A stretch of 64,000 nucleotides of DNA. Origin: Arthrobacter sp. TMP15. GTDB lineage: Bacteria; Actinomycetota; Actinomycetes; Actinomycetales; Micrococcaceae. The stretch covers positions 3,348,001-3,412,000 of the forward strand of contig NZ_CP154262.1 in NCBI RefSeq assembly GCF_039529835.1, written 5' to 3'. Both the position numbers and the translations under genes were made by a program. The notes under the pieces were generated by a model that made no database searches, was not told the origin of the DNA, and saw nothing but the letters and a program-made list of their open reading frames with translations. The number at the start of each line of letters is the position of its first letter. Position 1 is the stretch's first letter. Shown one piece after another: positions 1-64,000 of this stretch.

Positions 1-242
1 CCTTCAATACCGAAAGGACCGGAGAGTTTATGCACCGTCAACAATGGTGCATTGAGAATATCCTGGGCTGAGTCGTCATTGACAATAGCCCCGTCAAACC
101 ATTCCCGGCAGTCCACCCGGAAAACGTCTCCGGGCTTAACCACTGCCACGGGAGGAATTTCCGGGTGCCACCTATTGTGTCCGAGCTTCTGTTGATCTTC
201 GAATTTCTTGGTTGAATCGAGAGGGAATAACACTTCAGGCAT
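1..242 (-). CDS. fmdA: Formamidase / acetamidase, N-terminal part (runs off left edge)
   Basis: Only the first 80 residues lie in the window; the gene continues past base 1. The protein opens MPEVLFPLDSTKKFEDQ and goes on with GHNRWHPEIPPVA, KPGDVFRVDCREWFDG and NDDSA, the typical start of the FmdA/AmdA family, which hydrolyses formamide or short amides to the acid and ammonia in the cytoplasm. The ATG at 242-240 is preceded by a good ribosome binding site (AGGAGA). It lies 50 bp downstream of fmdB on the same strand, the usual pairing. Identification is firm at family level; the exact amide cannot be read from the N-terminus. Confidence 0.9.
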   Translation of the reverse strand, partial: MPEVLFPLDSTKKFEDQQKLGHNRWHPEIPPVAVVKPGDVFRVDCREWFDGAIVNDDSAQDILNAPLLTVHKLSGPFGIE

Positions 243-292
243 TAGATTTCTCCTAACGAACTCTTCGTGGAATCACTTCTTCTCTTCGCGGC

Positions 293-583
293 TTAGGGCC
301 GTGGGAGCTTTTGGTGCAGCGGGTTGTTTGTATACCGGGTACCACCTGGTTTGTTCGTTGATGGCAGGCGGCTGGAGACCACTTCCGGCTCGTGAGCACT
401 GCGTTTACTAGCATCGATGAGCTTGAACTCCGCCGAACCCGCAATGGAGAGTTTCGGTGCGCTGATGCGGCGCCGGGACGCTCCCCCGCAGTCGGGACAC
501 GGCAGCACCTCGGGTGCTTCACTCATGGAAAATGACGCTTCAAACGCCTTGCCTTCGGGACAACGGAACTCGTACAACGGCAT
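293..583 (-). CDS. fmdB: FmdB-family zinc-ribbon protein
   Basis: A 96-residue protein starting MPLYEFRCPEGKAFE, with a second cysteine pair in LPCPDCGG. This is the FmdB/CxxC regulatory zinc-ribbon fold found beside formamidase genes. The first knuckle is incomplete: the usual CxxCG is reduced to a single Cys (CPEG), so metal binding may be altered. The ATG at 583-581 has an AGGAGA site 8 bases upstream, while longer in-frame extensions have no family character. It is probably co-transcribed with fmdA, 50 bp downstream. FmdB proteins are described as regulators of amidase genes, but their mechanism is poorly known. Confidence 0.85.
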   Translation of the reverse strand: MPLYEFRCPEGKAFEASFSMSEAPEVLPCPDCGGASRRRISAPKLSIAGSAEFKLIDASKRSAHEPEVVSSRLPSTNKPGGTRYTNNPLHQKLPRP

Positions 584-790
584 TGTTGGATCTCCTTGGT
601 GGGCACTAAACGGGGGAGTGAAAAGACGGGTGGGCGGACGTGCGCCAAAACACAAAACAGTGTAGAAATTCCGAAGAGCGGATAATACCGGCTGCTTCCA
701 AGCTAGTCTCGCCTGTTCATGACCGTCAATAGGTGCCTGTAAAAGCACACGGGCCGAGCACACAGCGGCAGCGATACAAGCGGTTCGCCG

Positions 791-1048
791 GTGGGAACCG
801 CACACAATAAATGGGCTGGCCTGGGCGTCTTGGCGGCTGGGCTGTCCATGATCGTTATTGACGGCACTATTCTTGGCGTTTCCTTGCCCACGATCATCGC
901 CGACCTTCACTTAGACCTGAACGAAGCCCAGTGGGTCAACAGCCTGGACCAGGCACCCATTGTGAGGCGCTCGGCACTTGTGTGGAGTGAGTCTTCTGGC
1001 GGTGTCCTCACGGCACGTCAGAATCCAGGCGTCACTTTTGGACCTTGA
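791..1048 (+). pseudogene. Truncated MFS drug-exporter N-terminus
   Basis: The first ~55 residues look like the N-terminus of an EmrB/QacA-type 14-TM major facilitator exporter: WAGLGVLAAGLSMIVIDGT, then VSLPTIIADLHL and EAQWVNSL. This contains the first membrane helix and the D-x-T motif of the family. After NSL the reading frame continues with unrelated residues and stops at 1048, 85 codons in, against about 480-530 residues for an intact exporter. No downstream exporter sequence is visible before nirK begins on the other strand. The GTG at 791 is the first possible start. It is a degraded remnant, probably left by a deletion at this junction. Confidence 0.7.
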
Positions 1049-3728
1049 ACACCCCAATGGCTCCGCGCTCGGCGTCGATCATACTGTGCGAAACAAATGG
1101 GTAGTTTCCGGCCTCGGGGAAGGCTAGTTCAACAAAGCCGCCCTGAGCCGGGGCCAGCGGCAGAACCTGCGCGCCGGCGGTCGGGTCGGAGCCGTCAATC
1201 AAATACCGGCCCTCGCTCCAGACCGTATCAAACTGGCCTCCCACCACGTGGAAGGACGTTGCACGGTTGGGCCCGGCGTCGAGCACCCAGATCCGCACCC
1301 GCTCGCCCACCTTGGCCGGCAATGGCCTGAACTTGTACTGGTTTGCGTAGCCGTTGAACACAACAGCATCAGGTTTTTCAGCCTGTATCTTTGCCAAGTC
1401 CGCCACCCCCGCTTGGGCTCCGGCGTAGATCTCCGACTGGATGAGCACGTATTCCTTATCCACTGTGGCAAGGTTTGGTGGCTCGATGATCACGGCACCA
1501 AACATGCCATTGGCGATGTGCAGGCTCATCGGCATGGTACTGCAGTGGTACAGCCAGATTCCGGCGCGGGTCGCCGTGAAATTGTACGTTAGTGACTCCC
1601 CCGGGTTGATGGTGCGCATGGGTTGATCGGGGGCCAATGCGCCGGCATGGAAGTCGATCGAGTGGCCCATGGAACCGTCGTTTGTGAGCGTTATTTTGAA
1701 AGTATCGCCCACCTTTCCGCGCAGTGTTGGGCCCGGGGCGGTGCCGTTGAATAACCACAGCTTTTGCATGACTCCGGAGGCTACTTCACGCTCCTCCTCG
1801 GTGACCTTGATGGCCAGCTCATGCACCGTTCCGGACGGCAGTGGCGCCAACACGGCGTCGTGCGCGGTGAAGCCCGCGGCAGGTTCCTTCATGAAATCAA
1901 AGGCAGCTGGGTCGCCGGATTCCCCGCCATGATCCATACCAGGCATACCAGGCATACCCCCGCCTGGCGCGTTCTCGCCAGGGGTAATAGGCGGCGCACC
2001 GCTTCCACCCGTGGCCACGATGCTAAACACCATGCCCTGCTGCTTGTGCCCGGCCACACTGCACCAGCCGGCTACATCGGCCCCAATTACACCCGCGTCG
2101 ATTGTGGTTTTATCCCCCGGGTACAGCCGCCCGGACTCGGTGCCGGCGGCCGTAATGAGATCGTGCACCATGTTGTCTTCGTTGACAAGATTAATGACCA
2201 GTTTGTTCCCCACCGGCACCTCAACCTTGTCCGGATGGAAGCGCATGTTCTTCATCGTCATCTCCACCGTGGTGGTTTGGCCCGTGGCCGTTACGGCAGG
2301 CTCCTGGACTGCGGAGGCAAATCCTGGCATGGCCTGCGGATCAGCCACAATTCCTGCCACCATGACAAGCACGACGACGGCCAGTGCGGTTGCGCCTTGG
2401 CCTATCCTTTTGCGTGGGGTTGGGTCAAACCCCGCGGCCGCTTTCTCCGGCTGTGCTTTCGCTACAGCGGGGGCCTTGCTAAATAACGCCATGCCCAGCA
2501 GCGGCAGGAACCAGACCAGGGCGCCAAACACCAGAAACGTGGTCCCTACGCGCACCAAGCTGGGCACCGGAAGCAGCGACACCACCAGCGCGGCATTGGC
2601 AAGCACCACGCGGAACCAGCCGGCCTTGTCCAAAATTGCCGTGCGGTGCTTGAGCCTGGCAGGGCCGCCACCTAAAACGACGGGTACCAGGTACGTCAGC
2701 GCCGCTGCCAACACTTGGGCCACGAATCCGGCGGCGAGAACCGGGACCACGGACTCGATCCCCCGGTGCAACGCCTCCCAGCCTCCGGATGTCAACGAGA
2801 GAAAAAGCAGCCATACCAGTGAAACCAGCAGCCAAAGCAGGGCGGAGATGGCGGACAAGGGGGCAAAGTTTACGGGCCGTTTCACTCGCACCGCTTTCGC
2901 AAGAGGTACGCAAATATACACAACCCCACCTAAGTAGACGGCAAGGCCCAATGAACACAGGAACACTACCCCTGCCGCTGCCCCGGCAGCCGTGAGCAGC
3001 ACGCCGGCCAACAGCGGAACCGCGCCATGACGGGCAACTGCTTCGGCGCCGTCGGCCACTCTTGTGCGCAGCATGGTGGGCAGCAGCGTCATGAGGGTGC
3101 CCAGAACGGTTAGCCCCACAAAGCCCAACACGTTCACAACCAGGTGAACCAGCAATAGACGCACATGCGCTTCACCGCTGATGCCGGATGCGAGCGCAGC
3201 ACCCACCCCGGCACCCACCGGCAGCAGCAGGCACGCGGCTACGTAGTACCAGACAGTAGGCCCAAACCTGGAGGGCAGCGCCTTTCTGGCACGCAACCCC
3301 AGAACCACCGCGTGGGCGGCAACGGCCAGCCCCACTCCAATGCTGCCCACGAGCGTGAAAATCCACACGTTCAGGACCATCGACACCACCACAAGTGCCA
3401 CAGCAACGTTCAACCCGATCAGGCGCGCCGCCATGCCCCGGTTGCCCGGGTTCGGTCCACGCAACAGCGCCTGGGCGAAGTGCCAGCTCCACACAAGGAT
3501 GGAGTTTGTGATCGCCCCCAGCAGCAACAGATGCACCATAAGCCAGCCAGAAACGGCAATATTGCGGTGAAATAACACCACCACCACTAGGGCTAACAGC
3601 CAGAAGACAGCCGGGGCGTTGGCACGCAGATGCCAGGATGCCCGATTCATGGGGGTCCTACCGGCAGCTGACTTGTTGGCGCTCTTGTTGGCGGCGGGGT
3701 CTGGGGTTGGTGCGGAGCCGATGTTCAC
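1032..3728 (-). CDS. nirK: Membrane-fused copper nitrite reductase (NirK), three-part form
   Basis: A protein of 898 residues. Residues ~35-460 form a many-helix membrane domain; ~485-585 a first cupredoxin domain with its own type-1 copper set (H in MVHDL, then C and H in GWCSVAGHKQQGM); ~590-620 a Gly/Met-rich linker (PGMPGMDHGGE); ~620-898 a two-domain Cu nitrite reductase. The reductase signature is complete: HSIDFH gives the type-1 His, catalytic Asp and type-2 His; LYHCSTMPMSLHIANGM gives type-2 His and type-1 Cys, His and Met; FHVVGG gives the catalytic His; SHSMID gives the last type-2 His. It should reduce nitrite to NO outside the membrane. The GTG start at 3728 overlaps the stop of the upstream gene (GTGA), implying coupling; ATG 3650 is the alternative. 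Most NirK proteins are soluble and about 340-380 residues. Confidence 0.88.
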   Translation of the reverse strand: MNIGSAPTPDPAANKSANKSAAGRTPMNRASWHLRANAPAVFWLLALVVVVLFHRNIAVSGWLMVHLLLLGAITNSILVWSWHFAQALLRGPNPGNRGMAARLIGLNVAVALVVVSMVLNVWIFTLVGSIGVGLAVAAHAVVLGLRARKALPSRFGPTVWYYVAACLLLPVGAGVGAALASGISGEAHVRLLLVHLVVNVLGFVGLTVLGTLMTLLPTMLRTRVADGAEAVARHGAVPLLAGVLLTAAGAAAGVVFLCSLGLAVYLGGVVYICVPLAKAVRVKRPVNFAPLSAISALLWLLVSLVWLLFLSLTSGGWEALHRGIESVVPVLAAGFVAQVLAAALTYLVPVVLGGGPARLKHRTAILDKAGWFRVVLANAALVVSLLPVPSLVRVGTTFLVFGALVWFLPLLGMALFSKAPAVAKAQPEKAAAGFDPTPRKRIGQGATALAVVVLVMVAGIVADPQAMPGFASAVQEPAVTATGQTTTVEMTMKNMRFHPDKVEVPVGNKLVINLVNEDNMVHDLITAAGTESGRLYPGDKTTIDAGVIGADVAGWCSVAGHKQQGMVFSIVATGGSGAPPITPGENAPGGGMPGMPGMDHGGESGDPAAFDFMKEPAAGFTAHDAVLAPLPSGTVHELAIKVTEEEREVASGVMQKLWLFNGTAPGPTLRGKVGDTFKITLTNDGSMGHSIDFHAGALAPDQPMRTINPGESLTYNFTATRAGIWLYHCSTMPMSLHIANGMFGAVIIEPPNLATVDKEYVLIQSEIYAGAQAGVADLAKIQAEKPDAVVFNGYANQYKFRPLPAKVGERVRIWVLDAGPNRATSFHVVGGQFDTVWSEGRYLIDGSDPTAGAQVLPLAPAQGGFVELAFPEAGNYPFVSHSMIDAERGAIGVFKVQK

Positions 3729-4903
3729 GCTGCTGCCTTCTGCGCATGGGTGGCCTGCCAAATCGCCATGACGGCGAACAGCAGGATTGATATGACGTTC
3801 AGGACGCCACCGGTGACCCACGCGCCGTTGAGCCCAGCGCCGTCGCCCAATCCCAGACGCAGCGCCAAGGAAATATGCAAAAGTCCCGCAGGAAGCCAGA
3901 ATCCCGAGGTGTAAGGCAGCGGTTTGCGCAGCACAGCAGGCAGGATGACAGGTGCGTGCGCCATAATCATGGAGATGGTGAAACCAAGGAACACTGAATG
4001 CACGGCAACGTCATAGGCGGCTCCGGTCAGTGGCCCGTCATGCAGGGCAAGTACCACCCCGGCAACCGCTAACCAGAGGTAGCCTGCCAGCAGACACGCG
4101 GCAATGTAGCGCGGCAGGCCTTGGGAACGGATGGTTTTACGGGCGGCGTCGTATCCCGTCAGCCAGCCTACGAGGGCAAGCAGCAATACGCCGTAAAGCG
4201 GGTACCCGGCAGCCGGCCACAGCAGAGTTGCGGTGGTGGCGGCAAGAAGAGCAAAAGCGCCAGCGAGCAGGAGCGGCTCGGCACGGGGGCTGGCGATGCC
4301 GATTCGGGCCAGTTCCAACCGTTCCCCGGCAATGGTCAGCACCACATACGTGATTAAGAACGGCAGCAGGTGCATGATGCCGGGCACTCGCAGCCACAGC
4401 GCCGCAGCGGCTACGGCGGCCACGGCGCCAAGGATTTGGATGAGCACAACGTTGTCATACTGGCGGCGCCAAAGCGGAATGTAGACAAGCGTCATGACCA
4501 TGGTTCCGGCTAGGAGAACCACCTTCCCGATCCACAACTCAATCGGTGAAATCAGCAACAGCCCCGCAATACCAAGCAGAGCCGGGGCGGCATAGCCCCA
4601 CGCTTTATTCAGGGCCACCGACCGCTCCAGCGCAATGACTGTTCCCACAAAGCTCAGGACCAGCAGCATGCCGTGAACTTGCGGGAAGCGATCTATTTTC
4701 AGTGGCGCGTCCGCTCCCAATAACTGCAAGCCAGCGTTGAGACCAATGAGCAGTGCCGCGCCAGCTGGAAGTAGAAATAGCATGCGGAAGACTGGCCGGC
4801 GCAGCATGTTTGGACGGGCAGCGCTGGCTTTGTTGCGTGCGCTGGGCGTGGTGCCCGGCTCGGCTTGAACTGGTTCCATGCCAGCAGGCTTGGTGGTGCT
4901 CAT
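3725..4903 (-). CDS. NnrS-like polytopic membrane protein
   Basis: A 392-residue integral membrane protein with roughly ten to twelve hydrophobic helices after a ~35-residue polar N-terminus. Histidines sit in conserved-looking contexts within or beside helices (QVHGMLL, VHSVFLGF, MAHAPVILPAV, LLHISLALR). This layout resembles the NnrS family, heme/copper membrane proteins linked to NO metabolism; the family call is tentative. It lies between the regulator (overlapping by 4 bp at 4900-4903, ATGA) and nirK (overlapping at 3725-3728, GTGA), so the three genes form one translationally coupled operon. A role in NO stress relief or cofactor supply for nirK is inferred from position. Confidence 0.6.
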   Translation of the reverse strand: MSTTKPAGMEPVQAEPGTTPSARNKASAARPNMLRRPVFRMLFLLPAGAALLIGLNAGLQLLGADAPLKIDRFPQVHGMLLVLSFVGTVIALERSVALNKAWGYAAPALLGIAGLLLISPIELWIGKVVLLAGTMVMTLVYIPLWRRQYDNVVLIQILGAVAAVAAAALWLRVPGIMHLLPFLITYVVLTIAGERLELARIGIASPRAEPLLLAGAFALLAATTATLLWPAAGYPLYGVLLLALVGWLTGYDAARKTIRSQGLPRYIAACLLAGYLWLAVAGVVLALHDGPLTGAAYDVAVHSVFLGFTISMIMAHAPVILPAVLRKPLPYTSGFWLPAGLLHISLALRLGLGDGAGLNGAWVTGGVLNVISILLFAVMAIWQATHAQKAAA

Positions 4904-5637
4904 GAGAATTCCAGGGACGCTTCGGTGGTTGCATTAGTGTCCACAGCATCTTCAGGCATCTGCAGGGAACAGATCCCGGGTCCGGCAAAAGGCTCAAGCA
5001 TGATTTGATCCTCTGACAGCCCACTGCCCACCACTAGCTCTTTGACAAGCCCCAAGTGAACGGCACACACCACTTCCGGGTTCTCGCGCGCAGCCTCAAT
5101 GATGGGACAGCGGGTTAGAGTAAGTTCCCGGCCATTACGGTTTTTCTGCACACCAAACCCTGCTTGTTCAAGTGCCGCCACCACCTTGCTACTGGTGGCT
5201 TTTGCACTAGCAACTCCGGATACGGGCCCCGGTCCAAAAGCTGGCATGGCCCGCGCCCAAGCACGTCCGGCGGCTTCGCCTTCCGCGGCAGGGTCCTCAC
5301 TGGTCAGTGCCAAGTGCTGCGCCAGGGCCGCAGCAAGTCCCGCATACCCCACAGGGTCAGCGGCGGCAGGACTATACAGCCATGCCGGCCTGCCTCTACC
5401 CTCTCTGGGTGCGGCAGTTTTGGTGGCATAGCCGCCATCTACAAGGGCTTCGAGATGTTCTCTAACGGTGTTGGCATGTTGCCCCGTTTTCAAAGAAAGT
5501 TGTTCCACGCTGAGCGTGCCCTCAATTTTGCGCAGTCGCCCAAGCACGCCAGCACGCGCCTTTGACATGGGTGCGACAGCATCCGGCCCACCAGGTTTGG
5601 GCCCGTATGACGCCGGTACAAGACTATTATTTTCCAC
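4900..5637 (-). CDS. HTH regulator with C-terminal cysteine motif (SufR/ArsR-like)
   Basis: About 245 residues from the GTG at 5637. An N-terminal winged helix (residues ~25-90: VLGRLRKIEGTLSVEQLS, HANTVREHLEALVDGGY) is followed by an effector domain ending in RCPIIEAAR...VVCAVH...GICSLQ. The three cysteines resemble the cluster-binding region of SufR-type ArsR-like regulators, which suggests an Fe-S or NO/redox sensor; that is inference. The start is uncertain: GTG 5637 lies about 15 bases below a good -10 (TATATT), and ATG 5568 is an alternative. The gene heads the nirK operon and faces the DUF2249 gene across a 74-bp spacer, so it probably controls both. Confidence 0.7.
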   Translation of the reverse strand: MENNSLVPASYGPKPGGPDAVAPMSKARAGVLGRLRKIEGTLSVEQLSLKTGQHANTVREHLEALVDGGYATKTAAPREGRGRPAWLYSPAAADPVGYAGLAAALAQHLALTSEDPAAEGEAAGRAWARAMPAFGPGPVSGVASAKATSSKVVAALEQAGFGVQKNRNGRELTLTRCPIIEAARENPEVVCAVHLGLVKELVVGSGLSEDQIMLEPFAGPGICSLQMPEDAVDTNATTEASLEFS

Positions 5638-5711
5638 GGAATTAATTGTAGTAATATAGTCGGAGAATCGCCATTCGCAATAAATTCGTGTCGTCATGAA
5701 AGGTTTTGACC
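5638..5711. promoter_or_regulatory. Divergent promoter region, regulator/nirK operon versus DUF2249 gene
   Basis: This 74-bp spacer is markedly AT-rich compared with its surroundings. On the minus strand TTGCGA and TATATT are spaced by 16 bp, a good sigma-70-type promoter for the regulator. An 8-bp palindrome AATTAATT (5640-5647) lies just downstream of that -10, a plausible operator half. On the plus strand an AAAGG ribosome site precedes the GTG at 5712. Promoter elements are read by eye. Confidence 0.5.
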
Positions 5712-6479
5712 GTGAATAACCTTGTTCTCGCTTCCTCTTCTACAGAAGCTGCGTCCCTAGAAGATGCCCGTACCCGCCTGGCTGAAGCCGCTGGAACGGT
5801 GCACACCCTGGGCAGTAACCTTGTTAGGTCCGCAACGAATCCCGCCGGTGGTGAACTGGTAGAAGCGGACCAGGGAGCACTGGTGGACTTCGCCGAAAAG
5901 GAGCTGCTTCCGCTGGCTGCTGCCTTCGCAGACGCCTTTCAAAATGCTAAGCACACCGACGATTCCTTCAAAATAATGGCCTCACTGGCCGCCACCCACA
6001 GCACCAGGCTGGTGGCCGCAACGAAGGAACTTGAGGTTCAGGAATCCGGCGTGACGATGGTTCACGCAAGCGGCCGTCTCCAAGAAGCTATGGGCATCTT
6101 CGTGGAAATGGCCAGCGAGCTTATCCTGCCGGCGCTTGCACAAAACGGTGCGCTCACACTCTCCGCGATCCTTCCCGCCCGCACAGCCGCGGCTGCCACC
6201 GAAAGCCAAGTTCCGGCGTCGGGCGGCTGCGCCTGCGGAGGTCACGACGAGCCGGGCCTGTCGGAACTGGATACCCGCGTCATCCCCCACGCTATCCGCC
6301 ATGCCACCATCTTCGGCGCGTTGGAAGGCCTCACCACCGGTCGGGGCATCCTGCTCGTAGCCAACCACAACCCGCTCCCGCTACTGGCCCAGCTGGAGCA
6401 GCGTTCAGCAGGGAAATTCACCGTCAATTATGTAGAAGACGGTCCGGAACTGTGGAAATTGAGCATGATCCGGAACTAA
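5712..6479 (+). CDS. DUF2249 protein with helical N-terminal domain
   Basis: 255 residues. The C-terminal ~70 residues (VIPHAIRHATIFGALEGL, ILLVANHNPLPLL, ELWKLSMI) match the DUF2249 domain, often found near denitrification and NO-related genes. The N-terminal ~165 residues are predicted helical, with His and Glu pairs (AATHSTRLVAATKELE) that recall hemerythrin-like domains, though metal binding is unproven. A short GGCACGGH linker adds two cysteines and a histidine. The GTG at 5712 is chosen because AAAGG lies about 9 bases upstream; a TTG 6 bases earlier is too close to it. It faces the nirK operon and is probably co-regulated with it. Confidence 0.75.
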   Translation: MNNLVLASSSTEAASLEDARTRLAEAAGTVHTLGSNLVRSATNPAGGELVEADQGALVDFAEKELLPLAAAFADAFQNAKHTDDSFKIMASLAATHSTRLVAATKELEVQESGVTMVHASGRLQEAMGIFVEMASELILPALAQNGALTLSAILPARTAAAATESQVPASGGCACGGHDEPGLSELDTRVIPHAIRHATIFGALEGLTTGRGILLVANHNPLPLLAQLEQRSAGKFTVNYVEDGPELWKLSMIRN

Positions 6480-6497
6480 TTTCTTCCCGCACACCGA

Positions 6498-6563
6498 AAA
6501 AGCCGCCGTTTGCGGATTAGGCCACCCGTCGCAGGGTGGCCTAATCCGCAAACGGCGGCTTTT
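6498..6563. terminator. 30-bp perfect bidirectional terminator
   Basis: Bases 6498-6527 are perfectly complementary to 6534-6563 with a 6-base loop (GTCGCA). The stem is GC-rich in the middle and ends in AAA/TTT, so it can work on either strand. It sits exactly between the ends of the convergent DUF2249 gene (stop at 6479) and DUF3151 gene (stop at 6576). The stem is unusually long and free of mismatches for an intrinsic terminator. Confidence 0.9.
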
Positions 6564-6575
6564 ATGGAACGGACG

Positions 6576-7001
6576 CTACAGCGCAGCCTCGATCGCGACC
6601 CGGGCGGCCGAATCGGAGTCGTTGAGGAGCGTTGCAATCCGGGCAGCTTCATCCGCTTCTCCGATTGCACCAGCTGCACGGCCCAACGCATAGAGCGCCC
6701 GCAGAAATCCACGGTTGCCTTCATGCTCATACGGGACCGGGCCGGTTCCACGCCAACCGTTGCGGCGCAGTGAATCCAGGCCGCGGTGGTAGCCGGTGCG
6801 CGCATAGGCGTAGGACTCAATGGTGCGGCCTTCGGCATACGCCTCATCAGCCAAGATGGCCCACAAAAGCGAGGACGTGGGGTTCGCAGCAGCTAAATCA
6901 ACCGCCTCATCCCCCGCATCCAAACGAGTCTGGACATCAACCTCGACCGGGAGCAGTGTGGGCTCCGGGCCAAGTAGGTTCCGGCGGAAATCATCGCTCA
7001 T
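6576..7001 (-). CDS. DUF3151 family protein
   Basis: A 141-residue soluble protein beginning MSDDFRRNLLGPEPTLLP, with LLWAILADEA, SYAYARTGYHRGLD and NGWRGTGPVPYEHEGNRGFL. These are hallmarks of DUF3151, an actinobacterial family with TPR-like helices and no known function. Length is normal. The start ATG is directly against the stop codon of the aldolase gene upstream (7002), so the two are co-transcribed; the same order is common in related actinobacteria. Confidence 0.9.
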   Translation of the reverse strand: MSDDFRRNLLGPEPTLLPVEVDVQTRLDAGDEAVDLAAANPTSSLLWAILADEAYAEGRTIESYAYARTGYHRGLDSLRRNGWRGTGPVPYEHEGNRGFLRALYALGRAAGAIGEADEAARIATLLNDSDSAARVAIEAAL

Positions 7002-8024
7002 TTATTTGTTCGTCTTTCCTGCGGAGCCGAGCTGTGTAGCAGCCTCAACAACGCGTGCTGCCAAGCCCTTTTCGGCCGCTGCACCCCAGACGCGGGGATC
7101 GTAAGTCTTTTTATTGCCAACGTCACCATCAATCTTCAAGACGCCGTTGTAGTTGGTGAACATGTGATCAACTACGGGACGCGTGTAGGCGTACTGGGTG
7201 TCGGTGTCGATGTTCATTTTGATAACGCCGTAGGAGACAGCATCGGAGATTTCCTGCTCAGAGGAACCTGAACCGCCGTGGAACACCAGGTCGAACGGGT
7301 TTTCCTTGCCGATTTTGGCACCCACAGCGGCCTGGATTTCCTTGAGAATTTCGGGGCGCAGTTTGACGTTGCCAGCCTTGTACACGCCGTGCACGTTGCC
7401 GAAGGTCAGTGCTGTAATGTAGCGGCCGTGCTCGCCGGAACCCAGCGCGTCAATGGTGGCCAGTCCGTCTTCGATGGTGGAGTAGAGCTTGTCGTTGATA
7501 GCATTTTCAACGCCGTCTTCTTCGCCACCCACAGCTCCGATTTCAACTTCCAGGATCATCTTGGCGGCGTGCGTACGGGCCAGCAGTTCGCGGCCAATGC
7601 GGAGGTTTTCTTCAAGCGTCTCCGCTGAGCCATCCCACATGTGTGAGTTGAAGATGGGGTCACGGCCAGCCTTGACTTCAGCCTCAGAGGCTGCCAACAG
7701 TGGCAGCACAAAGCCGTCCAGTTTATCCTTGGGGCAATGGTCGGTGTGCAGTGCCACGTTGATGGGGTAATTCTTGGCAACTTCGCGGGCGAACGCTGCA
7801 AAGCCCAGCGAGCCGGCCACCATGTCTTTGACCCCGGCACCGGACCAGTAGGCGCCACCACCGGTGGAAACCTGGATGATGCCGTCAGTTCCGGCGTCGG
7901 CAAAGCCCTGCAGAGTTGCGTTGAGAGTCTGCGAGGATGTCACGTTGACCGCTGGGTAGGCGAAGCCGCCAGCCTTGGCGCGGTCGATCATTTCGGCATA
8001 CTTATCCGGTGTTGCAATGGGCAT
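7002..8024 (-). CDS. fbaA: Class II fructose-bisphosphate aldolase
   Basis: 340 residues, the usual length. It catalyses the reversible cleavage of fructose 1,6-bisphosphate to dihydroxyacetone phosphate and glyceraldehyde 3-phosphate in glycolysis and gluconeogenesis. Zinc and substrate motifs of the class II family are visible: HTDHCPKDK, LEVEIGAVGGEEDG, TFGNVHG and VFHGGSGSSEQEI. The start MPIATPDKYAEM fits the family, and GAGCTC upstream gives a weak ribosome site. It is followed immediately by the DUF3151 gene, with the RNA methyltransferase gene 175 bp upstream on the same strand. Confidence 0.97.
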   Translation of the reverse strand: MPIATPDKYAEMIDRAKAGGFAYPAVNVTSSQTLNATLQGFADAGTDGIIQVSTGGGAYWSGAGVKDMVAGSLGFAAFAREVAKNYPINVALHTDHCPKDKLDGFVLPLLAASEAEVKAGRDPIFNSHMWDGSAETLEENLRIGRELLARTHAAKMILEVEIGAVGGEEDGVENAINDKLYSTIEDGLATIDALGSGEHGRYITALTFGNVHGVYKAGNVKLRPEILKEIQAAVGAKIGKENPFDLVFHGGSGSSEQEISDAVSYGVIKMNIDTDTQYAYTRPVVDHMFTNYNGVLKIDGDVGNKKTYDPRVWGAAAEKGLAARVVEAATQLGSAGKTNK

Positions 8025-8199
8025 TAAGAGCTCCTCTGGGCTGAACGGTTCAAAGAGGCTGACAACAGGTCAGCTCCCGCATGACTCCCCCCATCCTAGC
8101 CAGTGCGCCACCAGTCTGGCAGAACATGAAGCGGCGGTTGCGTCTGTGGGCTTGTTTATGTACGACGCCGGACCGGCTCACCCAAGGCGGCGGGCTGGC

Positions 8200-8889
8200 T
8201 TAGCCAACTGTTTGGTTGAACACGTGCCGGCGGATCCACGCATGCATGGCTATACCGGCTGCTGATGCCGCGTTGATTGAACGGGTGGACCCGAATTGTT
8301 CAATTGACAGGGTGGTTTCCGCCGCCGCATGCACCTCGTCGCTGAGACCCGGGCCTTCCTGGCCAAACACAAACACACAGTTGCGCGGCAACTCGTACGT
8401 TTCAAGTTTTTCCGAGTCGGGAAAGATGTCGATCCCTATGATCGCCAACCCCTCACCCCGAGCCCACGTAACGAAGTCATCCACGGTGGGGTGGTGACGG
8501 ACGTGCTGGTAGCGGTCGGTGACCATGGCGCCGCGCTTGTTCCACCGCCGTCGTCCGATGATGTGCACTTCTTTAGCCAGGAAAGCGTTGGCAGTGCGCA
8601 CCACAGTGCCAATGTTCATATCATGTTGCCAATTCTCGATGGCGACGTGGAAGTCATGACGCCGGGTGTCCAGTTCCGCAACAATGGCATCCATACTCCA
8701 ATACCGGTACTGATCCAGTACGTTGCGGCGATCACCATCAGCTAGTAATTCCCGATCCCAATGCTCACCCTGTGGCAGCTCGCCTTCCCAGGGACCAACA
8801 CCCACTTCATGGTGCAGTTCTAAATACACGGGCTCCGCGGAGGGATCAGAGGCGTCAGGGGCAGAATTTTCACCGGTTTTACTCACCAC
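8200..8889 (-). CDS. TrmH/SpoU-family RNA 2'-O-methyltransferase
   Basis: 229 residues. All three SpoU motifs are present: NIGTVVRTANAF (motif 1, ~residue 95), VFVFGQEGPGLSDE (motif 2) and LSIEQFGSTRSINAASAAGIAMH-type motif 3 near the C-terminus. The enzyme uses S-adenosylmethionine and has a trefoil-knot fold; the tRNA or rRNA target cannot be named from sequence. It starts with two adjacent GTG codons (8889 and 8886). A ~60-residue N-terminal extension precedes the catalytic core. It lies upstream of fbaA and divergent from the HAD phosphatase gene. Confidence 0.93.
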   Translation of the reverse strand: MVSKTGENSAPDASDPSAEPVYLELHHEVGVGPWEGELPQGEHWDRELLADGDRRNVLDQYRYWSMDAIVAELDTRRHDFHVAIENWQHDMNIGTVVRTANAFLAKEVHIIGRRRWNKRGAMVTDRYQHVRHHPTVDDFVTWARGEGLAIIGIDIFPDSEKLETYELPRNCVFVFGQEGPGLSDEVHAAAETTLSIEQFGSTRSINAASAAGIAMHAWIRRHVFNQTVG

Positions 8890-8977
8890 TCAACTTTACG
8901 CACACGGCCCACATATCGCGGCAACAGCACATTTCTCTGCAAGACTGGAACCCTCAAGCAGCAACTCAAGGAGAACC

Positions 8978-9772
8978 ATGACTACGCAATCCAATCGCCA
9001 GCCCGCCGACATCGAATGCTGGCTCACTGACATGGACGGCGTTTTGGTCCATGAAAACAAGGCCGTCCCCGGAGCTGCCGATCTCATCCAGCGCTGGGTT
9101 GATACTTCACGACGCTTTTTAGTGCTAACCAATAATTCCATTTACACCCCGCGCGATCTTGCTGCCAGGCTAAAAGCTTCCGGGTTGGAGGTTCCGGAGG
9201 AGAATCTATGGACCTCTGCCCTAGCCACAGCGCAGTTCTTAAAGTCCCAGATGCCGCACGGACGCGCTTTTGTTATTGGTGAAGCAGGGCTAACCACAGC
9301 GTTGCACGAGGCCGGTTTCATCCTGACGGATCAGAAACCTGATTACGTGGTGTTGGGTGAGACCCGGACTTACTCCTTTGAGGCCATTACCAAGGCCATC
9401 CGACTCATAGTTGACGGCGCACGGTTCATTGCCACCAACCCGGACGCAACCGGACCTTCCCCGGAAGGCCCACTACCGGCCACGGGCGCAATCGCCGCGT
9501 TGATCACCAAGGCCACTGGTCGGGAGCCCTACGTTGTGGGCAAGCCAAATCCGATGATGTTCCGTTCTGCCATGAACCGGATCCAGGCACACTCAGAGAC
9601 CACTGCAATGATCGGAGACCGCATGGATACCGATATCATCGCGGGCATGGAAGCCGGGCTCCACACGGTTCTGGTGTTCACCGGCATCACAGCACCCGAG
9701 GATATTGACGCCTACCCGTTCCGTCCGGACCAGACAATGAACTCCGTAGCCGATCTTCTAGACCACCTGTAA
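8978..9772 (+). CDS. HAD-IIA family phosphatase (NagD-like)
   Basis: 264 residues. HAD motifs in order: LTDMDGVLVHE (nucleophile and acid/base Asp), LTNNSIYT (motif II), KPNPMMF (Lys) and MIGDRMDTDIIAGMEAG (acidic pair). The cap is of subclass IIA (NagD/PLP phosphatase-like), so it probably dephosphorylates a small cytoplasmic metabolite; the substrate is unknown. ATG 8978 is preceded by AAGGAG with 6-base spacing; the frame is open further upstream but overlaps the divergent methyltransferase gene. Confidence 0.92.
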   Translation: MTTQSNRQPADIECWLTDMDGVLVHENKAVPGAADLIQRWVDTSRRFLVLTNNSIYTPRDLAARLKASGLEVPEENLWTSALATAQFLKSQMPHGRAFVIGEAGLTTALHEAGFILTDQKPDYVVLGETRTYSFEAITKAIRLIVDGARFIATNPDATGPSPEGPLPATGAIAALITKATGREPYVVGKPNPMMFRSAMNRIQAHSETTAMIGDRMDTDIIAGMEAGLHTVLVFTGITAPEDIDAYPFRPDQTMNSVADLLDHL

Positions 9773-9794
9773 GCAGCCAGCTTACTGAGGTTCT

Positions 9795-10377
9795 TTAGAG
9801 TGCCGGTTTGAGCGAGTCGATGATGGCGCTCAGTGCCTCCTTGTTGCGTTCCCATTCCGTTTGCAGTGCCTCAACTGTCATCCTGTGCGAGATACCCGCA
9901 TCGTCAAAAGCGACAAAGTACTCACCAGTGACGGCGCCCTTGTAGGTCTCGCAGGTGTAGCCATAGCTGTATCCGTACATGCCATCACGTTCCACGAGGG
10001 TGGGCTTGTGCGTGTAATTGAAGTCTGCAACACAACCAAAACCTGAGGTGGACCGAAAATAAACCAGGTCCTCTTGGGTGGCATCCACCTGTTTTTGGAT
10101 GCCCGTATCTATGGCGTCGTGGATTTGGCGCTGTGTGAGCACTTGTCGGGGTTTTGCACCTGCCTCATACACCAACAGAGCCGTAGCGTCCTTGTCTCGG
10201 TTGATGGCATTGAACCGTTCTGCGGGTTTGCTGCCATCTTCCTTGATGACGGTGACGTTCTCGCCCGTTCGCACCCACCCTTGGGGGTATTGGAACGATG
10301 CTGCCAGCAAGCACCCAAGGAAGCACAGATTTCTTTTTCGGTGCGGGGAACAGCGGCCCCGGTGGCTGAACTGACAT
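9795..10377 (-). pseudogene. Frameshifted gene for a membrane-anchored hypothetical protein
   Basis: Two parts of one apparent gene lie in different frames. From ATG 10377 the first ~25 residues read MSVQPPGPLFPAPKKK then SVLPWVLAG, a proline-rich cytoplasmic tail and the beginning of a membrane anchor. Around 10285-10302 the sensible frame shifts, and the rest reads YPQGWVRTGENVTVIKEDG and continues as a ~160-residue extracytoplasmic-looking domain with two cysteines (FGCVADF, YTCETYKG) to a stop at 9795. The middle of the expected membrane helix is missing, so a small deletion is more likely than a single-base error. The family is not recognised. A shortened product from an internal GTG is possible. 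Confidence 0.55.
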
Positions 10378-10652
10378 GTAGGAAATTCCTTAATAAATAT
10401 AAGCCGAACGGACTGGCAACTTCCTCCACTGATCGTAGCGGCGGCAAAGTAGCCCGGCGATGGGGACAATAGCCCATCGGCTGCGTGCGCAGAAACGTCT
10501 ACACCCCAGTGGAACACTATTTGTTCATCTCCGCTCTGCCCATAGTCCATGCCTTCGAAAACGTTTGTCTTTTTTGATCACGGAGAATTTATTGCGCAAA
10601 TCTAAAGACAGACGGCATGAAAAAGTGCATCTTTTTGAAGGGACAAAACACA

Positions 10653-12380
10653 GTGCTTCACCAGAAACGTAAGTCCGTTACACGTCGCGGAACCGCGCAG
10701 ATAGTGCTTGCTTGCGCAACATTGGCCATCCTGGCCTTGAGTTCTACTGCCCCTGCCAGTGCAGCTCCGGACGGTGACATCACAAGTCACGGAGGAGCCA
10801 CCCGCGTACAAGAGAACCACGTCGAAAATCTGCAGAAGTCACTGGCTGAAGGCTCCGCCAAGAATGTCATCCTGATCATCGGCGACGGCATGGGCGACTC
10901 TGAAATCACTGCTGCCCGTAACTACATCCACGGAGCTGCTGGTACTTTTCCCGGCATCGACGCCTTGCCGTTGACCGGGCAGTACACCACCTATTCCCTG
11001 AACAAGGAAACGGGCGCACCCAACTACGTACCAGACTCAGCCGCCACAGGCACCGCGTGGGCTACTGGCACAAAGTCCTATAACGGTGCCATTTCAGTCG
11101 ATGTCAATGGCGCTGCACAAAAGACACTGTTGCAGATCGCCAAGGATAACGGTTTGAAGACCGGGAACATCACCACCACAGCAATTCAAGATGCAACCCC
11201 AGCAGTTCAGGTAGCAAACGTCACCAGCCGCAGTTGCTTCGGCCCTGAAGCCACCAGCAAAAAATGCCCCGAAAACGCCTTGGAAAACGGCGGCAAAGGG
11301 TCCATCTCGGAGCAACTGCTCCAGACACGCCCCGACGTCAGCATGGGTGGCGGCTCCGAATCGTTCGACGAAGAAGCCAAGGGCGGTACATATGCCGGCA
11401 AGAGCTTGCTTGAGCAGGCCGGCGAGCGCGGCTTTAACGTAGTAACCGATTTAGCCGGAATGAACGGCATTAATTCCGCATCTACTGATGCACCCGTACT
11501 GGGTCTGTTCACCCCAGGCAACATGCCCGTCCGGTGGGAGGGCCCCTTGGCCACTCACACCGGAGGTGCCGAGGCTCCTGTCTCCTGCACCGACAACCCT
11601 GCTCGCACAGCCAACCTCCCCACGCTCAAGGACATGACAGCCAAGTCCATCGAGCTGTTGAAAGACGGCAAAAAGGGCTTTTTCTTGCAGGTTGAAAGTG
11701 GCAGTATTGACAAGCAGAACCATGCCGCGAACCCCTGCGGTCAGATTGGCGAAACCCTTGATTTAGATGAATCCGTCAAAACTGCAATGGACTTTGCCGT
11801 GGCCGATGGCAACACCATGGTCATTGTCACCGCCGATCACGCACACACCAGCCAGATCATTGCGGCAGGAAAAAACACTCCCGGCCTGACTCGCAGTCTG
11901 ACCACCCTTGACGGGGAGACCATGACGATGAGCTACGGCACCGCTGAGGAAGGTAAGTCACAGGGCCACACCGGATCGCAGGTGCGCATTGCAGGTTACG
12001 GTCCCGGCTCAGTCCGCGTCATTGGATTCACCGATCAGACTGATGTTTTCTTCACCGTCAGCAATGCGCTTCAGCTCGATCCGGCAGCGACTTTACCAAC
12101 ACCAACGCCGAGTCCCACAACAGCACCCACAACAGCACCCACAACAAGCGAAACCCCACGCCCAACAGCACCAAACACAAAAGATCCTTCAGAAGGTGCC
12201 GGCGTTATTGTTCCTGGCGACAAGGACAACGGCGCTGCACCCGGTATCAGCAGCGGTTCCAATCCGCTCGCTGTTACCGGCGCTTCGGTAACGTTATGGA
12301 TATTAATAGCTATGGCATTGCTGACTGGCGGCTTTTTTCTACGCCGACGTTCAGTTGGTTTGAGCCCAGCCGGACACTAA
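10653..12380 (+). CDS. phoA: Secreted alkaline phosphatase with C-terminal LAVTG sorting signal
   Basis: About 575 residues. A Sec signal peptide (KRKSVTRRG, hydrophobic stretch, ASA-A cleavage) leads into an alkaline phosphatase domain: [16 protein letters not shown] (metal Asp), [15 protein letters not shown] (nucleophile Ser), [13 protein letters not shown] and [11 protein letters not shown] (metal ligands). It should release phosphate from organic esters outside the cell. After the catalytic domain comes a Pro/Thr linker (12097-12180), then NPLAVTGAS (LAVTG at 12267-12281), a hydrophobic helix and RRR, i.e. a sortase signal of the LAxTG type typical of actinobacterial class E sortases. 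GTG 10653 is preferred because GAAGGGA lies 9 bases upstream; ATG 10617 in the same frame lacks a good site. Confidence 0.9.
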
Positions 12381-12385
12381 GTGAA

Positions 12386-12434
12386 AAAGTGGTGCCGGCT
12401 CCAGCTGATAACCAGCCGGATCCGGCACCACTTT
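12386..12434. terminator. Hairpin terminator after phoA
   Basis: Bases 12386-12398 (AAAGTGGTGCCGG) pair perfectly with 12422-12434 (CCGGCACCACTTT), and the 23-base loop contains a second short GC pairing. The hairpin begins 5 bases after the phoA stop codon. It separates phoA from the GNAT gene that follows on the same strand. Confidence 0.75.
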
Positions 12435-12496
12435 GGCGTTAAGCTGGTCACCAGCACAATGAGATAAGGAAGTGCATCACGGGCGCTATCACCAGG

Positions 12497-13006
12497 TTGC
12501 TGGAACCAACTGACACGGCACAGCTCACAGAGCTTCTGGGCAGAAATCGGGAATTCTTGTGCCCGTGGGATCCACTGCGCGGTGATGATTTCTTCACTGT
12601 TGAGAAACAAACCGACATCACCCGCATAGCGCTGGATGCCTACAGCGCCGGAACCATGGTCCCTATGGTCATTCTCAACTCTGCGGGGGCTGTTGCAGGG
12701 CGGCTGACTATCAACGGCATTGTCCGCGGCGCCTTTGAATCGGCTGTTCTGGGCTGCTGGGTGAGCGAGAATGAAAACGGCTTAGGCCTGGCCACAGCGG
12801 CTGTAGCCGAAGCCGTAGAATTCGCAAGGACCCAACTCGGTCTGCACAGGCTACAGGCGGAGACCTTGCCCCATAACGTTGCCTCGCGAAAGGTCCTGGA
12901 GAAGAATGGTTTTAGCCAGTACGGCGTGGCCCCTGCGTACTTGAAAATTGCTGGCCGGTGGCAGGACTGCGTCCTCTTCCAGAGAATCCTGACGGCTTCG
13001 ACATAG
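12497..13006 (+). CDS. GNAT acetyltransferase, RimJ/RimL type
   Basis: 169 residues. The acetyl-CoA binding region reads CWVSENENGLGLATAAVAEA, and the C-terminal strand and helix read LHRLQAETLPHNVASRKVLEKNGF, close to RimJ/RimL-type enzymes that acetylate protein N-termini or small amines. The substrate is not predictable. The start is doubtful: the first in-frame initiator is TTG 12497 without a clear ribosome site, and about 10-15 residues of the usual N-terminal strand (before LEPTD) would be lost; an ATG at 12459 runs into a stop after one codon, so a small N-terminal lesion is possible. The gene converges on tdk. Confidence 0.8.
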   Translation: MLEPTDTAQLTELLGRNREFLCPWDPLRGDDFFTVEKQTDITRIALDAYSAGTMVPMVILNSAGAVAGRLTINGIVRGAFESAVLGCWVSENENGLGLATAAVAEAVEFARTQLGLHRLQAETLPHNVASRKVLEKNGFSQYGVAPAYLKIAGRWQDCVLFQRILTAST

Positions 13007-13036
13007 CAGCCGGCTGATAACTGCCGGGGCGGATGG

Positions 13037-13663
13037 TCAGGACCCCAGCTGCCCGCCAGACTCCTGCAAATAACAGGTGCCGCAAAGTGATTCGTACCAA
13101 ACCTCAGAACCTTCAATGGCGACCTGTTCGCCGTCGAACACTATCTCCCCGCCAACACGACGGGTGTTGAACATAGCCTTGCGCCCGCAACGACAAATGG
13201 TTTTCAGCTCTTCCAGTGAGTGCGCAATTTCCAAGAGCCTGGCCGCTCCCGGAAATGCGCGGGTGCGGAAGTCCGTGCGGAGTCCATAGGCCAGCACGGG
13301 CACTCTGTCCAGCACTGCGATCCGAAACAAATCATCAACCTGGGCGGGGTCCAGGAATTGGGCTTCATCGATCAGCAGGCAAGCAACCGGCGCCAGCTCC
13401 ACGTGTTTGAGGAGGGCATCAGGATCGTCCCCAATGACCCTCTCAGCAAATAACTCCCGCGCATCAGCGCCAGGGGGAATGACGAAATCAACTTCACGGC
13501 TGACACCCAAACGCGAAACAATCGAGTTCTCACCTTTGGTGTCCACACCTGGTTTAGCCAGGAGGACCCGCTGGCCACGCTCCTCGTAGTTAAACGCGGC
13601 CTGCAACAAGCCCGTGGACTTGCCTGAATTCATGGCACCGTGACGGAAATACAATTTCGACAA
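13037..13663 (-). CDS. tdk: Thymidine kinase, type II
   Basis: 208 residues. P-loop GAMNSGKST near the N-terminus, catalytic/Walker B region LLIDEAQFLDPAQVDDL, lasso and zinc cysteines CRCGRKAMFNTR and CGTC. It phosphorylates thymidine to dTMP with ATP in nucleotide salvage. Length and motifs are those of the TK1-like family. It lies on the same strand as pyrE, 78 bp away, and converges with the GNAT gene. Confidence 0.95.
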   Translation of the reverse strand: MSKLYFRHGAMNSGKSTGLLQAAFNYEERGQRVLLAKPGVDTKGENSIVSRLGVSREVDFVIPPGADARELFAERVIGDDPDALLKHVELAPVACLLIDEAQFLDPAQVDDLFRIAVLDRVPVLAYGLRTDFRTRAFPGAARLLEIAHSLEELKTICRCGRKAMFNTRRVGGEIVFDGEQVAIEGSEVWYESLCGTCYLQESGGQLGS

Positions 13664-13741
13664 GACAGCCCTTTCAAAGGGTTACAAATTTCATGACGGC
13701 CGGGCTTGAATCTGCTCCGAAACCTCAGGGAGGTTGGGTCC

Positions 13742-14308
13742 TTAGTCCAGGCCGAGCTCGTCCTTGCCAAAGATGAACAGGTACGGGATGTTAGCTTCGG
13801 CTTCGATGCGCTCCTTGGCGCCAGTATCGCGGTCAACTATGACGGCAACCGCCTGAATATTACCGCCTGCTTTGCGCACGCCCTCAACAGCTGTCAACGC
13901 CGAACCACCGGTAGTAGAGGTATCCTCCAGCACCACCACCTTGCGCCCGCTAACCTCCGGGCCTTCAACCTGACGGCCCATACCGTAGGATTTCTGGGTT
14001 TTTCGGACCACGAAAGCGTCAATGTTGCGGCCAGCATCACCGCCGGCGTGCATTAGCGCGGTGCCGACTGGGTCTGCACCCATGGTCAAGCCGCCGGCAG
14101 TCTCAAACTCAATTCCGGCGTCGTCCAACATGGCCAACATGACCCGGCCAGCCAGGCGGGAAGCCTCGTGGTGGAGGGTGATGCGGCGCAGATCGATGTA
14201 GTACTCGGCTTCTTTTCCTGAGGAGAGAATCACCTTGCCACGAACAACGGCCAGCTCCTTAACAAGTTCTAGTAGGCGGGCACGGTCGGCGGCAAGAGTG
14301 GAAGTCAT
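13742..14308 (-). CDS. pyrE: Orotate phosphoribosyltransferase
   Basis: 188 residues. The PRPP-binding loop VVVLEDTSTTGGSAL and the region GGLTMGADPVGTALMHAGG are characteristic. The enzyme joins orotate and PRPP to give orotidine 5'-phosphate, the fifth step of pyrimidine synthesis. Two in-frame ATG codons (14317 and 14308) are possible starts, giving MDVMTSTLAAD or MTSTLAAD. The neighbouring thymidine kinase fits a nucleotide-metabolism context. Confidence 0.95.
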   Translation of the reverse strand: MTSTLAADRARLLELVKELAVVRGKVILSSGKEAEYYIDLRRITLHHEASRLAGRVMLAMLDDAGIEFETAGGLTMGADPVGTALMHAGGDAGRNIDAFVVRKTQKSYGMGRQVEGPEVSGRKVVVLEDTSTTGGSALTAVEGVRKAGGNIQAVAVIVDRDTGAKERIEAEANIPYLFIFGKDELGLD

Positions 14309-14391
14309 GACATCCATTCTAGATCGCAGCCCCACCGATCTTGAACGCCACGACAAGCCTTGAGTTGGCCGGTCCGGGCGCTACTGAGAGT

Positions 14392-15621
14392 TCACCAGTC
14401 GTGAACCGTGCCGTCAACGAGGCGGTTGTAGGGCAGGTAAGCCTGTTGATAGGGGAAAGCCGCAGCAGCTTCCTCGTTAAATCCCACACCTATACCAGGG
14501 GCATCTCCAGGGTGCAGATATCCATCCTTGAACGTCATGGACTGCTCAAAAACTTCGTTAGTGGCATCAGAGTGCTGCATATATTCCTGAATACCATAAT
14601 TATGGATAGCCAAACCTACATGCAACTGCGCAGCAAACCCCACCGGAGAGATATCCGTAGGACCATGAAAACCAGACCTAATCTGATATTGTGCGGCGTA
14701 ATCCATCACCTTCTTCAACGGCGAAATACCACCAAAATGTGTTGAAGCCGCCCGAACATAATCGATGAGCTGCTCCTTGATAATGGCCTGAAAGTCGTAA
14801 ATTGTGTTAAATACTTCCCCAATCGCCAACGGTGTCGTCGTGTGTGAACGAACCAGACGCAACGCCTCCTGGTTCTCCGCCGGAGTGCAATCCTCAAGCC
14901 AATACAAATCGTATGGCTCCAAAGACTTCCCCAACTTCGCAGCCTGAATCGGGGTCATCCGATGATGACCGTCATGCAGCAACGGGATCTCCGGGCCAAA
15001 TTCATTCCGAACCGCTTCAAAAACTGTGGGTATATGCCGCAAATAAGCCCGAGTATCCCAGTCCTCTTCCTGCGGATACGCGCCTCGCCCAGCAGGCTCG
15101 TAATCGTAACGCTCCCCCGACGCCTGAGCCTGCCCAGCAACACCATAAACGGCCTTGATGCCCGGGACCGCACTTTGAATGCGGATGGACTTATACCCCA
15201 ACTCCAAATGCTCACGCACCGAATCAAAAAGCTGCGGCAGATCAGCACCAGAAGCATGCCCGTAGGCACGTAACCCGTTCCGGGAGGCCCCACCCAATAA
15301 CTGATACACCGGCAACCCTGCAATCTTGCCCTTGATGTCCCACAAAGCCATATCAACAGCCGCAATAGCCGCCATCGTTACAGGACCACGACGCCAATAC
15401 GAACTCCGGTAAATAAACTGCCACGTATCCTCAATACGATGCGGATCCCGCCCCACAAGCAGCTGCGCCACATGCTCCCTCAAATACGCAGCAACAGCCA
15501 ACTCACGTCCATTCAAAGTCGCATCACCAATCCCCACGACACCTTCATCAGTAGTCAGCTTCAACGTGACAAAATTCCGACTAGGACTCGTAACAAAAAT
15601 TTCCGCAGAAACAATTTTCAC
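14392..15621 (-). CDS. manD: D-mannonate dehydratase (ManD, enolase superfamily)
   Basis: 409 residues, the length of the ManD/RspA group. It shows the enolase-superfamily metal ligands in [27 protein letters not shown] and [12 protein letters not shown], plus [11 protein letters not shown] and the group-typical [23 protein letters not shown]. Such enzymes dehydrate D-mannonate (some D-gluconate) to 2-keto-3-deoxygluconate; activity varies within the group, so the substrate is inferred from the neighbouring KDG kinase and aldolase. It is the last gene of a minus-strand sugar-acid operon starting at 21664, 47 bp after kdgK. Confidence 0.88.
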
Positions 15622-15668
15622 AAGGATTTCCTTCCAAAACTGTTGGTTAGTATTGGGCGCGACTGGGC

Positions 15669-16640
15669 TCAGCGCTCAGTTCCGCCTAGAAGCTGGTTGT
15701 TGAACAATTCAAGTTCGCTACGGCGCGGCAAACCTTCCCAGTCACCTTCGGTGCTCACAGCGAATGCCCCCATGATGGTCCCTCGTCGGAGCCTGTTCTC
15801 CACCGGCTCACCGTCGAGCAGCGCCGATAAGTACCCTGCAGCGAATGCGTCACCAGCGCCCACAGTGTCAGATGCCTGAACTTTCAAGGCATTTTGATGA
15901 TGGAACCCGGCGGCTGAATACACGTCAGCGCCGTCGGCACCTAATTTTACGACCACTTCTTGAACACCGCCCTCTAGTAGTTCGTTGGCAATGCGAGGTA
16001 CCAACGAATCGCTGGGATGCAATTCAGAGGACATTTCTGAGAGTAGATCCAATTCGTCATCTGAGGCGATCACTATATGTATATGTTGGATTAGTGAAGT
16101 AAGAACTTTCCTAGCGTGTTCCCGAGTCCAGAGTTTGTTGCGAAAATTCACGTCTAGGGAGACAACAACGCCGCTCTCGTAAGCACGTTGGGCAGCAAGT
16201 TGAACAGCCTGAAACGCTGAGGAAGACAGCGCTGGGGTTATCCCGCTCAAATGCAGAACCTTTGTTCCGGCCTCCAGCGCAGGCTCAAGATCCGCCCACC
16301 CAATCATTGAACCAGCCGAGTCGCTGCGGTAATAGAACGCCCTGCCAATGTCCGCTGTTCGTTGCTCGAGGAACATCACCCCTGTGCTTCTGTCCCCATC
16401 CCGACGCAAGCTTAGCTCCACAGATTCGCTGCGGAGCTGGCGTTCAATGAAGTCCCCCTGCGGATCCATCCCCACACATCCTGTCCACCTGACACAGTGT
16501 CCAAGCCGCGCCAAAGCGATAGCCACGTTTGATTCCGATCCGGCCGCATGCATGGTTAAAGTTCCGCCCTGGGCCAACGGACCACGGGAACGCAACGAAA
16601 CCATTGTTTCGCCAAAGGTCAATAGCTCTACCGGCAACAT
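15669..16640 (-). CDS. kdgK: 2-keto-3-deoxygluconate kinase (PfkB family)
   Basis: 323 residues. PfkB signatures: [19 protein letters not shown] at the start, [14 protein letters not shown] (sugar binding), and [18 protein letters not shown] (catalytic Asp and anion hole). It should phosphorylate 2-keto-3-deoxygluconate (or the galacto epimer) with ATP. ATG 16640 lies 7 bases after the stop of the aldolase gene. The product is the substrate of that aldolase, so with manD and dgoD the pathway runs from sugar acids to pyruvate and glyceraldehyde 3-phosphate. The exact epimer handled is not readable from sequence. Confidence 0.85.
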
Positions 16641-16647
16641 GCCCGAA

Positions 16648-17304
16648 TCATCCCTCGGCTGGTGAGTAGTCGGCGGCTTGGCGCAGATAGTCTCGCGCCC
16701 GTTCGCGCAGTTTATCCAGATTGCCAGTGCCCGATGCAGCGTCGCCCACGAGTGGGCTGCCAGGCCCCACCGCAACAGCTCCGGCATCCCAATAATCCTT
16801 GGCGTCGTTGGCCCCAACCCCTCCGACAGCAATTAGTGGCACGTCTGGGAAGGGGTCGCGGAGCGCTTTCAAGTAGCGTGGCCCGCCAACAGAAGCTGGG
16901 AAGAGTTTAACGAGAGTAGCTCCCCGGTTCATTCCTTCGAGCACCTCTGTGGGAGTAAATGCACCCGCAAGTACGGGTAAGCCACAACGCACAGCCGCAC
17001 CAATAGACTCTGCGAGCGCAGGAGTGACAATAAATTGCGCCCCCGCGGCCACCACGTCAGCAACGTCGCGAATACTGAGCACGGTCCCGGCCCCAACTTG
17101 AGCCTCATCTGGAGCTGTTTCGCGGATGGCCGCTATGACATCCGCCGCGTTGGGCGTGGTCAGCGCCACTTCCACGTAGCGAAAGCCCTCTGCCATCAGT
17201 GAGAGAGCCGTCTGAACCGCCGCGTCACTGTCGGTGCCCCTGACAATCGCCACAAGTTTGGCGTCCCGCACTCCATTTAAAAACTCTTCAGGTGTTTGTC
17301 CCAT
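16648..17304 (-). CDS. eda: KDPG/KDPGal aldolase
   Basis: 218 residues from ATG 17304. Family marks: LVAIVRGTDSDAAVQTALSL, YVEVALTTPNA (catalytic Glu), VGAGTVLSIRDV, and ATLVKLFPAS (Schiff-base Lys) followed by VPLIAVGGVGANDAKDYWDAGA. It cleaves 2-keto-3-deoxy-6-phosphogluconate (or the galacto form) to pyruvate and glyceraldehyde 3-phosphate. GTG codons at 17316 and 17313 could also start it; the latter would overlap the dgoD stop as GTGA, and a GAGGA sits just before the ATG. Confidence 0.9.
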   Translation of the reverse strand: MGQTPEEFLNGVRDAKLVAIVRGTDSDAAVQTALSLMAEGFRYVEVALTTPNAADVIAAIRETAPDEAQVGAGTVLSIRDVADVVAAGAQFIVTPALAESIGAAVRCGLPVLAGAFTPTEVLEGMNRGATLVKLFPASVGGPRYLKALRDPFPDVPLIAVGGVGANDAKDYWDAGAVAVGPGSPLVGDAASGTGNLDKLRERARDYLRQAADYSPAEG

Positions 17305-17309
17305 GTTCC

Positions 17310-18473
17310 TCACCACTCCGCAAATGAGCCATCAGCGTGCCGCCACACGGGTCCACGCCATGCATGACCACGCTTGTCTGCCTCCCTGACAGCTTTCTCA
17401 TCAACTTCAATGCCCAGCCCCGGGCCCAGTAGACGCTCAAAATGACCGTCTACAAACTTCAGCGGGGACTTGTCCACCACGTAGTCCAGCACTTCCGCCC
17501 CTTTGTTGTAATGAATACCTATGCTTTGTTCTTGAATCAGATAATTCGGTGTTGCGAAGCCAACTTGGAGACATGCCGCCAGAGCAATGGGGCCCAGCGG
17601 ACAGTGCGGGGCCAATTGGACGTCATATACCTCAGCCAGTGCCGCAATTTTCCGTACTTCCGTTATGCCACCCGCGTGGGAAAGGTCCGGTTGTGCAACA
17701 GCGATTCCGGCTTGCAACGCCGGTAAGAACTCCTGCCGGCTGTACAGACGCTCGCCTGTGGAGACTGGGATGTTGGTGGAAGAGGTGAATTCACGCAGAA
17801 GGTGCGTATTCTCCGGCACTACGGGTTCCTCGAGGAAGAACGGTCTGTACGGCTCCAATAGCGGCGCCACCCGACGGGCGTTGGCCAAGGTGAATCGGCC
17901 GTGGAAGTCCACGGCTACGTCACGATGCTCACCCAAGACTTCCCGTGCCGCAGCTACTCGGCGGACCACTCCGTCGAGGTCAGCAACAGAACCGAGCGGA
18001 CTCATGCGTCCGCTTGCGTTCATCTTCACAGCGGTCAATCCAACATCAATCTGCGCCTGAATAGACTCTGCAACTTCACCGGGCTCATCTCCGCCTACCC
18101 ACCCATAGGCACGAATCCTGTCTCGGACATGCCCTCCCAACAGCTGGTGGACAGGAGTATTGAAATATTTACCTGCAATATCCCACAGCGCCTGATCCAG
18201 CCCAGAGACAGCGCTGGCCAAGATGGGCCCCCCACGATAAAACGAACCTTTCGTCATTACTTGCCAGTGGTCCTCGATCCGAAGCGCATCGGAACCGAGC
18301 AATATTTCTGAAAGTTGATCCACAGCGGTGCGCACAGTTTCGCTGCGTCCCTCGCAGGTAGCCTCCCCCCAGCCGACAATGCCATCTGCGGTCTCAACGC
18401 GGACAAACAGCCACCGCGGTGGGACCATGAATGTTTCAATTTTTACTATGCGGTTCACGAAGGCGCCTATCAC
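17310..18473 (-). CDS. dgoD: D-galactonate dehydratase-like enolase-superfamily enzyme
   Basis: 387 residues. Typical DgoD sequence: VPPRWLFVRVETADG, FYRGGPILASAVSGLDQALW, metal ligands in VDFHGRF, FLEEPVVPEN and STGERLYSR, catalytic His in LAPHCPLGPIALAA, and a C-terminal HAWRGPVWRHADGSF. It would dehydrate D-galactonate to 2-keto-3-deoxygalactonate. GTG 18473 overlaps the stop of the permease gene (GTGA); an in-frame GTG at 18458 gives a start more like other DgoD proteins. It lies between the transport and kinase/aldolase genes of the operon. Confidence 0.85.
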   Translation of the reverse strand: MIGAFVNRIVKIETFMVPPRWLFVRVETADGIVGWGEATCEGRSETVRTAVDQLSEILLGSDALRIEDHWQVMTKGSFYRGGPILASAVSGLDQALWDIAGKYFNTPVHQLLGGHVRDRIRAYGWVGGDEPGEVAESIQAQIDVGLTAVKMNASGRMSPLGSVADLDGVVRRVAAAREVLGEHRDVAVDFHGRFTLANARRVAPLLEPYRPFFLEEPVVPENTHLLREFTSSTNIPVSTGERLYSRQEFLPALQAGIAVAQPDLSHAGGITEVRKIAALAEVYDVQLAPHCPLGPIALAACLQVGFATPNYLIQEQSIGIHYNKGAEVLDYVVDKSPLKFVDGHFERLLGPGLGIEVDEKAVREADKRGHAWRGPVWRHADGSFAEW

Positions 18474-19357
18474 TTGATGGCTCCGGCAGTCATGCCGGAG
18501 ACGATGTATTTTTGCGTGAAGAGAGCAATGACCATGATCGGGACCGTGACAACGGTGGCCGCAGCCATAAGTCCGCCCCAGTCAATGCTGGCGTATGAAA
18601 CAAAATCGAAAATGGCCACTGGAAGAGTCTTAGTTTTAGCGCCCGAGAGCACTAATGCGAACATGAAGTTGTTCCAAGAAAAGATGAAAGACAGGATTCC
18701 GGCCGTCGCCATGCCACCAACGGACAGCGGTAGCGTGATCCGCTGAAATGCACCAATGGGGGTCAGCCCGTCCACCTGGGCTGATTCTTCCAGTTCCAAA
18801 GGCATGGAGTCGAAGTAACTGATCATGATGTAAACAACCAAAGGCAGTGCCACAAACATGTGGCTCATGATCAGCACGGAGAAGCCACCAACCATGCGCA
18901 GGTTGGAGAAAACGTAGTACCAGGGCACCAGCAACGAGATTCCAGGGATGACACGGGCCATCAGAACTACCAACGCTGAACGATGCATGGTGAACCTACT
19001 CATGGCATAGGCCGCTGGAACACCCAAGACCAGTGACAACACAGTAGAGACAAGAGCAACCCAAAAACTGTTGAAAATGTAAACGAAGTAATTGTTGCGG
19101 GTCAAGACGTTGACGTAATTTTCCAAAGTTGGAGTGAAGAAGATCGTCTTTGTCGGGTCATAAATGTCCACATTTGTCTTGAGCGACGAAGCAACAAGCC
19201 AGCCGAGCGGCGCCAGCAGTGCTAACACGATCACGATCAGCGCTGCCACTCGGAATGCCGTGTATGCGCGTACACCTCGCGGTTTTTTGCGTTTGGCATT
19301 GCTTAAGCGTGCAGGCGTCACCACGGATTTGCCTTGGGGGATCACTGAATGCGCCAT
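18470..19357 (-). CDS. Sugar ABC importer permease, MalG type
   Basis: 295 residues, six membrane helices after a basic N-terminus (SNAKRKKPRG). The cytoplasmic EAA loop, which docks the ATPase, reads LEESAQVDGLTPIGAFQRITLPL. Carbohydrate uptake-1 family, second permease. It partners the MalF-type permease upstream and the lipoprotein at 20381. No ATPase gene is in the cluster, as is usual for these actinobacterial importers that share a common MsiK-like ATPase. The substrate is probably the sugar acid degraded by the downstream enzymes, or its oligomer. Confidence 0.9.
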   Translation of the reverse strand: MAHSVIPQGKSVVTPARLSNAKRKKPRGVRAYTAFRVAALIVIVLALLAPLGWLVASSLKTNVDIYDPTKTIFFTPTLENYVNVLTRNNYFVYIFNSFWVALVSTVLSLVLGVPAAYAMSRFTMHRSALVVLMARVIPGISLLVPWYYVFSNLRMVGGFSVLIMSHMFVALPLVVYIMISYFDSMPLELEESAQVDGLTPIGAFQRITLPLSVGGMATAGILSFIFSWNNFMFALVLSGAKTKTLPVAIFDFVSYASIDWGGLMAAATVVTVPIMVIALFTQKYIVSGMTAGAIK

Positions 19358-20293
19358 TTAGTTGTTTCCTTTCCTGCGCCGGGTCAGGATCCACATGAAC
19401 CCGATGATGATCAAAAAGAAGATAATGAGCACTGCCGATGAAAGCCCATATTCGTTGTAGTCAAAGCTCAGTCCATAGGCATAGACGTTCAGTGTTTCGA
19501 CCTCATGGAAGGAGCCGCCGCCTTTGCCTTTAGTGGCGTAGAGAATGTCGAAGGTTTTCAGTGCGTCAATACTGCGCAACAGTACGGCGACAATGACGGT
19601 TGTTTTCAACAGCGGCAGGGTCACGAAAAAGAAACGTTGCCAAGCATTTGCGCCATCTACACGGGCGGCTTCATCCGTTTCTTCGGGTAGCGACGTCAGA
19701 CCGGCCAACAGAATGAGCACCACCATGGGCGTCCACTGCCAAATATCCATGAAAATGGTGGTTGGTAGTGCCGTAGCCTGGCCCGAAAGCCAGGGTTGGG
19801 CCGGGATGCCAAACCAGCCCAACATTTGGTTGGCGAAGCCCATATTCGGGTCAAAGATTAGCTTCCACATCATGCCCACGGCCACAGGTGTCGCCACCAG
19901 AGGCAGGAGGATAGCTACGCGAACCCACTTCTCGCCGCGAAAAGGCCGCCAGAGCAGCAGCGCGATCATCATGCCCACCACCATCTCCACCACGAGTGCT
20001 GTAACGGTGAAGTAGGCGGTTCTCCCAACAGCAGGCCAGAACCTATCAAAATCGGATAAGACCGTGAGATAGTTCCCGAACCCAATAAAATCCGACGGAG
20101 CACGCACTGAGCCACGCGAATCAGTCAGGCTCAGGTATAGGGTCCAAACGAGTGGGAAGACAATCAACAGTCCCACGAAGATCATGGCGGGCGATGCAAA
20201 CAACCATTTACGGTGTTTGTTCGCCCAGTTGGAAAAGGCGCTGGACTGCGCCACGGTCCTTGGCCGTGCCTCGGACTTGGAAGAAACGGTCAT
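19358..20293 (-). CDS. Sugar ABC importer permease, MalF type
   Basis: 311 residues with six membrane helices (first ~ residues 30-52) and the EAA loop LPEETDEAARVDGANAWQRFFFVTLPLL. First permease of a carbohydrate ABC importer. Its stop codon directly abuts the start region of the MalG-type partner, and it follows the binding-protein gene after an 87-bp gap carrying a strong hairpin. Together they form the membrane channel. Confidence 0.9.
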   Translation of the reverse strand: MTVSSKSEARPRTVAQSSAFSNWANKHRKWLFASPAMIFVGLLIVFPLVWTLYLSLTDSRGSVRAPSDFIGFGNYLTVLSDFDRFWPAVGRTAYFTVTALVVEMVVGMMIALLLWRPFRGEKWVRVAILLPLVATPVAVGMMWKLIFDPNMGFANQMLGWFGIPAQPWLSGQATALPTTIFMDIWQWTPMVVLILLAGLTSLPEETDEAARVDGANAWQRFFFVTLPLLKTTVIVAVLLRSIDALKTFDILYATKGKGGGSFHEVETLNVYAYGLSFDYNEYGLSSAVLIIFFLIIIGFMWILTRRRKGNN

Positions 20294-20337
20294 GGTTCAC
20301 CTAAGGAGTTGTGCTGAATAAGCGGGTTTCATGGTGG

Positions 20338-20370
20338 GCGTGGTTGGCTGGTGTTGGCCGCCAACCACGC
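20338..20370. terminator. Intercistronic hairpin between binding protein and permease genes
   Basis: Bases 20338-20348 (GCGTGGTTGGC) pair perfectly with 20360-20370. The hairpin lies just after the binding-protein stop codon and before the permease gene, with no strong T-tract. Such hairpins usually protect or attenuate the mRNA so that binding protein is made in excess over permeases. Confidence 0.6.
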
Positions 20371-20380
20371 ACGTCAGACT

Positions 20381-21664
20381 TTATTTGTCGGTGTCCAAGA
20401 ACTTCTGGAAGGCTTCATTTGATGTCGTTGCCGCAGCCGCGGAATCACCGCCGGTGATGGCCGTAACAATCGGTTCACCCACAATTTCGCGAGCCTTGCC
20501 CACAGCTATTACGAGGGGACGGTCATGGCCCACACCGTTTTCGGCGCTGAAAGCGATGGCTTCGGCAAGGTCCTTCGGATATGTAGAGATACCTGCGGGG
20601 TCTGCCCAAACTGAGGCCCGAGGTCCGGGTACGCCTGCCTTTTGAGCTTCTAGGGTACGTTCCTTAGAAGTGGCCCATTGGATGAACTTCCAAGCGTTGT
20701 CCTGATTGTTTGACGCCGAGTTGATGCCTAGTCCCCAGGAAGGAATATTGTATGGTTTCGATCCTGCCGGACCGGCCGGGAAAGCAGCGAAACCAACTTT
20801 GTCAGCGATTTTGGACTTTTCCTTATCCATGGCGTTCTTGTAAAGCGAATCTGCCTCTGTATAGAACGCAGCGTTGCCTTGGGTGAAGATGGCCATAGCC
20901 TCGGGCCAGCTCATATCCGTGCTGACGTTGGCTGGACCGTAGTTGTGCAGCAACCCACCGTAGTAGGCGTAAGCGGCCTTGGCCTCTGGGGTTGCGATTG
21001 TGGACTGACCAGAATCGTCCATGAAGTCTCCGCCGAAGCTGTACAAGAAGCTGGAGAACTGTGTAACGGCCGCTGATTTATTGGTGCGAGCAACGAACCC
21101 AGCAACATCACTATTGTCTTCAGAGATTTTCTTTGCTGCAGCTTCCAGCTCATCCATAGTCTTGGGCACCGACAAGCCCGCAGCTTCGAGAAGGTCCTTG
21201 CGATAGTAGAGAACCTCTCGTTCGGTAATGATTGGCACACCCACAACCTTGTTTTCAAAGGTGCTAGCGGTAACCGGTCCCTTCTGGAAGTCTTTCCAAT
21301 CCCAGCCGCTATCGGAGCTGACATGCTCGGTAAGATCGGCCAAATACTTATTCCTGGCAAAGGACTTGCCCTCTTGGAGCGGGCGGTACATCATCACATC
21401 GACTTCGTCGCTGCCGGCGTTAAGTTTCACGTTGTACTGGTCCGAGAGCTGGTCCTCTCCTAGCTGCGTGAGTTCAACCTTTAAGCCTGACTCTTTTTCG
21501 AATTCGGGAATTGCTGCTTTAATTCCATCGGTCCAAACATGGTTCGCTAGCGTGACACGAACTGTGCCGGAGGCCTTGGCATCATCTGCGCCTCCGCAGG
21601 CAGTGACACCAAACGGAACTACAACGGCAACAGCTAAAAGTTGGAGTACAGAGCGTCGCTTCAT
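20381..21664 (-). CDS. Sugar (acid) ABC importer binding lipoprotein
   Basis: 427 residues. A lipoprotein signal peptide ends in GVTACGGAD, with the Cys at about residue 23 as lipid anchor. The body is a family-1 extracellular binding protein: LANHVWTDGIKAAIPEFEKESG, REVLYYRKDLLEAAGLSVP, PSWGLGINSASNNQDNAWKFI. It should capture substrate at the outer face of the membrane and deliver it to the two permeases downstream. First gene of the operon; its promoter region holds the 21730-21765 inverted repeat. The ligand is unknown, but the catabolic genes point to galactonate, mannonate or a uronic-acid derivative. Confidence 0.9.
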   Translation of the reverse strand: MKRRSVLQLLAVAVVVPFGVTACGGADDAKASGTVRVTLANHVWTDGIKAAIPEFEKESGLKVELTQLGEDQLSDQYNVKLNAGSDEVDVMMYRPLQEGKSFARNKYLADLTEHVSSDSGWDWKDFQKGPVTASTFENKVVGVPIITEREVLYYRKDLLEAAGLSVPKTMDELEAAAKKISEDNSDVAGFVARTNKSAAVTQFSSFLYSFGGDFMDDSGQSTIATPEAKAAYAYYGGLLHNYGPANVSTDMSWPEAMAIFTQGNAAFYTEADSLYKNAMDKEKSKIADKVGFAAFPAGPAGSKPYNIPSWGLGINSASNNQDNAWKFIQWATSKERTLEAQKAGVPGPRASVWADPAGISTYPKDLAEAIAFSAENGVGHDRPLVIAVGKAREIVGEPIVTAITGGDSAAAATTSNEAFQKFLDTDK

Positions 21665-21729
21665 TACGACTTCCTTTTCGATTAGGCCGGATTCGGGGCT
21701 CCGGACACGTTCGTCGGCACAGCAACATA

Positions 21730-21765
21730 TATGCCTTATGTGAGATGCTAGTCACATAAGGCATA
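21730..21765. promoter_or_regulatory. Inverted-repeat operator between sugar-acid operon and FadR-type regulator
   Basis: TATGCCTTATGTGA (21730-21743) and its exact complement TCACATAAGGCATA (21752-21765) are separated by 8 bases. The 14-bp perfect arms lie 65 bp upstream of the binding-protein start and 38 bp upstream of the regulator start, in the only divergent spacer of the cluster. It is the best candidate binding site for the regulator at 21804, controlling both directions. Confidence 0.75.
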
Positions 21766-21803
21766 CTTAATCAATAGGTGTAACCAGATCGGTACGATGC
21801 ACA

Positions 21804-22607
21804 ATGAAAGCACCCCGGGCAACTGGCTCACTGTCCCCCGTCACTGCAGACATCTCGAGCTCCAGCTTGGTGACAGCCCCCAAAACCTTGCCCGGCGCAT
21901 CGCCAAGAGGGTATTTGCATTCTTCTTTGGTTAACAAGATCGGCCTGGCTGTTGTGACAGGTGAGCTCGCTCCTCATGCCGTTCTTCGCATTGAAGAGCT
22001 CGAGCTGCACTACGGCGTTTCACGGTCAGTGATTCGCGAAGTCATTCGGGTTCTATCGTCGTTGGGTCTGCTGGCTTCACGGCGGCGACTTGGCACGGTG
22101 GTCCAGGCCGAAGCCTCATGGAATCTCTATGACCCCCACGTTATTCGATGGCGGCTGGCTTCTGACGGCCGGATCGAGCAGCTCCGCAGCCTCAGCGAAC
22201 TCAGGTCTGCTGTAGAACCACACGCCGCCAAATTAGCCGCTCACCGTGCCAGTTCCACGCAGGCAAGCGAGCTCGTGGCGCTCTCCGCGCAGATGTGGGC
22301 CTCTGGCCATGATGGGGACCTCAAAGAATTCCTCCGACTTGACGTGCTCTTCCACGCGAAACTCTTGGCAAGCTCGGGAAACGCTATGTTTGGTCAGCTG
22401 GACTCTCTGATCACTGAAGTCCTCACAGGACGCATTGAACACGGATTGATGCCGCACATCCCGAACCAAGAAGCCATGCAGCTTCACGTTGACGTCGCTA
22501 CTGCCATCCAGCGAGGAGATAGCGAGAACGCCCGAACGGCTATGACAAAAATCGTGGAGCAGTCAATGGATGAAATGGGGGACATCTGGAATGTCACCCA
22601 CCCATAG
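21804..22607 (+). CDS. GntR-family regulator, FadR subfamily (sugar-acid operon)
   Basis: 267 residues. After a ~35-residue tail comes a winged HTH (VNKIGLAVVTGELAPHAVLRIEELELHYGVSRSVIREVIRVLSSLGL region) and an all-helical FCD effector domain with metal/ligand residues LRLDVLFHAKLLASSGN and LHVDVATAIQRGDSENA. FCD regulators bind small organic acids, which fits a hexonate or keto-deoxy-acid inducer, as for DgoR. It is divergent from the operon it most likely represses, across the inverted repeat at 21730-21765. The start ATG 21804 gives a plausible N-terminus. Confidence 0.88.
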   Translation: MKAPRATGSLSPVTADISSSSLVTAPKTLPGASPRGYLHSSLVNKIGLAVVTGELAPHAVLRIEELELHYGVSRSVIREVIRVLSSLGLLASRRRLGTVVQAEASWNLYDPHVIRWRLASDGRIEQLRSLSELRSAVEPHAAKLAAHRASSTQASELVALSAQMWASGHDGDLKEFLRLDVLFHAKLLASSGNAMFGQLDSLITEVLTGRIEHGLMPHIPNQEAMQLHVDVATAIQRGDSENARTAMTKIVEQSMDEMGDIWNVTHP

Positions 22608-22651
22608 AAGGTCTACCCACCGCAGAAACACGCACACGATAGGCTGATCAC

Positions 22652-23473
22652 ATGCGCGAATTACAGGCTCAGATCATTGGTGAACTCGGCGTCCAGCCCC
22701 AGATCGACCCGCGGGCGGAAATAACACGGCGGGTGGAGTTCCTCAAGGAGTACCTCAAAAAAACTGGGACTCGAGGCTATGTGCTGGGCATCAGCGGCGG
22801 CCTGGATTCCACCCTGGCCGGACGTTTGGCACAGTTGGCCGTAGAGGAACTCGCCACCGAGGGCATTGAGGTGAACTTCATCGCCGTTCGCCTGCCTTAC
22901 GGCGCACAGCACGATGAGGACGATGCCCGGCTCGCCATGGAGTTCATCAGTGCCAAAACCGAATGGACGTTCAATATTGCAGCGGCCGTGGACGGCTTTG
23001 AAACCGAGTTCGCCAAAACTGCCACCGAGAATGTCACTGACTTCAACAAGGGCAACATCAAAGCACGCTCGCGCATGATCGCTCAGTACGCACTGGCGGG
23101 GCAGGCCAACCTATTGGTTATAGGCACCGACCATGCTGCGGAGTCCGTGACGGGCTTCTTTACTAAATTTGGTGACGGCGGCGCGGACATCCTGCCCCTC
23201 TACACACTGAACAAGCGTCAAAACCGAGAACTTCTAAAAGAACTAGGCGCCTCAGAACGGCTGTGGAACAAAGCACCCACCGCCGACCTGCTCGATGGTG
23301 TTCCCGGCCGCACTGACGAGGACGAGCTCGGTATTACCTACAACGACATTGACGACTATCTCGAAGGCAAGACCATCCCCGAGCCTGCCGCCGAATCCAT
23401 CGAACGCCGTTTTATACAGAGCCGGCACAAACGTGCCACCCCGGTTTCCCTACTAGACACTTGGTGGAAGTAG
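22652..23473 (+). CDS. nadE: NH3-dependent NAD+ synthetase
   Basis: 273 residues, the short ammonia-dependent form without a glutaminase domain. The P-loop pyrophosphatase motif [16 protein letters not shown], and [52 protein letters not shown] and the C-terminal SRHKRATPV, are all family marks. It amidates nicotinic acid adenine dinucleotide to NAD+ with ATP. It stands 44 bp after the regulator on the same strand but belongs to general metabolism. Confidence 0.97.
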
Positions 23474-23547
23474 CGCTCTCGCCATATAAACCGGGCGTAT
23501 ATTCAAGGTAAATCAAACACCGGCAACGACGCCGAAAGGTAGACACC

Positions 23548-25311
23548 ATGAACGTCACTGAAGAGTTCCGTGCGGCCCGAAATAAACTATTGGAAATGCG
23601 TCTGGACAATGATCGTGCACAACGCGAATTTGTTTGGCCACGATTCACCGAATTCAATTTCGCACTCGACTGGATCGATAAAATCGCTGAGGACCCGGCC
23701 ACCGGCAATAACCCGGCGCTGGTCATTGTGGAACAGGATGGATCCTCCACTCGTCGCAGCTTCAAGGAGCTATCCACCCGTTCCAATCAGGTAGCTAACT
23801 GGCTCCGGCACCAGGGAATTCGCCGTGGAGACCACATGATCATCATGCTGGGCAACCAAGTCCAGCTCTGGGAACTAATGCTCGCCTGCATCAAACTCGG
23901 CGTAGTCATGATCCCCACCACCACCATGATGGGACCAATGGACTTGCGTGACCGCGTTGATCGCGGCAAGGCTCGATGGGTGGGGGCCCGTGCCGAGGAC
24001 GCCGCCAAATTTGCGGATGTCCCTGGTGATTACACCCTTTTCTGCATCGGCACTAACGCCTCTGGTGCTGACAGTGCCACAGCCGCTAACAGGCCCGTCC
24101 TGGACTATGCGGGATCAGCAACGGCACCGGAGGAATTTACCCCTGACGCCCCCACTCTGGCGGATGAAACCATGCTGCTGTACTTCACTTCCGGGACCAC
24201 CTCCAAGGCCAAGCTCGTTGAACACACCCACACTTCCTACCCTGTGGGCCATCTGTCCACCATGTTCTGGATCGGCCTGGAACCCGGCGATGTTCACCTG
24301 AACGTAGCTTCACCGGGCTGGGCCAAGCACGCCTGGTCAAACGTTTTCACACCCTGGATCGCAGAGGCTTGTGTATTTGTTTACAACTATTCGCGTTTCG
24401 ACGCCGCGGCGCTCATGGATCAAATGGATAAGGAACACGTCACTAGTTTCTGCGCTCCTCCCACAGTTTGGCGGATGCTCATCCAAGCAGACCTCACACT
24501 CCTGAAGCACCCGCCCACCAAAGTTGTTTCCGCTGGTGAGCCGCTAAATGCCGAGGTCATCGGCCAAGTTGAACGTGCCTGGGGACAGCTCATCCGCGAC
24601 GGTTTTGGCCAGACAGAGACCACGGTACAGGTCGCTAACACCCCGGGACAGCCGGTGAAGATCGGTTCCATGGGGCGTCCGCTGCCCGGCTACGACGTGG
24701 TTTTGGTGGACCTGTTTACTGGCGATGAAGCGGACGACGGCGAGCTGTGCTTGCGCCTGAGCCCCGCCCCGGTGGGACTCACCAAAGGCTATTTTGGGGA
24801 CCAGGAGAAAACGGCAGAAGCGTTCAGGGGCGGTTATTACCACACGGGCGATGTAGCCAGCCGGGACGAAAACGGGATTCTGACCTATGTTGGCCGCAGT
24901 GATGATGTGTTCAAGTCCTCCGATTACCGGCTCTCCCCGTTCGAGCTGGAAAGTGTGCTGCTGGAACACCCGGCCGTAGCCGAAGCCGCCGTTGTTCCCT
25001 CACCGGATGAACTACGGTTGAGCGTGCCCAAAGCCTACGTGGTGCTCACGGCTGCCTACCAGCCAGGCGAGGAGACAGCCAGGGAGATCTTCGCCTACTG
25101 CCGCGAGCACCTCCCCGTGTACAAACGGATCCGCAGGTTGGAGTTTGCGGAGCTGCCGAAAACCATTTCTGGAAAGATCCGCCGCGTGGAATTGCGCGCC
25201 AATGAAGAAGTCCGCCACGGCAGTGGCGCTTCACAGGCGCTGCGGCCGGAGACAGCTGTGGAGTCCGGTCCGGGGCGGGAATATTTGGAGTCTGACTTCC
25301 CAGCAAACTAA
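23548..25311 (+). CDS. AMP-dependent acyl-CoA synthetase (medium-chain/ACSM-like)
   Basis: 587 residues. The adenylate-forming motif reads LLYFTSGTTSKAKLVEH, followed by GFGQTETT, YHTGDVASRDENG (AMP ribose Asp) and the C-terminal catalytic Lys in LPKTISGKIRRVELR. It activates a carboxylic acid to acyl-AMP and then acyl-CoA. Overall layout (long N-terminal domain, SPGWAKHAW near the acyl pocket) resembles ACSM-type medium-chain or aryl-acid ligases rather than acetyl-CoA synthetase. GAAAGG 8 bases before ATG 23548 supports the start. It ends before a strong bidirectional terminator. Confidence 0.88.
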   Translation: MNVTEEFRAARNKLLEMRLDNDRAQREFVWPRFTEFNFALDWIDKIAEDPATGNNPALVIVEQDGSSTRRSFKELSTRSNQVANWLRHQGIRRGDHMIIMLGNQVQLWELMLACIKLGVVMIPTTTMMGPMDLRDRVDRGKARWVGARAEDAAKFADVPGDYTLFCIGTNASGADSATAANRPVLDYAGSATAPEEFTPDAPTLADETMLLYFTSGTTSKAKLVEHTHTSYPVGHLSTMFWIGLEPGDVHLNVASPGWAKHAWSNVFTPWIAEACVFVYNYSRFDAAALMDQMDKEHVTSFCAPPTVWRMLIQADLTLLKHPPTKVVSAGEPLNAEVIGQVERAWGQLIRDGFGQTETTVQVANTPGQPVKIGSMGRPLPGYDVVLVDLFTGDEADDGELCLRLSPAPVGLTKGYFGDQEKTAEAFRGGYYHTGDVASRDENGILTYVGRSDDVFKSSDYRLSPFELESVLLEHPAVAEAAVVPSPDELRLSVPKAYVVLTAAYQPGEETAREIFAYCREHLPVYKRIRRLEFAELPKTISGKIRRVELRANEEVRHGSGASQALRPETAVESGPGREYLESDFPAN

Positions 25312-25350
25312 CCCCACCAACCGACGCTCGCTCACTTTACGTAGGAAAAA

Positions 25351-25388
25351 ACAGAACGCTCCTTCACTTGTGTGAAGGAGCGTTCTGT
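25351..25388. terminator. 17-bp perfect bidirectional terminator
   Basis: Bases 25351-25367 pair perfectly with 25372-25388 around a TTGT loop. Runs of A precede the stem (25346-25351), giving a T-tract for minus-strand transcripts. It lies between the acyl-CoA synthetase (stop 25311) and proX (stop 25431), which converge. Confidence 0.88.
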
Positions 25389-25430
25389 AAAACCCGACCT
25401 AAACTGCAGGAGGGTTGGGGTGGAGGGCTA

Positions 25431-26321
25431 TTACGCAGTCAGTGAGTCCACGTAATCCTGGTTCTCGCCCATCCAGGTCTTCACTGCCTCGGTGTAATCA
25501 TCCTTCTTTTCGCCGTTGAACATGGCGTTTTCCAAAGAGTACAGCTTCTCGGAATCCATCTTGAAGTCCTTCAACCAACCGTTAAGTTTTGGGTAATCCG
25601 TGTCGAAGTCAAGACGTGAGTAGCCGTAGATACCCTCAGCGTCACCCAAGGTTCCCTTGGGGTCCTTCAGGTCCTTGATCGGGAACGCGTCATAGGCCCA
25701 GTGCGGGCGCCACAGGGTGACAACAATGTTCTCGCCCTTGGTGGTGGCCGTCTTCAGCTCGGAGAGCATGGCCGGTGTGGAGGAGGTGATGTATTCCATC
25801 TTCTCCAGGCCATAACCGGGGATGACTTTCTCGGTGGTGGCCTTGGTCAAACCAGCTGCCGGCTCAATGCCAACAATTTTGTTGCCGAATTTGTCGGCGT
25901 TTGCGGCCAGCTCATCCAGTGAATCAATGGGTGCGTCCTCATTCACTGCGATTGTCAGTGATGCCTCTGAGTTCCACTGACCCAGCTCGGCGATCTTGTC
26001 ACCGTATTCCTTCAGGAGGTCTGCGTGGGTAACCGGCAGCCAAGTGTCCAGGGTCAGATCGTAGTCACCGGTGGACAGGCCCGAGAAGACCGGGGCAACG
26101 TCGGCGTTTTGCAACTTGACGTCATAACCCTTCTCATCAAGAATTGCCTTCCACAGTTCTGAGGCGGCAATGCCCTCATCCCAGCCGTTGAAGACGGCGA
26201 TGGTGACGTCCTTCTTGTCACCGTTTTCCAGAGTTGCCGCTTCGTTTCCGGAGCCACAGGCGCTCAGGCCTAGCGCCAAGGTTGCTGCAATGGCAGCAAA
26301 TCCCATAAATTTCTTGTTCAT
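25431..26321 (-). CDS. proX: Glycine betaine/proline-binding lipoprotein
   Basis: 296 residues. The lipobox is LSACGSG (Cys ~22). The body is an OpuAC/ProX-type domain: VFNGWDEGIAASELW, DVAPVFSGLSTGDYDLTLDTWLP, VGIEPAAGL, and TLWRPHWAYDAFP, where Trp residues form the quaternary-ammonium cage. It binds glycine betaine or related osmolytes at the cell surface. Third gene after proV and proW, separated from proW by 75 bp that contain a small hairpin (26339-26361), which may raise its relative expression. Confidence 0.92.
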   Translation of the reverse strand: MNKKFMGFAAIAATLALGLSACGSGNEAATLENGDKKDVTIAVFNGWDEGIAASELWKAILDEKGYDVKLQNADVAPVFSGLSTGDYDLTLDTWLPVTHADLLKEYGDKIAELGQWNSEASLTIAVNEDAPIDSLDELAANADKFGNKIVGIEPAAGLTKATTEKVIPGYGLEKMEYITSSTPAMLSELKTATTKGENIVVTLWRPHWAYDAFPIKDLKDPKGTLGDAEGIYGYSRLDFDTDYPKLNGWLKDFKMDSEKLYSLENAMFNGEKKDDYTEAVKTWMGENQDYVDSLTA

Positions 26322-26338
26322 GGTTCATTCCTTTCATT

Positions 26339-26361
26339 GGCGGCACTTATTTCCTGCCGCC
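26339..26361. terminator. Small intercistronic hairpin between proW and proX
   Basis: GGCGGCA (26339-26345) pairs with TGCCGCC (26355-26361) over a 9-base loop, within the 75-bp gap between proW and proX. It is short; a stabilising or attenuating role is a guess. Confidence 0.35.
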
Positions 26362-26396
26362 GCGATTGGTTTGTAAAACTAGTTTTTCTTGTGACC

Positions 26397-27251
26397 TCAG
26401 GCGGTCTTGCCGCGGCCAATCTCTGAACTGGTGCCAAAGCTTGACGTCACACGGTCAAGGAATATAGCCAAGATGACAACCGCAATTCCGGCTTCAAAGC
26501 CAAGCCCGGCATCGATCCTGCTCAAGCTGGCTACTACGTCTCCACCAAGACCACCGGCACCGACCATGCCGGCAATGACCACCATGGAAAGTGAAAGCAT
26601 GATGACCTGGTTGACACCCGCCATGATGGTGGGCCGGGCTAGAGGCAACTGGATTTGGCGCAGTATTTTGCTTGGGCTGGAACCAAAGGCGTGCCCTGCT
26701 TCAACTACTTCCTTGTCCACTCCTCGAATGCCCAGTTCGGTAAACCGAACCCCGGGGGCCATCGAGAAAATGATTGTTGCCACAATACCTGGCACAACGC
26801 CCACCCGGAACATCACCAGAGCCGGAATCAGGTAGACCATGGCCGGCATGGTCTGCATGAAGTCCAGAATCGGTCGAATGATGGAGGAAGCCCTGTTAGA
26901 GCGGGCAGCCCAGATACCGAGAGGGATGCTGATAACAATGGCAACCACAGTGGCGATCACCACCAGCGCTAAGGAGTCCATGGCGTTCTGCCACTGATTG
27001 ACCCCAACAATGACGGCAAAGCCAATTACTGTCCCAACACCAAGCTTCCAGCCGCTGGCCCACCACGCGATTGCAGCGAAAATCAGAATGACTGCCCAGT
27101 AGGGCGGTGCTGAGAGTACCCACTCGAGCCCGTCGTAGGCGCCAACCAAAATGCTGCGCACCACGGAGAAAAAGCTGTCAAGGGTGACTATTAGCCAGTC
27201 AAGGCCTACTTCAACCCAGTCGCCCAGGGGGATCCTAAACTTCGGTTCCAC
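26397..27251 (-). CDS. proW: Glycine betaine/proline ABC permease
   Basis: 284 residues with five to six membrane helices and a BPD_transp_1 region (ALVVIATVVAIVISIPLGIWAARS). The ATPase-docking loop is GIRGVDKEVVEAGHAFGSSPSKILRQIQLPLARP. It forms the membrane channel of the osmolyte importer. The GTG start shares one base with the proV stop codon (TAGTG), so the two are translationally coupled. Confidence 0.93.
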   Translation of the reverse strand: MEPKFRIPLGDWVEVGLDWLIVTLDSFFSVVRSILVGAYDGLEWVLSAPPYWAVILIFAAIAWWASGWKLGVGTVIGFAVIVGVNQWQNAMDSLALVVIATVVAIVISIPLGIWAARSNRASSIIRPILDFMQTMPAMVYLIPALVMFRVGVVPGIVATIIFSMAPGVRFTELGIRGVDKEVVEAGHAFGSSPSKILRQIQLPLARPTIMAGVNQVIMLSLSMVVIAGMVGAGGLGGDVVASLSRIDAGLGFEAGIAVVILAIFLDRVTSSFGTSSEIGRGKTA

Positions 27252-28624
27252 TACGCGTCTCCTTCGGTCTGGGCCAGTGCAGCTGTGACAATTTGTTCCG
27301 GGATGGGTGCAAGGCCGCCGTCCACAACGGGAAATTCGCTGGTGGTGGATGGCACGTTGCCCAACGCTGCCAGGAGCGTAACTCTCGGCAAGGCACCTAC
27401 TAGCCGTCCGGCGTCGTCCACTACGGGCAACGGGATGGGGCTCTCAACTGCACGGCCAAAAAGATCGTTCAAGGCTGTGTCGGGGCTAACCGGATCGATG
27501 CCGTTGCGCACGGCGGACACGAGGTCAGTTCCGCGCTTTTCCACCAATGCCATTACGTCGCGGTCGCGCACCACGCCATGGAACATGCCGCGACGGTCCA
27601 CAACGAACGCTGCAGAGACTTGGCGGTCTCGCATGGTTCGCAGCGCGTTGCGGGGTCCTCCGGAAAGGTTTACCACTGCCAGTGGCGCTTCCATCACACC
27701 CCCTGCCGTTAGCACGCGAGTACGGTCCACATCCTGCACAAACTGGGCCACGTAATCGTTGGCCGGGCTTGTCAGAATTTCATCGGGCGTGCCGATCTGG
27801 ACAATCTCACCGTCACGCATGACAGCGATCCGATCACCTAAGAACATGGCCTCGTTGAGGTCGTGGGTGATGAAAACAATTGTTTTATCCAGCTCGGACT
27901 GGAGCAGCACCAGCTGTTCCTGCATCTCGCGGCGAATAAGCGGGTCCAGCGCCGAGAAGGCCTCATCCATCAACAAAATATCGGTCTCGGCGCAGAGTGC
28001 ACGGGCGAGGCCAACGCGCTGCTGCATGCCACCGGAAAGCTCGCCCGGGTACTTCGCACCCCACCCCTCAAGCCCTACCAAAGACAGGATCTTCTCGGCA
28101 CGAGCGAACCGTTCTGATTTGGCTACGCCCTGTACTTCCAAGGCATATGCGGCATTATCAACCACAGTTCGGTGCGGCATCAGCGCGAAGTGCTGGAAGA
28201 CCATGGAGATCTTTTGCTGACGTACACGGCGTAATTCTTTATCGCTAATCTTGGAAATATCTATCCCACCGATGTCCACGGAACCCTCAGTGGGCGCCCA
28301 CAGTCCATTCAGCGTACGGATCAGCGTTGACTTGCCTGAGCCCGAGAGGCCCATGACAACAAAGATCTCGCCCTTTTTAACCTCGAATGATGCATCGATC
28401 ACTGCGGCTGTGCCTAGCCCTGTCAGTTCATCGCGCTTCTTGCCAGCTTTAAGGCGCTTGATGACTTCGGCTGGTCGCTTGCCGAAGACCTTGTAAACAT
28501 TCTTGACGCTCAGTGCAACGTCATTTCCGGACGCTTCCCCTGCAGTGTTTTTCGCAGCTGCACTGCCTTCAAGTGTCGAAGGGACGCTTTGTTGCTGCGC
28601 GTCATTCTGTTTGGATTCGTACAC
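27251..28624 (-). CDS. proV: Glycine betaine/proline ABC importer ATPase with CBS domains
   Basis: 457 residues. An OpuAA/ProV-type ATPase (residues ~30-300) has Walker A GLSGSGKST, signature LSGGMQQRVGLARAL, Walker B ILLMDEAFSALD and switch His in FITHDLNEA. A C-terminal pair of CBS domains (~315-440: DRRGMFHGVVRDRDVMALVEKRG, VVDDAGRLVGALPRVTLL) is typical of OpuA-like importers, where it senses ionic strength or c-di-AMP. The first ~35 residues are a polar extension. It heads the proVWX operon with a 543-bp region upstream. Confidence 0.93.
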   Translation of the reverse strand: MYESKQNDAQQQSVPSTLEGSAAAKNTAGEASGNDVALSVKNVYKVFGKRPAEVIKRLKAGKKRDELTGLGTAAVIDASFEVKKGEIFVVMGLSGSGKSTLIRTLNGLWAPTEGSVDIGGIDISKISDKELRRVRQQKISMVFQHFALMPHRTVVDNAAYALEVQGVAKSERFARAEKILSLVGLEGWGAKYPGELSGGMQQRVGLARALCAETDILLMDEAFSALDPLIRREMQEQLVLLQSELDKTIVFITHDLNEAMFLGDRIAVMRDGEIVQIGTPDEILTSPANDYVAQFVQDVDRTRVLTAGGVMEAPLAVVNLSGGPRNALRTMRDRQVSAAFVVDRRGMFHGVVRDRDVMALVEKRGTDLVSAVRNGIDPVSPDTALNDLFGRAVESPIPLPVVDDAGRLVGALPRVTLLAALGNVPSTTSEFPVVDGGLAPIPEQIVTAALAQTEGDA

Positions 28625-29167
28625 GTAGTACCCGTCTACACAGCGGTTCGAAACCCACCTTTATGATGGGCAGCTGAACACTGCGATTAGTGATCTCGTG
28701 CTGCAGGCGCTGACGTTCGTCAAACTCTTCGATTCCCCACTCACCCCGATCGGGGCTGTGAGGAAAGACGGTCTCGCCCTGTAAATAAGGACTGAAATCG
28801 GGAGGCTATCCCTACCGCCAGTTCAGCGACTCATGTCAGGCTGCCCCAATACCTTGCGAAGATGATGCCTCATCTGGCGCAAAGCAGCGGCAGTTGCCTG
28901 CAGGCTTGTCGGTCTACTGGTTCACCTTAAACGATAACAAAGGCGATTTCGCTAAGAGCAGAAATACGCGATTAATGGTGACTGCGAGGGGCTACAATAT
29001 AGAATTTTTGGCGCGCTGATGCGGCTGTGCAAGAGTTACGCTTTCGTAACTAACAGCAACAGTTGGCACTGTTCACGACTGCGTTTAGCGTGTCCCTGCC
29101 CACAGTTCCCGCATGCCGTAGGCGATTGCCGCACGCTTTGTCCACGTTAACTTGATAGCTTGAAGAC
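28625..29167. other. 543-bp intergenic region between proV and xth
   Basis: No supported gene. It must hold the promoters of the divergent proV operon and xth. A frame open from 28628 to a TAA at about 28783 on the plus strand reads like a protein tail (QRFETHLYDGQLNTAISDLV, then QALTFVKLFD) but has no start codon or ribosome site and is not recognised. A CCCCGATCGGGG palindrome lies at 28744-28755. The segment 28930-29060 is AT-rich and promoter-like. No riboswitch was recognised. Confidence 0.5.
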
Positions 29168-29971
29168 GTGAAGATTGCTACTTGGAATGTGAACTCCCTG
29201 CGTGCCCGTGCCGACCGTGTGGAGGATTGGTTGCGCCGAACCAATGCCGACGTGCTCACCATTCAGGAGACTAAATGCAAAGACGAGAACTTCCCATGGG
29301 AACTATTTGAAAGCAATGGCTATGAAGTAGCGCATTTTGGTTTTAGCCAATGGAACGGGGTAGCTATTGCTTCCCGTGTTGGCCTGGAGGACGTTGAACG
29401 CACCTTTTCCAATCAACCCACTTTTGGGAAGGGTGGCAAGGATCCCGTGCAGGAGGCACGGGCCATTGGCGCTACCTGCAACGGAGTTCGGATTTGGAGC
29501 CTCTATGTGCCCAACGGCCGTGCACTCGATGATGAACACATGCCTTACAAGCTGGGGTGGCTTGACGAGCTAAAAAATCAGGCTGCGGGCTGGCTTGCTC
29601 AGGACCCCAATGCCCAGATCGCGCTCACAGGTGACTGGAACATTGCACCCCAGGACGACGACGTCTGGGACATCGATTTCTTCCGTAACCAAGGCCTCAC
29701 CCACGTTAGTGAACCCGAACGAGCTGCGTTCACTGCCTTCGAAACGGCGGGCTTTACCGACGTTGTCCGGCCGCTAAACCCTGGGCCGGGCGTTTACACC
29801 TACTGGGACTACACACAACTTCGCTTCCCAAAACGCGAAGGTATGCGCATTGACTTCGTTCTGGGCTCACCAGCATTTGCCGCGCGCGTCACCGCCGCTG
29901 AAATTGACCGCGAGGAACGCAAGGGCAAGGGCGCTTCCGACCACGCACCTGTCATTGTGGAATTGGGCTAG
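29168..29971 (+). CDS. xth: Exodeoxyribonuclease III
   Basis: 267 residues. Catalytic motifs of the Xth/APE1 family: ATWNVNSLRARADRV, TIQETKCKDENFPW (metal Glu), LTGDWNIAP (Asp/Asn), GMRIDFVLGS (Asp) and GASDHAPVIVEL (Asp-His). It cleaves DNA at abasic sites and removes 3' blocking groups in base-excision repair. It starts with GTG at 29168. A gene of unknown function follows after 3 bases. Confidence 0.95.
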   Translation: MKIATWNVNSLRARADRVEDWLRRTNADVLTIQETKCKDENFPWELFESNGYEVAHFGFSQWNGVAIASRVGLEDVERTFSNQPTFGKGGKDPVQEARAIGATCNGVRIWSLYVPNGRALDDEHMPYKLGWLDELKNQAAGWLAQDPNAQIALTGDWNIAPQDDDVWDIDFFRNQGLTHVSEPERAAFTAFETAGFTDVVRPLNPGPGVYTYWDYTQLRFPKREGMRIDFVLGSPAFAARVTAAEIDREERKGKGASDHAPVIVELG

Positions 29972-29974
29972 CCC

Positions 29975-30814
29975 ATGACGGGTGGGCTGTACCTGGGCGG
30001 CACACAACTCCCCTTCATCTCCAACCTGCGCGTCTACTTGCCACGCGAAGCCTATGGTGCAGCGGAGTTTGCGTCATTGGAGGGGCTGATGCACTCCGAG
30101 GCACATGCCATCAGCACCGACACTAATGAGCTGACGGATTCGCTGGCTAGAGTAAGCCGGGCGCACCCCAACCCGCTTCCGCGAATTTCAGAAGATCGGG
30201 TCCGTGTCCTAACTATGGGCGAAGGCACACCGCTTCTTTACGCGCCCAACCAGCTCCTGGCCCGATCGGTTTTGGGCTCAAGCGAATTATTCTCCGGAAA
30301 TATGGCCCAGCTGGCTGCCTTGGTTCTCTCCGAGGAACAATGGGCGCTTGAGCTTGCCCGGGCGTCAAGTTCGTCGCCGTTGCAGATGCCCTTGCAGACA
30401 CGCTCATCGACCTGGGGTATCCCGTTCAGTTGGTTCATCCTGGTATATGCCAATGACCGCATGGAAGTTGTGGAACTGAACGGGCGGATCCTCACGGTGC
30501 GCATCCAGGTTCCGTTGGCTACCGCCGTGGGCCGCGTTGAGCGCACTCTGGAGATGCTCGCCCAAATGGCTCCGGATCTTGACCTGTACACCGAGCTTGA
30601 GAACTTGGGCAGCTGGCTGAGCGGTTTTTCCAGCGGCGCCGTGGAGTTGGACTATGGTCCGGTGGCTAACCGTGTGCACCCTGACGATTCACCGGCCGAC
30701 GTACACATGGGCTTGGCCTGCCTGGCCGACGGCGATTTCACTGGTGCAGCCGCAGCATACCGCAGGCTCGCGAACCGCTGGATGCCCATACGGCAGCTTG
30801 CACGGGCCAACTAG
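29975..30814 (+). CDS. Conserved protein of unknown function
   Basis: 279 residues with no membrane helix or signal peptide. No family was recognised with certainty. Visible features: an N-terminal GGLYLGGTQLPFISNLRVYL, a central acidic region, an aromatic core WGIPFSWFILVYANDRMEVVE, and a C-terminal DVHMGLACLADGDFTGAAAAYRRLANRW segment that resembles a single TPR-like helical pair. It starts 3 bases after xth and is surely co-transcribed with it, yet nothing in it points to DNA repair. Codon use is similar to the neighbours. Confidence 0.8.
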   Translation: MTGGLYLGGTQLPFISNLRVYLPREAYGAAEFASLEGLMHSEAHAISTDTNELTDSLARVSRAHPNPLPRISEDRVRVLTMGEGTPLLYAPNQLLARSVLGSSELFSGNMAQLAALVLSEEQWALELARASSSSPLQMPLQTRSSTWGIPFSWFILVYANDRMEVVELNGRILTVRIQVPLATAVGRVERTLEMLAQMAPDLDLYTELENLGSWLSGFSSGAVELDYGPVANRVHPDDSPADVHMGLACLADGDFTGAAAAYRRLANRWMPIRQLARAN

Positions 30815-30842
30815 CGCTGCGTGTTTTGAGCCCCTGCCGCTA

Positions 30843-31859
30843 TCAGGGCTCCTGCCATGGAGCCGTCGATCCGCGCTTGATGAGGCTAAACGGCATGAAT
30901 TCTGCGCGTATGGAGTCAATTTTTCCACTTACTTCCGCCAGTAACATCTTTGCAGCCAGCCTCCCATGGTCAGCTGGTTTTTGTCCGATGGTTGACAGGC
31001 CCGCCGGCCCAGCAAAATCGTGGTCATCAATGCCCACCACGGACAGATCCTCCGGAATTCTGATACCCCGCCGTTGCGCCTCAAACATCAAACCCAAGGC
31101 CATCTCGTCGGAGCCACAGAAGATAGCAGTTGGCGCTTCCCCGGGCAAATCAAAGAGTCGGGCGGCCGCTGCCACACCCTCACCAACCGTGTAGTCGCCA
31201 ACGACATTCCATTCCGGGCGCAGCTCAAGTCCCGCCCTGAGCATGGTGGCTTCGAAGGCCGCCGACCGTAGAGTAGGAACTACGAAGTTCTTTTCATCAT
31301 TGATACCGCCACGCAGGTGCCCGATCTTGCGATGACCTAAATCGATGAGGTGTTGGGTAGCGGCAGCGGCCGCCGCCGCATCATCAATATGTATCCCTTG
31401 ACAGCCCTCCACTGGACCACCAACAGACACTGTCGGAACGTGGGTTCGTTGCAGCTCCCCAAGCTCCGTGGCGGATAACCCCAAGCAAAGGACTACCAAC
31501 GCATCGATCTGCTTGCGCACCATTTGTTCAGTAAACCTGCGCTGCTGGCCATGCATGTAGCCGCCCAAACTAAACAGCATCAAGTTGAAGCCGTGCTCGC
31601 GCAGTTCTTGATCAATCCCTTCCAGCGCACGTGCAAAGTACCAGCGGTCAATGAACGGGACCAGGACTCCCACCGTTTTCATCTGACCTGTGGCCAATCT
31701 GGTGGCTGACGGAGATGCTACATAACCCATCTCTTTGGCCACGGCCAACACTCGTGCCCGTGTGGTCGGATGGACTTTAGGCAGACCACGGAGGGCGCGT
31801 GAGACTGTTGCGGTTGAAACCTCCGCACGCTCGGCAACGTCGTCGATACTGACTCTCAT
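30843..31859 (-). CDS. LacI-family transcriptional regulator
   Basis: 338 residues. The N-terminal lac-type HTH reads VSIDDVAERAEVSTATVSRALRG with the hinge region KEMGYVASPSATRLATGQ, followed by a periplasmic-binding-like effector domain (VGVLVPFIDRWYFARALEGI, IFCGSDEMALGLMFEAQRRG, DLSVVGIDDHDFAGPAGLSTIG). It very likely represses the sugar ABC operon just upstream on the same strand (35605 to 31986), where a LacI-type palindrome lies before the first gene. The genes are separated from it by 126 bp with a small inverted repeat (31890-31917). Confidence 0.93.
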   Translation of the reverse strand: MRVSIDDVAERAEVSTATVSRALRGLPKVHPTTRARVLAVAKEMGYVASPSATRLATGQMKTVGVLVPFIDRWYFARALEGIDQELREHGFNLMLFSLGGYMHGQQRRFTEQMVRKQIDALVVLCLGLSATELGELQRTHVPTVSVGGPVEGCQGIHIDDAAAAAAATQHLIDLGHRKIGHLRGGINDEKNFVVPTLRSAAFEATMLRAGLELRPEWNVVGDYTVGEGVAAAARLFDLPGEAPTAIFCGSDEMALGLMFEAQRRGIRIPEDLSVVGIDDHDFAGPAGLSTIGQKPADHGRLAAKMLLAEVSGKIDSIRAEFMPFSLIKRGSTAPWQEP

Positions 31860-31889
31860 GCCTGTGTCTTCCTCTCTATTTCCTCAGTC

Positions 31890-31917
31890 ATTGCCAAGGT
31901 GGCACTGGCTTGGCAAT
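31890..31917. terminator. Hairpin between ABC operon and lacI-type gene
   Basis: ATTGCCAAG (31890-31898) pairs with CTTGGCAAT (31909-31917) around a 10-base loop, in the gap after the small membrane protein gene and before the regulator gene. There is no T-tract, so it could equally be an operator or a weak terminator. Confidence 0.4.
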
Positions 31918-31985
31918 CACCTTGGCGGCTCGCCCAAACCGGGAACGGCAGTGCAGGCTATGAGAACAGAGTCTGACATCTGGAG

Positions 31986-32243
31986 CTACTGAGGGCGTCT
32001 ACTCCGCCTCTGGGGCAGTTTCTTACGAAGCCGGATCATGCCCCAAAGACCCAAGCAAACAAGCAATAACCCTATCGCCCAAATCAATGCTGGTTCTCCG
32101 GTGAGTTCCAGCCATACCGTCACTGCGAAGAGTACTACTGCCCAAAAACCCAGGAAACCGATGATGATGTCAAAGTCTTCAGCACTTTTTTGCTTGGTTG
32201 TGGGAATGTGCAAACTATTGGTTTTTTCCGTTTGTTTTCGCAT
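31986..32243 (-). CDS. Small two-helix membrane protein
   Basis: 85 residues: a polar N-terminus (RKQTEKTNSLHIPTTKQ), two membrane helices (IIIGFLGFWAVVLFAVTVWL and ALIWAIGLLLVCLGLWGMI) joined by ELTGEP, and a strongly basic tail (RLRKKLPQRRSRRPQ). It starts 3 bp after the stop of the permease gene, so it is part of the sugar transport operon. Function is unknown; a similar small membrane gene often ends actinobacterial sugar ABC operons, though I cannot name the family. Confidence 0.75.
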   Translation of the reverse strand: MRKQTEKTNSLHIPTTKQKSAEDFDIIIGFLGFWAVVLFAVTVWLELTGEPALIWAIGLLLVCLGLWGMIRLRKKLPQRRSRRPQ

Positions 32244-32246
32244 TCT

Positions 32247-33137
32247 TTATTTCACCGCCCCTGCTGTGAGCCCCGCGACGATCTTGCGCTGGAAGATCAA
32301 CACCAAAATCACCAGCGGAATGGTCACAACAGTTCCTGCGGCCATCACGGCCGTATAAGGTTCCTGGTGAGGCTGGGAACCAGCAAAACTGGCGATAGCT
32401 ACTGTCACGGTCTGGGTGGCGTCGCTGGAGAGAATACTGGCAATCAGGTACTCGTTCCAGGCTGCGATGAACGCCAGGATAGCAGTGGTAAATACTGCCG
32501 GAGCCGCCAGCGGCATAATGACCTTGCGGAAGGCCTGCCCGGCTGAACAGCCATCAATGCGGGCGGCTTCTTCCAACTCCCACGGCATCTCACGGAAGAA
32601 AGATGTCAGTGTATAGACGGTTAGTGGGAGGACAAAAGAAATGTTCGGGATGATCAACGCTTGATATGTGCCCATCCAGTTGATATTTGTAAACAGCTGG
32701 AACAAAGGTGTCACGATTGCCACGCCCGGGAACATAGAAGCCCCGAGCACAACTCCCAATACAAGAAACTTCCCGCGAAATTTCAGCCTGGCCAAGGCAT
32801 AAGCCGCAAACACCCCAAAAAGCAAAGCAACCGCAGTGGTGACACTTGAGATGAAGAGGGAGTTTAGCAGCGCCCTATCCAAGTGGTTGCCCATCTCGGC
32901 AGAAAAGGCCGTGGCAAAGTTGTCCCACGTGACATGGGTAAAGAACGGTGTTGGATCGAAGGTGTACCCAACTTCGCGAAAAGCGGTGACTACCATCCAA
33001 TAAAACGGTAGCAGGCACCAGATCACTATAACTACGGCACTGATGTATGTTCGTGAGCTAGCCCATCGTGCGCGTCTCCGGGCAACAGTCTTGGCCGCGG
33101 CGGTATGTTCGCTTTGAGTTTGCATAACCGTGCTCAT
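32247..33137 (-). CDS. Trehalose/maltose-type ABC permease, MalG type
   Basis: 296 residues, six membrane helices, and the EAA loop LEEAARIDGCSAGQAFRKVIMPL. The sequence GASMFPGVAIVTPLFQLF in helix 3 and the C-terminal FQRKIVAGLTAGAVK are typical of the second permease of disaccharide importers. The ATG start overlaps the MalF-type stop by 4 bp (33134-33137). It works with the lipoprotein at 34316 and a shared ATPase encoded elsewhere. Confidence 0.92.
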   Translation of the reverse strand: MSTVMQTQSEHTAAAKTVARRRARWASSRTYISAVVIVIWCLLPFYWMVVTAFREVGYTFDPTPFFTHVTWDNFATAFSAEMGNHLDRALLNSLFISSVTTAVALLFGVFAAYALARLKFRGKFLVLGVVLGASMFPGVAIVTPLFQLFTNINWMGTYQALIIPNISFVLPLTVYTLTSFFREMPWELEEAARIDGCSAGQAFRKVIMPLAAPAVFTTAILAFIAAWNEYLIASILSSDATQTVTVAIASFAGSQPHQEPYTAVMAAGTVVTIPLVILVLIFQRKIVAGLTAGAVK

Positions 33138-34165
33138 TTCAGCTTCTCCTTAGCTCCGCCACTGGCTGATTCAACTGCGTTTGCACCGAGGAACCGAACA
33201 AAAATGAACGCCACAATAAAAATAATCAAGAACGTAATTGTTGACAGGGCGGCCGCCGAATTAAAACCAATCCGGATTTGATTGACAACCAAAATGGAGA
33301 GCGTTGTGGTGCCATTTGCCCCTCCTGTCATGATCGCCGGTAGATCGTACATACGCAGCGCATCCAGGACGCGGAACAAGATGGCGACCATGAGAGCTGG
33401 TTTCACCAAGGGCAGTGTGATCAACCGGAATCTTTGCCAGGTGGAAGCACCATCCACTTTTGCAGCCTCGTAGATGTCCGACGGGATCATTTGCAAACCA
33501 GCCAAAATCAGCAGTGCCATGAATGGTGTTGTCTTCCACACGTCGGCGATAATGATCGCAGTCCGTGCGGGGCCTTCACTTCCTGTCCATAGGATCGAGG
33601 TGTTGAAGAGCGTGTTGGCAATCCCATCAAAGGCAAAGATAAAGAACCACAGCTTTGCTGTGACAGCTGTCGGGATAGCCCACGGGACAAGAACTGCCGC
33701 ACGCAGCACACTGCGGCCCCGGAAAGTGCGGGCCATAATCAATGCCATCCAAAAACCAAGAATGGTTTCAAAAAACACCGTTACCACGGTGAAAAAGAAC
33801 GTTACTCCGGTCGCTGACCAAAACTGCGCACCCAAAGTGCCAGGGGGGCAACTTAGTGCGTCGCCGCTGGGGCCGGTGCACTGCTGGAACAACCAGTGAA
33901 TGTAATTTGTCAGGCCGGCAAAGCCGCCAGCCACAAATGTGCCCGTAACCGGGTCCAGACCCTCATCTTGTTGCAGCGACATAATGATGGCGTTGATCAC
34001 TGGATACAAGATGACGATTGCCAAAACAACTAGTGTTGGGACAATCAGCAGCGTCGCTGTCCGCCCTTGGGTCTTTTCCTTGCGATCCGCGCCTACTTCA
34101 CTTTTGGCGCTCGGCCCCGTTGGCGCCTTACCAGGTTTGGCTTGCGGGTCTACATTTGTGGACAT
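33134..34165 (-). CDS. Trehalose/maltose-type ABC permease, MalF type
   Basis: 343 residues with six membrane helices; a ~45-residue polar N-terminal tail precedes helix 1 (ATLLIVPTLVVLAIVILYPV). A long loop after helix 1 carries two cysteines (FQQCTGPSGDALSCPPG), unusual for the family and possibly disulfide-linked outside. EAA loop: DIYEAAKVDGASTWQRFRLITLPL. ATG 34165 is preferred because AAAGGGGC lies 6 bases upstream; ATG 34180 has no such site. Disaccharide specificity is inferred from resemblance to ThuF/MalF. Confidence 0.92.
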   Translation of the reverse strand: MSTNVDPQAKPGKAPTGPSAKSEVGADRKEKTQGRTATLLIVPTLVVLAIVILYPVINAIIMSLQQDEGLDPVTGTFVAGGFAGLTNYIHWLFQQCTGPSGDALSCPPGTLGAQFWSATGVTFFFTVVTVFFETILGFWMALIMARTFRGRSVLRAAVLVPWAIPTAVTAKLWFFIFAFDGIANTLFNTSILWTGSEGPARTAIIIADVWKTTPFMALLILAGLQMIPSDIYEAAKVDGASTWQRFRLITLPLVKPALMVAILFRVLDALRMYDLPAIMTGGANGTTTLSILVVNQIRIGFNSAAALSTITFLIIFIVAFIFVRFLGANAVESASGGAKEKLK

Positions 34166-34207
34166 GCCGGCCCCTTTCATAATCCTCGATTGATGTGCAA
34201 CGTCAAC

Positions 34208-34258
34208 AACGGGTGGTGCGCGTTTTGGCTATTCTCAGCCTCAGCAGCACCACCCGTT
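34208..34258. terminator. Intercistronic hairpin between binding protein and MalF-type permease
   Basis: AACGGGTGGTGC (34208-34219) pairs perfectly with 34247-34258 around a 27-base loop. It sits in the 150-bp gap after the binding-protein gene, the same position as the hairpin at 20338-20370 in the other sugar operon. It probably sets the ratio of binding protein to permease. Confidence 0.6.
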
Positions 34259-34315
34259 ACTAGCGGTTCGGCACCCTTGTTTTCGCTCTCACACTGGTGC
34301 GAGTACCGCCACCGG

Positions 34316-35605
34316 CTACTTGGATGTGGTGGTGTTGATGGCTGCTTCCATATCCATCAACGCCTGCTCCACGGTTTTGCTACCTTGCAGAGCCGCGAAA
34401 CTGTTCTGTTGGATTGCCTGAGTAACAGCCGGGTAGAACGGAGTTACCGGACGGGGCACAGCATTTTCAATCGAGGTCTTCAAAACTGGCAAGTACGGCA
34501 GCTTGGCAATGAGTTCCGCATCGTCGTACAAGGAACCGAGCACCGGTGCCATGGATCCCTGCGTGGCGTAGAACTTTTGGGTTTCTTCCGACGTCATGAA
34601 TTCTAGGAAGTCTTTAGCAGTGGCTTTGTTCTTGGAGTACACACTGACTCCCAGATTGTGTCCACCAAGGGTGGAAGCGCCTGGGCCATCCTTGCCCGGC
34701 AGCGGCGCAACACCAAAGGTGTCCTTGATTGTGGAGGAGCCGTCTGTTTTGGCAAGATTATAAACATAGGGCCAGTTGCGCAGGAACATTAGCTTGCCAG
34801 CTTCAAATGACTGGCGACCCTGCTCTTCCTGGTAGGTCAGAGCCTGCTTGGGGATATCCCCATCCTTGTAAGCCTTAACCAAGTTTTGCAGCCCAGCTTT
34901 TGCCTCTGGGGAATTTACTGTGGATTTGCCATCTTTATCCACAATCTTCCCGCCTTCGCTGTTGATGGCTTCAGCGACGTTGACTGTTAGGCCCTCGTAC
35001 TGGGCGAACTGACCGGCGTAGCAATCGATGCCTTTTTCCTTGGCGATGGAGCACATGCCCATCATTTCTTCCCAAGTTTTGGGTGGGGTGGGTACCAAGT
35101 CTTTCCGGTAATAAAGCATGCCACCGTCGGAGGTCTGCGGGAGCGTGTAGAGCACGTCCTTGTAGGTTCCTGTTTTCACTGTGGCCTCAAGCATGCCATC
35201 AGTACTTACCTTCATGGCGTCTGACAAGGGTTGCAGCCAGCCTTTGGCCGCAAACTCTGCCGTCCAAATCACGTCAACGCTGGCCACGTCGTAATCAGCG
35301 TTTTTTGCTTGAAAGTTTTTTACCAAGTCATCATGCTGCTGATCGGCGTTATCAGACTGTTCCTTGAATTTAACTTGCTCGTCTTTGTGCGCAGCGTTCC
35401 ACTTTTCAATGAGCGGGCGCACCACGTCGGAGTTGTCCTTTCCCTGCACGTAGGTGATGGGACCTCGGCCATCAAGGTTCTCTGAGGCGGCGCCGTTGCC
35501 GCCGCTGGTCCCCCCTCCGGTGCCCCCGCCACAAGCGGAAAGTGTCATGGCGAACACCGCAGCAGCCGCCAGTGGCATATACAACTTTGAAATCTTGGTT
35601 CCCAT
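34316..35605 (-). CDS. Trehalose/maltose-type ABC binding lipoprotein
   Basis: 429 residues. The lipobox is LSACGGG, followed by a Gly/Ser-rich spacer (TGGGTSGGNG) that lifts the domain off the membrane. The body is a family-1 binding protein (KFKEQSDNADQQHDDLVKNF, DVIWTAEFAAKGWLQPL, GGMLYYRKDLVPTPPKTWEE). ATG 35605 is chosen since AGGAG lies 7 bases upstream; ATG 35611 is too close to that site. It is the first gene of the operon, about 100 bp below a LacI-type operator. Trehalose, maltose or a related disaccharide is the likely ligand. Confidence 0.92.
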   Translation of the reverse strand: MGTKISKLYMPLAAAAVFAMTLSACGGGTGGGTSGGNGAASENLDGRGPITYVQGKDNSDVVRPLIEKWNAAHKDEQVKFKEQSDNADQQHDDLVKNFQAKNADYDVASVDVIWTAEFAAKGWLQPLSDAMKVSTDGMLEATVKTGTYKDVLYTLPQTSDGGMLYYRKDLVPTPPKTWEEMMGMCSIAKEKGIDCYAGQFAQYEGLTVNVAEAINSEGGKIVDKDGKSTVNSPEAKAGLQNLVKAYKDGDIPKQALTYQEEQGRQSFEAGKLMFLRNWPYVYNLAKTDGSSTIKDTFGVAPLPGKDGPGASTLGGHNLGVSVYSKNKATAKDFLEFMTSEETQKFYATQGSMAPVLGSLYDDAELIAKLPYLPVLKTSIENAVPRPVTPFYPAVTQAIQQNSFAALQGSKTVEQALMDMEAAINTTTSK

Positions 35606-35700
35606 GCTCATTCTCCTAAAGTGAAAATCTCCATACGCTGCATCCTTTTGGACGGATCGCGCCAGTGGTGAACCTCACACTAGTTACAAGCGGGCATATA

Positions 35701-35716
35701 GTGCAAGCGCTTACAC
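35701..35716. promoter_or_regulatory. LacI-type operator upstream of the disaccharide ABC operon
   Basis: GTGCAAGCGCTTACAC is a palindrome with one mismatch pair and the central AAGCGCTT core that LacI/GalR regulators recognise. It lies 96 bp before the first codon of the binding-protein gene, where a promoter is expected. The regulator at 30843-31859, downstream of the same operon, is the natural partner. Confidence 0.75.
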
Positions 35717-35833
35717 CTTTTCTTTACCATTTCGTTTCCATACAAGAATATGGGCCCGGGAGCCCGCGCCAGATTCGCCACGGTGCGCCCATGGCCGCGC
35801 TGAACGCCCCTAGGCGGCGCTTTAGACAGAAAT

Positions 35834-35888
35834 AAGGGCGGCTTCTACCCCTGGGATAGCCGCCGCCCTTGCTGGACTTTTGTCCAGC
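35834..35888. terminator. Tandem hairpins after the LEA-like gene
   Basis: AAGGGCGGC (35834-35842) pairs with GCCGCCCTT (35862-35870), and immediately next to it GCTGGAC (35871-35877) pairs with GTCCAGC (35882-35888) over a TTTT loop. Both lie just past the stop of the minus-strand LEA-like gene and can terminate the Asp23 operon and insulate the ABC operon promoter. Confidence 0.6.
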
Positions 35889-35891
35889 AGA

Positions 35892-36155
35892 CTACTTATT
35901 GTGCTTGAACAGGCCGGAAATCTTGGCCCCAAGGCCCTTGGCATGCTCAGCTGCATCCCCAGCAAATTCCTTTACGTTCTCCGCAGCGTCTCCTGCAAAT
36001 TCCTTTACGTTCTCAACAGCATCTTCGGTGAATTCTTTGATGTTTTCACCGGCATCCCCAGCAAATTCCTTGGCGTTTCCAACTGCGTCCGCGGCGAAAT
36101 CCTTGGCCTTATCCATGGCTTCGCCACCCGTCTTTTCAGTATTGCTCTCAGTCAT
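35892..36155 (-). CDS. Small LEA-like protein of six 11-residue repeats
   Basis: 87 residues. After MTESNTEKTGGEAM the protein is an array of 11-mers from about residue 15 to 80: DKAKDFAADAV, GNAKEFAGDAG, ENIKEFTEDAV, ENVKEFAGDAA, ENVKEFAGDAA, EHAKGLGAKIS, then a basic LFKHNK tail. This amphipathic, charged, glycine/alanine-rich pattern is that of group-3 LEA and apolipoprotein-like stress proteins, which fold on drying or on membranes. ATG 36155 has GGAGGG 5 bases upstream. It follows the AmaP-like gene by 68 bp and may be part of the Asp23 envelope-stress operon or have its own promoter. Confidence 0.8.
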   Translation of the reverse strand: MTESNTEKTGGEAMDKAKDFAADAVGNAKEFAGDAGENIKEFTEDAVENVKEFAGDAAENVKEFAGDAAEHAKGLGAKISGLFKHNK

Positions 36156-36223
36156 GATGCCCTCCATCGTGTGCCGCTGCGGACCCGAGGCGCTCTACGC
36201 CCAAGGTTGATGATAAATCGAGA

Positions 36224-36844
36224 CTAGCGGACTCGTTCGGCTTTAGTGAAGCGTGACCTTGCCCCGGAGCCGATGCTGAGCAGCACCGGGACTTCAAGGC
36301 CCAGTAGTTCCTCCAGGATGCTCACCAGTTCGGTAATTTCTGCTGCAATTTCTTGTGGCGCAACGCCTTGACGGGGGAGTACACGAACCCTCAGTGCCGT
36401 TCGTTTGCGGAAGTCATAACTCGTCACAGAAACACCAAACACGTCGGTACGTTCCAAAAGTGCGCTTTTGAGCGCCTGCTCGGCCACCGCACAGCTAAGC
36501 CTGACCGAACCGGCGGCACCGTCGTCGTCCCCGTTGCCGCCATTGTCATACAGAGTGCCGGCCCTGCCCTTGCCCTGGTTCGCGATCCAAGAAACCATCA
36601 CAATTACCACCAACAAGAAGATGGCTGCCCCGGCAAACCAAATCCAGCTCTCCGACGTTCCCAGCAGCCGCGTTCGCTCCGCATACCTCGCCACCGCGTC
36701 CACCTGACCACCCGCCCAGCCCCGCCACCACCGGGCCGCTGACGGTACTGCGGCAAGCAGGATCGCCCCCGCACCTACCAGCGCAAGGAACAACCCGAGC
36801 ACAGTCAATAGGAAGCGGTTTAAGGCTCGAGGAGTTCCGTTCAT
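36224..36844 (-). CDS. AmaP-like membrane anchor protein
   Basis: 206 residues. Helix 1 (FLLTVLGLFLALVGAGAILL) and helix 2 (WIWFAGAAIFLLVVIVMVSWI) are separated by ~45 residues; a C-terminal cytoplasmic domain (VRLSCAVAEQALKSALLERTD, ALRVRVLPRQGVAPQEIAAEI) follows a Gly/Asp linker. The layout resembles AmaP, which anchors Asp23 at the membrane. The ATG overlaps the previous stop by 4 bp. The function in actinobacteria is inferred from the operon, which contains two Asp23-like proteins. Confidence 0.7.
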   Translation of the reverse strand: MNGTPRALNRFLLTVLGLFLALVGAGAILLAAVPSAARWWRGWAGGQVDAVARYAERTRLLGTSESWIWFAGAAIFLLVVIVMVSWIANQGKGRAGTLYDNGGNGDDDGAAGSVRLSCAVAEQALKSALLERTDVFGVSVTSYDFRKRTALRVRVLPRQGVAPQEIAAEITELVSILEELLGLEVPVLLSIGSGARSRFTKAERVR

Positions 36845-37461
36845 ACCCCGACCACCCCGCTCACGGCCAGCTTCACGCTCACGGCCGGGGAAGGGCTTAG
36901 CCCCATGTCCGCGACCTGTGCCTCAACGGCAGCCGCAATAGCATTCTCAGAGAGGTGAATCCCGGATGTGGGCCGGATGCTAACCTGCACCAGGCGAGCC
37001 GAAACCACCACCATGACCTGCTCACGAGTCACACCTGCCGCCACGCGAGCGCACCTAGCAAGGGCGGAGGCTATGACCTCGTCATCCACCACAATCGCTA
37101 CTTTGCTGTTGAGAATCACATGCCGTGCCCGACGCCCCGGGAGCAGCCCATGCGCCAAAAAAATCAACCCGCTCAGGATAATAAGCACCCCCGCAGCACC
37201 TAGCAGGACCCGCGGGGTGGCCCCCGGCAGCTCGGCTGCGCGTCGGGCGGCGTCGATCGGGTGCGCTATCCAGGCAGGTTGACCCAGCCCTGCCAGGATC
37301 ATTTCAAGCATGAAGTACAGCGTCACTACTGTAACCAAAATTGCCGCCACAACAGCCACGCCAGAGCGTGCCGAGTGAGTCTCACGCCCCAGCACTCGCC
37401 GCGTGTAGTCGTTTATTTTCTCGCCGCTGAATCCAGACTTCTCCTGCCTGGCTTCACTCAC
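36841..37461 (-). CDS. DUF6286-like two-helix membrane protein
   Basis: 206 residues: cytoplasmic N-terminus, helix 1 (VAVVAAILVTVVTLYFMLEMI), an outside segment with WIAHPIDAARRA, helix 2 (VLLGAAGVLIILSGLIFLAHG), basic GRRARH, then a C-terminal α/β domain (KVAIVVDDEVIASALARCARVAAGV) akin to Asp23-type domains. This matches DUF6286, an actinobacterial family found in Asp23 operons. Overlaps both neighbours by 4 bp, so tightly coupled. No enzymatic motif. Confidence 0.7.
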   Translation of the reverse strand: MSEARQEKSGFSGEKINDYTRRVLGRETHSARSGVAVVAAILVTVVTLYFMLEMILAGLGQPAWIAHPIDAARRAAELPGATPRVLLGAAGVLIILSGLIFLAHGLLPGRRARHVILNSKVAIVVDDEVIASALARCARVAAGVTREQVMVVVSARLVQVSIRPTSGIHLSENAIAAAVEAQVADMGLSPSPAVSVKLAVSGVVGV

Positions 37462-37832
37462 AGGACTCGCCCGTCACTGCGAGTGACCAAACCTGAAATT
37501 CGCACATTGACACGGCTAACGTGTGATCCACTCAAACGCTCAACCTCAGCCATGATGCTGGCCTTGGCAGCCTTTGCCCGAACTAAAATACTGCCGCCGC
37601 TTTGAGTTATCCGGTCCCGATTGCCCCGCACATCATTCAAGGAGGGGGCACCCATGGCCGAGGAGATAGACAGAGCCAGCGAACCGGCGTCGTCGGAGAA
37701 CTCCACCCTCACCTGGGCTGGTGCTACAGCAAGCACTTCGGCTGCGGCAACTTTGGCCAGCGAGGTTAGCGCCTGGGTGCTTATCCGGTTGTGCCCGGCA
37801 AATTCAGTAGGTTTGGTGAGGTTTTCAGTCAC
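37458..37832 (-). CDS. Short Asp23/Gls24-like protein
   Basis: 124 residues from GTG 37832, which overlaps the DUF2273 stop as GTGA. Region RISTQALTSLAKVAAAEVLAV, then VRVEFSDDAGSLALSISS and SIMAEVERLSGSHVSRVNVRISG, follows the helix-strand pattern of the Asp23 (alkaline shock) domain but is divergent. A longer frame to 37877 adds cysteine-rich residues without support. It probably partners the larger Asp23 protein upstream at the membrane. Confidence 0.65.
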   Translation of the reverse strand: MTENLTKPTEFAGHNRISTQALTSLAKVAAAEVLAVAPAQVRVEFSDDAGSLALSISSAMGAPSLNDVRGNRDRITQSGGSILVRAKAAKASIMAEVERLSGSHVSRVNVRISGLVTRSDGRVL

Positions 37833-38020
37833 GAGGACGAGCGCCGTCCGGTGAGCGCATCCAAGGCACCGCGCCAATCAAGCTGACCGCTGGCCGCGCG
37901 GCCCACGAATGCTCCAACAACAATAAAGATAACTGAAATCAGGAAGCCCCAAAAACCAAAAGCAAACGCCATAAATGCTAAAAACGCGCCGAATGCGGCG
38001 CAGACTACGCTGAAATTCAC
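37829..38020 (-). CDS. DUF2273-like small membrane protein
   Basis: 63 residues, nearly all one or two membrane helices (CAAFGAFLAFMAFAFGFWGF, LISVIFIVVGAFVGRAA) with a short basic/serine tail. Small proteins of this kind (DUF2273) sit next to Asp23 genes in Gram-positives and are thought to help anchor them. GTG 38020 overlaps the Asp23 stop (GTGA), and its own stop overlaps the next gene. Confidence 0.75.
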   Translation of the reverse strand: MNFSVVCAAFGAFLAFMAFAFGFWGFLISVIFIVVGAFVGRAASGQLDWRGALDALTGRRSSS

Positions 38021-38562
38021 AGCTGTTCCCCGGTTTCCATTGGATTGTTGTGGTTCTTGGTTGACGCCGATGGCAGGATCGCCGCTGAATTTGGCGGGGG
38101 CGGCTGTACGTCCAGCGCGCCCAAACGTCCTGCTAAGCGCGGACGCTGAACAGACTTCTCGGACTCAGAGGCCGGAATGAACACGTCAGTGATCTCAATA
38201 TTCACCTCAATGACGCTGCGCCCCACCAGCTCCTGCACTGCGGCATAAACGGCTCGACGAACCGTGTCGGCGAGGGCCTGCAGTGGATAGCCGTACTCTG
38301 CCAGCAAAACAATATCCACAGCAACTTCAGATTCACCCACCTCCACACGAACACCTTGGGTTAGATCCGTTGCCCCCACAACCTCGCGAATCGCGCCAAG
38401 GGAGCGGGACGCACCGGAACCCACCGCATGGACACCTGCCACACCGCGAACGGCCACGCCCACCACCTTAGCCACCGCTGCCTCGGCAATAGTGGTGCGG
38501 CCCTGGGTGCCCTCCGGGTTGGCTGTGCTTGAAGAATATGAAGCCTGGTTGTGCGCGTCCAT
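38017..38562 (-). CDS. Asp23/Gls24 family envelope stress protein
   Basis: 181 residues. The Asp23 domain spans ~25-125: GRTTIAEAAVAKVVGVAVRGV, VHAVGSGASRSLG, TQGVRVEVGESEVAVDIVLL, YGYPLQALADTVRRAV and VEVNIEITDVF-like end. A polar C-terminal tail follows. Asp23 proteins are abundant membrane-associated proteins of the cell-wall stress response. ATG 38562 has AAAGGAC 8 bases upstream; the longer frame to 38604 lacks one. First gene of a five- or six-gene operon with 4-bp overlaps. Confidence 0.88.
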   Translation of the reverse strand: MDAHNQASYSSSTANPEGTQGRTTIAEAAVAKVVGVAVRGVAGVHAVGSGASRSLGAIREVVGATDLTQGVRVEVGESEVAVDIVLLAEYGYPLQALADTVRRAVYAAVQELVGRSVIEVNIEITDVFIPASESEKSVQRPRLAGRLGALDVQPPPPNSAAILPSASTKNHNNPMETGEQL

Positions 38563-39688
38563 TAACGGGTCCTTTTCTGTTCCTCTTACGGTAAGCCTAT
38601 GCACCGCTTACTTAAGGGGCAACGCCGGGAGACTCCACGTAAACTTTTGCGCTAATTCCTGAGCTGCAAAATGGCCCAACAAACCTTACAACTCACAATG
38701 TAGCAAGTAAAACAAGTAGGAATATGGCTCTATCAGGCCGTTCTGCGGAGCGCCAGCATCTTAGATCTTCCCTCATCGGAACCGCCTGTCACCCGTAGCT
38801 ATTTTCGGCGGGCCGTTGCGGCCCGCCAGCCTGCACTTGCAACTCGAACTAATAACCGGAATCAGGTCCAGACTCCGTCGAAGTCTAAAAGAGTGGATCG
38901 AGGTCTCCGTTTTGTTGTCACTTCTGACGCGAGATGTTGGACGCAATACCGTAGTGTGTACTTCCGCGTCCATTCTGTTCGCCTCTGCCTGCATTGGCTC
39001 GGCGCTTTGTCTCAGCGCCCACTTTAGGCCCGTCGGAAGTGGGATCAAGCCCAAGGCTAGCGCTGAGGTGGAGCGGATTCCCAAAGTAGCACCGGCCGCC
39101 GAACCGGAAACCTTCACGGCTCAACCGTGTACTCGCGCGAGCCCGTTTCCCACGGGTATCCAAGGCAGGACTCCGCAGACTTGATGAAGATTCGCAGCAT
39201 TGGCGAGACAAAATCCGATGCATGGCCTGGGATGGCCTCTGCCCTCAGCTCAATGAAGGGTCGGGGCGCAGGTACGGCGACTTTACCGTCCCGGTGGCGC
39301 TGTCCGTCCCGGCAATGTATGCATCATCGACGTGATGCATTGTGGAGCACCGGCTGGGTTGGTTGGTGTTTCATAGCTTCGCATCGAGGATATTTCGCAC
39401 GGAACCTGGGTGATCGCATTACAGATGGGCCAGAGCCGCTAGCTGTCAGCTGAGTAAGTGTTGCAAAGACCCCGTGACATCGACCATGTCCTCCGAGCGA
39501 CTTAGGTTACGAGACACTGATTAAGCTTTATAAAGCGAGTCGAGTGTAGTAACCATGCGCTCGACTCGCCTCACGATTGGCCTCGGCTCCCAGTGCTCCG
39601 GCTGATTGAGGGCGTCCATTGCTGCCGGAGATATATTTGCGGCGTCAGGGGTTCCTGACCGCCAACTAACTGCTCAGAATGGCCAGCA
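38563..39688. other. 1.1-kb region without a supported gene
   Basis: Frames open on both strands here overlap each other, lack ribosome sites, and show no family motifs. One plus-strand frame (38816-39184) contains a single hydrophobic stretch (ASILFASACIGSALCLSAHF) followed by a Pro/Ala/Glu segment, which could be the start of a decayed secreted or membrane-anchored protein; the continuation is broken across frames. An inverted repeat GCGAGTCGAG (39535-39544 with 39560-39569) lies toward the end of the SipW operon. The Asp23 promoter is expected near 38580-38660. Confidence 0.5.
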
Positions 39689-41155
39689 TCACGGTTCCAC
39701 CCTGAATTTAATGGCTTTCTCCGTGATCGCTCCACTGTTGTCTTTCGCCTTGATGGTGAGAGTGTAGTTCCAGCCAATGAGTCCGCCGTAGAGGTTGCCG
39801 GGGATGGTCCATTTATCCCCGTTGAGTACCGCACTGCGGTAGACGCACGATCCTCCCACGGGGTATCCATTGGGGTTGCCTCCTGGGACGTAGCAATACG
39901 TGCCAAAGCCGGTCCGCTGAAGAATGTACTCCACAGATGTCACCGTTCCGTTCGGGTCGATTGCCGTTCCGCAGATACCTCCCACAATTCCAGCACAGTC
40001 CAGGTCGAGTCGGCCCTGTAGATCTGCTTTGTTTCCCGTGTAGCCGTTGGTTGGCTGAATGAACACGATGTTCGGAGGTACGATGGCTTCTCCGCATTTG
40101 AGGGCCCCATTTGCTGTGCTAAAACTTACCGGCTGGAATATCTTGGATTCCCAACCCGATGACCCTGTAGGCCCAGGGTCCCCGACCCTAGAGTGAATAC
40201 GCATGGTGTAGGTTATGCCTCCGGCAAGTGGAGGAGTAAAATTGGACGTGTTGAATCCGGCTGTGGCTGGAGTACCGGTCAGCTGTTTGTAGCCCGAGAT
40301 CGCGGCACCAGTTGAGGTGTATGCACGGGCCCAGTACGTATAGCGAGTATCAGCCAGTGGAGTAGTACCGACTGTGATGTTACTAGCGTTGGCTGTGCAA
40401 GTAACAGGGCCAGGCTGCAGCACTCGGTGCGCAACGAAGCCCGTGGTTGTCACTTTGGCGGTATCAGTGAAAAATGCGGCAGTTCCCGAGGCAACGGTTG
40501 TGAGTAGGAGGGCCGGAATGCCCACGGCTAGCAGGGTCGCGCTCATCCGAATCCTTTTATGGGGTGCGCGGTGCCAGATGGACTTCGCAGGGAGCTCTTC
40601 CGGTAATTTTCTCGCAGTCTCGTCCCCTGAGCTGAGGTGCGAGTCGGCAGGAGCCGACGGCCGGCGGCGGAATGCCCATAGGAGAAGTGCCGCAGCGGTG
40701 AGGCCGCCGAAGAACATTCCCCATGGACTGGTGAGGATCATGATGATCCGGCCGAGGTACGGTGCCGTGAAGAAAACGCGGTCGGCTTCCGTGACGGCGT
40801 AGGTCTGTTGGTCAGGTCCCGGGTTGGCGTCACCCTTAAGAGTCAGTGCAGTGACGTCCGCGTGTTGTTCGACTGCAAAGACCCGATGTGTGATGCGAGT
40901 TTCATTGGCTGCGGTGACGCTGACAACGTCGCCGACTCGGAGTTCGCTGGCTGTCACGGTACGAGCTAGGCCGAGGGAACCTGTTGGTACCTCAGGCGTC
41001 ATCGATCCTGAGGTGAACACCAACGGCACGATGCCAAAGAACACTGCCGCGAGAGCGGCCATAATACTCAGGGTACCAAGACCGGCACCGCACCAGAGTA
41101 GTACCTCGACCGCTCGGAGGCCCGTTCTACGAATGTCCGGTGCTGGTGTTTTCAC
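39689..41155 (-). CDS. SipW-like signal peptidase fused to a SipW-type secreted domain
   Basis: 488 residues in two parts. Residues ~1-170 are a signal peptidase I of the SipW/ER type: an N-terminal helix (FFGIVPLVFTSGSMTPEVPTG with catalytic Ser in SGSM), VGDVVSV, TRITHRVFAV (His in place of Lys as general base) and KGDANPGPDQ, then a closing helix. Residues ~205-250 are a second signal-like segment, MSATLLAVGIPALLLTTVAS then GTAAFFTDTAKVTTTGFVA, the hallmark of SipW-processed precursors. Residues ~250-488 are an extracellular domain with CTANAS, TYTMRIHSRVG, repeated cysteines (GICG, TYCYV, GSCVY) and a final strand-rich repeat (NYTLTIKAKDNSGAI). GTG 41155 overlaps the preceding stop (GTGA). 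Confidence 0.75.
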   Translation of the reverse strand: MKTPAPDIRRTGLRAVEVLLWCGAGLGTLSIMAALAAVFFGIVPLVFTSGSMTPEVPTGSLGLARTVTASELRVGDVVSVTAANETRITHRVFAVEQHADVTALTLKGDANPGPDQQTYAVTEADRVFFTAPYLGRIIMILTSPWGMFFGGLTAAALLLWAFRRRPSAPADSHLSSGDETARKLPEELPAKSIWHRAPHKRIRMSATLLAVGIPALLLTTVASGTAAFFTDTAKVTTTGFVAHRVLQPGPVTCTANASNITVGTTPLADTRYTYWARAYTSTGAAISGYKQLTGTPATAGFNTSNFTPPLAGGITYTMRIHSRVGDPGPTGSSGWESKIFQPVSFSTANGALKCGEAIVPPNIVFIQPTNGYTGNKADLQGRLDLDCAGIVGGICGTAIDPNGTVTSVEYILQRTGFGTYCYVPGGNPNGYPVGGSCVYRSAVLNGDKWTIPGNLYGGLIGWNYTLTIKAKDNSGAITEKAIKFRVEP

Positions 41156-41826
41156 GGAGCACCGACTTGTTTGGCGTCCAGCTTCACTATTAGTTGGGTC
41201 CGTGCACCTTGGAGCGCGTTCGGTGCCGTCAAATCCAATAAGACCACGACGCAGTGAACCTGCGTTGCGCCCGGGGCAAGTGAGATGTCCGCTGGGGAGA
41301 CTTTTACGGTACTGGTGGAGGTGCTGACTTCCTGATTTTTGAGTAAGTTTCCTCCGGCGCAGCTGCCACTTCGGTACCCGGTTGTTTGTGTAGCGGCGTT
41401 GGTCGGTGTGCCACCGGCATAGATTGCGACCTGCAGTCCGCCCTCAGTGCCGGATGCAGCGAGGGCGTTGTTAGTGGTGTAGACAGACCCGTTGTAGATG
41501 AACCTGGTGGTGCCGAAATTGCGCACAACGAACGGGCGGGCGATGCTCTCGCCAGGGAGCAGATCCGCAATTGTCAAAGTGGAGTATTCGTATGTACCAC
41601 CAGGGCCTGGGAGGTAGTTGCTGTCTGCCACTGTGCCACCCACGGTCAGGTCCAAGGTGCCTGCGGTGAACGTTCCGGACTCTATGGTGGCTTCATCGGT
41701 CCAGTAGGCCATAGTGCCCACGGCTGCGGGGGCGGCGAAGATGCCGAGACAGAGCACGGCGCGAACCTTGCGTGAGTTCCACCCCCTCGGCGTATGCCCA
41801 GGGCGTGGTTCAGTGTGATGGCCCAT
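41152..41826 (-). CDS. SipW-dependent-type secreted protein (TasA-like)
   Basis: 224 residues. A long basic N-terminus (PRPGHTPRGWNSRKVRA) leads to helix VLCLGIFAAPAAVGTMAYWT, then the SipW-type segment TDEATIESGTFTAGTLDLTVGG, where cleavage follows the helix. The remainder is β-rich with two cysteines (RSGSCAGGN, TQVHCVVV) and VRNFGTTRFIY, as in TasA/camelysin-like surface proteins that form fibres or coat the cell. Its start overlaps the end of the LPQTG gene by 17 bp, and its stop overlaps the peptidase-fusion gene. Confidence 0.78.
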   Translation of the reverse strand: MGHHTEPRPGHTPRGWNSRKVRAVLCLGIFAAPAAVGTMAYWTDEATIESGTFTAGTLDLTVGGTVADSNYLPGPGGTYEYSTLTIADLLPGESIARPFVVRNFGTTRFIYNGSVYTTNNALAASGTEGGLQVAIYAGGTPTNAATQTTGYRSGSCAGGNLLKNQEVSTSTSTVKVSPADISLAPGATQVHCVVVLLDLTAPNALQGARTQLIVKLDAKQVGAP

Positions 41827-42472
41827 GCTTGCTCTCCTCTCGCTTGCGTATCCCCAGTACTGCCATGCCGACCCCGATGGCAGTTCCGGCAGCCAGGATT
41901 AACCAGTGGAGGCCTGACGTTCCCGTCTGGGGAAGGGGCCCCGTGGATTCTTCGTCGTCAGCCCTTGGCGCCTCAGGATTTTCGATTGCGACTTGTGCAT
42001 CGGAAAGTATCACGCGAAAATTCAGTGCCAATTCTTTGTTCTGAGAGCGGTTCGGTGAGTTCGAATCAAAATACGCGCGCACCTCGACTTTACTTACCTC
42101 TCCAGCAGGCAACTCATCGTTGTTCAACCGGAAGTTTTCCTCCGTGTGCTCCAAGTCCACCCAATCACCTGAAGCAAGGCGCGCCGAGAGTCTGATGTCC
42201 TCATAGACCATGAGGTGATCTCGATCGACGGCGGTAACTGCGATCGTGAGGGTCGCTCCACCCTCAGCCTGGTTGCGGACATAAAAGACTTCTACCTCAA
42301 AGTCGCCGGGAACCCAGCGTACTGTGGGTTCGAACAAGGGCTCGCTCAACTGCTCCGACCAGACGTCACCGTCCCAGCTGACATGAAACTCATCGGATGC
42401 TTGCGCGGCAGACGCCGCCAAACAGAAGAGGATGGCGGTAAGACCCAAAACACTCCAGAGGCGGCGCTTCAA
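41810..42472 (-). CDS. LPQTG cell-wall-anchored protein
   Basis: 220 residues from TTG 42472. The signal peptide MKRRLWSVLG...ASAAQA is followed by SDEFHVSWDGDVWSEQLSEP, a β-rich domain with EVEVFYVRNQAEGGATLTI, and a classical sorting signal: LPQTG (encoded at 41921-41935), hydrophobic helix HWLILAAGTAIGVGMAVLGI and basic RKREESK. Sortase should link it to peptidoglycan. The TTG start is chosen because it overlaps the signal peptidase stop (TTGA) and gives a perfect signal peptide; longer frames read into the upstream gene. No sortase gene is in the window. Confidence 0.82.
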   Translation of the reverse strand: MKRRLWSVLGLTAILFCLAASAAQASDEFHVSWDGDVWSEQLSEPLFEPTVRWVPGDFEVEVFYVRNQAEGGATLTIAVTAVDRDHLMVYEDIRLSARLASGDWVDLEHTEENFRLNNDELPAGEVSKVEVRAYFDSNSPNRSQNKELALNFRVILSDAQVAIENPEAPRADDEESTGPLPQTGTSGLHWLILAAGTAIGVGMAVLGIRKREESKHGPSH

Positions 42473-43017
42473 GAGTCGGCCGTGGTTCTGCGGTGACCTC
42501 CGCGATCTCGGATGGCTCCGATGAGTTCGAACGCCGCATACCCAAGGAGGAGTGCAGCCACGACATAGACCGCCATCTGTCTCTCCTCTCGGGCGAGCAT
42601 GTTGTTGACGTACCCTAGGTGCGGCACCGCGTACCACTTCTGTCCTTTGATCTGTATTGGTTTGACCCAATTCTCGTCAGGAACTTTGTTGGCATCTCCC
42701 TGAGTCTGAAACCGCAGGCCGCCCTTACTGTTGAAGCCTTGAGACACCACACGGTGGGTAACATTGGTCGCCTTGCCTGATTCGAGTTGGTAGGTGATGA
42801 CCGAGCCGATGCTGATTTTGTCAGCATCAACCGGTCTCACCACCACCAGGGTGCCGGGAGGCAGCTCCGGTTGCATCGACCCGGTGAGGATCGTGTACGG
42901 TGTTGCGCCAGCGATCCTCGGGATTATCACCGCCACCACCACGCTCGCTGCCACCGAAAGGATCAGCAGCCACGCAAGAACCTGCCCGAACCAGCGAAAA
43001 AAGGACCGGACGACCAT
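42469..43017 (-). CDS. sipW: SipW-like type I signal peptidase
   Basis: 182 residues. N-terminal helix (VLAWLLILSVAASVVVAVIIP), catalytic Ser in ILTGSMQPELPPG, strand SIGSVITYQLES, His in NVTHRVVSQG, RFQTQGDANKVPD, and a second helix near the C-terminus (AVYVVAALLLGYAAFELIGA). The Ser-His rather than Ser-Lys dyad and small size mark the SipW/archaeal/ER subgroup that trims TasA-like precursors. Likely substrates are the secreted proteins encoded on either side. It follows the first secreted-protein gene by 23 bp. Confidence 0.88.
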   Translation of the reverse strand: MVVRSFFRWFGQVLAWLLILSVAASVVVAVIIPRIAGATPYTILTGSMQPELPPGTLVVVRPVDADKISIGSVITYQLESGKATNVTHRVVSQGFNSKGGLRFQTQGDANKVPDENWVKPIQIKGQKWYAVPHLGYVNNMLAREERQMAVYVVAALLLGYAAFELIGAIRDRGGHRRTTADS

Positions 43018-43040
43018 CGCTCAGCCCACGATACGAAGAC

Positions 43041-43586
43041 TCAGGACTCAGTCTGAGTCAGTGAAACCGTGATGTCGTTCAAGGTAGCTAAGATGCCTTG
43101 CGTGTCGTTGAGATTGACACTGGCCGCATCCCCGAACGGAAACGCAACCTGGATCGTGGCCGTGACAGTTTCCCCGTTATTAGCAGAAGTTATTGTGGCG
43201 CCAGTCGGCAAGCCACCCGTGGTGTAACTTGCTGTGGCGGTTGCCTCGAGTGAGGGGGCATCCGGGGTGGTTGTGAAGGTTACCTCCGGAGGGACTACAA
43301 GGCCCGCCTCTAGGTTGTCACCGGTTGCAGTGATCGTGAACGTGCATACTTTGGAAATCGTGTCACCTGGAACAATCAGCGCCGCAGTTTCACCTGCTCC
43401 GGCATTACCAACCGCATATACCCAGTCTGGGCCGCATTCCGGCTCACCCAGAGCCAGGGTTCCGGTGGTCACCGCCCCACCGTTGATGACCGATGAGTCG
43501 CTCCAGAAAGCCAGCGTTCCGAGACCACCGAGCAGCAAGACTCCTGCGGCACCTGCCGCAATGGCACCTTTGGTCAACTTATTCAT
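43041..43586 (-). CDS. Alternate-signal (SipW-type) exported protein
   Basis: 181 residues. MNKLTKGAIAAGAAGVLLLG then GLGTLAFWSDSSVINGGAVTTGTLALG is the diagnostic alternate signal peptide seen in small actinobacterial proteins encoded beside SipW peptidases. The mature part is β-rich, with CGPDWVYAV and SKVCTFTITATGDNLEAGL (one possible disulfide). ATG 43586 has GGGGAGAG about 5 bases upstream; the frame extends to 43772 without support. It is the first gene of the operon and may be the major surface or fibre subunit. Confidence 0.85.
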   Translation of the reverse strand: MNKLTKGAIAAGAAGVLLLGGLGTLAFWSDSSVINGGAVTTGTLALGEPECGPDWVYAVGNAGAGETAALIVPGDTISKVCTFTITATGDNLEAGLVVPPEVTFTTTPDAPSLEATATASYTTGGLPTGATITSANNGETVTATIQVAFPFGDAASVNLNDTQGILATLNDITVSLTQTES

Positions 43587-44073
43587 GAGCTCTCCCCTTA
43601 CCCGTGAACCCCACGGCATCGTGGGGTTCCTATCGACGTTACGGCACCGAGCGAGGGAAAGCGAACATCCTTGAGCTAACGTATGCTGCTGGGCCCCAAT
43701 TGCCCGGACGCGTTCCGGTCCAGCTCTTCCAACATTTATGCTCACGCTGTTCACCCGAAAACGGCACCGCATCCAGAGTGTCCGAGCGGTTGGGCTTAGC
43801 CGCTGCCAAGCACTGAGCGGGTGACATCGGGACGATCAGAATGCCACAGCTGACCGATGCGAACGCAGCTTACATAGAAACTTTGCTTGTGGTTCACACG
43901 GATTCTCCGTACACCGCCATTGCGGGCGGTCCGTCATAGTAGGTGTGTAGTCTGCTCTGTTTGTAGCAGGCTGCGCTGTGGCGTCTAAGGGCCCGCGCGG
44001 CGTTGTGGGGGCTGATTTTGGCCGCTAACCCCTAACCCCCGACTAGCCCTGGGATCCTGGCAGGTTAAACGAG
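43587..44073. other. 490-bp region between the SipW operon and tRNA genes
   Basis: No gene seen. It should contain the promoter for the minus-strand SipW operon. GTGTCCGAGCGGTTGGG at about 43778-43794 resembles the 5' part of a tRNA-Ser D-arm, but no matching anticodon or acceptor arm follows, so it is at most a fragment. GC content is similar to the surroundings except for a C-rich stretch near 44029-44050. Confidence 0.45.
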
Positions 44074-44074
44074 A

Positions 44075-44098
44075 AAGACCCCGATTTCTCGGGGTCTT
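44075..44098. terminator. Terminator after tRNA genes
   Basis: AAGACCCCGA (44075-44084) pairs perfectly with TCGGGGTCTT (44089-44098) over a 4-base loop, 3 bases beyond tRNA-Phe. For the minus-strand tRNA transcript a T-rich TTTCTCGTTT follows. It closes the tRNA-Glu, tRNA-Asp, tRNA-Phe cluster. Confidence 0.85.
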
Positions 44099-44100
44099 AC

Positions 44101-44176
44101 TGGTGGCTCCGACCGGCGTCGATCCGGTGACCTTTCGATTTTCAGTCGAACGCTCTACCAACTGAGCTACAGAGCC
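44101..44176 (-). tRNA. tRNA-Phe (GAA)
   Basis: Seven-pair acceptor stem GGCTCTG/CGGAGCC, D-arm GCTCAGTTGGTAGAGC, anticodon loop CTGAAAA with anticodon GAA, discriminator A and an encoded CCA (44101-44103). The T-loop reads ATCGACG, so the usual T54 is an A. All stems pair well. Confidence 0.97.
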
Positions 44177-44234
44177 TTGGTGATCTGAAAATCCTCGTCA
44201 CCAGATCCTCTTGCACTAGTCAAGAAAACCAAAG

Positions 44235-44308
44235 CGACCCTGACGGGACTCGAACCCGCGACCTCCGCCGTGACAGGGCGGCGCGCTAACCAACTGCGCT
44301 ACAGGGCC
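44235..44308 (-). tRNA. tRNA-Asp (GTC)
   Basis: Acceptor GGCCCTG pairs with CAGGGTC (one G-T pair), D-arm GCGCAGTTGGTTAGCGC, anticodon GTC in CCTGTCACGG, T-arm GCGGGTTCGAGTCCCGT, discriminator G. CCA is not encoded. It lies 59 bp upstream of tRNA-Phe on the same strand. Confidence 0.97.
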
Positions 44309-44426
44309 ATACTTAATTACTGTATTTTGTTTCAAACAACTTGCTTCAAACAACGCTTTCGCGTAATTTTCACGATCTATAGCGTACCAGCAATTTTTTC
44401 ACCGGCTAACCACTTACTCGTAAAAG

Positions 44427-44499
44427 TACCCCCAACGGGATTCGAACCCGTGCCGCCGCCGTGAAAGGGCGGTGTCCTAGGCCGCTAGACGATGGGGGC
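44427..44499 (-). tRNA. tRNA-Glu (TTC)
   Basis: Acceptor GCCCCCA pairs with TGGGGGT, D-arm CGTCTAGCGGCCTAGGAC, anticodon TTC in CCCTTTCACGG, T-arm ACGGGTTCGAATCCCGT, discriminator A, no encoded CCA. It is the first tRNA of the minus-strand cluster. Confidence 0.97.
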
Positions 44500-44682
44500 C
44501 TAGTCATCCTTCAGACCGCCGCGTTGTTTCCAGCGCTTCGGTTTGAAGTGGACTCCAAAAACTATAGAGCCTATTTACCCAGAACACAAAACGGCCATCC
44601 ACCCCACCCGGTTGCACAGTTCAAAATAGCTGAAATGTGCCAAGGATCTGGCGTTGCCGCAACCACTCATTAAGCTGGGGGT

Positions 44683-45090
44683 ATGCCTGAAAATCCACTT
44701 GCCAGCATCCCCTCTTTCGCCCCGTTCACCATGGATGAACAGGAGTTTGACGCCGCCGTGGAAGCGGCTATTGAAAGGATCCCAGAAGAGCTGCGCGGGA
44801 AGATGAACAACGTGGCGATTCTTATCTGCGATGACTACGTCCCCGAACCGGGCGAGGATCCCACAGCGGTGTTGCTTGGGTTATATGAAGGAACGCCTCT
44901 GACTGAACGTGATGCGTGGTGGGACTCGGGATCCCTGCCTGACCGCATCACGATCTTCCGCCACCCGATCATGGGAATCTGCCAGAACCGTGAGGAAGTC
45001 ATTCATGAAGTCACCGTGAGCGTGGTCCATGAGATCGCTCACCACTTTGGGATCAGCGACGCGCGTCTACATGAGCTCGGCTGGGGATAA
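44683..45090 (+). CDS. Zincin-like metallopeptidase family protein (HExxH)
   Basis: 135 residues. Near the C-terminus VSVVHEIAHHFGISDARLHELG provides HExxH plus a downstream acidic/His residue. The rest (FDAAVEAAIERIPEELRGKMNNV, ILICDDYVPEPG, PDRITIFRHPIM) fits the small COG3824/MMP37-type family often annotated as possible zinc peptidases. The protein is cytoplasmic, with no signal peptide. Catalytic activity of the family has little experimental support. ATG 44683 gives the family-typical start; it stands alone between the tRNAs and the NlpC gene. Confidence 0.88.
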   Translation: MPENPLASIPSFAPFTMDEQEFDAAVEAAIERIPEELRGKMNNVAILICDDYVPEPGEDPTAVLLGLYEGTPLTERDAWWDSGSLPDRITIFRHPIMGICQNREEVIHEVTVSVVHEIAHHFGISDARLHELGWG

Positions 45091-45253
45091 ATGACACCAA
45101 TGTGATTCATGTTGCCCATGGTGCTCATGTTGCCAAGGCCTCTTCGGAGCCGTAAGGTCTGATGAGCTGGGCAAGTTTGTTCGCAAGCGCTTCCCTGCCC
45201 CACGGCCCGCAGCAATGCGCCACTTATCTACCGATCTGCAGTAAGGCAATTGG

Positions 45254-46753
45254 ATGACTATGCGTTATTTGGTTCGCGGTACAACGGCACTGGCGTGTGC
45301 TGTTCTCACCTCAACGGCACTGCTATCCCCCGCACTTGCCGCCCCCGCTGCTGCAGATGCCCCTTCTTCCGCCTTTGGGCCCGGCGCTCTCAGTACGACG
45401 GCGTGGCAACAGTTGGCGCTGCGCCCGTTCAGTCCCGCCGTTCCCAGCGCAGATGACATCACCGAAGCCAAGCAATCCGAAAGTGCCACTGCTGTTGCTT
45501 CGGCGCAGCTAGATGCGATTATCAGCTCAGCGAATGACAAACTTCAAGCTTCAACCCTCGCCGCCATGGGCGCCAACAGCTCTTACACAAACGCTTTGGT
45601 GATTATGGAGCAGCGAGAAGCTGAAGCGCAGACGGCCAAGGCAAAATCCGAGGCAGCCACCAGCGCCAGCAAGTTGGCCCAAGCCCAGCTGGGGCAACTG
45701 GCAGGTAGCCTGTACAAAAATGGCGGGCTTGACCTTAGCGTGCAAAGCTTCCTGGCCAGCTCCGATGCTGACAATGCCATGTATCAAGCGTCAACGCTGA
45801 TGGCGTTGAGCACCAATCGGGCCCACACCTTTGACACCGCCAAGGCATCTGCGGCAACTTCGGCAGCACTTGACGCCCAAGCCGTGGCATCACGGAACGC
45901 GGCCGACGATGCCATTGCCGACGCAAAAGCCTCACACACACAAGCCCAGTCAGCTGCCGACGCACAGGCCGGGATCATCGCTGAAAACCAGGCACAGCGA
46001 GATGTCCTGCTGCAAAGAATGGCCGCTTTGCACAACACCACCGTGGCGTTGGAAGGCGCCCGTGTGGATGAACTGGCTCGTCAAGCACAGGAAGCGGCCC
46101 TGAAGCAGCAAATCGCCGAATCAACCAGCGCCCCTGAACCACTGCGCCCCCCGGCAAATGAACTACTCCCTGCCGGTAATATAATTACCCGCCCACTGCC
46201 TGTGCAACCGCAGGCACCCAACCGGCCTGCCCCGCCTGCCCCGACAGTCCCCAAACCACCAGCGCCTCAACCACCAGCACCGGCCCCCGCACCAGTTCCC
46301 AGGCCACCGGCACCAAAACCGCCCGCTCCGGCTCCCGCACCGGTTCCCAAGCCGCCAGCGCCAGCGCCAGCCCCGTCAGGCTCGCACACGCAGGTCATGG
46401 TCAACTACGCTATGTCCAAAATTGGCGGGCCCTACCAGTGGGGCGGCAATGGCCCCACTGCGTTTGACTGCTCCGGGCTGGTGCAGCAGGCCTTTGCCTC
46501 CGCTGGCATCGCGGTCCCTCGCCAAGGCAGCGACCAGTTCTGGGCCGCACCGCAACGAGTCCCGCTCTCCCAGATGCGGTACGGGGATTTGCTGGTGTTT
46601 GACGACAACGGAGCCGGCCGGTTTGGCCACATCGCTATTTACATTGGTAATAACCAGGTGGTTCAGGCCCTAAATCCAAGCCAGCCTTTGGGTATCACAT
46701 CGCTGTCCTGGATGTCAGGTATGAGCTTGTACCCCTATGCGGCCAGGTACTAA
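45254..46753 (+). CDS. Secreted NlpC/P60 peptidoglycan hydrolase
   Basis: 499 residues. Signal peptide (MTMRYLVRGTTALACAVLTS, cleavage after ALA), then a long Ala/Gln-rich coiled coil (~75-290), a Pro/Ala linker with PAPxPxPKPPAP repeats (~310-375), and a C-terminal NlpC/P60 domain: NYAMSKIGGPYQWGGNGP, FDCSGLVQQAF (catalytic Cys), RYGDLLVFDD, GHIAIYIGNNQVV (catalytic His). It cuts D-Glu-diaminoacid bonds in wall peptides; coiled-coil members act in cell separation under FtsEX-type control. ATG 45254 has GGCAATTGG upstream only, so the ribosome site is weak. Ends before a 26-bp hairpin. Confidence 0.93.
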   Translation: MTMRYLVRGTTALACAVLTSTALLSPALAAPAAADAPSSAFGPGALSTTAWQQLALRPFSPAVPSADDITEAKQSESATAVASAQLDAIISSANDKLQASTLAAMGANSSYTNALVIMEQREAEAQTAKAKSEAATSASKLAQAQLGQLAGSLYKNGGLDLSVQSFLASSDADNAMYQASTLMALSTNRAHTFDTAKASAATSAALDAQAVASRNAADDAIADAKASHTQAQSAADAQAGIIAENQAQRDVLLQRMAALHNTTVALEGARVDELARQAQEAALKQQIAESTSAPEPLRPPANELLPAGNIITRPLPVQPQAPNRPAPPAPTVPKPPAPQPPAPAPAPVPRPPAPKPPAPAPAPVPKPPAPAPAPSGSHTQVMVNYAMSKIGGPYQWGGNGPTAFDCSGLVQQAFASAGIAVPRQGSDQFWAAPQRVPLSQMRYGDLLVFDDNGAGRFGHIAIYIGNNQVVQALNPSQPLGITSLSWMSGMSLYPYAARY

Positions 46754-46780
46754 AAGGCTGGTTCGCAAAAGTCAAGGATC

Positions 46781-46837
46781 AAATAACTGAGGCGCTTTGC
46801 TCCATGGATTTCATGGAGCAAAGCGCCTCAGTTATTT
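46781..46837. terminator. 26-bp perfect bidirectional terminator
   Basis: Bases 46781-46806 pair perfectly with 46812-46837 around a GATTT loop; the stem begins and ends in AAAT/ATTT so it can act on both strands. It separates the convergent NlpC/P60 gene (stop 46753) and universal stress gene (stop 46859). Confidence 0.9.
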
Positions 46838-46858
46838 CTGTGCAAGATCTCCGAATTT

Positions 46859-47863
46859 TCAGGCCTGCAAGAGTGGACCAAATGCTGAACGGTCGCCCAG
46901 ACGCGGGTCTTCATTGTCGCGAACAACCATGATGGGGCCCTTGGCATGGTGCCGGACTCCATCCGTGGTTGAGCCAAGGAGCATGCCGGCGAACCCGCCC
47001 CGCCCGCGAGTACCCATCACGACTAATTCCGACGTTGCCGAGGCAGTGACCAGTGCGTCAACTGCCGATCCCTCGAGCAGCACAACCTCAATGGGAAGTT
47101 TCGGGAAGTGGTTGCGAAGCCATTTCTCGCCAGCATCCAGCTGGCCCTGAATTTCTACGAACAGGGCTTCCCGATCCACAGGTGCCGGCATCCACGCAAG
47201 TGAGCCGGTGTACGGCTGGACTGCGCAAATAATACGCAGTGTGCTGCCAGCCCGTTCGGCCGCCTCGGCGGCAAGCAGGACGGCGTAGCGCGCCTGATCT
47301 GAACCATCAACGCCGGCCGTGATGACCTTCTCAACCTTCGAATCGGCTTTTTCACCCTCAGGGCCCTCCCCAAGGCGTGGCGCACAACTCAGGGGCACTG
47401 TCACAGTGGGGCATTTGGCGTGCGCCGGAAGCGCTGTGCTGACGTTGCCAAGAAGCCGCCCGAGAAAGCCGCCGCGGCCACGTGAACCAAAGACCAGTAA
47501 CTCCGCAGTTTCGCTTAACTCAAGCAGCACCCCTGCGGCGTCACCGTTTTCAACGCGTGCGTCGATCTGAATGTCCAGGTGGGCAATCTTCGCGGCCGCC
47601 TCACGAAGGACAGCTTCGGCGCCTTGGCGGATAACGTCGTCGTCCACTGTGGCATATCCACCGTCGAGCCCTGAGGCAGCGAAAATAGGCACTGTGTAGG
47701 CGGTGACCAGATGCAACGGAAGATTCCGTGCCTTGGCTTCCCGGGCGGCCCATATCAGGGCACAATTGCTTTGTTCGGACCCATCAATACCAACAACGAT
47801 TCCTGTGGGACTGGGAACCTCCGTAGGCGATGCGCCCTGCAGGTTTTCTTCTGGGCTACTCAT
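46859..47863 (-). CDS. Tandem universal stress protein (UspA x2)
   Basis: 334 residues with two UspA domains. Domain 1 (~20-160): IVVGIDGSEQSNCALIWAAREA and ELLVFGSRGRGGFLGRLLGNVS; domain 2 (~180-325): ITAGVDGSDQARYAVLLAAEAA and ELVVMGTRGRGGFAGMLLGSTT. Both carry the G-2x-G-9x-G(S/T) ATP-binding pattern. ATG 47863 has AGGAGG 7 bases upstream; the frame stays open far upstream only as a shadow of the gene on the other strand. Such proteins are induced by hypoxia, nutrient stress or NO in actinobacteria; no specific role can be assigned. Confidence 0.93.
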   Translation of the reverse strand: MSSPEENLQGASPTEVPSPTGIVVGIDGSEQSNCALIWAAREAKARNLPLHLVTAYTVPIFAASGLDGGYATVDDDVIRQGAEAVLREAAAKIAHLDIQIDARVENGDAAGVLLELSETAELLVFGSRGRGGFLGRLLGNVSTALPAHAKCPTVTVPLSCAPRLGEGPEGEKADSKVEKVITAGVDGSDQARYAVLLAAEAAERAGSTLRIICAVQPYTGSLAWMPAPVDREALFVEIQGQLDAGEKWLRNHFPKLPIEVVLLEGSAVDALVTASATSELVVMGTRGRGGFAGMLLGSTTDGVRHHAKGPIMVVRDNEDPRLGDRSAFGPLLQA

Positions 47864-48098
47864 GCTGCGCCTCCTGGTTCTGGTATGCCGGAGGGTACAC
47901 AAACGCCGTGGCGCCTCCCCTTCGCGGCCTGTACTTGTGACTATTGCGGGTTCGGCTTGGCTCGTCAAGTTCCACCTCGAGGCGGCCATGGCCTGGCAGT
48001 GCGTGCCCACTGCTCTTACCCATCGCCAAACACATGCCCGCTTATGCAAGACATATGCAAGAGTTGAGACCTGAACCACACTGAGAAAGTAGGCGACG

Positions 48099-49397
48099 AT
48101 GCTGGAGTTACTTGTTCCGTTCCTTGCCCGTGGGCGCGCCGGCGAGGGCGCCCCTGCAACTATCTGGGCTGACGCAGATGCTGCATGCAGGGGATTATCC
48201 GCTCCGATGGCGGTTTTGGATATCCAAGCTCTGTCCTTCAATGCCGGGTCATTGCTGCGCCGGGCGGCCGGGAAGCCCATCCGTCTGGCTAGTAAATCGA
48301 TCCGTAGCAAAGAAGTGCTCCGAGCCCTATTGAAACAGCCCGGATTTGCAGGAATTTTAGGATTTACTTTGCCCGAAGCCTTATGGCTTGCAACTGATCC
48401 CTCAAACGTTTTCACTGACATTGTTGTTGCGTATCCCACGGCTGATACCCAAGCCCTGCAAGCATTGGCCGCTGATCCTCTCGCCTGCGAGCGCGTGACG
48501 CTCATGGTTGACTCCACCGAACAACTGGAGTGGATGAATGCCACGTTGGCAGGACAGTTCCAAAGCGCCCCCATCCGGCTCTGCCTGGACTTGGACGCAT
48601 CCTGGCGGCCCACGGTTCGGGGCCGGACCGTAGGACACATTGGTGTGTACCGTTCACCCTTGCGCACAGGTGCCGACGCCATCGCGCTGGCCCTGGCGAT
48701 TGGTGGCTACCGTCACGGTTCCGCGCCACGCTTCAGACTTGCCGGCATCATGGCCTACGAGGCCCAAGTTGCGGGTTTGCAGGACAAACCACGTTCAAGC
48801 AACAAGGTGGCAGACGCAGCCAAAGCCGCTGTTCTGCAGCAAATGCAGCGCGCCTCCATGACTGAAATAACCCAGCGACGTGCCAACGTCGTGGCAGCTG
48901 TGCGCAACGTTGCCGAATTAGAATTCGTCAATGGCGGAGGTACCGGCAGCATCGAGCTAACAAGTGCCGATGACTCTGTGACGGAACTTGCCGCGGGGTC
49001 AGGCTTTTTTGGTCCGGCCCTCTTTGACGGTTATTCACGCTTCATGCCAGCCCATGCCGTTGGCTTCGCCGCCCCTGTGGTGCGCCGGCCCGGACCTGAA
49101 ATTGTCACAGTGCTTGGCGGAGGGTGGATTGCCTCGGGGCCCACCGGCCCGGATAGGTCCCCCGTGCCGGTGTATCCGCCCGGACTCTCAACCATCGGCA
49201 CAGAAGGCGCCGGTGAGGTGCAAACCCCACTGCGCGGTTCTGCCGCCGCGCAGCTGTGTATTGGCGATAATGTTTGGTTCAGGCACGCCAAGTCCGGGGA
49301 GGTTTGTGAACATGTGGATGCCTTGGAACTGCTCGACGGCGGCCAACGAGTGGGTTCAGCACGTACCTACCGTGGCGAAGGGAAGGCTTTTGTATGA
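48099..49397 (+). CDS. PLP-dependent alanine-racemase-like protein (amino acid deaminase/aldolase type)
   Basis: 432 residues. An alanine racemase/D-threonine aldolase-like barrel: PMAVLDIQALSFNAGSLLRR, PIRLASKSIRSKEVLRALL (Schiff-base Lys), RLCLDLDASWRP, GIMAYEAQVAGL, EFVNGGGTGSIELT (PLP phosphate) and GSGFFGPALFDGY. This subfamily is usually labelled amino acid deaminase/aldolase; the substrate is unknown. Its stop overlaps the start of the lactone oxidase gene by 4 bp (49394-49397), so both form an operon with the FAD protein further on. Confidence 0.85.
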   Translation: MLELLVPFLARGRAGEGAPATIWADADAACRGLSAPMAVLDIQALSFNAGSLLRRAAGKPIRLASKSIRSKEVLRALLKQPGFAGILGFTLPEALWLATDPSNVFTDIVVAYPTADTQALQALAADPLACERVTLMVDSTEQLEWMNATLAGQFQSAPIRLCLDLDASWRPTVRGRTVGHIGVYRSPLRTGADAIALALAIGGYRHGSAPRFRLAGIMAYEAQVAGLQDKPRSSNKVADAAKAAVLQQMQRASMTEITQRRANVVAAVRNVAELEFVNGGGTGSIELTSADDSVTELAAGSGFFGPALFDGYSRFMPAHAVGFAAPVVRRPGPEIVTVLGGGWIASGPTGPDRSPVPVYPPGLSTIGTEGAGEVQTPLRGSAAAQLCIGDNVWFRHAKSGEVCEHVDALELLDGGQRVGSARTYRGEGKAFV

Positions 49398-50713
49398 GTG
49401 GTGCTAGGCGTCAGTGGCGTAATTGGGCCGGGGATCAGCGCTGCAGACCTACTGCCGTAGCGTGGCCTAGCACCGTGGGAGAGCTCTGCTCACTGGTTGC
49501 CGAGGCCGGGGCCTCCGGGCATACCATCAAAGCGGTGGGTGCCGGGCACAGCTTCACGGATATTGCCTTAACGAACGGTGTGCAAGTGCGCCTTGACTCG
49601 CTCACCGGGCTCTTGAACGTGGACCGCGACGCTAAACTCATCACCTTATGGGGCGGCACGCGCCTGCACCAGATACCTGCCCTGCTGAAGCCCTACGGGC
49701 TGGCAATGGAGAACCTGGGTGATATCGATGCACAGTCAATCTCCGGAGCCATCTCCACCGGGACGCACGGTACGGGACTGAAATTTGGTGGTATCGCCAC
49801 ACAAGTGCGGGCGCTGACGTTGGTTACGGGGACCGGAGAGGTGCTGCATTGCTCCGCCACGCACAATGCCGAGATATTCGCCGTCGCCCGGGTTGGCCTC
49901 GGAGCCCTGGGCATCATCACCGCAGTCACCCTGCAATGCGTTGACGCCTTCATGCTGCACGCGGTTGAGCGTCCTGAACCGTTGGCCGAGGTGCTTCAAA
50001 GCCTGGCTGAACGCAACGCTACGCATGATCACTTCGAGTTTTACTGGTTTCCGCACACCGAGATCGCACTCACTAAGAGCAATACCCGGCATGCACCGGG
50101 CACTTTGCCGGACGGTGTCCGCCCCCTAAGTGTGTCCTCACACATAGTGGATGATCTGATTGTTTCAAACACCCTCTTTTCTGCGCTGTGCAACGTCACA
50201 GGCAAAATGCCCAAGACCATTCCACGGGTCAACAGGCTGGCATCTACTTTGACCGGACACAGGGAGTTTGGCGATGCCTCACACAAGGTGTTTACTACAT
50301 CCCGGACAGTCCGTTTTCGGGAAATGGAGTATGCCTTACCGTTGGAGAGCATTCCAGCAGCGCTGCGGGATCTTAAGGCAATGATTAACCGGCGCGGGTT
50401 GCAGATTTCATTCCCTGTGGAGGTGCGCAGCGCTGCTGGTGACGACATAGCCTTATCCACAGCCAATCAACGCCCAAGTGGGTATATAGCCATCCACCAG
50501 CACATCAATTCAGAGCACAGCGAGTACTTCCAAACGGCGGAAGAAATTTTCCGCTCTTACGCCGGACGCCCGCACTGGGGCAAGTGGCATTTCCTCCATT
50601 CGAAAGACTTTAGCCAGCTCTACCCAGACCTTGAAAAGTTCTGTAAAGTTCGAAATGTTCTCGATCCCAAACGCGTGTTTTCCAACGCATACCTGGACCG
50701 GGTACTACCCTGA
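49394..50713 (+). CDS. FAD-linked aldonolactone oxidase (D-arabinono/L-gulono-1,4-lactone type)
   Basis: 439 residues. N-terminal FAD-binding domain (NWAGDQRCRPTAVAWPSTVGE, VGAGHSFTDIALTNG, LGDIDAQSISGAISTGTHGTG) and C-terminal ALO domain ending RPHWGKWHFL and LDPKRVFSNAYLDRVL, the family signature. These enzymes oxidise sugar-1,4-lactones or alditols with O2 or another acceptor. No secretion signal. Translationally coupled to the PLP protein gene (ATGA). Actinobacterial relatives include alditol oxidases, so the sugar substrate is open. Confidence 0.9.
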   Translation: MSGARRQWRNWAGDQRCRPTAVAWPSTVGELCSLVAEAGASGHTIKAVGAGHSFTDIALTNGVQVRLDSLTGLLNVDRDAKLITLWGGTRLHQIPALLKPYGLAMENLGDIDAQSISGAISTGTHGTGLKFGGIATQVRALTLVTGTGEVLHCSATHNAEIFAVARVGLGALGIITAVTLQCVDAFMLHAVERPEPLAEVLQSLAERNATHDHFEFYWFPHTEIALTKSNTRHAPGTLPDGVRPLSVSSHIVDDLIVSNTLFSALCNVTGKMPKTIPRVNRLASTLTGHREFGDASHKVFTTSRTVRFREMEYALPLESIPAALRDLKAMINRRGLQISFPVEVRSAAGDDIALSTANQRPSGYIAIHQHINSEHSEYFQTAEEIFRSYAGRPHWGKWHFLHSKDFSQLYPDLEKFCKVRNVLDPKRVFSNAYLDRVLP

Positions 50714-50788
50714 TATTCATCAAGGCATCACCTGGTTCACGGGTGGCGCCACCCGTCTGTTCCGTTACCGTTGGTGGAGGCATGAGCC

Positions 50789-51412
50789 ATGATTGCTGCG
50801 ACTTTGACTGCCAATTCCCCGGCGGCCCGGTCTGGCGCACCTGAGGTAACCTCCACCATTGTGATTGGTTCAGGATTCTCCGCGTTGGCTGTGGCTGCCG
50901 AACTCAACAGGCAGGGTGTTAAGGCAATCGTTGTTGATACTTTTTGTCCCTTAAAGCAATCCGCGCCGCTGCAAGCCACCACCGGCGGCATCAGCTTGGA
51001 CGCACTCAGTGAGCGCAGTGAAATTGTTCGTTTACTTGAGCACTACGCTCGTCGAAACAGTCTTGATATCCGCCCTGAAACTCAGGCATTGGAGCTTACC
51101 CGGGTACACCAGAGCGTGGCCGCGCAACAGCAATGGCGCGTGCATACATCCAACGGGACTTTGAGCGCACACAGCGTAGTTTTCACCCGTGGCGCGTTGA
51201 GCCAGCTGGGCCGCGTGCTGCACAGCATGGGTGTTACAACGGCAACCGACGTCCGCTCGGGTATGCATTCCTTGGGTTTGTATCTGGTGGGTGTTGGCGA
51301 CCTGGCAATCCCCACAACGCAGGAAATACTGCATCAGGCAAAACGTGCCAGCCAGTCGATCTCCACACGCGTCGCCGCCCGCGAACTGGGCACTCACGCA
51401 GTAGTGGCTTAG
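50789..51412 (+). CDS. Small FAD/NAD-binding Rossmann protein, unusually short
   Basis: 207 residues. The N-terminus has a dinucleotide-binding fold: TIVIGSGFSALAVAAELNRQGVKAIVVDT, the GxGxxA with terminal acidic residue. A central SERSEIVRLLEHYARRNSLD resembles flavoprotein monooxygenases, and the end (LVGVGDLAIPTTQEILHQAK) resembles the last FAD-contacting motif. The ~150-residue substrate and NADPH domains of normal 350-450-residue enzymes are missing, so it is either an internally deleted relic or a reduced partner. It follows the lactone oxidase gene by 75 bp and is probably in the same operon. Confidence 0.65.
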   Translation: MIAATLTANSPAARSGAPEVTSTIVIGSGFSALAVAAELNRQGVKAIVVDTFCPLKQSAPLQATTGGISLDALSERSEIVRLLEHYARRNSLDIRPETQALELTRVHQSVAAQQQWRVHTSNGTLSAHSVVFTRGALSQLGRVLHSMGVTTATDVRSGMHSLGLYLVGVGDLAIPTTQEILHQAKRASQSISTRVAARELGTHAVVA

Positions 51413-51488
51413 CCCAACCAGTCATTCCCAGCAGTATCTGCCCTCGCTGGGGAAGGTGCGTGCCGGGGAAGGTCAGTGCTGGGGAAGG

Positions 51489-52103
51489 TCAGTCTTCCCT
51501 GGACAAACGCCGTCGAGCAACAACTACCATGGCCACAACCACGCCAATCAAGACAGCAATAAGGCCGATTACACTCCACGGCACGGCGGACTCATCCTGT
51601 GTTTGTTGCGGCGCGGCTTCCGGGGCAGGTTCCACCGATGCCACCGGACCGGCAACAGCACCCGGTGCAGCTGTGCTGGTTGAGGCGGTTTTCGCGCTAA
51701 AGCTGAATTCGCCCTCAACGGGGTGGGAATCGGAGGACACCAGACGCCACTTCACGGTGTATTTACCTGCTGGAGCACCAGTACGTATGTTTTGGCTGGC
51801 AATCTGATCTAAAACATCTACTTCCCCGCTAGCCCAGTTGGTACCAGCATCGTCAACAACCAGAACCTGTGAACCAATCACGGCAGGGGTGTTGCTCATG
51901 CTGATTTCAACATTTTCAGGCATGCTCTCCACGGTTGAGCCATTCGTCGGTGCAGTGCCTGTGACAACGTCATGGGCACTGGCCATTGTCGATGAACCAA
52001 GCAGCAAAAACAGCACAGCCATGGCTCCTGCAAAGCTGCGTCGCACAAGCCTGTGCAGCGAAAGATTCGTCTCATTCCGGCGATGACCTACAGGACTGTT
52101 CAC
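51489..52103 (-). CDS. CopC-like copper-binding exported membrane protein
   Basis: 204 residues from GTG 52103 (AAGGA about 10 bases upstream). Signal peptide (LVRRSFAGAMAVLFLLLGSS) with cleavage ASA-HDVV leaves an N-terminal His, the Cu(II) ligand of CopC proteins; VSSDSHPVEGEFSFS supplies the second conserved Asp/His region. A Ala/Pro linker leads to a C-terminal helix (WSVIGLIAVLIGVVVAMVVV) and basic tail, so it is membrane-anchored outside. It may bind copper for import or buffering; a link to the copper enzyme NirK is speculative. Confidence 0.88.
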   Translation of the reverse strand: MNSPVGHRRNETNLSLHRLVRRSFAGAMAVLFLLLGSSTMASAHDVVTGTAPTNGSTVESMPENVEISMSNTPAVIGSQVLVVDDAGTNWASGEVDVLDQIASQNIRTGAPAGKYTVKWRLVSSDSHPVEGEFSFSAKTASTSTAAPGAVAGPVASVEPAPEAAPQQTQDESAVPWSVIGLIAVLIGVVVAMVVVARRRLSRED

Positions 52104-52285
52104 AGCGCAATATCCTTCGATAGATTCAGGGAAGCTATCACACGCTACCCCAAGATTATGTGAGTAGCCGCAAAGTTGGGGCACCCGAGGCGACTATGCC
52201 TGAGCCAATAAATTGCCCCATGCCTTTAGCAGCTAGAATTTGTGGGAATAACCTTTTTCATTTCACTTCGCCCGGAGGGCTCCTT

Positions 52286-53740
52286 ATGGCAACGAAGACG
52301 GCTACCCGCTTGTCTGCGGTCGACAAATATTTCATGATCACCGAACGCGGCTCGAACTACTCAAGGGAAATCCGCGGTGGTTTTGCGACCTTCTTTGCCA
52401 TGAGCTACATCGTGGTGTTGAACCCGCTGATCCTTGGTGGTGCGGACGCCACTGGTGGTGAGCTGGGGCTGGAGCGCGTAGCCGCCGTCACAGCTTTTGT
52501 TGCAGGTATCCTGACCATCCTGATGGGAGCCTGGGCTAAACATCCCTTCGCGCTGGCAGCCGGACTGGGCGTTAATGCGTTTGTGGCCGTCACAGTTGCC
52601 ACCAACCCGGGCCTGACTTGGCCGGACATGATGGGTCTTGTGGTGCTCTCCGGTATCACCATGTTCATCTTGGTGCTTACAGGATTCCGCACAGCCGTCT
52701 TCAGAGCCGTCCCCGAAGGACTTAAAACCGCCATTGTGGTGGGCATCGGCATGTTTATTGCACTTATCGGTCTCGTTAATGCAGGCTTTGTCCGCCGTAT
52801 TCCCGATGTTGCCGGCACAACAGTTCCCGTGGGACTGGGCTTCGATGGAAAACTCATGGGCTGGCCCACGTTGGTGTTTGTGGTTGGTTTGGTACTGACC
52901 ATTGGCTTGGTAGTACGCAAGGTCAAGGGTGCAATCTTGATCGGCATTGTGGTGTCGACCATCCTTGCAAACATCTTGGAAATGACCCTCCACATCGGTC
53001 CTTCCTTTGACGGCGTCACCAGCAATCCGCAGGGCTGGTCACTTGTTTCCCCGCAGCTTTCGCAATGGTCCCTGCCCGATCTGTCGCTGTTGGGGCAGGT
53101 CAACCTCTTTGGTGCTTTCAGCAAGCTCGGAGCCCTTGCAGCGATTCTGCTCGCGTTTGTGATCCTGCTCAGTATCTTCTTTGACGCCATGGGAACCATG
53201 GTTGGGCTGGCCGCTGAAGCTGGAACACTCGACAAAGACGGCAACATTCCCAATGTGGACCGTGTGCTGCTAGTTGACGCATTTGGTGCGATCGCCGGCG
53301 GTGGCGCCTCTGCTTCCTCAAACCAGATCTACGTGGAATCCGGGGCCGGAATTGGTGAGGGCGCGCGAACCGGTTTGGCCTCTATCGTCACGGGTCTGCT
53401 GCTGCTGGTCGCCATGTTTGCCACTCCCCTGATCAAGCTGGTTCCTTTCGAAGCAGTGGCCCCGGCCCTGGTGGTGGTTGGATTCATGATGGTTTCCCAG
53501 GTGGGCAAAATCGATTGGTCCGATTGGGGCATTGGCATCCCCGCTTTCTTGACGTTTACGTTGATGCCCTTCACGTACTCGATCGCTAACGGTTTAGGCG
53601 CAGGTTTCATCGCTTTTGTGCTGATCCGCTTGTTCCAGGGCCGTGCACGCGAAATTCACCCGCTGATGTGGGCCGTTGCGGCAGCCTTCTTGCTGTTCTT
53701 TGGGATTGGCACGGTTGAAGCGCTGTTTGGCATCGGTTAG
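52286..53740 (+). CDS. AzgA-type NCS2 purine permease
   Basis: 484 residues with 12-14 membrane helices. Family marks: RGSNYSREIRGGFATFFAMSYI, VNPLILG-like helix, KHPFALAAGLGVNAFVA, IDLFDAMGTMVGLA-like FFDAMGTMVGLAAEAG, and GASASSNQIYVESGAGIGEGARTG. The AzgA/PbuG branch imports adenine, guanine and hypoxanthine with protons. ATG 52286 has GGAGGG 6 bases upstream. Two long frames antisense to it are coding shadows. It is followed by hutG on the same strand. Confidence 0.93.
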   Translation: MATKTATRLSAVDKYFMITERGSNYSREIRGGFATFFAMSYIVVLNPLILGGADATGGELGLERVAAVTAFVAGILTILMGAWAKHPFALAAGLGVNAFVAVTVATNPGLTWPDMMGLVVLSGITMFILVLTGFRTAVFRAVPEGLKTAIVVGIGMFIALIGLVNAGFVRRIPDVAGTTVPVGLGFDGKLMGWPTLVFVVGLVLTIGLVVRKVKGAILIGIVVSTILANILEMTLHIGPSFDGVTSNPQGWSLVSPQLSQWSLPDLSLLGQVNLFGAFSKLGALAAILLAFVILLSIFFDAMGTMVGLAAEAGTLDKDGNIPNVDRVLLVDAFGAIAGGGASASSNQIYVESGAGIGEGARTGLASIVTGLLLLVAMFATPLIKLVPFEAVAPALVVVGFMMVSQVGKIDWSDWGIGIPAFLTFTLMPFTYSIANGLGAGFIAFVLIRLFQGRAREIHPLMWAVAAAFLLFFGIGTVEALFGIG

Positions 53741-53851
53741 GAACTGACCAACTCAACCATGACGGGCGCCGCGACCGTGGAGTCTGCCCGGTGAGACAGC
53801 TCATTGCGTGCCGGGCTGGCATTTAACGGCGCCCTGATGTTCTCTGGAAGT

Positions 53852-54829
53852 ATGGACTTTTCCCGGCTCACCATGGACGTTGCCCCTTCTGCGTGGACTG
53901 GAAGGAACGACGGCGACGGTCCCGCCCACCGCCGTTGGTGGCAAGCCGTGAAAATATCTGCGCAATCCTCCCTGGACGCCTCCCCGGACACCTCCCTGGA
54001 CGCCTCGCTACCCGGCCCCGCCGCCCTGATGGGTTTCGCCTCGGATGCCGGCGTTCTGCGCAACCACGGGCGCACGGGAGCCGCCGCAGCCCCCGCCTCG
54101 ATCCGCTCGGCGCTGGGCTCGCTGGCCTTCCACGGCGCCCGCTCCATCACAGACGCCGGCGACATTGTGGTTGCTGGTGACGGACTTGAGGACGGCCAGA
54201 TCCGTGCCGGTGCGGCCCTCACGCAGATGCTCGACGCCGGTTACCTCACGTTCGTTCTTGGCGGGGGCCACGAGACCGCCTATGCCAGCTATCTGGGTGT
54301 GGCCGGCACAGCGGCTGTGCGCAACGGGGCCCGGCTCGGGGTATTGAACCTGGACGCCCACTTTGACTTACGTGCTGACCCAGCACCTAGCTCGGGCACA
54401 CCGTTTCTACAGATGGCCCGCGCCGAAGCTGCCGCGGACCGGGAACTCAATTACGCCGTCGTCGGCATCAGTGAACCCAACAACACGCGCGCCCTTTTTG
54501 ATACGGCTCATGAACTCGATGTGAAGTACCTGCTGGATGAGGACTGCAGCGATGAACGGAGTGCAGGGTTTGTTGATGCGTTTTTGGAAACCGTGGACAT
54601 TGTGTACCTCACGATTGATCTGGATGTGCTCCCAGCCGCCGTGGCGCCCGGGGTTAGCGCCCCTGCAGCCTACGGGGTGCCTTTACCGGTGATCGCCGCC
54701 GTGTGCCGCCAGGTTGCAGCCAGTGGAAAGCTGTTCCATTTCGATGTTGCGGAGTTAAACCCGGAGTTTGACATCGATAACCGTACGGCCAAAGTTGCGG
54801 CCCGGCTGATCGACACCCTCTTGCGCTAA
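53852..54829 (+). CDS. hutG: Formimidoylglutamase-like arginase-family hydrolase
   Basis: 325 residues. Binuclear Mn ligands of the ureohydrolase family are visible: FVLGGGHETAYASY, LNLDAHFDLR and TIDLDVLPAAVAPG; DGDGPAHRRWWQAV near the N-terminus and SSGTPFLQM are typical of HutG rather than agmatinase. It would hydrolyse N-formimino-L-glutamate to glutamate and formamide, the last step of histidine degradation, which fits hutH at 60341. The formamidase at the left edge could use the formamide released. ATG 53852 (GGAAG upstream) is chosen over earlier in-frame starts. Confidence 0.85.
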   Translation: MDFSRLTMDVAPSAWTGRNDGDGPAHRRWWQAVKISAQSSLDASPDTSLDASLPGPAALMGFASDAGVLRNHGRTGAAAAPASIRSALGSLAFHGARSITDAGDIVVAGDGLEDGQIRAGAALTQMLDAGYLTFVLGGGHETAYASYLGVAGTAAVRNGARLGVLNLDAHFDLRADPAPSSGTPFLQMARAEAAADRELNYAVVGISEPNNTRALFDTAHELDVKYLLDEDCSDERSAGFVDAFLETVDIVYLTIDLDVLPAAVAPGVSAPAAYGVPLPVIAAVCRQVAASGKLFHFDVAELNPEFDIDNRTAKVAARLIDTLLR

Positions 54830-54856
54830 GTGGAAGTGGAGGGCAGCCCGTTAGCA

Positions 54857-56905
54857 TCAGTGGGCTTGGGCTGTTACCTCGTCGTCCAGCTCATGACCAC
54901 CTTGGAATTGGGTCTTGTAGAGCTTGTAGTACGCACCCCGACGGCTCAGCAATTCCTCATGGGTGCCGTGTTCAACGATGTCTCCATCTTCCATGACCAA
55001 AATCGCGTGAGCATCGCGGATGGTTGAAAGTCTGTGCGCAATCACAAATGAGGTCCTGTCAGTGCGCAGCGCGGCCATGGCATGTTGAACAAGCAACTCC
55101 GTGCGGGTGTCCACCGAGGACGTTGCCTCATCTAAGATCAACAACGATGGCTGGGCAATGAAGGCCCTCGCAATGGTGATGAGCTGGCGTTCACCGGCCG
55201 AGACCGTGCCCCCATCGGCATCGAGCACCGTGTCATATCCATCAGGAAGTTGCCGCACAAATCTGTCCACCATGGTGGCCTGGGCCGCCGCGATAATCTC
55301 CTCGTCGGTGGCCTCCAACCGACCGTAGCGAATGTTCTCCCGGATGGTGCCCTCAAACAGCCACGCGTCCTGAAGGACCATTCCCACTTGGGCTCTGACT
55401 TGTTCACGGGTCAGCGCCCGGGTATCCACCCCATCGAGCAGGATCCGCCCGCCGGTGACCTCGTAGAAGCGCATAACAAGGTTCACCAACGTTGTTTTGC
55501 CCGCACCGGTGGGCCCCACAATGGCAACTGTCTGCCCTGGTTCCACGGTGAAGGAGACATCGTTGATGAGCGGGGTCTGAGGTGAGTAACTGAAAGACAC
55601 TTTCTCAAAACGTACGTGGCCGTCTGCTTGTTCGGGCAGCAACGCCGAGTCTTCTTCAGCTTCCTGCTCATCGGCGTCGAGAATCTCAAAGGTTCGCTCA
55701 GCCGAGGCCACACCCGACTGGATCATATTGGCAATGCCGGCCATCTCACCAATGGGTTGGGAAAACTCCCGCGAATACTGGATGAACGCTGTTGCATCAC
55801 CCAACGTCATTTGCCCCGTGGCCACCCGCAGGCCGCCAACCACGGCCACCAGAACGTAGGAGAGGTAGGAGACAAACTGCATTGCCGGCATGATCATGCC
55901 TGAAACAAATTGGGCCCCAAAGGAAGCCTTGAACAGGTCCTCGTTGCGCTCATCAAATTCTTCCAGCATCTCCTTATCCCGGCCATACGCTCGAACAAGT
56001 TCAAGCCCAGAGAACGTCTCTTCAATGTGGCCGTTAAGTGAGCCCGTGTGCTTCCACTGCGCGGCAAAAAGTTTCTGCGAACGGGTCCCTATCACCCCAG
56101 CAATGACTGCCGAGAGTGGCAGGGCAATCAACGCGATCAACGCAAGCTGCCAAGACACTATGAACATCATGACGCCAATGCCTATAACCGTCAGTGCGGA
56201 CTGCACCAGTTGCGAGAAAGCCTGCTGCAGGGCGGCCTGGATGTTATCAACGTCGTTGGTCACCCGAGACATCAGGTCCCCGCGCTGGCGGGTGTCAAAG
56301 TAGCCCAGGGGCAGCCGGTTGAGCTTGCGTTCAATGTCCTCGCGGAGGCGGAAGACAACCCGCATCACCAAGGCGTTCAGCAAATAACCCTGCAGCCACA
56401 TGAGTGTTGAGGCCACCATGTACAGGGCTAATACAAAGACTATGAGCCGGCTCAGTTCAACAAAGTCGATGCCCGCACCGGGGGTCAGTGCGGTCTTTGC
56501 GAGCATGTCCGCGAACTGCTCGTTGCCGGCAGCTCGTTGCGCCTCCACCAGCGTCTGCAGCGGCACGCCCTGGGGCAGTTGCGAACCAATGACTCCGTTG
56601 AAGATCACATCCATGGCAGCACCGAGAATCTTAGGTGCAATGACGGTCAACACCACTGAGGCGGCAACGAACATGATCACCACAGAGAACATCATGCGCT
56701 CCGGGCGCAGCAGACCAACTAGCCGTTTCACGGCCGGCCAGAAATGTTCGGCTTTCTTCGCCGGAGTTCCACCAAACATGTCCCCATCAGCCTCTGTTGG
56801 CTTGTATTCGGAGACTAGTTCTTCATCAGCTTCGGCTTCCGCCATTGTGCGGGCATCCTGGGGTTTGGAATCGGCGGGTCCGTTTGCCTTATTTTTGCGC
56901 GCCAT
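54857..56905 (-). CDS. ABC exporter half-transporter with canonical ATP site
   Basis: 682 residues. A ~75-residue acidic N-terminal extension precedes six membrane helices (~75-400) and an ATPase domain: Walker A VGPTGAGKTT, signature VSAGERQLI, Walker B LLILDEATSSVD with catalytic Glu, and switch His in FVIAHRLST. It pairs with the exporter gene just upstream (one-base overlap, TAATG), forming a heterodimeric multidrug or lipid exporter of the LmrCD/TM287-288 type. The substrate is unknown. Confidence 0.93.
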   Translation of the reverse strand: MARKNKANGPADSKPQDARTMAEAEADEELVSEYKPTEADGDMFGGTPAKKAEHFWPAVKRLVGLLRPERMMFSVVIMFVAASVVLTVIAPKILGAAMDVIFNGVIGSQLPQGVPLQTLVEAQRAAGNEQFADMLAKTALTPGAGIDFVELSRLIVFVLALYMVASTLMWLQGYLLNALVMRVVFRLREDIERKLNRLPLGYFDTRQRGDLMSRVTNDVDNIQAALQQAFSQLVQSALTVIGIGVMMFIVSWQLALIALIALPLSAVIAGVIGTRSQKLFAAQWKHTGSLNGHIEETFSGLELVRAYGRDKEMLEEFDERNEDLFKASFGAQFVSGMIMPAMQFVSYLSYVLVAVVGGLRVATGQMTLGDATAFIQYSREFSQPIGEMAGIANMIQSGVASAERTFEILDADEQEAEEDSALLPEQADGHVRFEKVSFSYSPQTPLINDVSFTVEPGQTVAIVGPTGAGKTTLVNLVMRFYEVTGGRILLDGVDTRALTREQVRAQVGMVLQDAWLFEGTIRENIRYGRLEATDEEIIAAAQATMVDRFVRQLPDGYDTVLDADGGTVSAGERQLITIARAFIAQPSLLILDEATSSVDTRTELLVQHAMAALRTDRTSFVIAHRLSTIRDAHAILVMEDGDIVEHGTHEELLSRRGAYYKLYKTQFQGGHELDDEVTAQAH

Positions 56906-58647
56906 TACGCCACCCCCTCAACACTGAGCTGCGACTGCACAATCTCGCGATACGTTGCATTATCCGCAAGGAGCTCATCATGGGTGCCGGAGCCCACAAT
57001 CTCACCGTTCTCAAGCACAATGATGTTATCCGCTTCCCTGATGGTTGCTATCCGCTGGGCAACAATGATCACTGTTGCTCCTTTGGTGGCAGCACTAAGC
57101 GATTCACGCAGCCGCTGATCGGTGGCCACGTCCAGGGCTGAGAAAGAATCATCAAACAGGAAAATTCGTGGTTGTGAAGCCAGCGCCCGGGCAATGCATA
57201 GCCGCTGCCGCTGGCCGCCTGAAACGTTGGTGCCGCCTTGGGAGATGCCAGTATTGAGCTGTTTGGGCTTCTGCTGCACAAAGTCTTTGGCCTGGGCCAC
57301 CCGCAGAGCCTCCCACAGCTCGTCGTCGTCAGCTTCCGGCCGGCCAAATTTCAGGTTGGATGCCACCGTTCCCGAGAACAGGTACGGCTTTTGCGGCACC
57401 AGTCCCACAAGTTTCGCCAGCTGGCTCCGGCTGAGCTCACTAACATCCACACCGCCAATACGCACCGTGCCTTGCTGCGGATCAAAAAGCCGCGGAATCA
57501 GGTTCAACAGGGTGGACTTGCCCGAACCAGTGGAGCCCACAATCGCCGTCGTCGCCCCTTGCACCGCAGTAAAGCTCACGTTATTCAGCACGGGACGCTC
57601 AGCGCCGGGGTAACCAAAGGAAACGCAGGAAAATTCGACGGCGTGATTTTCCGGCAGAGTTCTCTCCTGCGGCACGGCCAGCGAGGGTTTGGCACTGAGC
57701 ACCTCCTCCAGGCGCTCGGCCGAGATAGCTGCCCGGGGAATCATCATTACCATGAAGACGCCCATCATCACGGCCATCAGGATCTGCAGCAGATACTGCA
57801 GGAAAGCGGTCAGTGAACCGATCTGCATCTGTCCGGCATCCACACGGTGGCCGCCAAACCAGAGGACGGCGGCGGTGGCCAGGTGCAGGATCATCATGAT
57901 CAGCGGGAACATGAGCACAAACAAGTTCCCCACGCGCACTGAGACACGGGTCAGCGCCAGGTTCGCGCCTCGGTAGCGTTCAGCCTCAAACTTCTCGCGC
58001 ACAAAGGCACGGATCACCCGGATGCCAACAATTTGTTCACGCAGCACTGCATTGACGGTGTCAATCCGCTCCTGCATCTCACGGAACAACGGCAGCAGCT
58101 TAACCACCAGGAAACCAACCACCACAAACAGTAGAGGCACAGAAACCCACAGTAGCCAAGACAGCCCCACGTCTTCTCGCAAGGCCATGACGATCCCACC
58201 TACGCACATGATGGGCGTTGAAACCATGAAGTTCAGGGCCATCAGCACTAGCATTTGCACCTGCTGGACGTCATTGGTGTTGCGGGTGATCAGGGTTGCC
58301 GTACCGAACCGGGTGACATCCAGGGCTCCCAAGGCGTTGACCCGGTAATACACCTCACGCCGCAGATCGCGACCAATGGCCATGGCTGTGCGGGCACCAA
58401 AATAAATACCGCCAATCGCCGCCGCAACCTGCACGAAGCAGACAATAATCATCCGGACACCCGTTGACCAGATGAAATCGGTGTCACCCTTAGCGATACC
58501 TTGATCGATGATTTGCGCGTTAAGGCTGGGCAGGTACAGAGCTGCAATGGTTGCTATTAATTGCAGGAGGAGCACGGCGGCAATCCAGCGGCGATAGGGC
58601 CGGGCGTGGCGAATCGCCAACCGGAGAAGTGTCACGAGGGATCCCAT
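56905..58647 (-). CDS. ABC exporter half-transporter with degenerate ATP site
   Basis: 580 residues: six membrane helices (~1-310) and an ATPase domain with Walker A VGSTGSGKST, signature VSGGQRQRLCIAR and Walker B IFLFDDSFSALD. The catalytic Glu after Walker B is replaced by Asp, and the switch His region reads IVAQRIATI with Gln in place of His. This asymmetry is characteristic of the noncanonical subunit in heterodimeric exporters. It is the first gene of the pair. Confidence 0.93.
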   Translation of the reverse strand: MGSLVTLLRLAIRHARPYRRWIAAVLLLQLIATIAALYLPSLNAQIIDQGIAKGDTDFIWSTGVRMIIVCFVQVAAAIGGIYFGARTAMAIGRDLRREVYYRVNALGALDVTRFGTATLITRNTNDVQQVQMLVLMALNFMVSTPIMCVGGIVMALREDVGLSWLLWVSVPLLFVVVGFLVVKLLPLFREMQERIDTVNAVLREQIVGIRVIRAFVREKFEAERYRGANLALTRVSVRVGNLFVLMFPLIMMILHLATAAVLWFGGHRVDAGQMQIGSLTAFLQYLLQILMAVMMGVFMVMMIPRAAISAERLEEVLSAKPSLAVPQERTLPENHAVEFSCVSFGYPGAERPVLNNVSFTAVQGATTAIVGSTGSGKSTLLNLIPRLFDPQQGTVRIGGVDVSELSRSQLAKLVGLVPQKPYLFSGTVASNLKFGRPEADDDELWEALRVAQAKDFVQQKPKQLNTGISQGGTNVSGGQRQRLCIARALASQPRIFLFDDSFSALDVATDQRLRESLSAATKGATVIIVAQRIATIREADNIIVLENGEIVGSGTHDELLADNATYREIVQSQLSVEGVA

Positions 58648-58777
58648 TCGAAGTGATGTTTGATCTTTCGCTGTCTTCGAATATTATCCCCGCGCCACCA
58701 ACCTCTGGCAACAGTGATGCCCGTTGCACACAGTTGCTTTTAAAGAATGTCAGCGCCTCAGGACGCCACCGAAGCCC

Positions 58778-59878
58778 TTAGACGGCGTAGTCGTACTGAT
58801 GCATGAAACGGCCACGAGCGCCCAAAACCGCTGCGGCATTGTTGGCCCAGGAGGCATCTCGCAAGAGCGCCCGACCAATGAAGACGGCATCTGCAGAACC
58901 ATTTTCTAGCAGTTGTGCTGCCGCAACCGGGTCAGTTATCCTTCCCACGGCGGCAACAGCCACGCCGCTGCTAGCTTTCAGCTGCGCTGCATTGAACGTT
59001 TGGTAGTCGTCCCGGTGCGGAATCTTCGCCGGAACCAAGCCACCCGAGGACGCATCGATCAAATCTGCGCCGTGCTCACGAGCCCAGCGTGAGAGCACAA
59101 TTGAGTCCTCCAGCGTCCAGGCCTCACTGACATTGCCGTTGCTCTCCTGGTTTTCAGCCACCCAATCAGTGGAGGAGATGCGCAGGAATACGGGCTTCTC
59201 AGTAGGCCACACGTTCCGAACGGCATCGAGGACTTCAAGGACTATGCGGGCCCGATTTTCCAAGCTCCCGCCGTAAGCGTCCGTACGGATGTTGCTCAAC
59301 GGGGACAGGAAAGAGTGCAGCAGATAGCCGTGGGCCGCGTGAATTTCAACCACTTGATAGCCAGCTGTAAGTGCCCTCCGCGCCGCCTCTGCCCACGCCG
59401 CAACGACGTCACCAATCTCCGCCACTGTCATGGCGGCTGGGTCGGCATAGCCGGGGAAGGCAACGCTACTAGGCGCCACCGTGTCCCAACCGCCGTCGGC
59501 TACCGCCACAGGTCCACCGCCAAACCAAGGCCGTTCCATAGACGCTTTGCGCCCCGCATGAGCCAGCTGGATCCCAGGGATGGAACCGGCATCGCTGATG
59601 GCACGTGCCAGTCTGCGGTGGGCGGAAATCTGAGTGTCGTCCCACAGCCCTAGATCGTAGGCAGAGATCCGTCCTTGCGCCGTCACCCCAGTGGCCTCAA
59701 CCATGGCCAAACCAACACCACCTGCGGCGCGGGCAGCATAGTGAGCCAGATGGAAATCGTTTGGAGCACCCGCCTCCTTGCCCTCCGAGAGCGCGGAGTA
59801 TGTGCACATCGGGGACATCCACACACGGTTGGGGATGGTGGTTCCCCGAATGGTCAGGGGCTCGAACAACTCAGTCAT
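58778..59878 (-). CDS. Old-yellow-enzyme family NADH:flavin oxidoreductase (YqjM type)
   Basis: 366 residues. FMN barrel with the YqjM-group residues: MSPMCTYSALSEG (Cys and Tyr near FMN), GIQLAHAGRKAS, VVEIHAAHGYLLHSFLSPLSN (His-x2-His substrate pair), RTDAYGGSLENR and VGRITDP ... VFIGRALLRD. It reduces activated C=C bonds of enones or nitro compounds with NAD(P)H. ATG 59878 has GGAG about 9 bases upstream; the frame is open to 60157 but overlaps the divergent regulator. Probably repressed by the ArsR-type protein opposite. Confidence 0.93.
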   Translation of the reverse strand: MTELFEPLTIRGTTIPNRVWMSPMCTYSALSEGKEAGAPNDFHLAHYAARAAGGVGLAMVEATGVTAQGRISAYDLGLWDDTQISAHRRLARAISDAGSIPGIQLAHAGRKASMERPWFGGGPVAVADGGWDTVAPSSVAFPGYADPAAMTVAEIGDVVAAWAEAARRALTAGYQVVEIHAAHGYLLHSFLSPLSNIRTDAYGGSLENRARIVLEVLDAVRNVWPTEKPVFLRISSTDWVAENQESNGNVSEAWTLEDSIVLSRWAREHGADLIDASSGGLVPAKIPHRDDYQTFNAAQLKASSGVAVAAVGRITDPVAAAQLLENGSADAVFIGRALLRDASWANNAAAVLGARGRFMHQYDYAV

Positions 59879-59916
59879 GCGCAGGATCTCCCATATGTTG
59901 GCATGTCTCATTCTTA

Positions 59917-59951
59917 GTACGAGCCTCATCGTAGTATGATGAAACTCGTAC
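59917..59951. promoter_or_regulatory. Nested inverted-repeat operator between OYE and ArsR genes
   Basis: GTACGAG (59917-59923) pairs with CTCGTAC (59945-59951), and inside it TCATC pairs with GATGA around GTAGTAT. The palindrome lies in the 104-bp divergent spacer, 39 bases from the reductase start and about 31 from the regulator start. Such a site is what an ArsR-type dimer would bind to control both genes. Confidence 0.75.
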
Positions 59952-59982
59952 AAGCAAGCCGGAGGAAAGAGAGCAGCAATCA

Positions 59983-60300
59983 ATGGTGTCCCCACGGAAC
60001 CTTGAGCACCCCACCGCCGAAGAAATGAGTCTGGACTTAGTCCTATCCGCCCTGGCCGACCCCATCCGCCGCACCATCGTGGCGCAGTTGTCCTGTGGTC
60101 ACGAGGACCAGCGATGCATTGCTTTCGCGCTGCCTGTGAGTAAATCAACCACCACACACCACTTTCGGGTACTGCGTGAGGCCGGCGTCATCTCCCAGCA
60201 CTACCGCGGCACATCAATTCTAAACAACCTGCGCACAGCAGATCTGAACCTACGATTCCCTGGCTTACTGGATGCCGTCCTCGGGGCAGCGGCAGATTAA
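59983..60300 (+). CDS. ArsR-family HTH regulator
   Basis: 105 residues. A winged HTH core: LDLVLSALADPIRRTIVAQL, then VSKSTTTHHFRVLREAGVIS (recognition helix) and the wing HYRGTSILNNLR. Two cysteines (LSCGHEDQRCIAF) lie in an atypical position in the second helix region; they could sense an electrophile, consistent with control of an enone reductase, but this is speculation. A GGAGGAAAGAG site lies well upstream. It is divergent from the reductase gene and ends 40 bp before the hutH stop. Confidence 0.88.
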   Translation: MVSPRNLEHPTAEEMSLDLVLSALADPIRRTIVAQLSCGHEDQRCIAFALPVSKSTTTHHFRVLREAGVISQHYRGTSILNNLRTADLNLRFPGLLDAVLGAAAD

Positions 60301-60340
60301 GCTGACGCCAGCCTCACTCCACCTATCAGCCTTTCCCGCT

Positions 60341-61912
60341 TTAGTTCAGCGGCCCAGTGGCTTTCTCTGCGGCAGCCCGGATGGCCCCGGAACCCACCAA
60401 GCGGTCCGCTTCCTCAAGTTCCGGGGATAAGAAGCGGTCACTACCAGGGCCCTGAACCGTTGCACGAAGCACCTCAAGCACTGCCGCGCCAGCTGGGCCG
60501 GGGAGCAATTCGCCGTCGGACATGGAAGTGCGCATGTCAATGGCGCGCGTGGCTGTGACCAGCTCGATGGCGAGCACCCGGCGGAGGTTTTCCACGGAAC
60601 TACGCAACTTGCGAGCGGCATGCCAGCCCATGGATACGTGGTCTTCCTGCATGGCCGAGCTCGGGATGGAGTCCACGGATGCGGGCACGGCCAGACGCTT
60701 GGAATCGGAGACCAGACCTGCCTGCGTGTACTGGGCGATCATCAATCCTGAATCAACTCCGGGGTCACCGGCAAGGAACGCGGGCAAGCCGTGTGAGCGA
60801 GCCGGATCCAACATGCGGTCGGTACGGCGTTCGGCGATGGAGGCCACATCAGCGCAGACAATCGCCAAAAAATCCAACACATACGCCACCGGAGCGCCAT
60901 GGAAGTTGCCGTTGGAGGACACGCGGCCGTCGGGAAGCACCACGGGGTTATCGATGGTGGCGGCAAGCTCGCGCGTGGCAACCATGAGTGCGTGATCCAC
61001 TGTGTCGCGGGCGGCCCCGGCCACCTGCGGGGCGCAGCGCAATGAATAGGCGTCCTGCACGCGGGAGTCCCCTACACGGTGCGAGGCCACGATGGGTGAA
61101 TTCGCCAGTACGGCCAGCATATTTTCGGCGCTAGCGGCCTGGCCGGGGTGCGGGCGCAGTTCCATGTGCAGTTCGGGCACAAACACCTGGTCGGTACCGA
61201 GCAGACCCTCCACACTGAGCGCGGCCGTGATATCCGCCGTCGTCAGCAGCATTTTTAGATCGGCGATGGCCATCAGGAGCATCCCAAGCATGCCGTCGGT
61301 GCCGTTGACAAGCGCTAAGCCCTCCTTCTCGGCCAGTTCGATCGGCGTGATACCGGCTTCGGCGAGCAGTTCGGGGACGGGGCGGATCTCGCCGTCGGGG
61401 CCGGCCGCCTCACCTTCACCCATAAGCACCAAGGCGCAGTGTGAGAGCGGTGCAAGGTCGCCGGAACAGCCCAATGAGCCAAATTCGCGGACCACAGGGG
61501 TAATTCCGGCGTTGAGTACATCCACCATCGTTTGGACCACAACGGGGCGGACCCCTGTGCGGCCACTGGCCAGGGTCTTGGCCCGCAGGAACATCAAGGC
61601 GCGCACCACCTCACGCTCCACGGCAGGGCCCATGCCCGCTGAGTGGGACCGGATGAGCGATTTTTGTAACTGCGTTCGCATGTCCGTCGGGATATGCCGG
61701 TTGGCCAAGGCACCGAAACCGGTGGAGATACCATAAGCAGGTGTCTCGGAGTGTGCCAGTTTTTCAATGTGCGCCCGAACGCGTTCCACGCCAGCCAGCG
61801 CCTCCGCACTGATCACCACCTGTGCGCCGTGGCGGGCAACAGCGATGACATCTTCGGGGGTGACGCCCGTGGATGAGAGTGTGACTTCTGGGGACTGTAC
61901 GGCGGCGCTCAT
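60341..61912 (-). CDS. hutH: Histidine ammonia-lyase
   Basis: 523 residues. Family marks: PAYGISTGFGALANRHI, GSLGCSGDLAPLSHCALVLMG, VNGTDGMLGMLL, LELRPHPGQ-like MELRPHPGQAASA, VQDAYSLRCAPQV and NGNFHGAPVAYVLD. It deaminates L-histidine to urocanate, step one of histidine use. The self-made MIO cofactor normally comes from Ala-Ser-Gly; here the tripeptide is Cys149-Ser150-Gly151 (codon TGT at 61468-61466), with Ser and Gly kept. hutG is at 53852; an IclR regulator lies upstream but a nuclease-like cassette separates the two. Confidence 0.93.
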   Translation of the reverse strand: MSAAVQSPEVTLSSTGVTPEDVIAVARHGAQVVISAEALAGVERVRAHIEKLAHSETPAYGISTGFGALANRHIPTDMRTQLQKSLIRSHSAGMGPAVEREVVRALMFLRAKTLASGRTGVRPVVVQTMVDVLNAGITPVVREFGSLGCSGDLAPLSHCALVLMGEGEAAGPDGEIRPVPELLAEAGITPIELAEKEGLALVNGTDGMLGMLLMAIADLKMLLTTADITAALSVEGLLGTDQVFVPELHMELRPHPGQAASAENMLAVLANSPIVASHRVGDSRVQDAYSLRCAPQVAGAARDTVDHALMVATRELAATIDNPVVLPDGRVSSNGNFHGAPVAYVLDFLAIVCADVASIAERRTDRMLDPARSHGLPAFLAGDPGVDSGLMIAQYTQAGLVSDSKRLAVPASVDSIPSSAMQEDHVSMGWHAARKLRSSVENLRRVLAIELVTATRAIDMRTSMSDGELLPGPAGAAVLEVLRATVQGPGSDRFLSPELEEADRLVGSGAIRAAAEKATGPLN

Positions 61913-62058
61913 TGCGGAATCCTTTATGTTGCAGTGCTCTTGCCTTCAACTATGGCGCTTAACTGCCGCGAAATCTGCCCGTTGACGCGCAGGCTGTCCG
62001 GGATGCCAGACATGGCAACTTGGCGTAGGTTTTGTCACAACCGGTGCCCTTTTGAACA

Positions 62059-62124
62059 CTCGGGGGTAGCTAATACTTTTCGCACGTGGCAGACGTACTG
62101 CACAGAGTATTAGCTACCCCCGAG
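62059..62124. repeat. Palindromic repeat, copy 1
   Basis: Nineteen bases (62059-62077, CTCGGGGGTAGCTAATACT) pair perfectly with 62106-62124. The inner part (TTTTCGCACGTGGCAG ... CTGCACAG) contains a second imperfect pairing GTGGCAG/CTGCAC. A near-identical copy lies at 63217-63279. This copy sits between the starts of divergent genes (hutH and the nuclease-like gene), a place where a terminator is not expected. The rest of the 325-bp spacer holds their promoters. Confidence 0.9.
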
Positions 62125-62237
62125 CACCAAGGCGGCTCTGTGGAATCACTCCTCCACACTCCGGACAGCGGGCAAGGTTTTCCACATTCGTGTGGGTCTC
62201 CATGTTCCGCCGGCCAGGCGCCTCCCATTCTTGAGAC

Positions 62238-63224
62238 ATGACGAACTTTCTACTGCCCCCGTTTATTACTGCCTCAAGTAAATACACCGACGAATATTCC
62301 ACCAGGCGTCTTGCTCAGCAAGCTAAGAAAGGCTCCTTGATCCGCGTACGGCGCGGGTGCTATCTCCCCACGGAGGTGTGGGAGTCATTAAGACCTTGGG
62401 AAAAATACCGCATGAAAATTCAAGCCGTCCATGAATTGGCTCAGTATCCGCCGGTTTTTGCCAGAGAGTCTGCCGCCCAGATTATGGGTCTTCCACTGGT
62501 ACGCATTCCCCAAGAAGTCCAAACGGTGATCTCCCCCAATAACAATGGTGGGCAGAGTAACTACGGAGTTCACCGGATCAGTGCCGTTGCCGGCGATCCT
62601 CCACCGTGGGAGATGTTCGGTCTGCTGGTAACGCCACCGCCGCAAACAGTGCGTGATTTGGCCGTGCGTTTACCACTGAGTGAATCGCTTCCAGCCATGG
62701 ACTACCTCCTGCAACGAAAGATCCTGCCGGGCTCCCCCATCAACACCCAGCTGACCTTTTCCGAAACCAGCGTTCAGGACAGCCTGGCCCCGCTGCTCTA
62801 CGGCGTCCAACGTCGCCGAGTTCTGCGGGTATTGGAGGTGGCAAACCCACACTCCGAGTCGCCTGGCGAATCTGTCAGCCGGGCCTTCATGATCGAGTAT
62901 GGTTTCCCACTCCCAGTCCTGCAGAGTCTCTTTACAGATCGAGAAGGACTCATCGGAAGAACAGATTTCCATTGGGAAGAATATAGGTTGATAGGTGAAT
63001 TCGATGGCTACGAAAAGTACTCAGATCAACGATTCCTCCGAGGCAGGACGCCATCTGAAGTGGTTGTTACTGAAAAGAACCGTGAGAACCGCCTGCGCGC
63101 CAAAGGCTACAACGTGGTTCGGTGGGTTTGGCGTGACCTCAAAGATCCACGGAGGCTGGCTCAGCTCCTCTCCGAGGCCGGGTTGCCCTCAACAATCCGG
63201 GCAACGACAGGGGCTAGGGGGTAG
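62238..63224 (+). CDS. AbiEi-like HTH plus DUF559/Vsr-like nuclease protein
   Basis: 328 residues. Residues ~15-50 (YTDEYSTRRLAQQAKKG, RVRRGCYLP) resemble the N-terminal winged domain of AbiEi-type antitoxins. Residues ~95-190 are a middle domain with no known motif. The C-terminus (~230-315) looks like a DUF559/Vsr-type PD-(D/E)xK nuclease: FPLPVLQSLF, IGRTDFHWEEYRLIGEFDGYE (metal Asp and Glu/Asp), VVVTEKNRENRLRAKGYNVVRWVWRDL. No partner toxin gene is adjacent. The last codons and TAG stop (63222-63224) lie inside the second palindromic repeat. Possibly a defence or toxin-antitoxin relic; function unknown. Confidence 0.75.
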   Translation: MTNFLLPPFITASSKYTDEYSTRRLAQQAKKGSLIRVRRGCYLPTEVWESLRPWEKYRMKIQAVHELAQYPPVFARESAAQIMGLPLVRIPQEVQTVISPNNNGGQSNYGVHRISAVAGDPPPWEMFGLLVTPPPQTVRDLAVRLPLSESLPAMDYLLQRKILPGSPINTQLTFSETSVQDSLAPLLYGVQRRRVLRVLEVANPHSESPGESVSRAFMIEYGFPLPVLQSLFTDREGLIGRTDFHWEEYRLIGEFDGYEKYSDQRFLRGRTPSEVVVTEKNRENRLRAKGYNVVRWVWRDLKDPRRLAQLLSEAGLPSTIRATTGARG

Positions 63225-63279
63225 CTAGTACTTTTCGCCCGTGGCAGACGTACTGCACAAAGTATTAGCTACCCCCGAG
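63217..63279. repeat. Palindromic repeat, copy 2
   Basis: GGGGGTAGCTAGTACT (63217-63232) pairs with AGTATTAGCTACCCCC (63261-63276) with one G-T pair. The sequence matches copy 1 at all but about four positions over ~65 bases, including CGTGGCAGACGTACTGCACA inside and CGAGCACCA just outside. Same orientation as copy 1. It provides the stop codon of the nuclease-like gene and lies 9 bp before the stop of the IclR gene, so it may also terminate both. Confidence 0.9.
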
Positions 63280-63287
63280 CACCAGGC

Positions 63288-64000
63288 TTACTCCTCGCGG
63301 CGCCCGTAAATGCGGATTGAGAGCTCAGCAGCAACCTTCTTTGCCCTCTCAGCCAGGGCAGGCCACTTCTCAACGGGCACCTTTTCTTCTAAAAATGTGA
63401 CGGCCACCGCGGCAACCGGCCAACCGAGGTGATCGGTCACCACGGCCGCAACGGAACCAAAACCATCGCTAACTTCACCGTGCTCAGTGGAGTAGCCCCG
63501 GATCCGCACCTGATCGAGGTGGGCGGAGAGGGTGGAATATTTACTGATGGGCTCTGGAACATCGGTCAATGAACTGAACGCCGCAACATTCGGGTAGAGC
63601 ACCCTGACCTGGGACTTTGGCAGCGCCGCAAGGATGGCCCGACCGCTAGCTGTGAGGTGACTGGGCAAGCGGACCCCAACATCTGTCACAAGAGATGGCC
63701 GGTTCTTTGCTCGTTCCTCTGCAATATAGACCACATCGCGCCCATGTAGCACGGCAAGATGGGCACTTTCACCAATCTTATCCACCAGCGCCACCAGCAG
63801 GGGCCGGCCAAGCCGAGACAAGGGTTCCTGCCGCGAATACGCGCTGCTGAGCTCAAAAGCGGCTACGCCCAGTCCATAGCGCTGCTCTTCATGCAAGTGC
63901 ATGACAAAGCCACTTTGCTCCATAACATTTAGGAGGTGATAGACGCTTGAACGCGGAAGTTTCAATGTGCTGGCTATGGTCGACGCCGCCAGCGGTCCAC
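63288..64000 (-). CDS. IclR-family regulator, lacking its extreme N-terminus at window edge
   Basis: At least 237 residues; the gene continues beyond base 64000. The visible start reads GPLAASTIASTLKLPRSSVY then HLLNVMEQSGFV, the IclR HTH, followed by an effector domain (LSRLGRPLLVALVDKIGESAHLAVL, VVYIAEERAKNRPSLV, RLPSHLTASGRAILAAL, GYSTEHGEVSDGFGSVAAVV). TTG 63965 is not the start. IclR regulators often control hut genes in actinobacteria, so this is probably the histidine-use regulator, now separated from hutH by the repeat-bracketed cassette. Confidence 0.92.
   Translation of the reverse strand, partial: GPLAASTIASTLKLPRSSVYHLLNVMEQSGFVMHLHEEQRYGLGVAAFELSSAYSRQEPLSRLGRPLLVALVDKIGESAHLAVLHGRDVVYIAEERAKNRPSLVTDVGVRLPSHLTASGRAILAALPKSQVRVLYPNVAAFSSLTDVPEPISKYSTLSAHLDQVRIRGYSTEHGEVSDGFGSVAAVVTDHLGWPVAAVAVTFLEEKVPVEKWPALAERAKKVAAELSIRIYGRREE

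Follow-up and report, generated by a model that had tools for sequence, protein, structure and literature searches.

The locus between hutH and an iclR-type regulator in Arthrobacter sp. TMP15 probably belongs to a large, class-wide family of enzyme-palindrome pairs in which a nuclease acts on its cognate palindromes, homogenising and spreading them (we place the probability of this reading at about 0.6). Each gene of the family would encode an AbiEi-type DNA-binding domain and a Vsr-type (PD-(D/E)XK) nuclease and would be bracketed by ~60–70-nt cognate palindromes, with further lone cognate palindromes in intergenic DNA. The N-terminal domain would bind the palindrome, the nuclease would nick or cut it, perhaps as a cruciform or a single-stranded hairpin, and repair would then copy from another palindrome. 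The outcome would be that all copies are kept to one spelling and that new sites are seeded occasionally, while recombination at a palindrome could install the gene-bearing unit there or remove it. Known AbiEi proteins bind paired inverted repeats (PMC7319586), which supports the palindrome-binding step; we infer everything that follows it.

A more specific version is that the AbiEi-Vsr enzyme rewrites palindromes at fixed places into its own spelling, by cutting divergent or imperfect copies on which hairpin- or copy-templated repair then imposes the dialect, with the palindromes of a genome following whenever the gene alters its specificity or is replaced. This version is offered tentatively, at somewhat less than even odds. 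If rewriting is true, the REP/RAYT problem would have a second solution, unrelated to the first, that is common across the class and has several independent dialects in a single genome. The long-standing puzzle of REPs and RAYTs is why a single-copy enzyme keeps a population of palindromes in step; here a non-homologous system has the same logic, and its sites can be set side by side across species, so that the question can be addressed by comparison and with simple assays of binding and nicking. The system would also give a function to common AbiEi/DUF559-type genes of unknown role. Relatives have the gene-palindrome pairing in other spellings, which points to an enzyme-palindrome system not yet described, and no prior description was found in the open-access literature.

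The gene and its flanking palindromes

The window, i.e., the whole 64,000-nt stretch analysed, contains two direct repeats of 71 nt with 94% identity (four differences) on either side of a single gene (Table 1). Both copies fold strongly, into hairpins of ~20 bp with plus-strand DNA folding z-scores of −9.1 and −5.9, and none of 200 shuffles folds as well. The hairpin foot GGGGGTAGCTA (at most one mismatch) occurs five times in the window, four of these being hairpin arms, against 0.6 expected. The initial annotation described two near-identical hairpins around one gene, with copy 1 between divergent starts, copy 2 carrying the TAG stop of the gene and the unit separating hutH from iclR; coordinates and Pfam matches for both HutH and IclR agree with this layout.

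Table 1. Features of the locus and a lone palindrome elsewhere in the window (window coordinates)
Feature	Position	Strand	Basis
Upstream palindrome copy (hairpin 62059-62124)	62059..62129	+	Repeat match and folding; lone relatives elsewhere in genome
Gene encoding a 328-aa protein (AbiEi-like winged helix joined to Vsr-like nuclease)	62238..63224	+	Domain search, alignment, predicted fold
Downstream palindrome copy (hairpin 63214-63279), containing the stop of the gene (63222-63224)	63214..63284	+	Repeat match and folding
hutH, left neighbour, host gene at site	60341..61912	-	Domain-confirmed context
iclR-type regulator, right neighbour, truncated by window end	63288..63998	-	Context; domain-confirmed
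Lone palindrome in the spelling found around paralogue G000:C1:2439300 (second spelling, AAAGCCGCC type)	6498..6563	.	Two 30-nt arms, 100% complementary

Several more ordinary identities were considered for the window copies. A generic terminator was rejected because the terminator scan calls neither copy, and both are without a T-run. A known RNA family was also rejected: window Rfam matches are sub-threshold only (e.g., 20.6 bits for mir-55, whose gathering score is 53), and no family reaches its gathering score in eight other loci. Plasmid or phage cargo was discarded as well, with two weak plasmid matches (29–32% identity) and no phage match. Elsewhere in the window, positions 46781-46837 hold a 57-nt palindrome (two 26-nt arms, 100% complementary) with neither of the described spellings, and further long inverted repeats lie at 25321-25418 (47-nt arms, 72%) and 12386-12434 (22-nt arms, 91%).

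The window protein, which is 99.7–100% identical to a protein of Arthrobacter sp. H35-MC1, is an AbiEi-like DNA-binding half joined to a predicted Vsr-like (PD-(D/E)XK) nuclease. At the N-terminus, Pfam AbiEi_4 is matched weakly (E 0.0019, below the cut-off), and 40 of 73 aligned homologues match it at E 0.01. A structure model built from the 73-homologue alignment has a mean pLDDT of 93 and a pTM of 0.90. Foldseek aligns this model with AbiEi of Streptococcus agalactiae (6y8q) and with Rv2827c (1zel), each at E 2.6e-4, and its C-terminal half, at modest E-values, with Vsr (1vsr, probability 0.97, E 0.093) and the homing endonuclease I-Bth0305I (3r3p, probability 0.77, E 0.23); a profile search of solved structures gave a best match of only E 0.057. 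E211, D256, K260 and R282 occur in 73 of 73 sequences, and D243, E254 and E279 in 72. Among them, E211, D243, E254, D256 and K260 are candidate counterparts of the Vsr catalytic residues. The nuclease fold for which structure prediction had been proposed as a check thus appears in the model, as does the AbiEi-like helix-turn-helix, for which the Pfam signal is weak. The DUF559 label does not hold for the window protein, which has no such Pfam match; among the 73 aligned homologues, DUF559 is found in six and MTES_1575 in four. In the literature, MTES_1575-type domains count as Vsr-family nucleases (PMC3710099), and VsrA, a DUF559-containing protein of Caulobacter, is reported to be Vsr-like; the DNA-damage response of Caulobacter cells that are without a cytosine methyltransferase depends on it (PMC12907096), which supports nuclease activity of DUF559-type domains in general. 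The suggestion of a defence cassette was not supported: PADLOC matches are confined to AbiEi models and are weak (best E 2.3e-5), and the gene has HutH and IclR beside it, not a toxin gene.

Palindrome pairs, lone copies and arm complementarity

Most of the family genes compared are paired with palindromes. Of 92 homologue loci taken, 87 had enough flank (five were dropped for short flanks), and the best upstream-versus-downstream flank match has a median score of 35.5. In 117 control windows shifted by 2600 nt within the same loci, this match scores 13 at the median and 19 at most; for 300 crossed flanks the figures are 11.5 and 32. A pair in the same order with a score of at least 20 is present at 59 of the 87 homologues against none of the 117 shifted windows, a count that holds with two slightly different flank lengths and in which L048 duplicates L030 and L049 is of the same species as L018; the other 28 homologues have no pair (score <20). 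The upstream copy usually lies ~60–250 nt before the start (starts are partly extrapolated) and the downstream copy at or just past the stop. Most pairs are palindromic and some poorly so, with 41 of 59 passing a filter for clear palindromes of 50–80 nt. Spelling varies by lineage, and both flanks of one gene agree. The record of L048 (NZ_JADHDY010000022.1, titled Sporosarcina beigongshangi) has a contig of the same length (54,296) and gives gene and flank results identical to those of L030 from the Arthrobacter group; it is probably a mislabelled or contaminated assembly.

At class level, the family occurs in 170 of 296 sampled genomes at E 1e-30. Pair scores of at least 20 are found at 22 of 28 testable loci, many of them from one family (f38); one of 29 loci was dropped, the own locus (L212) was not used, and four of the 28 are genes already counted in the first set, which leaves 24 new loci, 21 of which reach 20. 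Crossed flanks at this level have a median of 12.5 and a 99th percentile of 271, a control spoiled by orthologous flanks, so that the class counts rest on the cut-off of 20 from the first set. The best match of the pair is inverted in many class-level loci and direct in the window. Many of the pairs in L222-L238 (mostly f38) are ~80-nt inverted repeats that are only partly palindromic, share ends like GAAATGATCACGTTC and resemble transposon ends more than hairpins.

This genome has four homologues of the family, the window gene included, and three spellings. The initial annotation proposed a genome-wide search for the repeat, and the repeat does occur elsewhere without cargo: the spelling of the window gene has four lone, diverged copies in addition to the flanking pair, six in all (a 15-nt match at C1:1008734 was dropped). 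The paralogue at C1:2439300 has a flank pair and seven lone copies, nine in all, one of which is the lone palindrome of Table 1; the seven were found by a pattern search with 19 matches against three in a backwards control. The paralogue at C1:79149 has its own flank pair (score 27), and the homologue at C1:2397734 has an upstream hairpin only. By crude gene calling, 22 lone copies comprise one between divergent genes, ten between convergent genes, nine in tandem contexts and two that the calling left unassigned.

Arms of the palindromes retain complementarity while their bases change. Across 17 copies drawn from six genomes, pairing holds in 92.3% of cells, and two-sided changes number 42 against 14.9 in shuffled data; this set leaves out four of 21 loci (L174, L177 and L181 repeat places and L187 is partial) together with matches that have no fetched locus. 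In seven copies of this genome, 99.5% pair, with 11 two-sided changes against 2.9 shuffled, in a structure whose outermost pair is off by one column. Within 41 palindrome arms, a short motif repeats at a 19-nt pitch (mean 5.12 of 9 against 2.81 shuffled, z 10.2), and none of the other lags from 8 to 25 nt exceeds z 2 in the same arms; many palindromes therefore hold four motif copies, although this pitch is absent from the palindrome of the window itself. Bases of the spacer between motifs change and pairing is kept, which favours recognition or copying of a folded form, or selection on an RNA hairpin. Copies with the GACGGCG spelling (L168-L188) often have GTAGAC, GTCTAC or GTATAC at the centre, with T29 and A32 invariant in 17 copies, and the hairpin centre could be a contact or cutting point.

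Spelling turnover at fixed sites

Spellings turn over while sites stay fixed. Relatives of the paralogue gene at C1:2439300 occur in 22 of 23 genus genomes (own included) and at the same place in nine of ten loci tested; its spelling occurs in only three of the 23, i.e., the own genome, the same-species one and, weakly, G013. The site of C1:2397734 is common to all 12 other loci compared. Among 20 relatives of the paralogue, the two flanks of one gene agree with a median of 0.89; between genomes, the value is 0.61 whether the same flank or opposite flanks are compared, and the within-gene value exceeds the best same-side value in 15 of 20. For 11 genes of the window type, within-gene agreement is 0.86 against 0.63–0.64 between genomes and is higher in seven of 11. 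Because these medians take in only genes whose pair was detected, they are tilted towards high agreement within a gene; the counts leave out L139 (same species), two skipped loci (L025 and L031) and 13 loci without a pair.

Two lone sites were compared genus-wide. At site L115, 20 other genomes comprise 16 with a long hairpin, two with a shorter, unlike one and two with none; at L114, the corresponding numbers among 21 other genomes are ten, one and ten. Site hairpins match the gene flanks of their own genome with a mean of 27.6 against 16.1 when permuted at L115 (17 genomes) and 34.1 against 18.7 at L114 (11 genomes), and none of 20,000 permutations is as good at either site; the permutations ignore kinship between genomes and leave out the shorter, unlike hairpins (G017 and G010 at L115, G017 at L114). 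The own genome ranks in the top three of 22 for 19 of 28 site hairpins and fifth or worse for the other nine (6/17 at L115 and 3/11 at L114), a misfit for which a cognate paralogue missing from the set is perhaps responsible. Groups with like spellings fall on more than one branch of a species tree made from three genes and, by eye, fit the gene tree better. Partial Mantel tests of protein identity against palindrome similarity, with species identity removed, are not significant in either set (r 0.10, p 0.18 for 14 loci; r 0.16, p 0.10 for 12 genomes), and we therefore do not claim that the protein allele sets the spelling.

The hutH-iclR junction occurs in three states, namely with neither palindrome nor gene, with a lone palindrome and with the full unit. 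Among 23 genus genomes (own included), the unit is present in five (own, same-species G148, G011, G016 and G006, the last near a contig end), a lone palindrome between adjacent hutH and iclR in four (G020, G002, G008 and G007) and no such hairpin in 12, while two (G001 and G012) have no iclR in reach. Relatives with a junction lacking the unit, for which a comparison had been proposed, are thus at hand: hutH directly adjoins iclR, with the gene absent, in 16 of 23. The four lone hairpins rank 1, 1, 1 and 2 of 15 for a gene flank of their own genome, and the genes that they match lie elsewhere, at the C1:2397734 site. The idea of a freshly mobile cassette is not supported, since four species (own, G011, G016 and G006) have the unit at one and the same site. 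Seven places with the paralogue spelling, from an earlier set that listed five of the lone copies, are also all common to the same-species genome, with flanks 97–99.7% identical and one place divided between two contig ends of that genome. There is thus no sign of recent movement. Neither a precise insertion border nor a very recent insertion was found among the compared genomes, and no two close genomes offered an empty and a filled version of a site from which exact borders could be read.

Alternative explanations and known systems

The AbiEi-like domain might instead repress its own gene through the upstream palindrome, with the lone copies acting as operators of a small regulon that track its specificity. 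AbiEi recognises a pair of 23-bp inverted repeats in its promoter, separated by 3 bp (PMC7319586), a layout near to two ~26-nt arms, and the 19-nt pitch is as expected of double-stranded binding sites. Such repression needs no second copy at or past the stop codon, however, and only one of the 22 lone copies, as crudely called, lies between divergent genes; the spacer keeps complementarity but not bases, and the putative nuclease residues are conserved. A regulon is unlikely. Less probable still is a homing-type element, in which the nuclease cuts genomes or sites with a lone palindrome, whereupon recombination between palindromes copies the gene in. Resemblance of the fold to I-Bth0305I and the three junction states would suit this, but most of the genus keeps two of the gene positions unchanged, both palindromes at filled sites are complete instead of being halves, and no recent pair of filled and lone sites is seen between close genomes. 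Intrinsic, often bidirectional terminators spread by ordinary duplication, with the nuclease gene incidental, would account for RNA-type covariation of the arms, for the many lone copies a few bases past stops (ten of 22 between convergent genes) and for the A- and T-runs at many feet. Terminators are nonetheless the least probable of these readings, as the window copies are uncalled and copy 1 lies between divergent starts; they would leave unexplained both the concentration of flank pairs around one family, with none in the shifted windows, and those pairs of some other families that are inverted and hardly palindromic.

The preferred reading, an enzyme acting on its cognate palindromes, has its nearest parallel in REPtrons (RAYT + REP), which the system would resemble in working without being one. 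RAYT (TnpA-REP) genes have REPs on both sides, with further REPs dispersed between genes; orthologues stay in place as their REPs change, and enzyme and palindrome are said to co-evolve (PMC2817692, PMC3116915, PMC3733652, PMC8266576). The system described here is similar in that a single gene is flanked by its palindromes (59 of 87 homologues), in that orthologues stay put while flanking palindromes change yet remain palindromic, and in that the palindromes are dispersed, but copy number is low (six and nine against the 37–427 perfect copies given for Stenotrophomonas REPs in PMC2817692). It differs in that its palindromes are ~60–70 nt and REPs 20–40 nt, the flanking copies in the window are direct whereas those of RAYTs are inverted, and an unpaired GTAG or CGTC head is missing from the foot of the stem. 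GTAG is present in the window copies within the paired stem; in the paralogue spelling it is absent from the foot and occurs in the loop of one of seven copies, and in the GACGGCG spelling it is often in the loop. No Pfam match to an HUH/Y1 (IS200/IS605-type) transposase was found in the window protein (E ≤1) or in the 73 homologues (E ≤0.01). An IS200/IS605 or RAYT origin was rejected on these grounds (no domain match, an AbiEi plus Vsr fold and no GTAG head at the foot). The REP analogy drawn in the initial annotation is thus retained for its logic (flanking palindromes, dispersed copies and co-diversification) and abandoned for the IS200/IS605 link and the GTAG head. With the logic matching and the enzyme, head motif, size and copy number not, we call the system a non-homologous analogue of REP/RAYT.

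Two further known systems are close in their domains. AbiE type IV toxin-antitoxin systems have the same N-terminal fold, and their AbiEi proteins bind inverted repeats (PMC7319586); in contrast, the C-terminal half here is Vsr-like, the cognate palindromes are dispersed and the window locus has no adjacent AbiEii nucleotidyltransferase toxin beside HutH and IclR. Vsr, DUF559 and MTES_1575 nucleases and I-Bth0305I resemble the C-terminal half in fold and probably in conserved acidic residues, but here that half is joined to an AbiEi-like domain and the gene is bracketed by palindromes.
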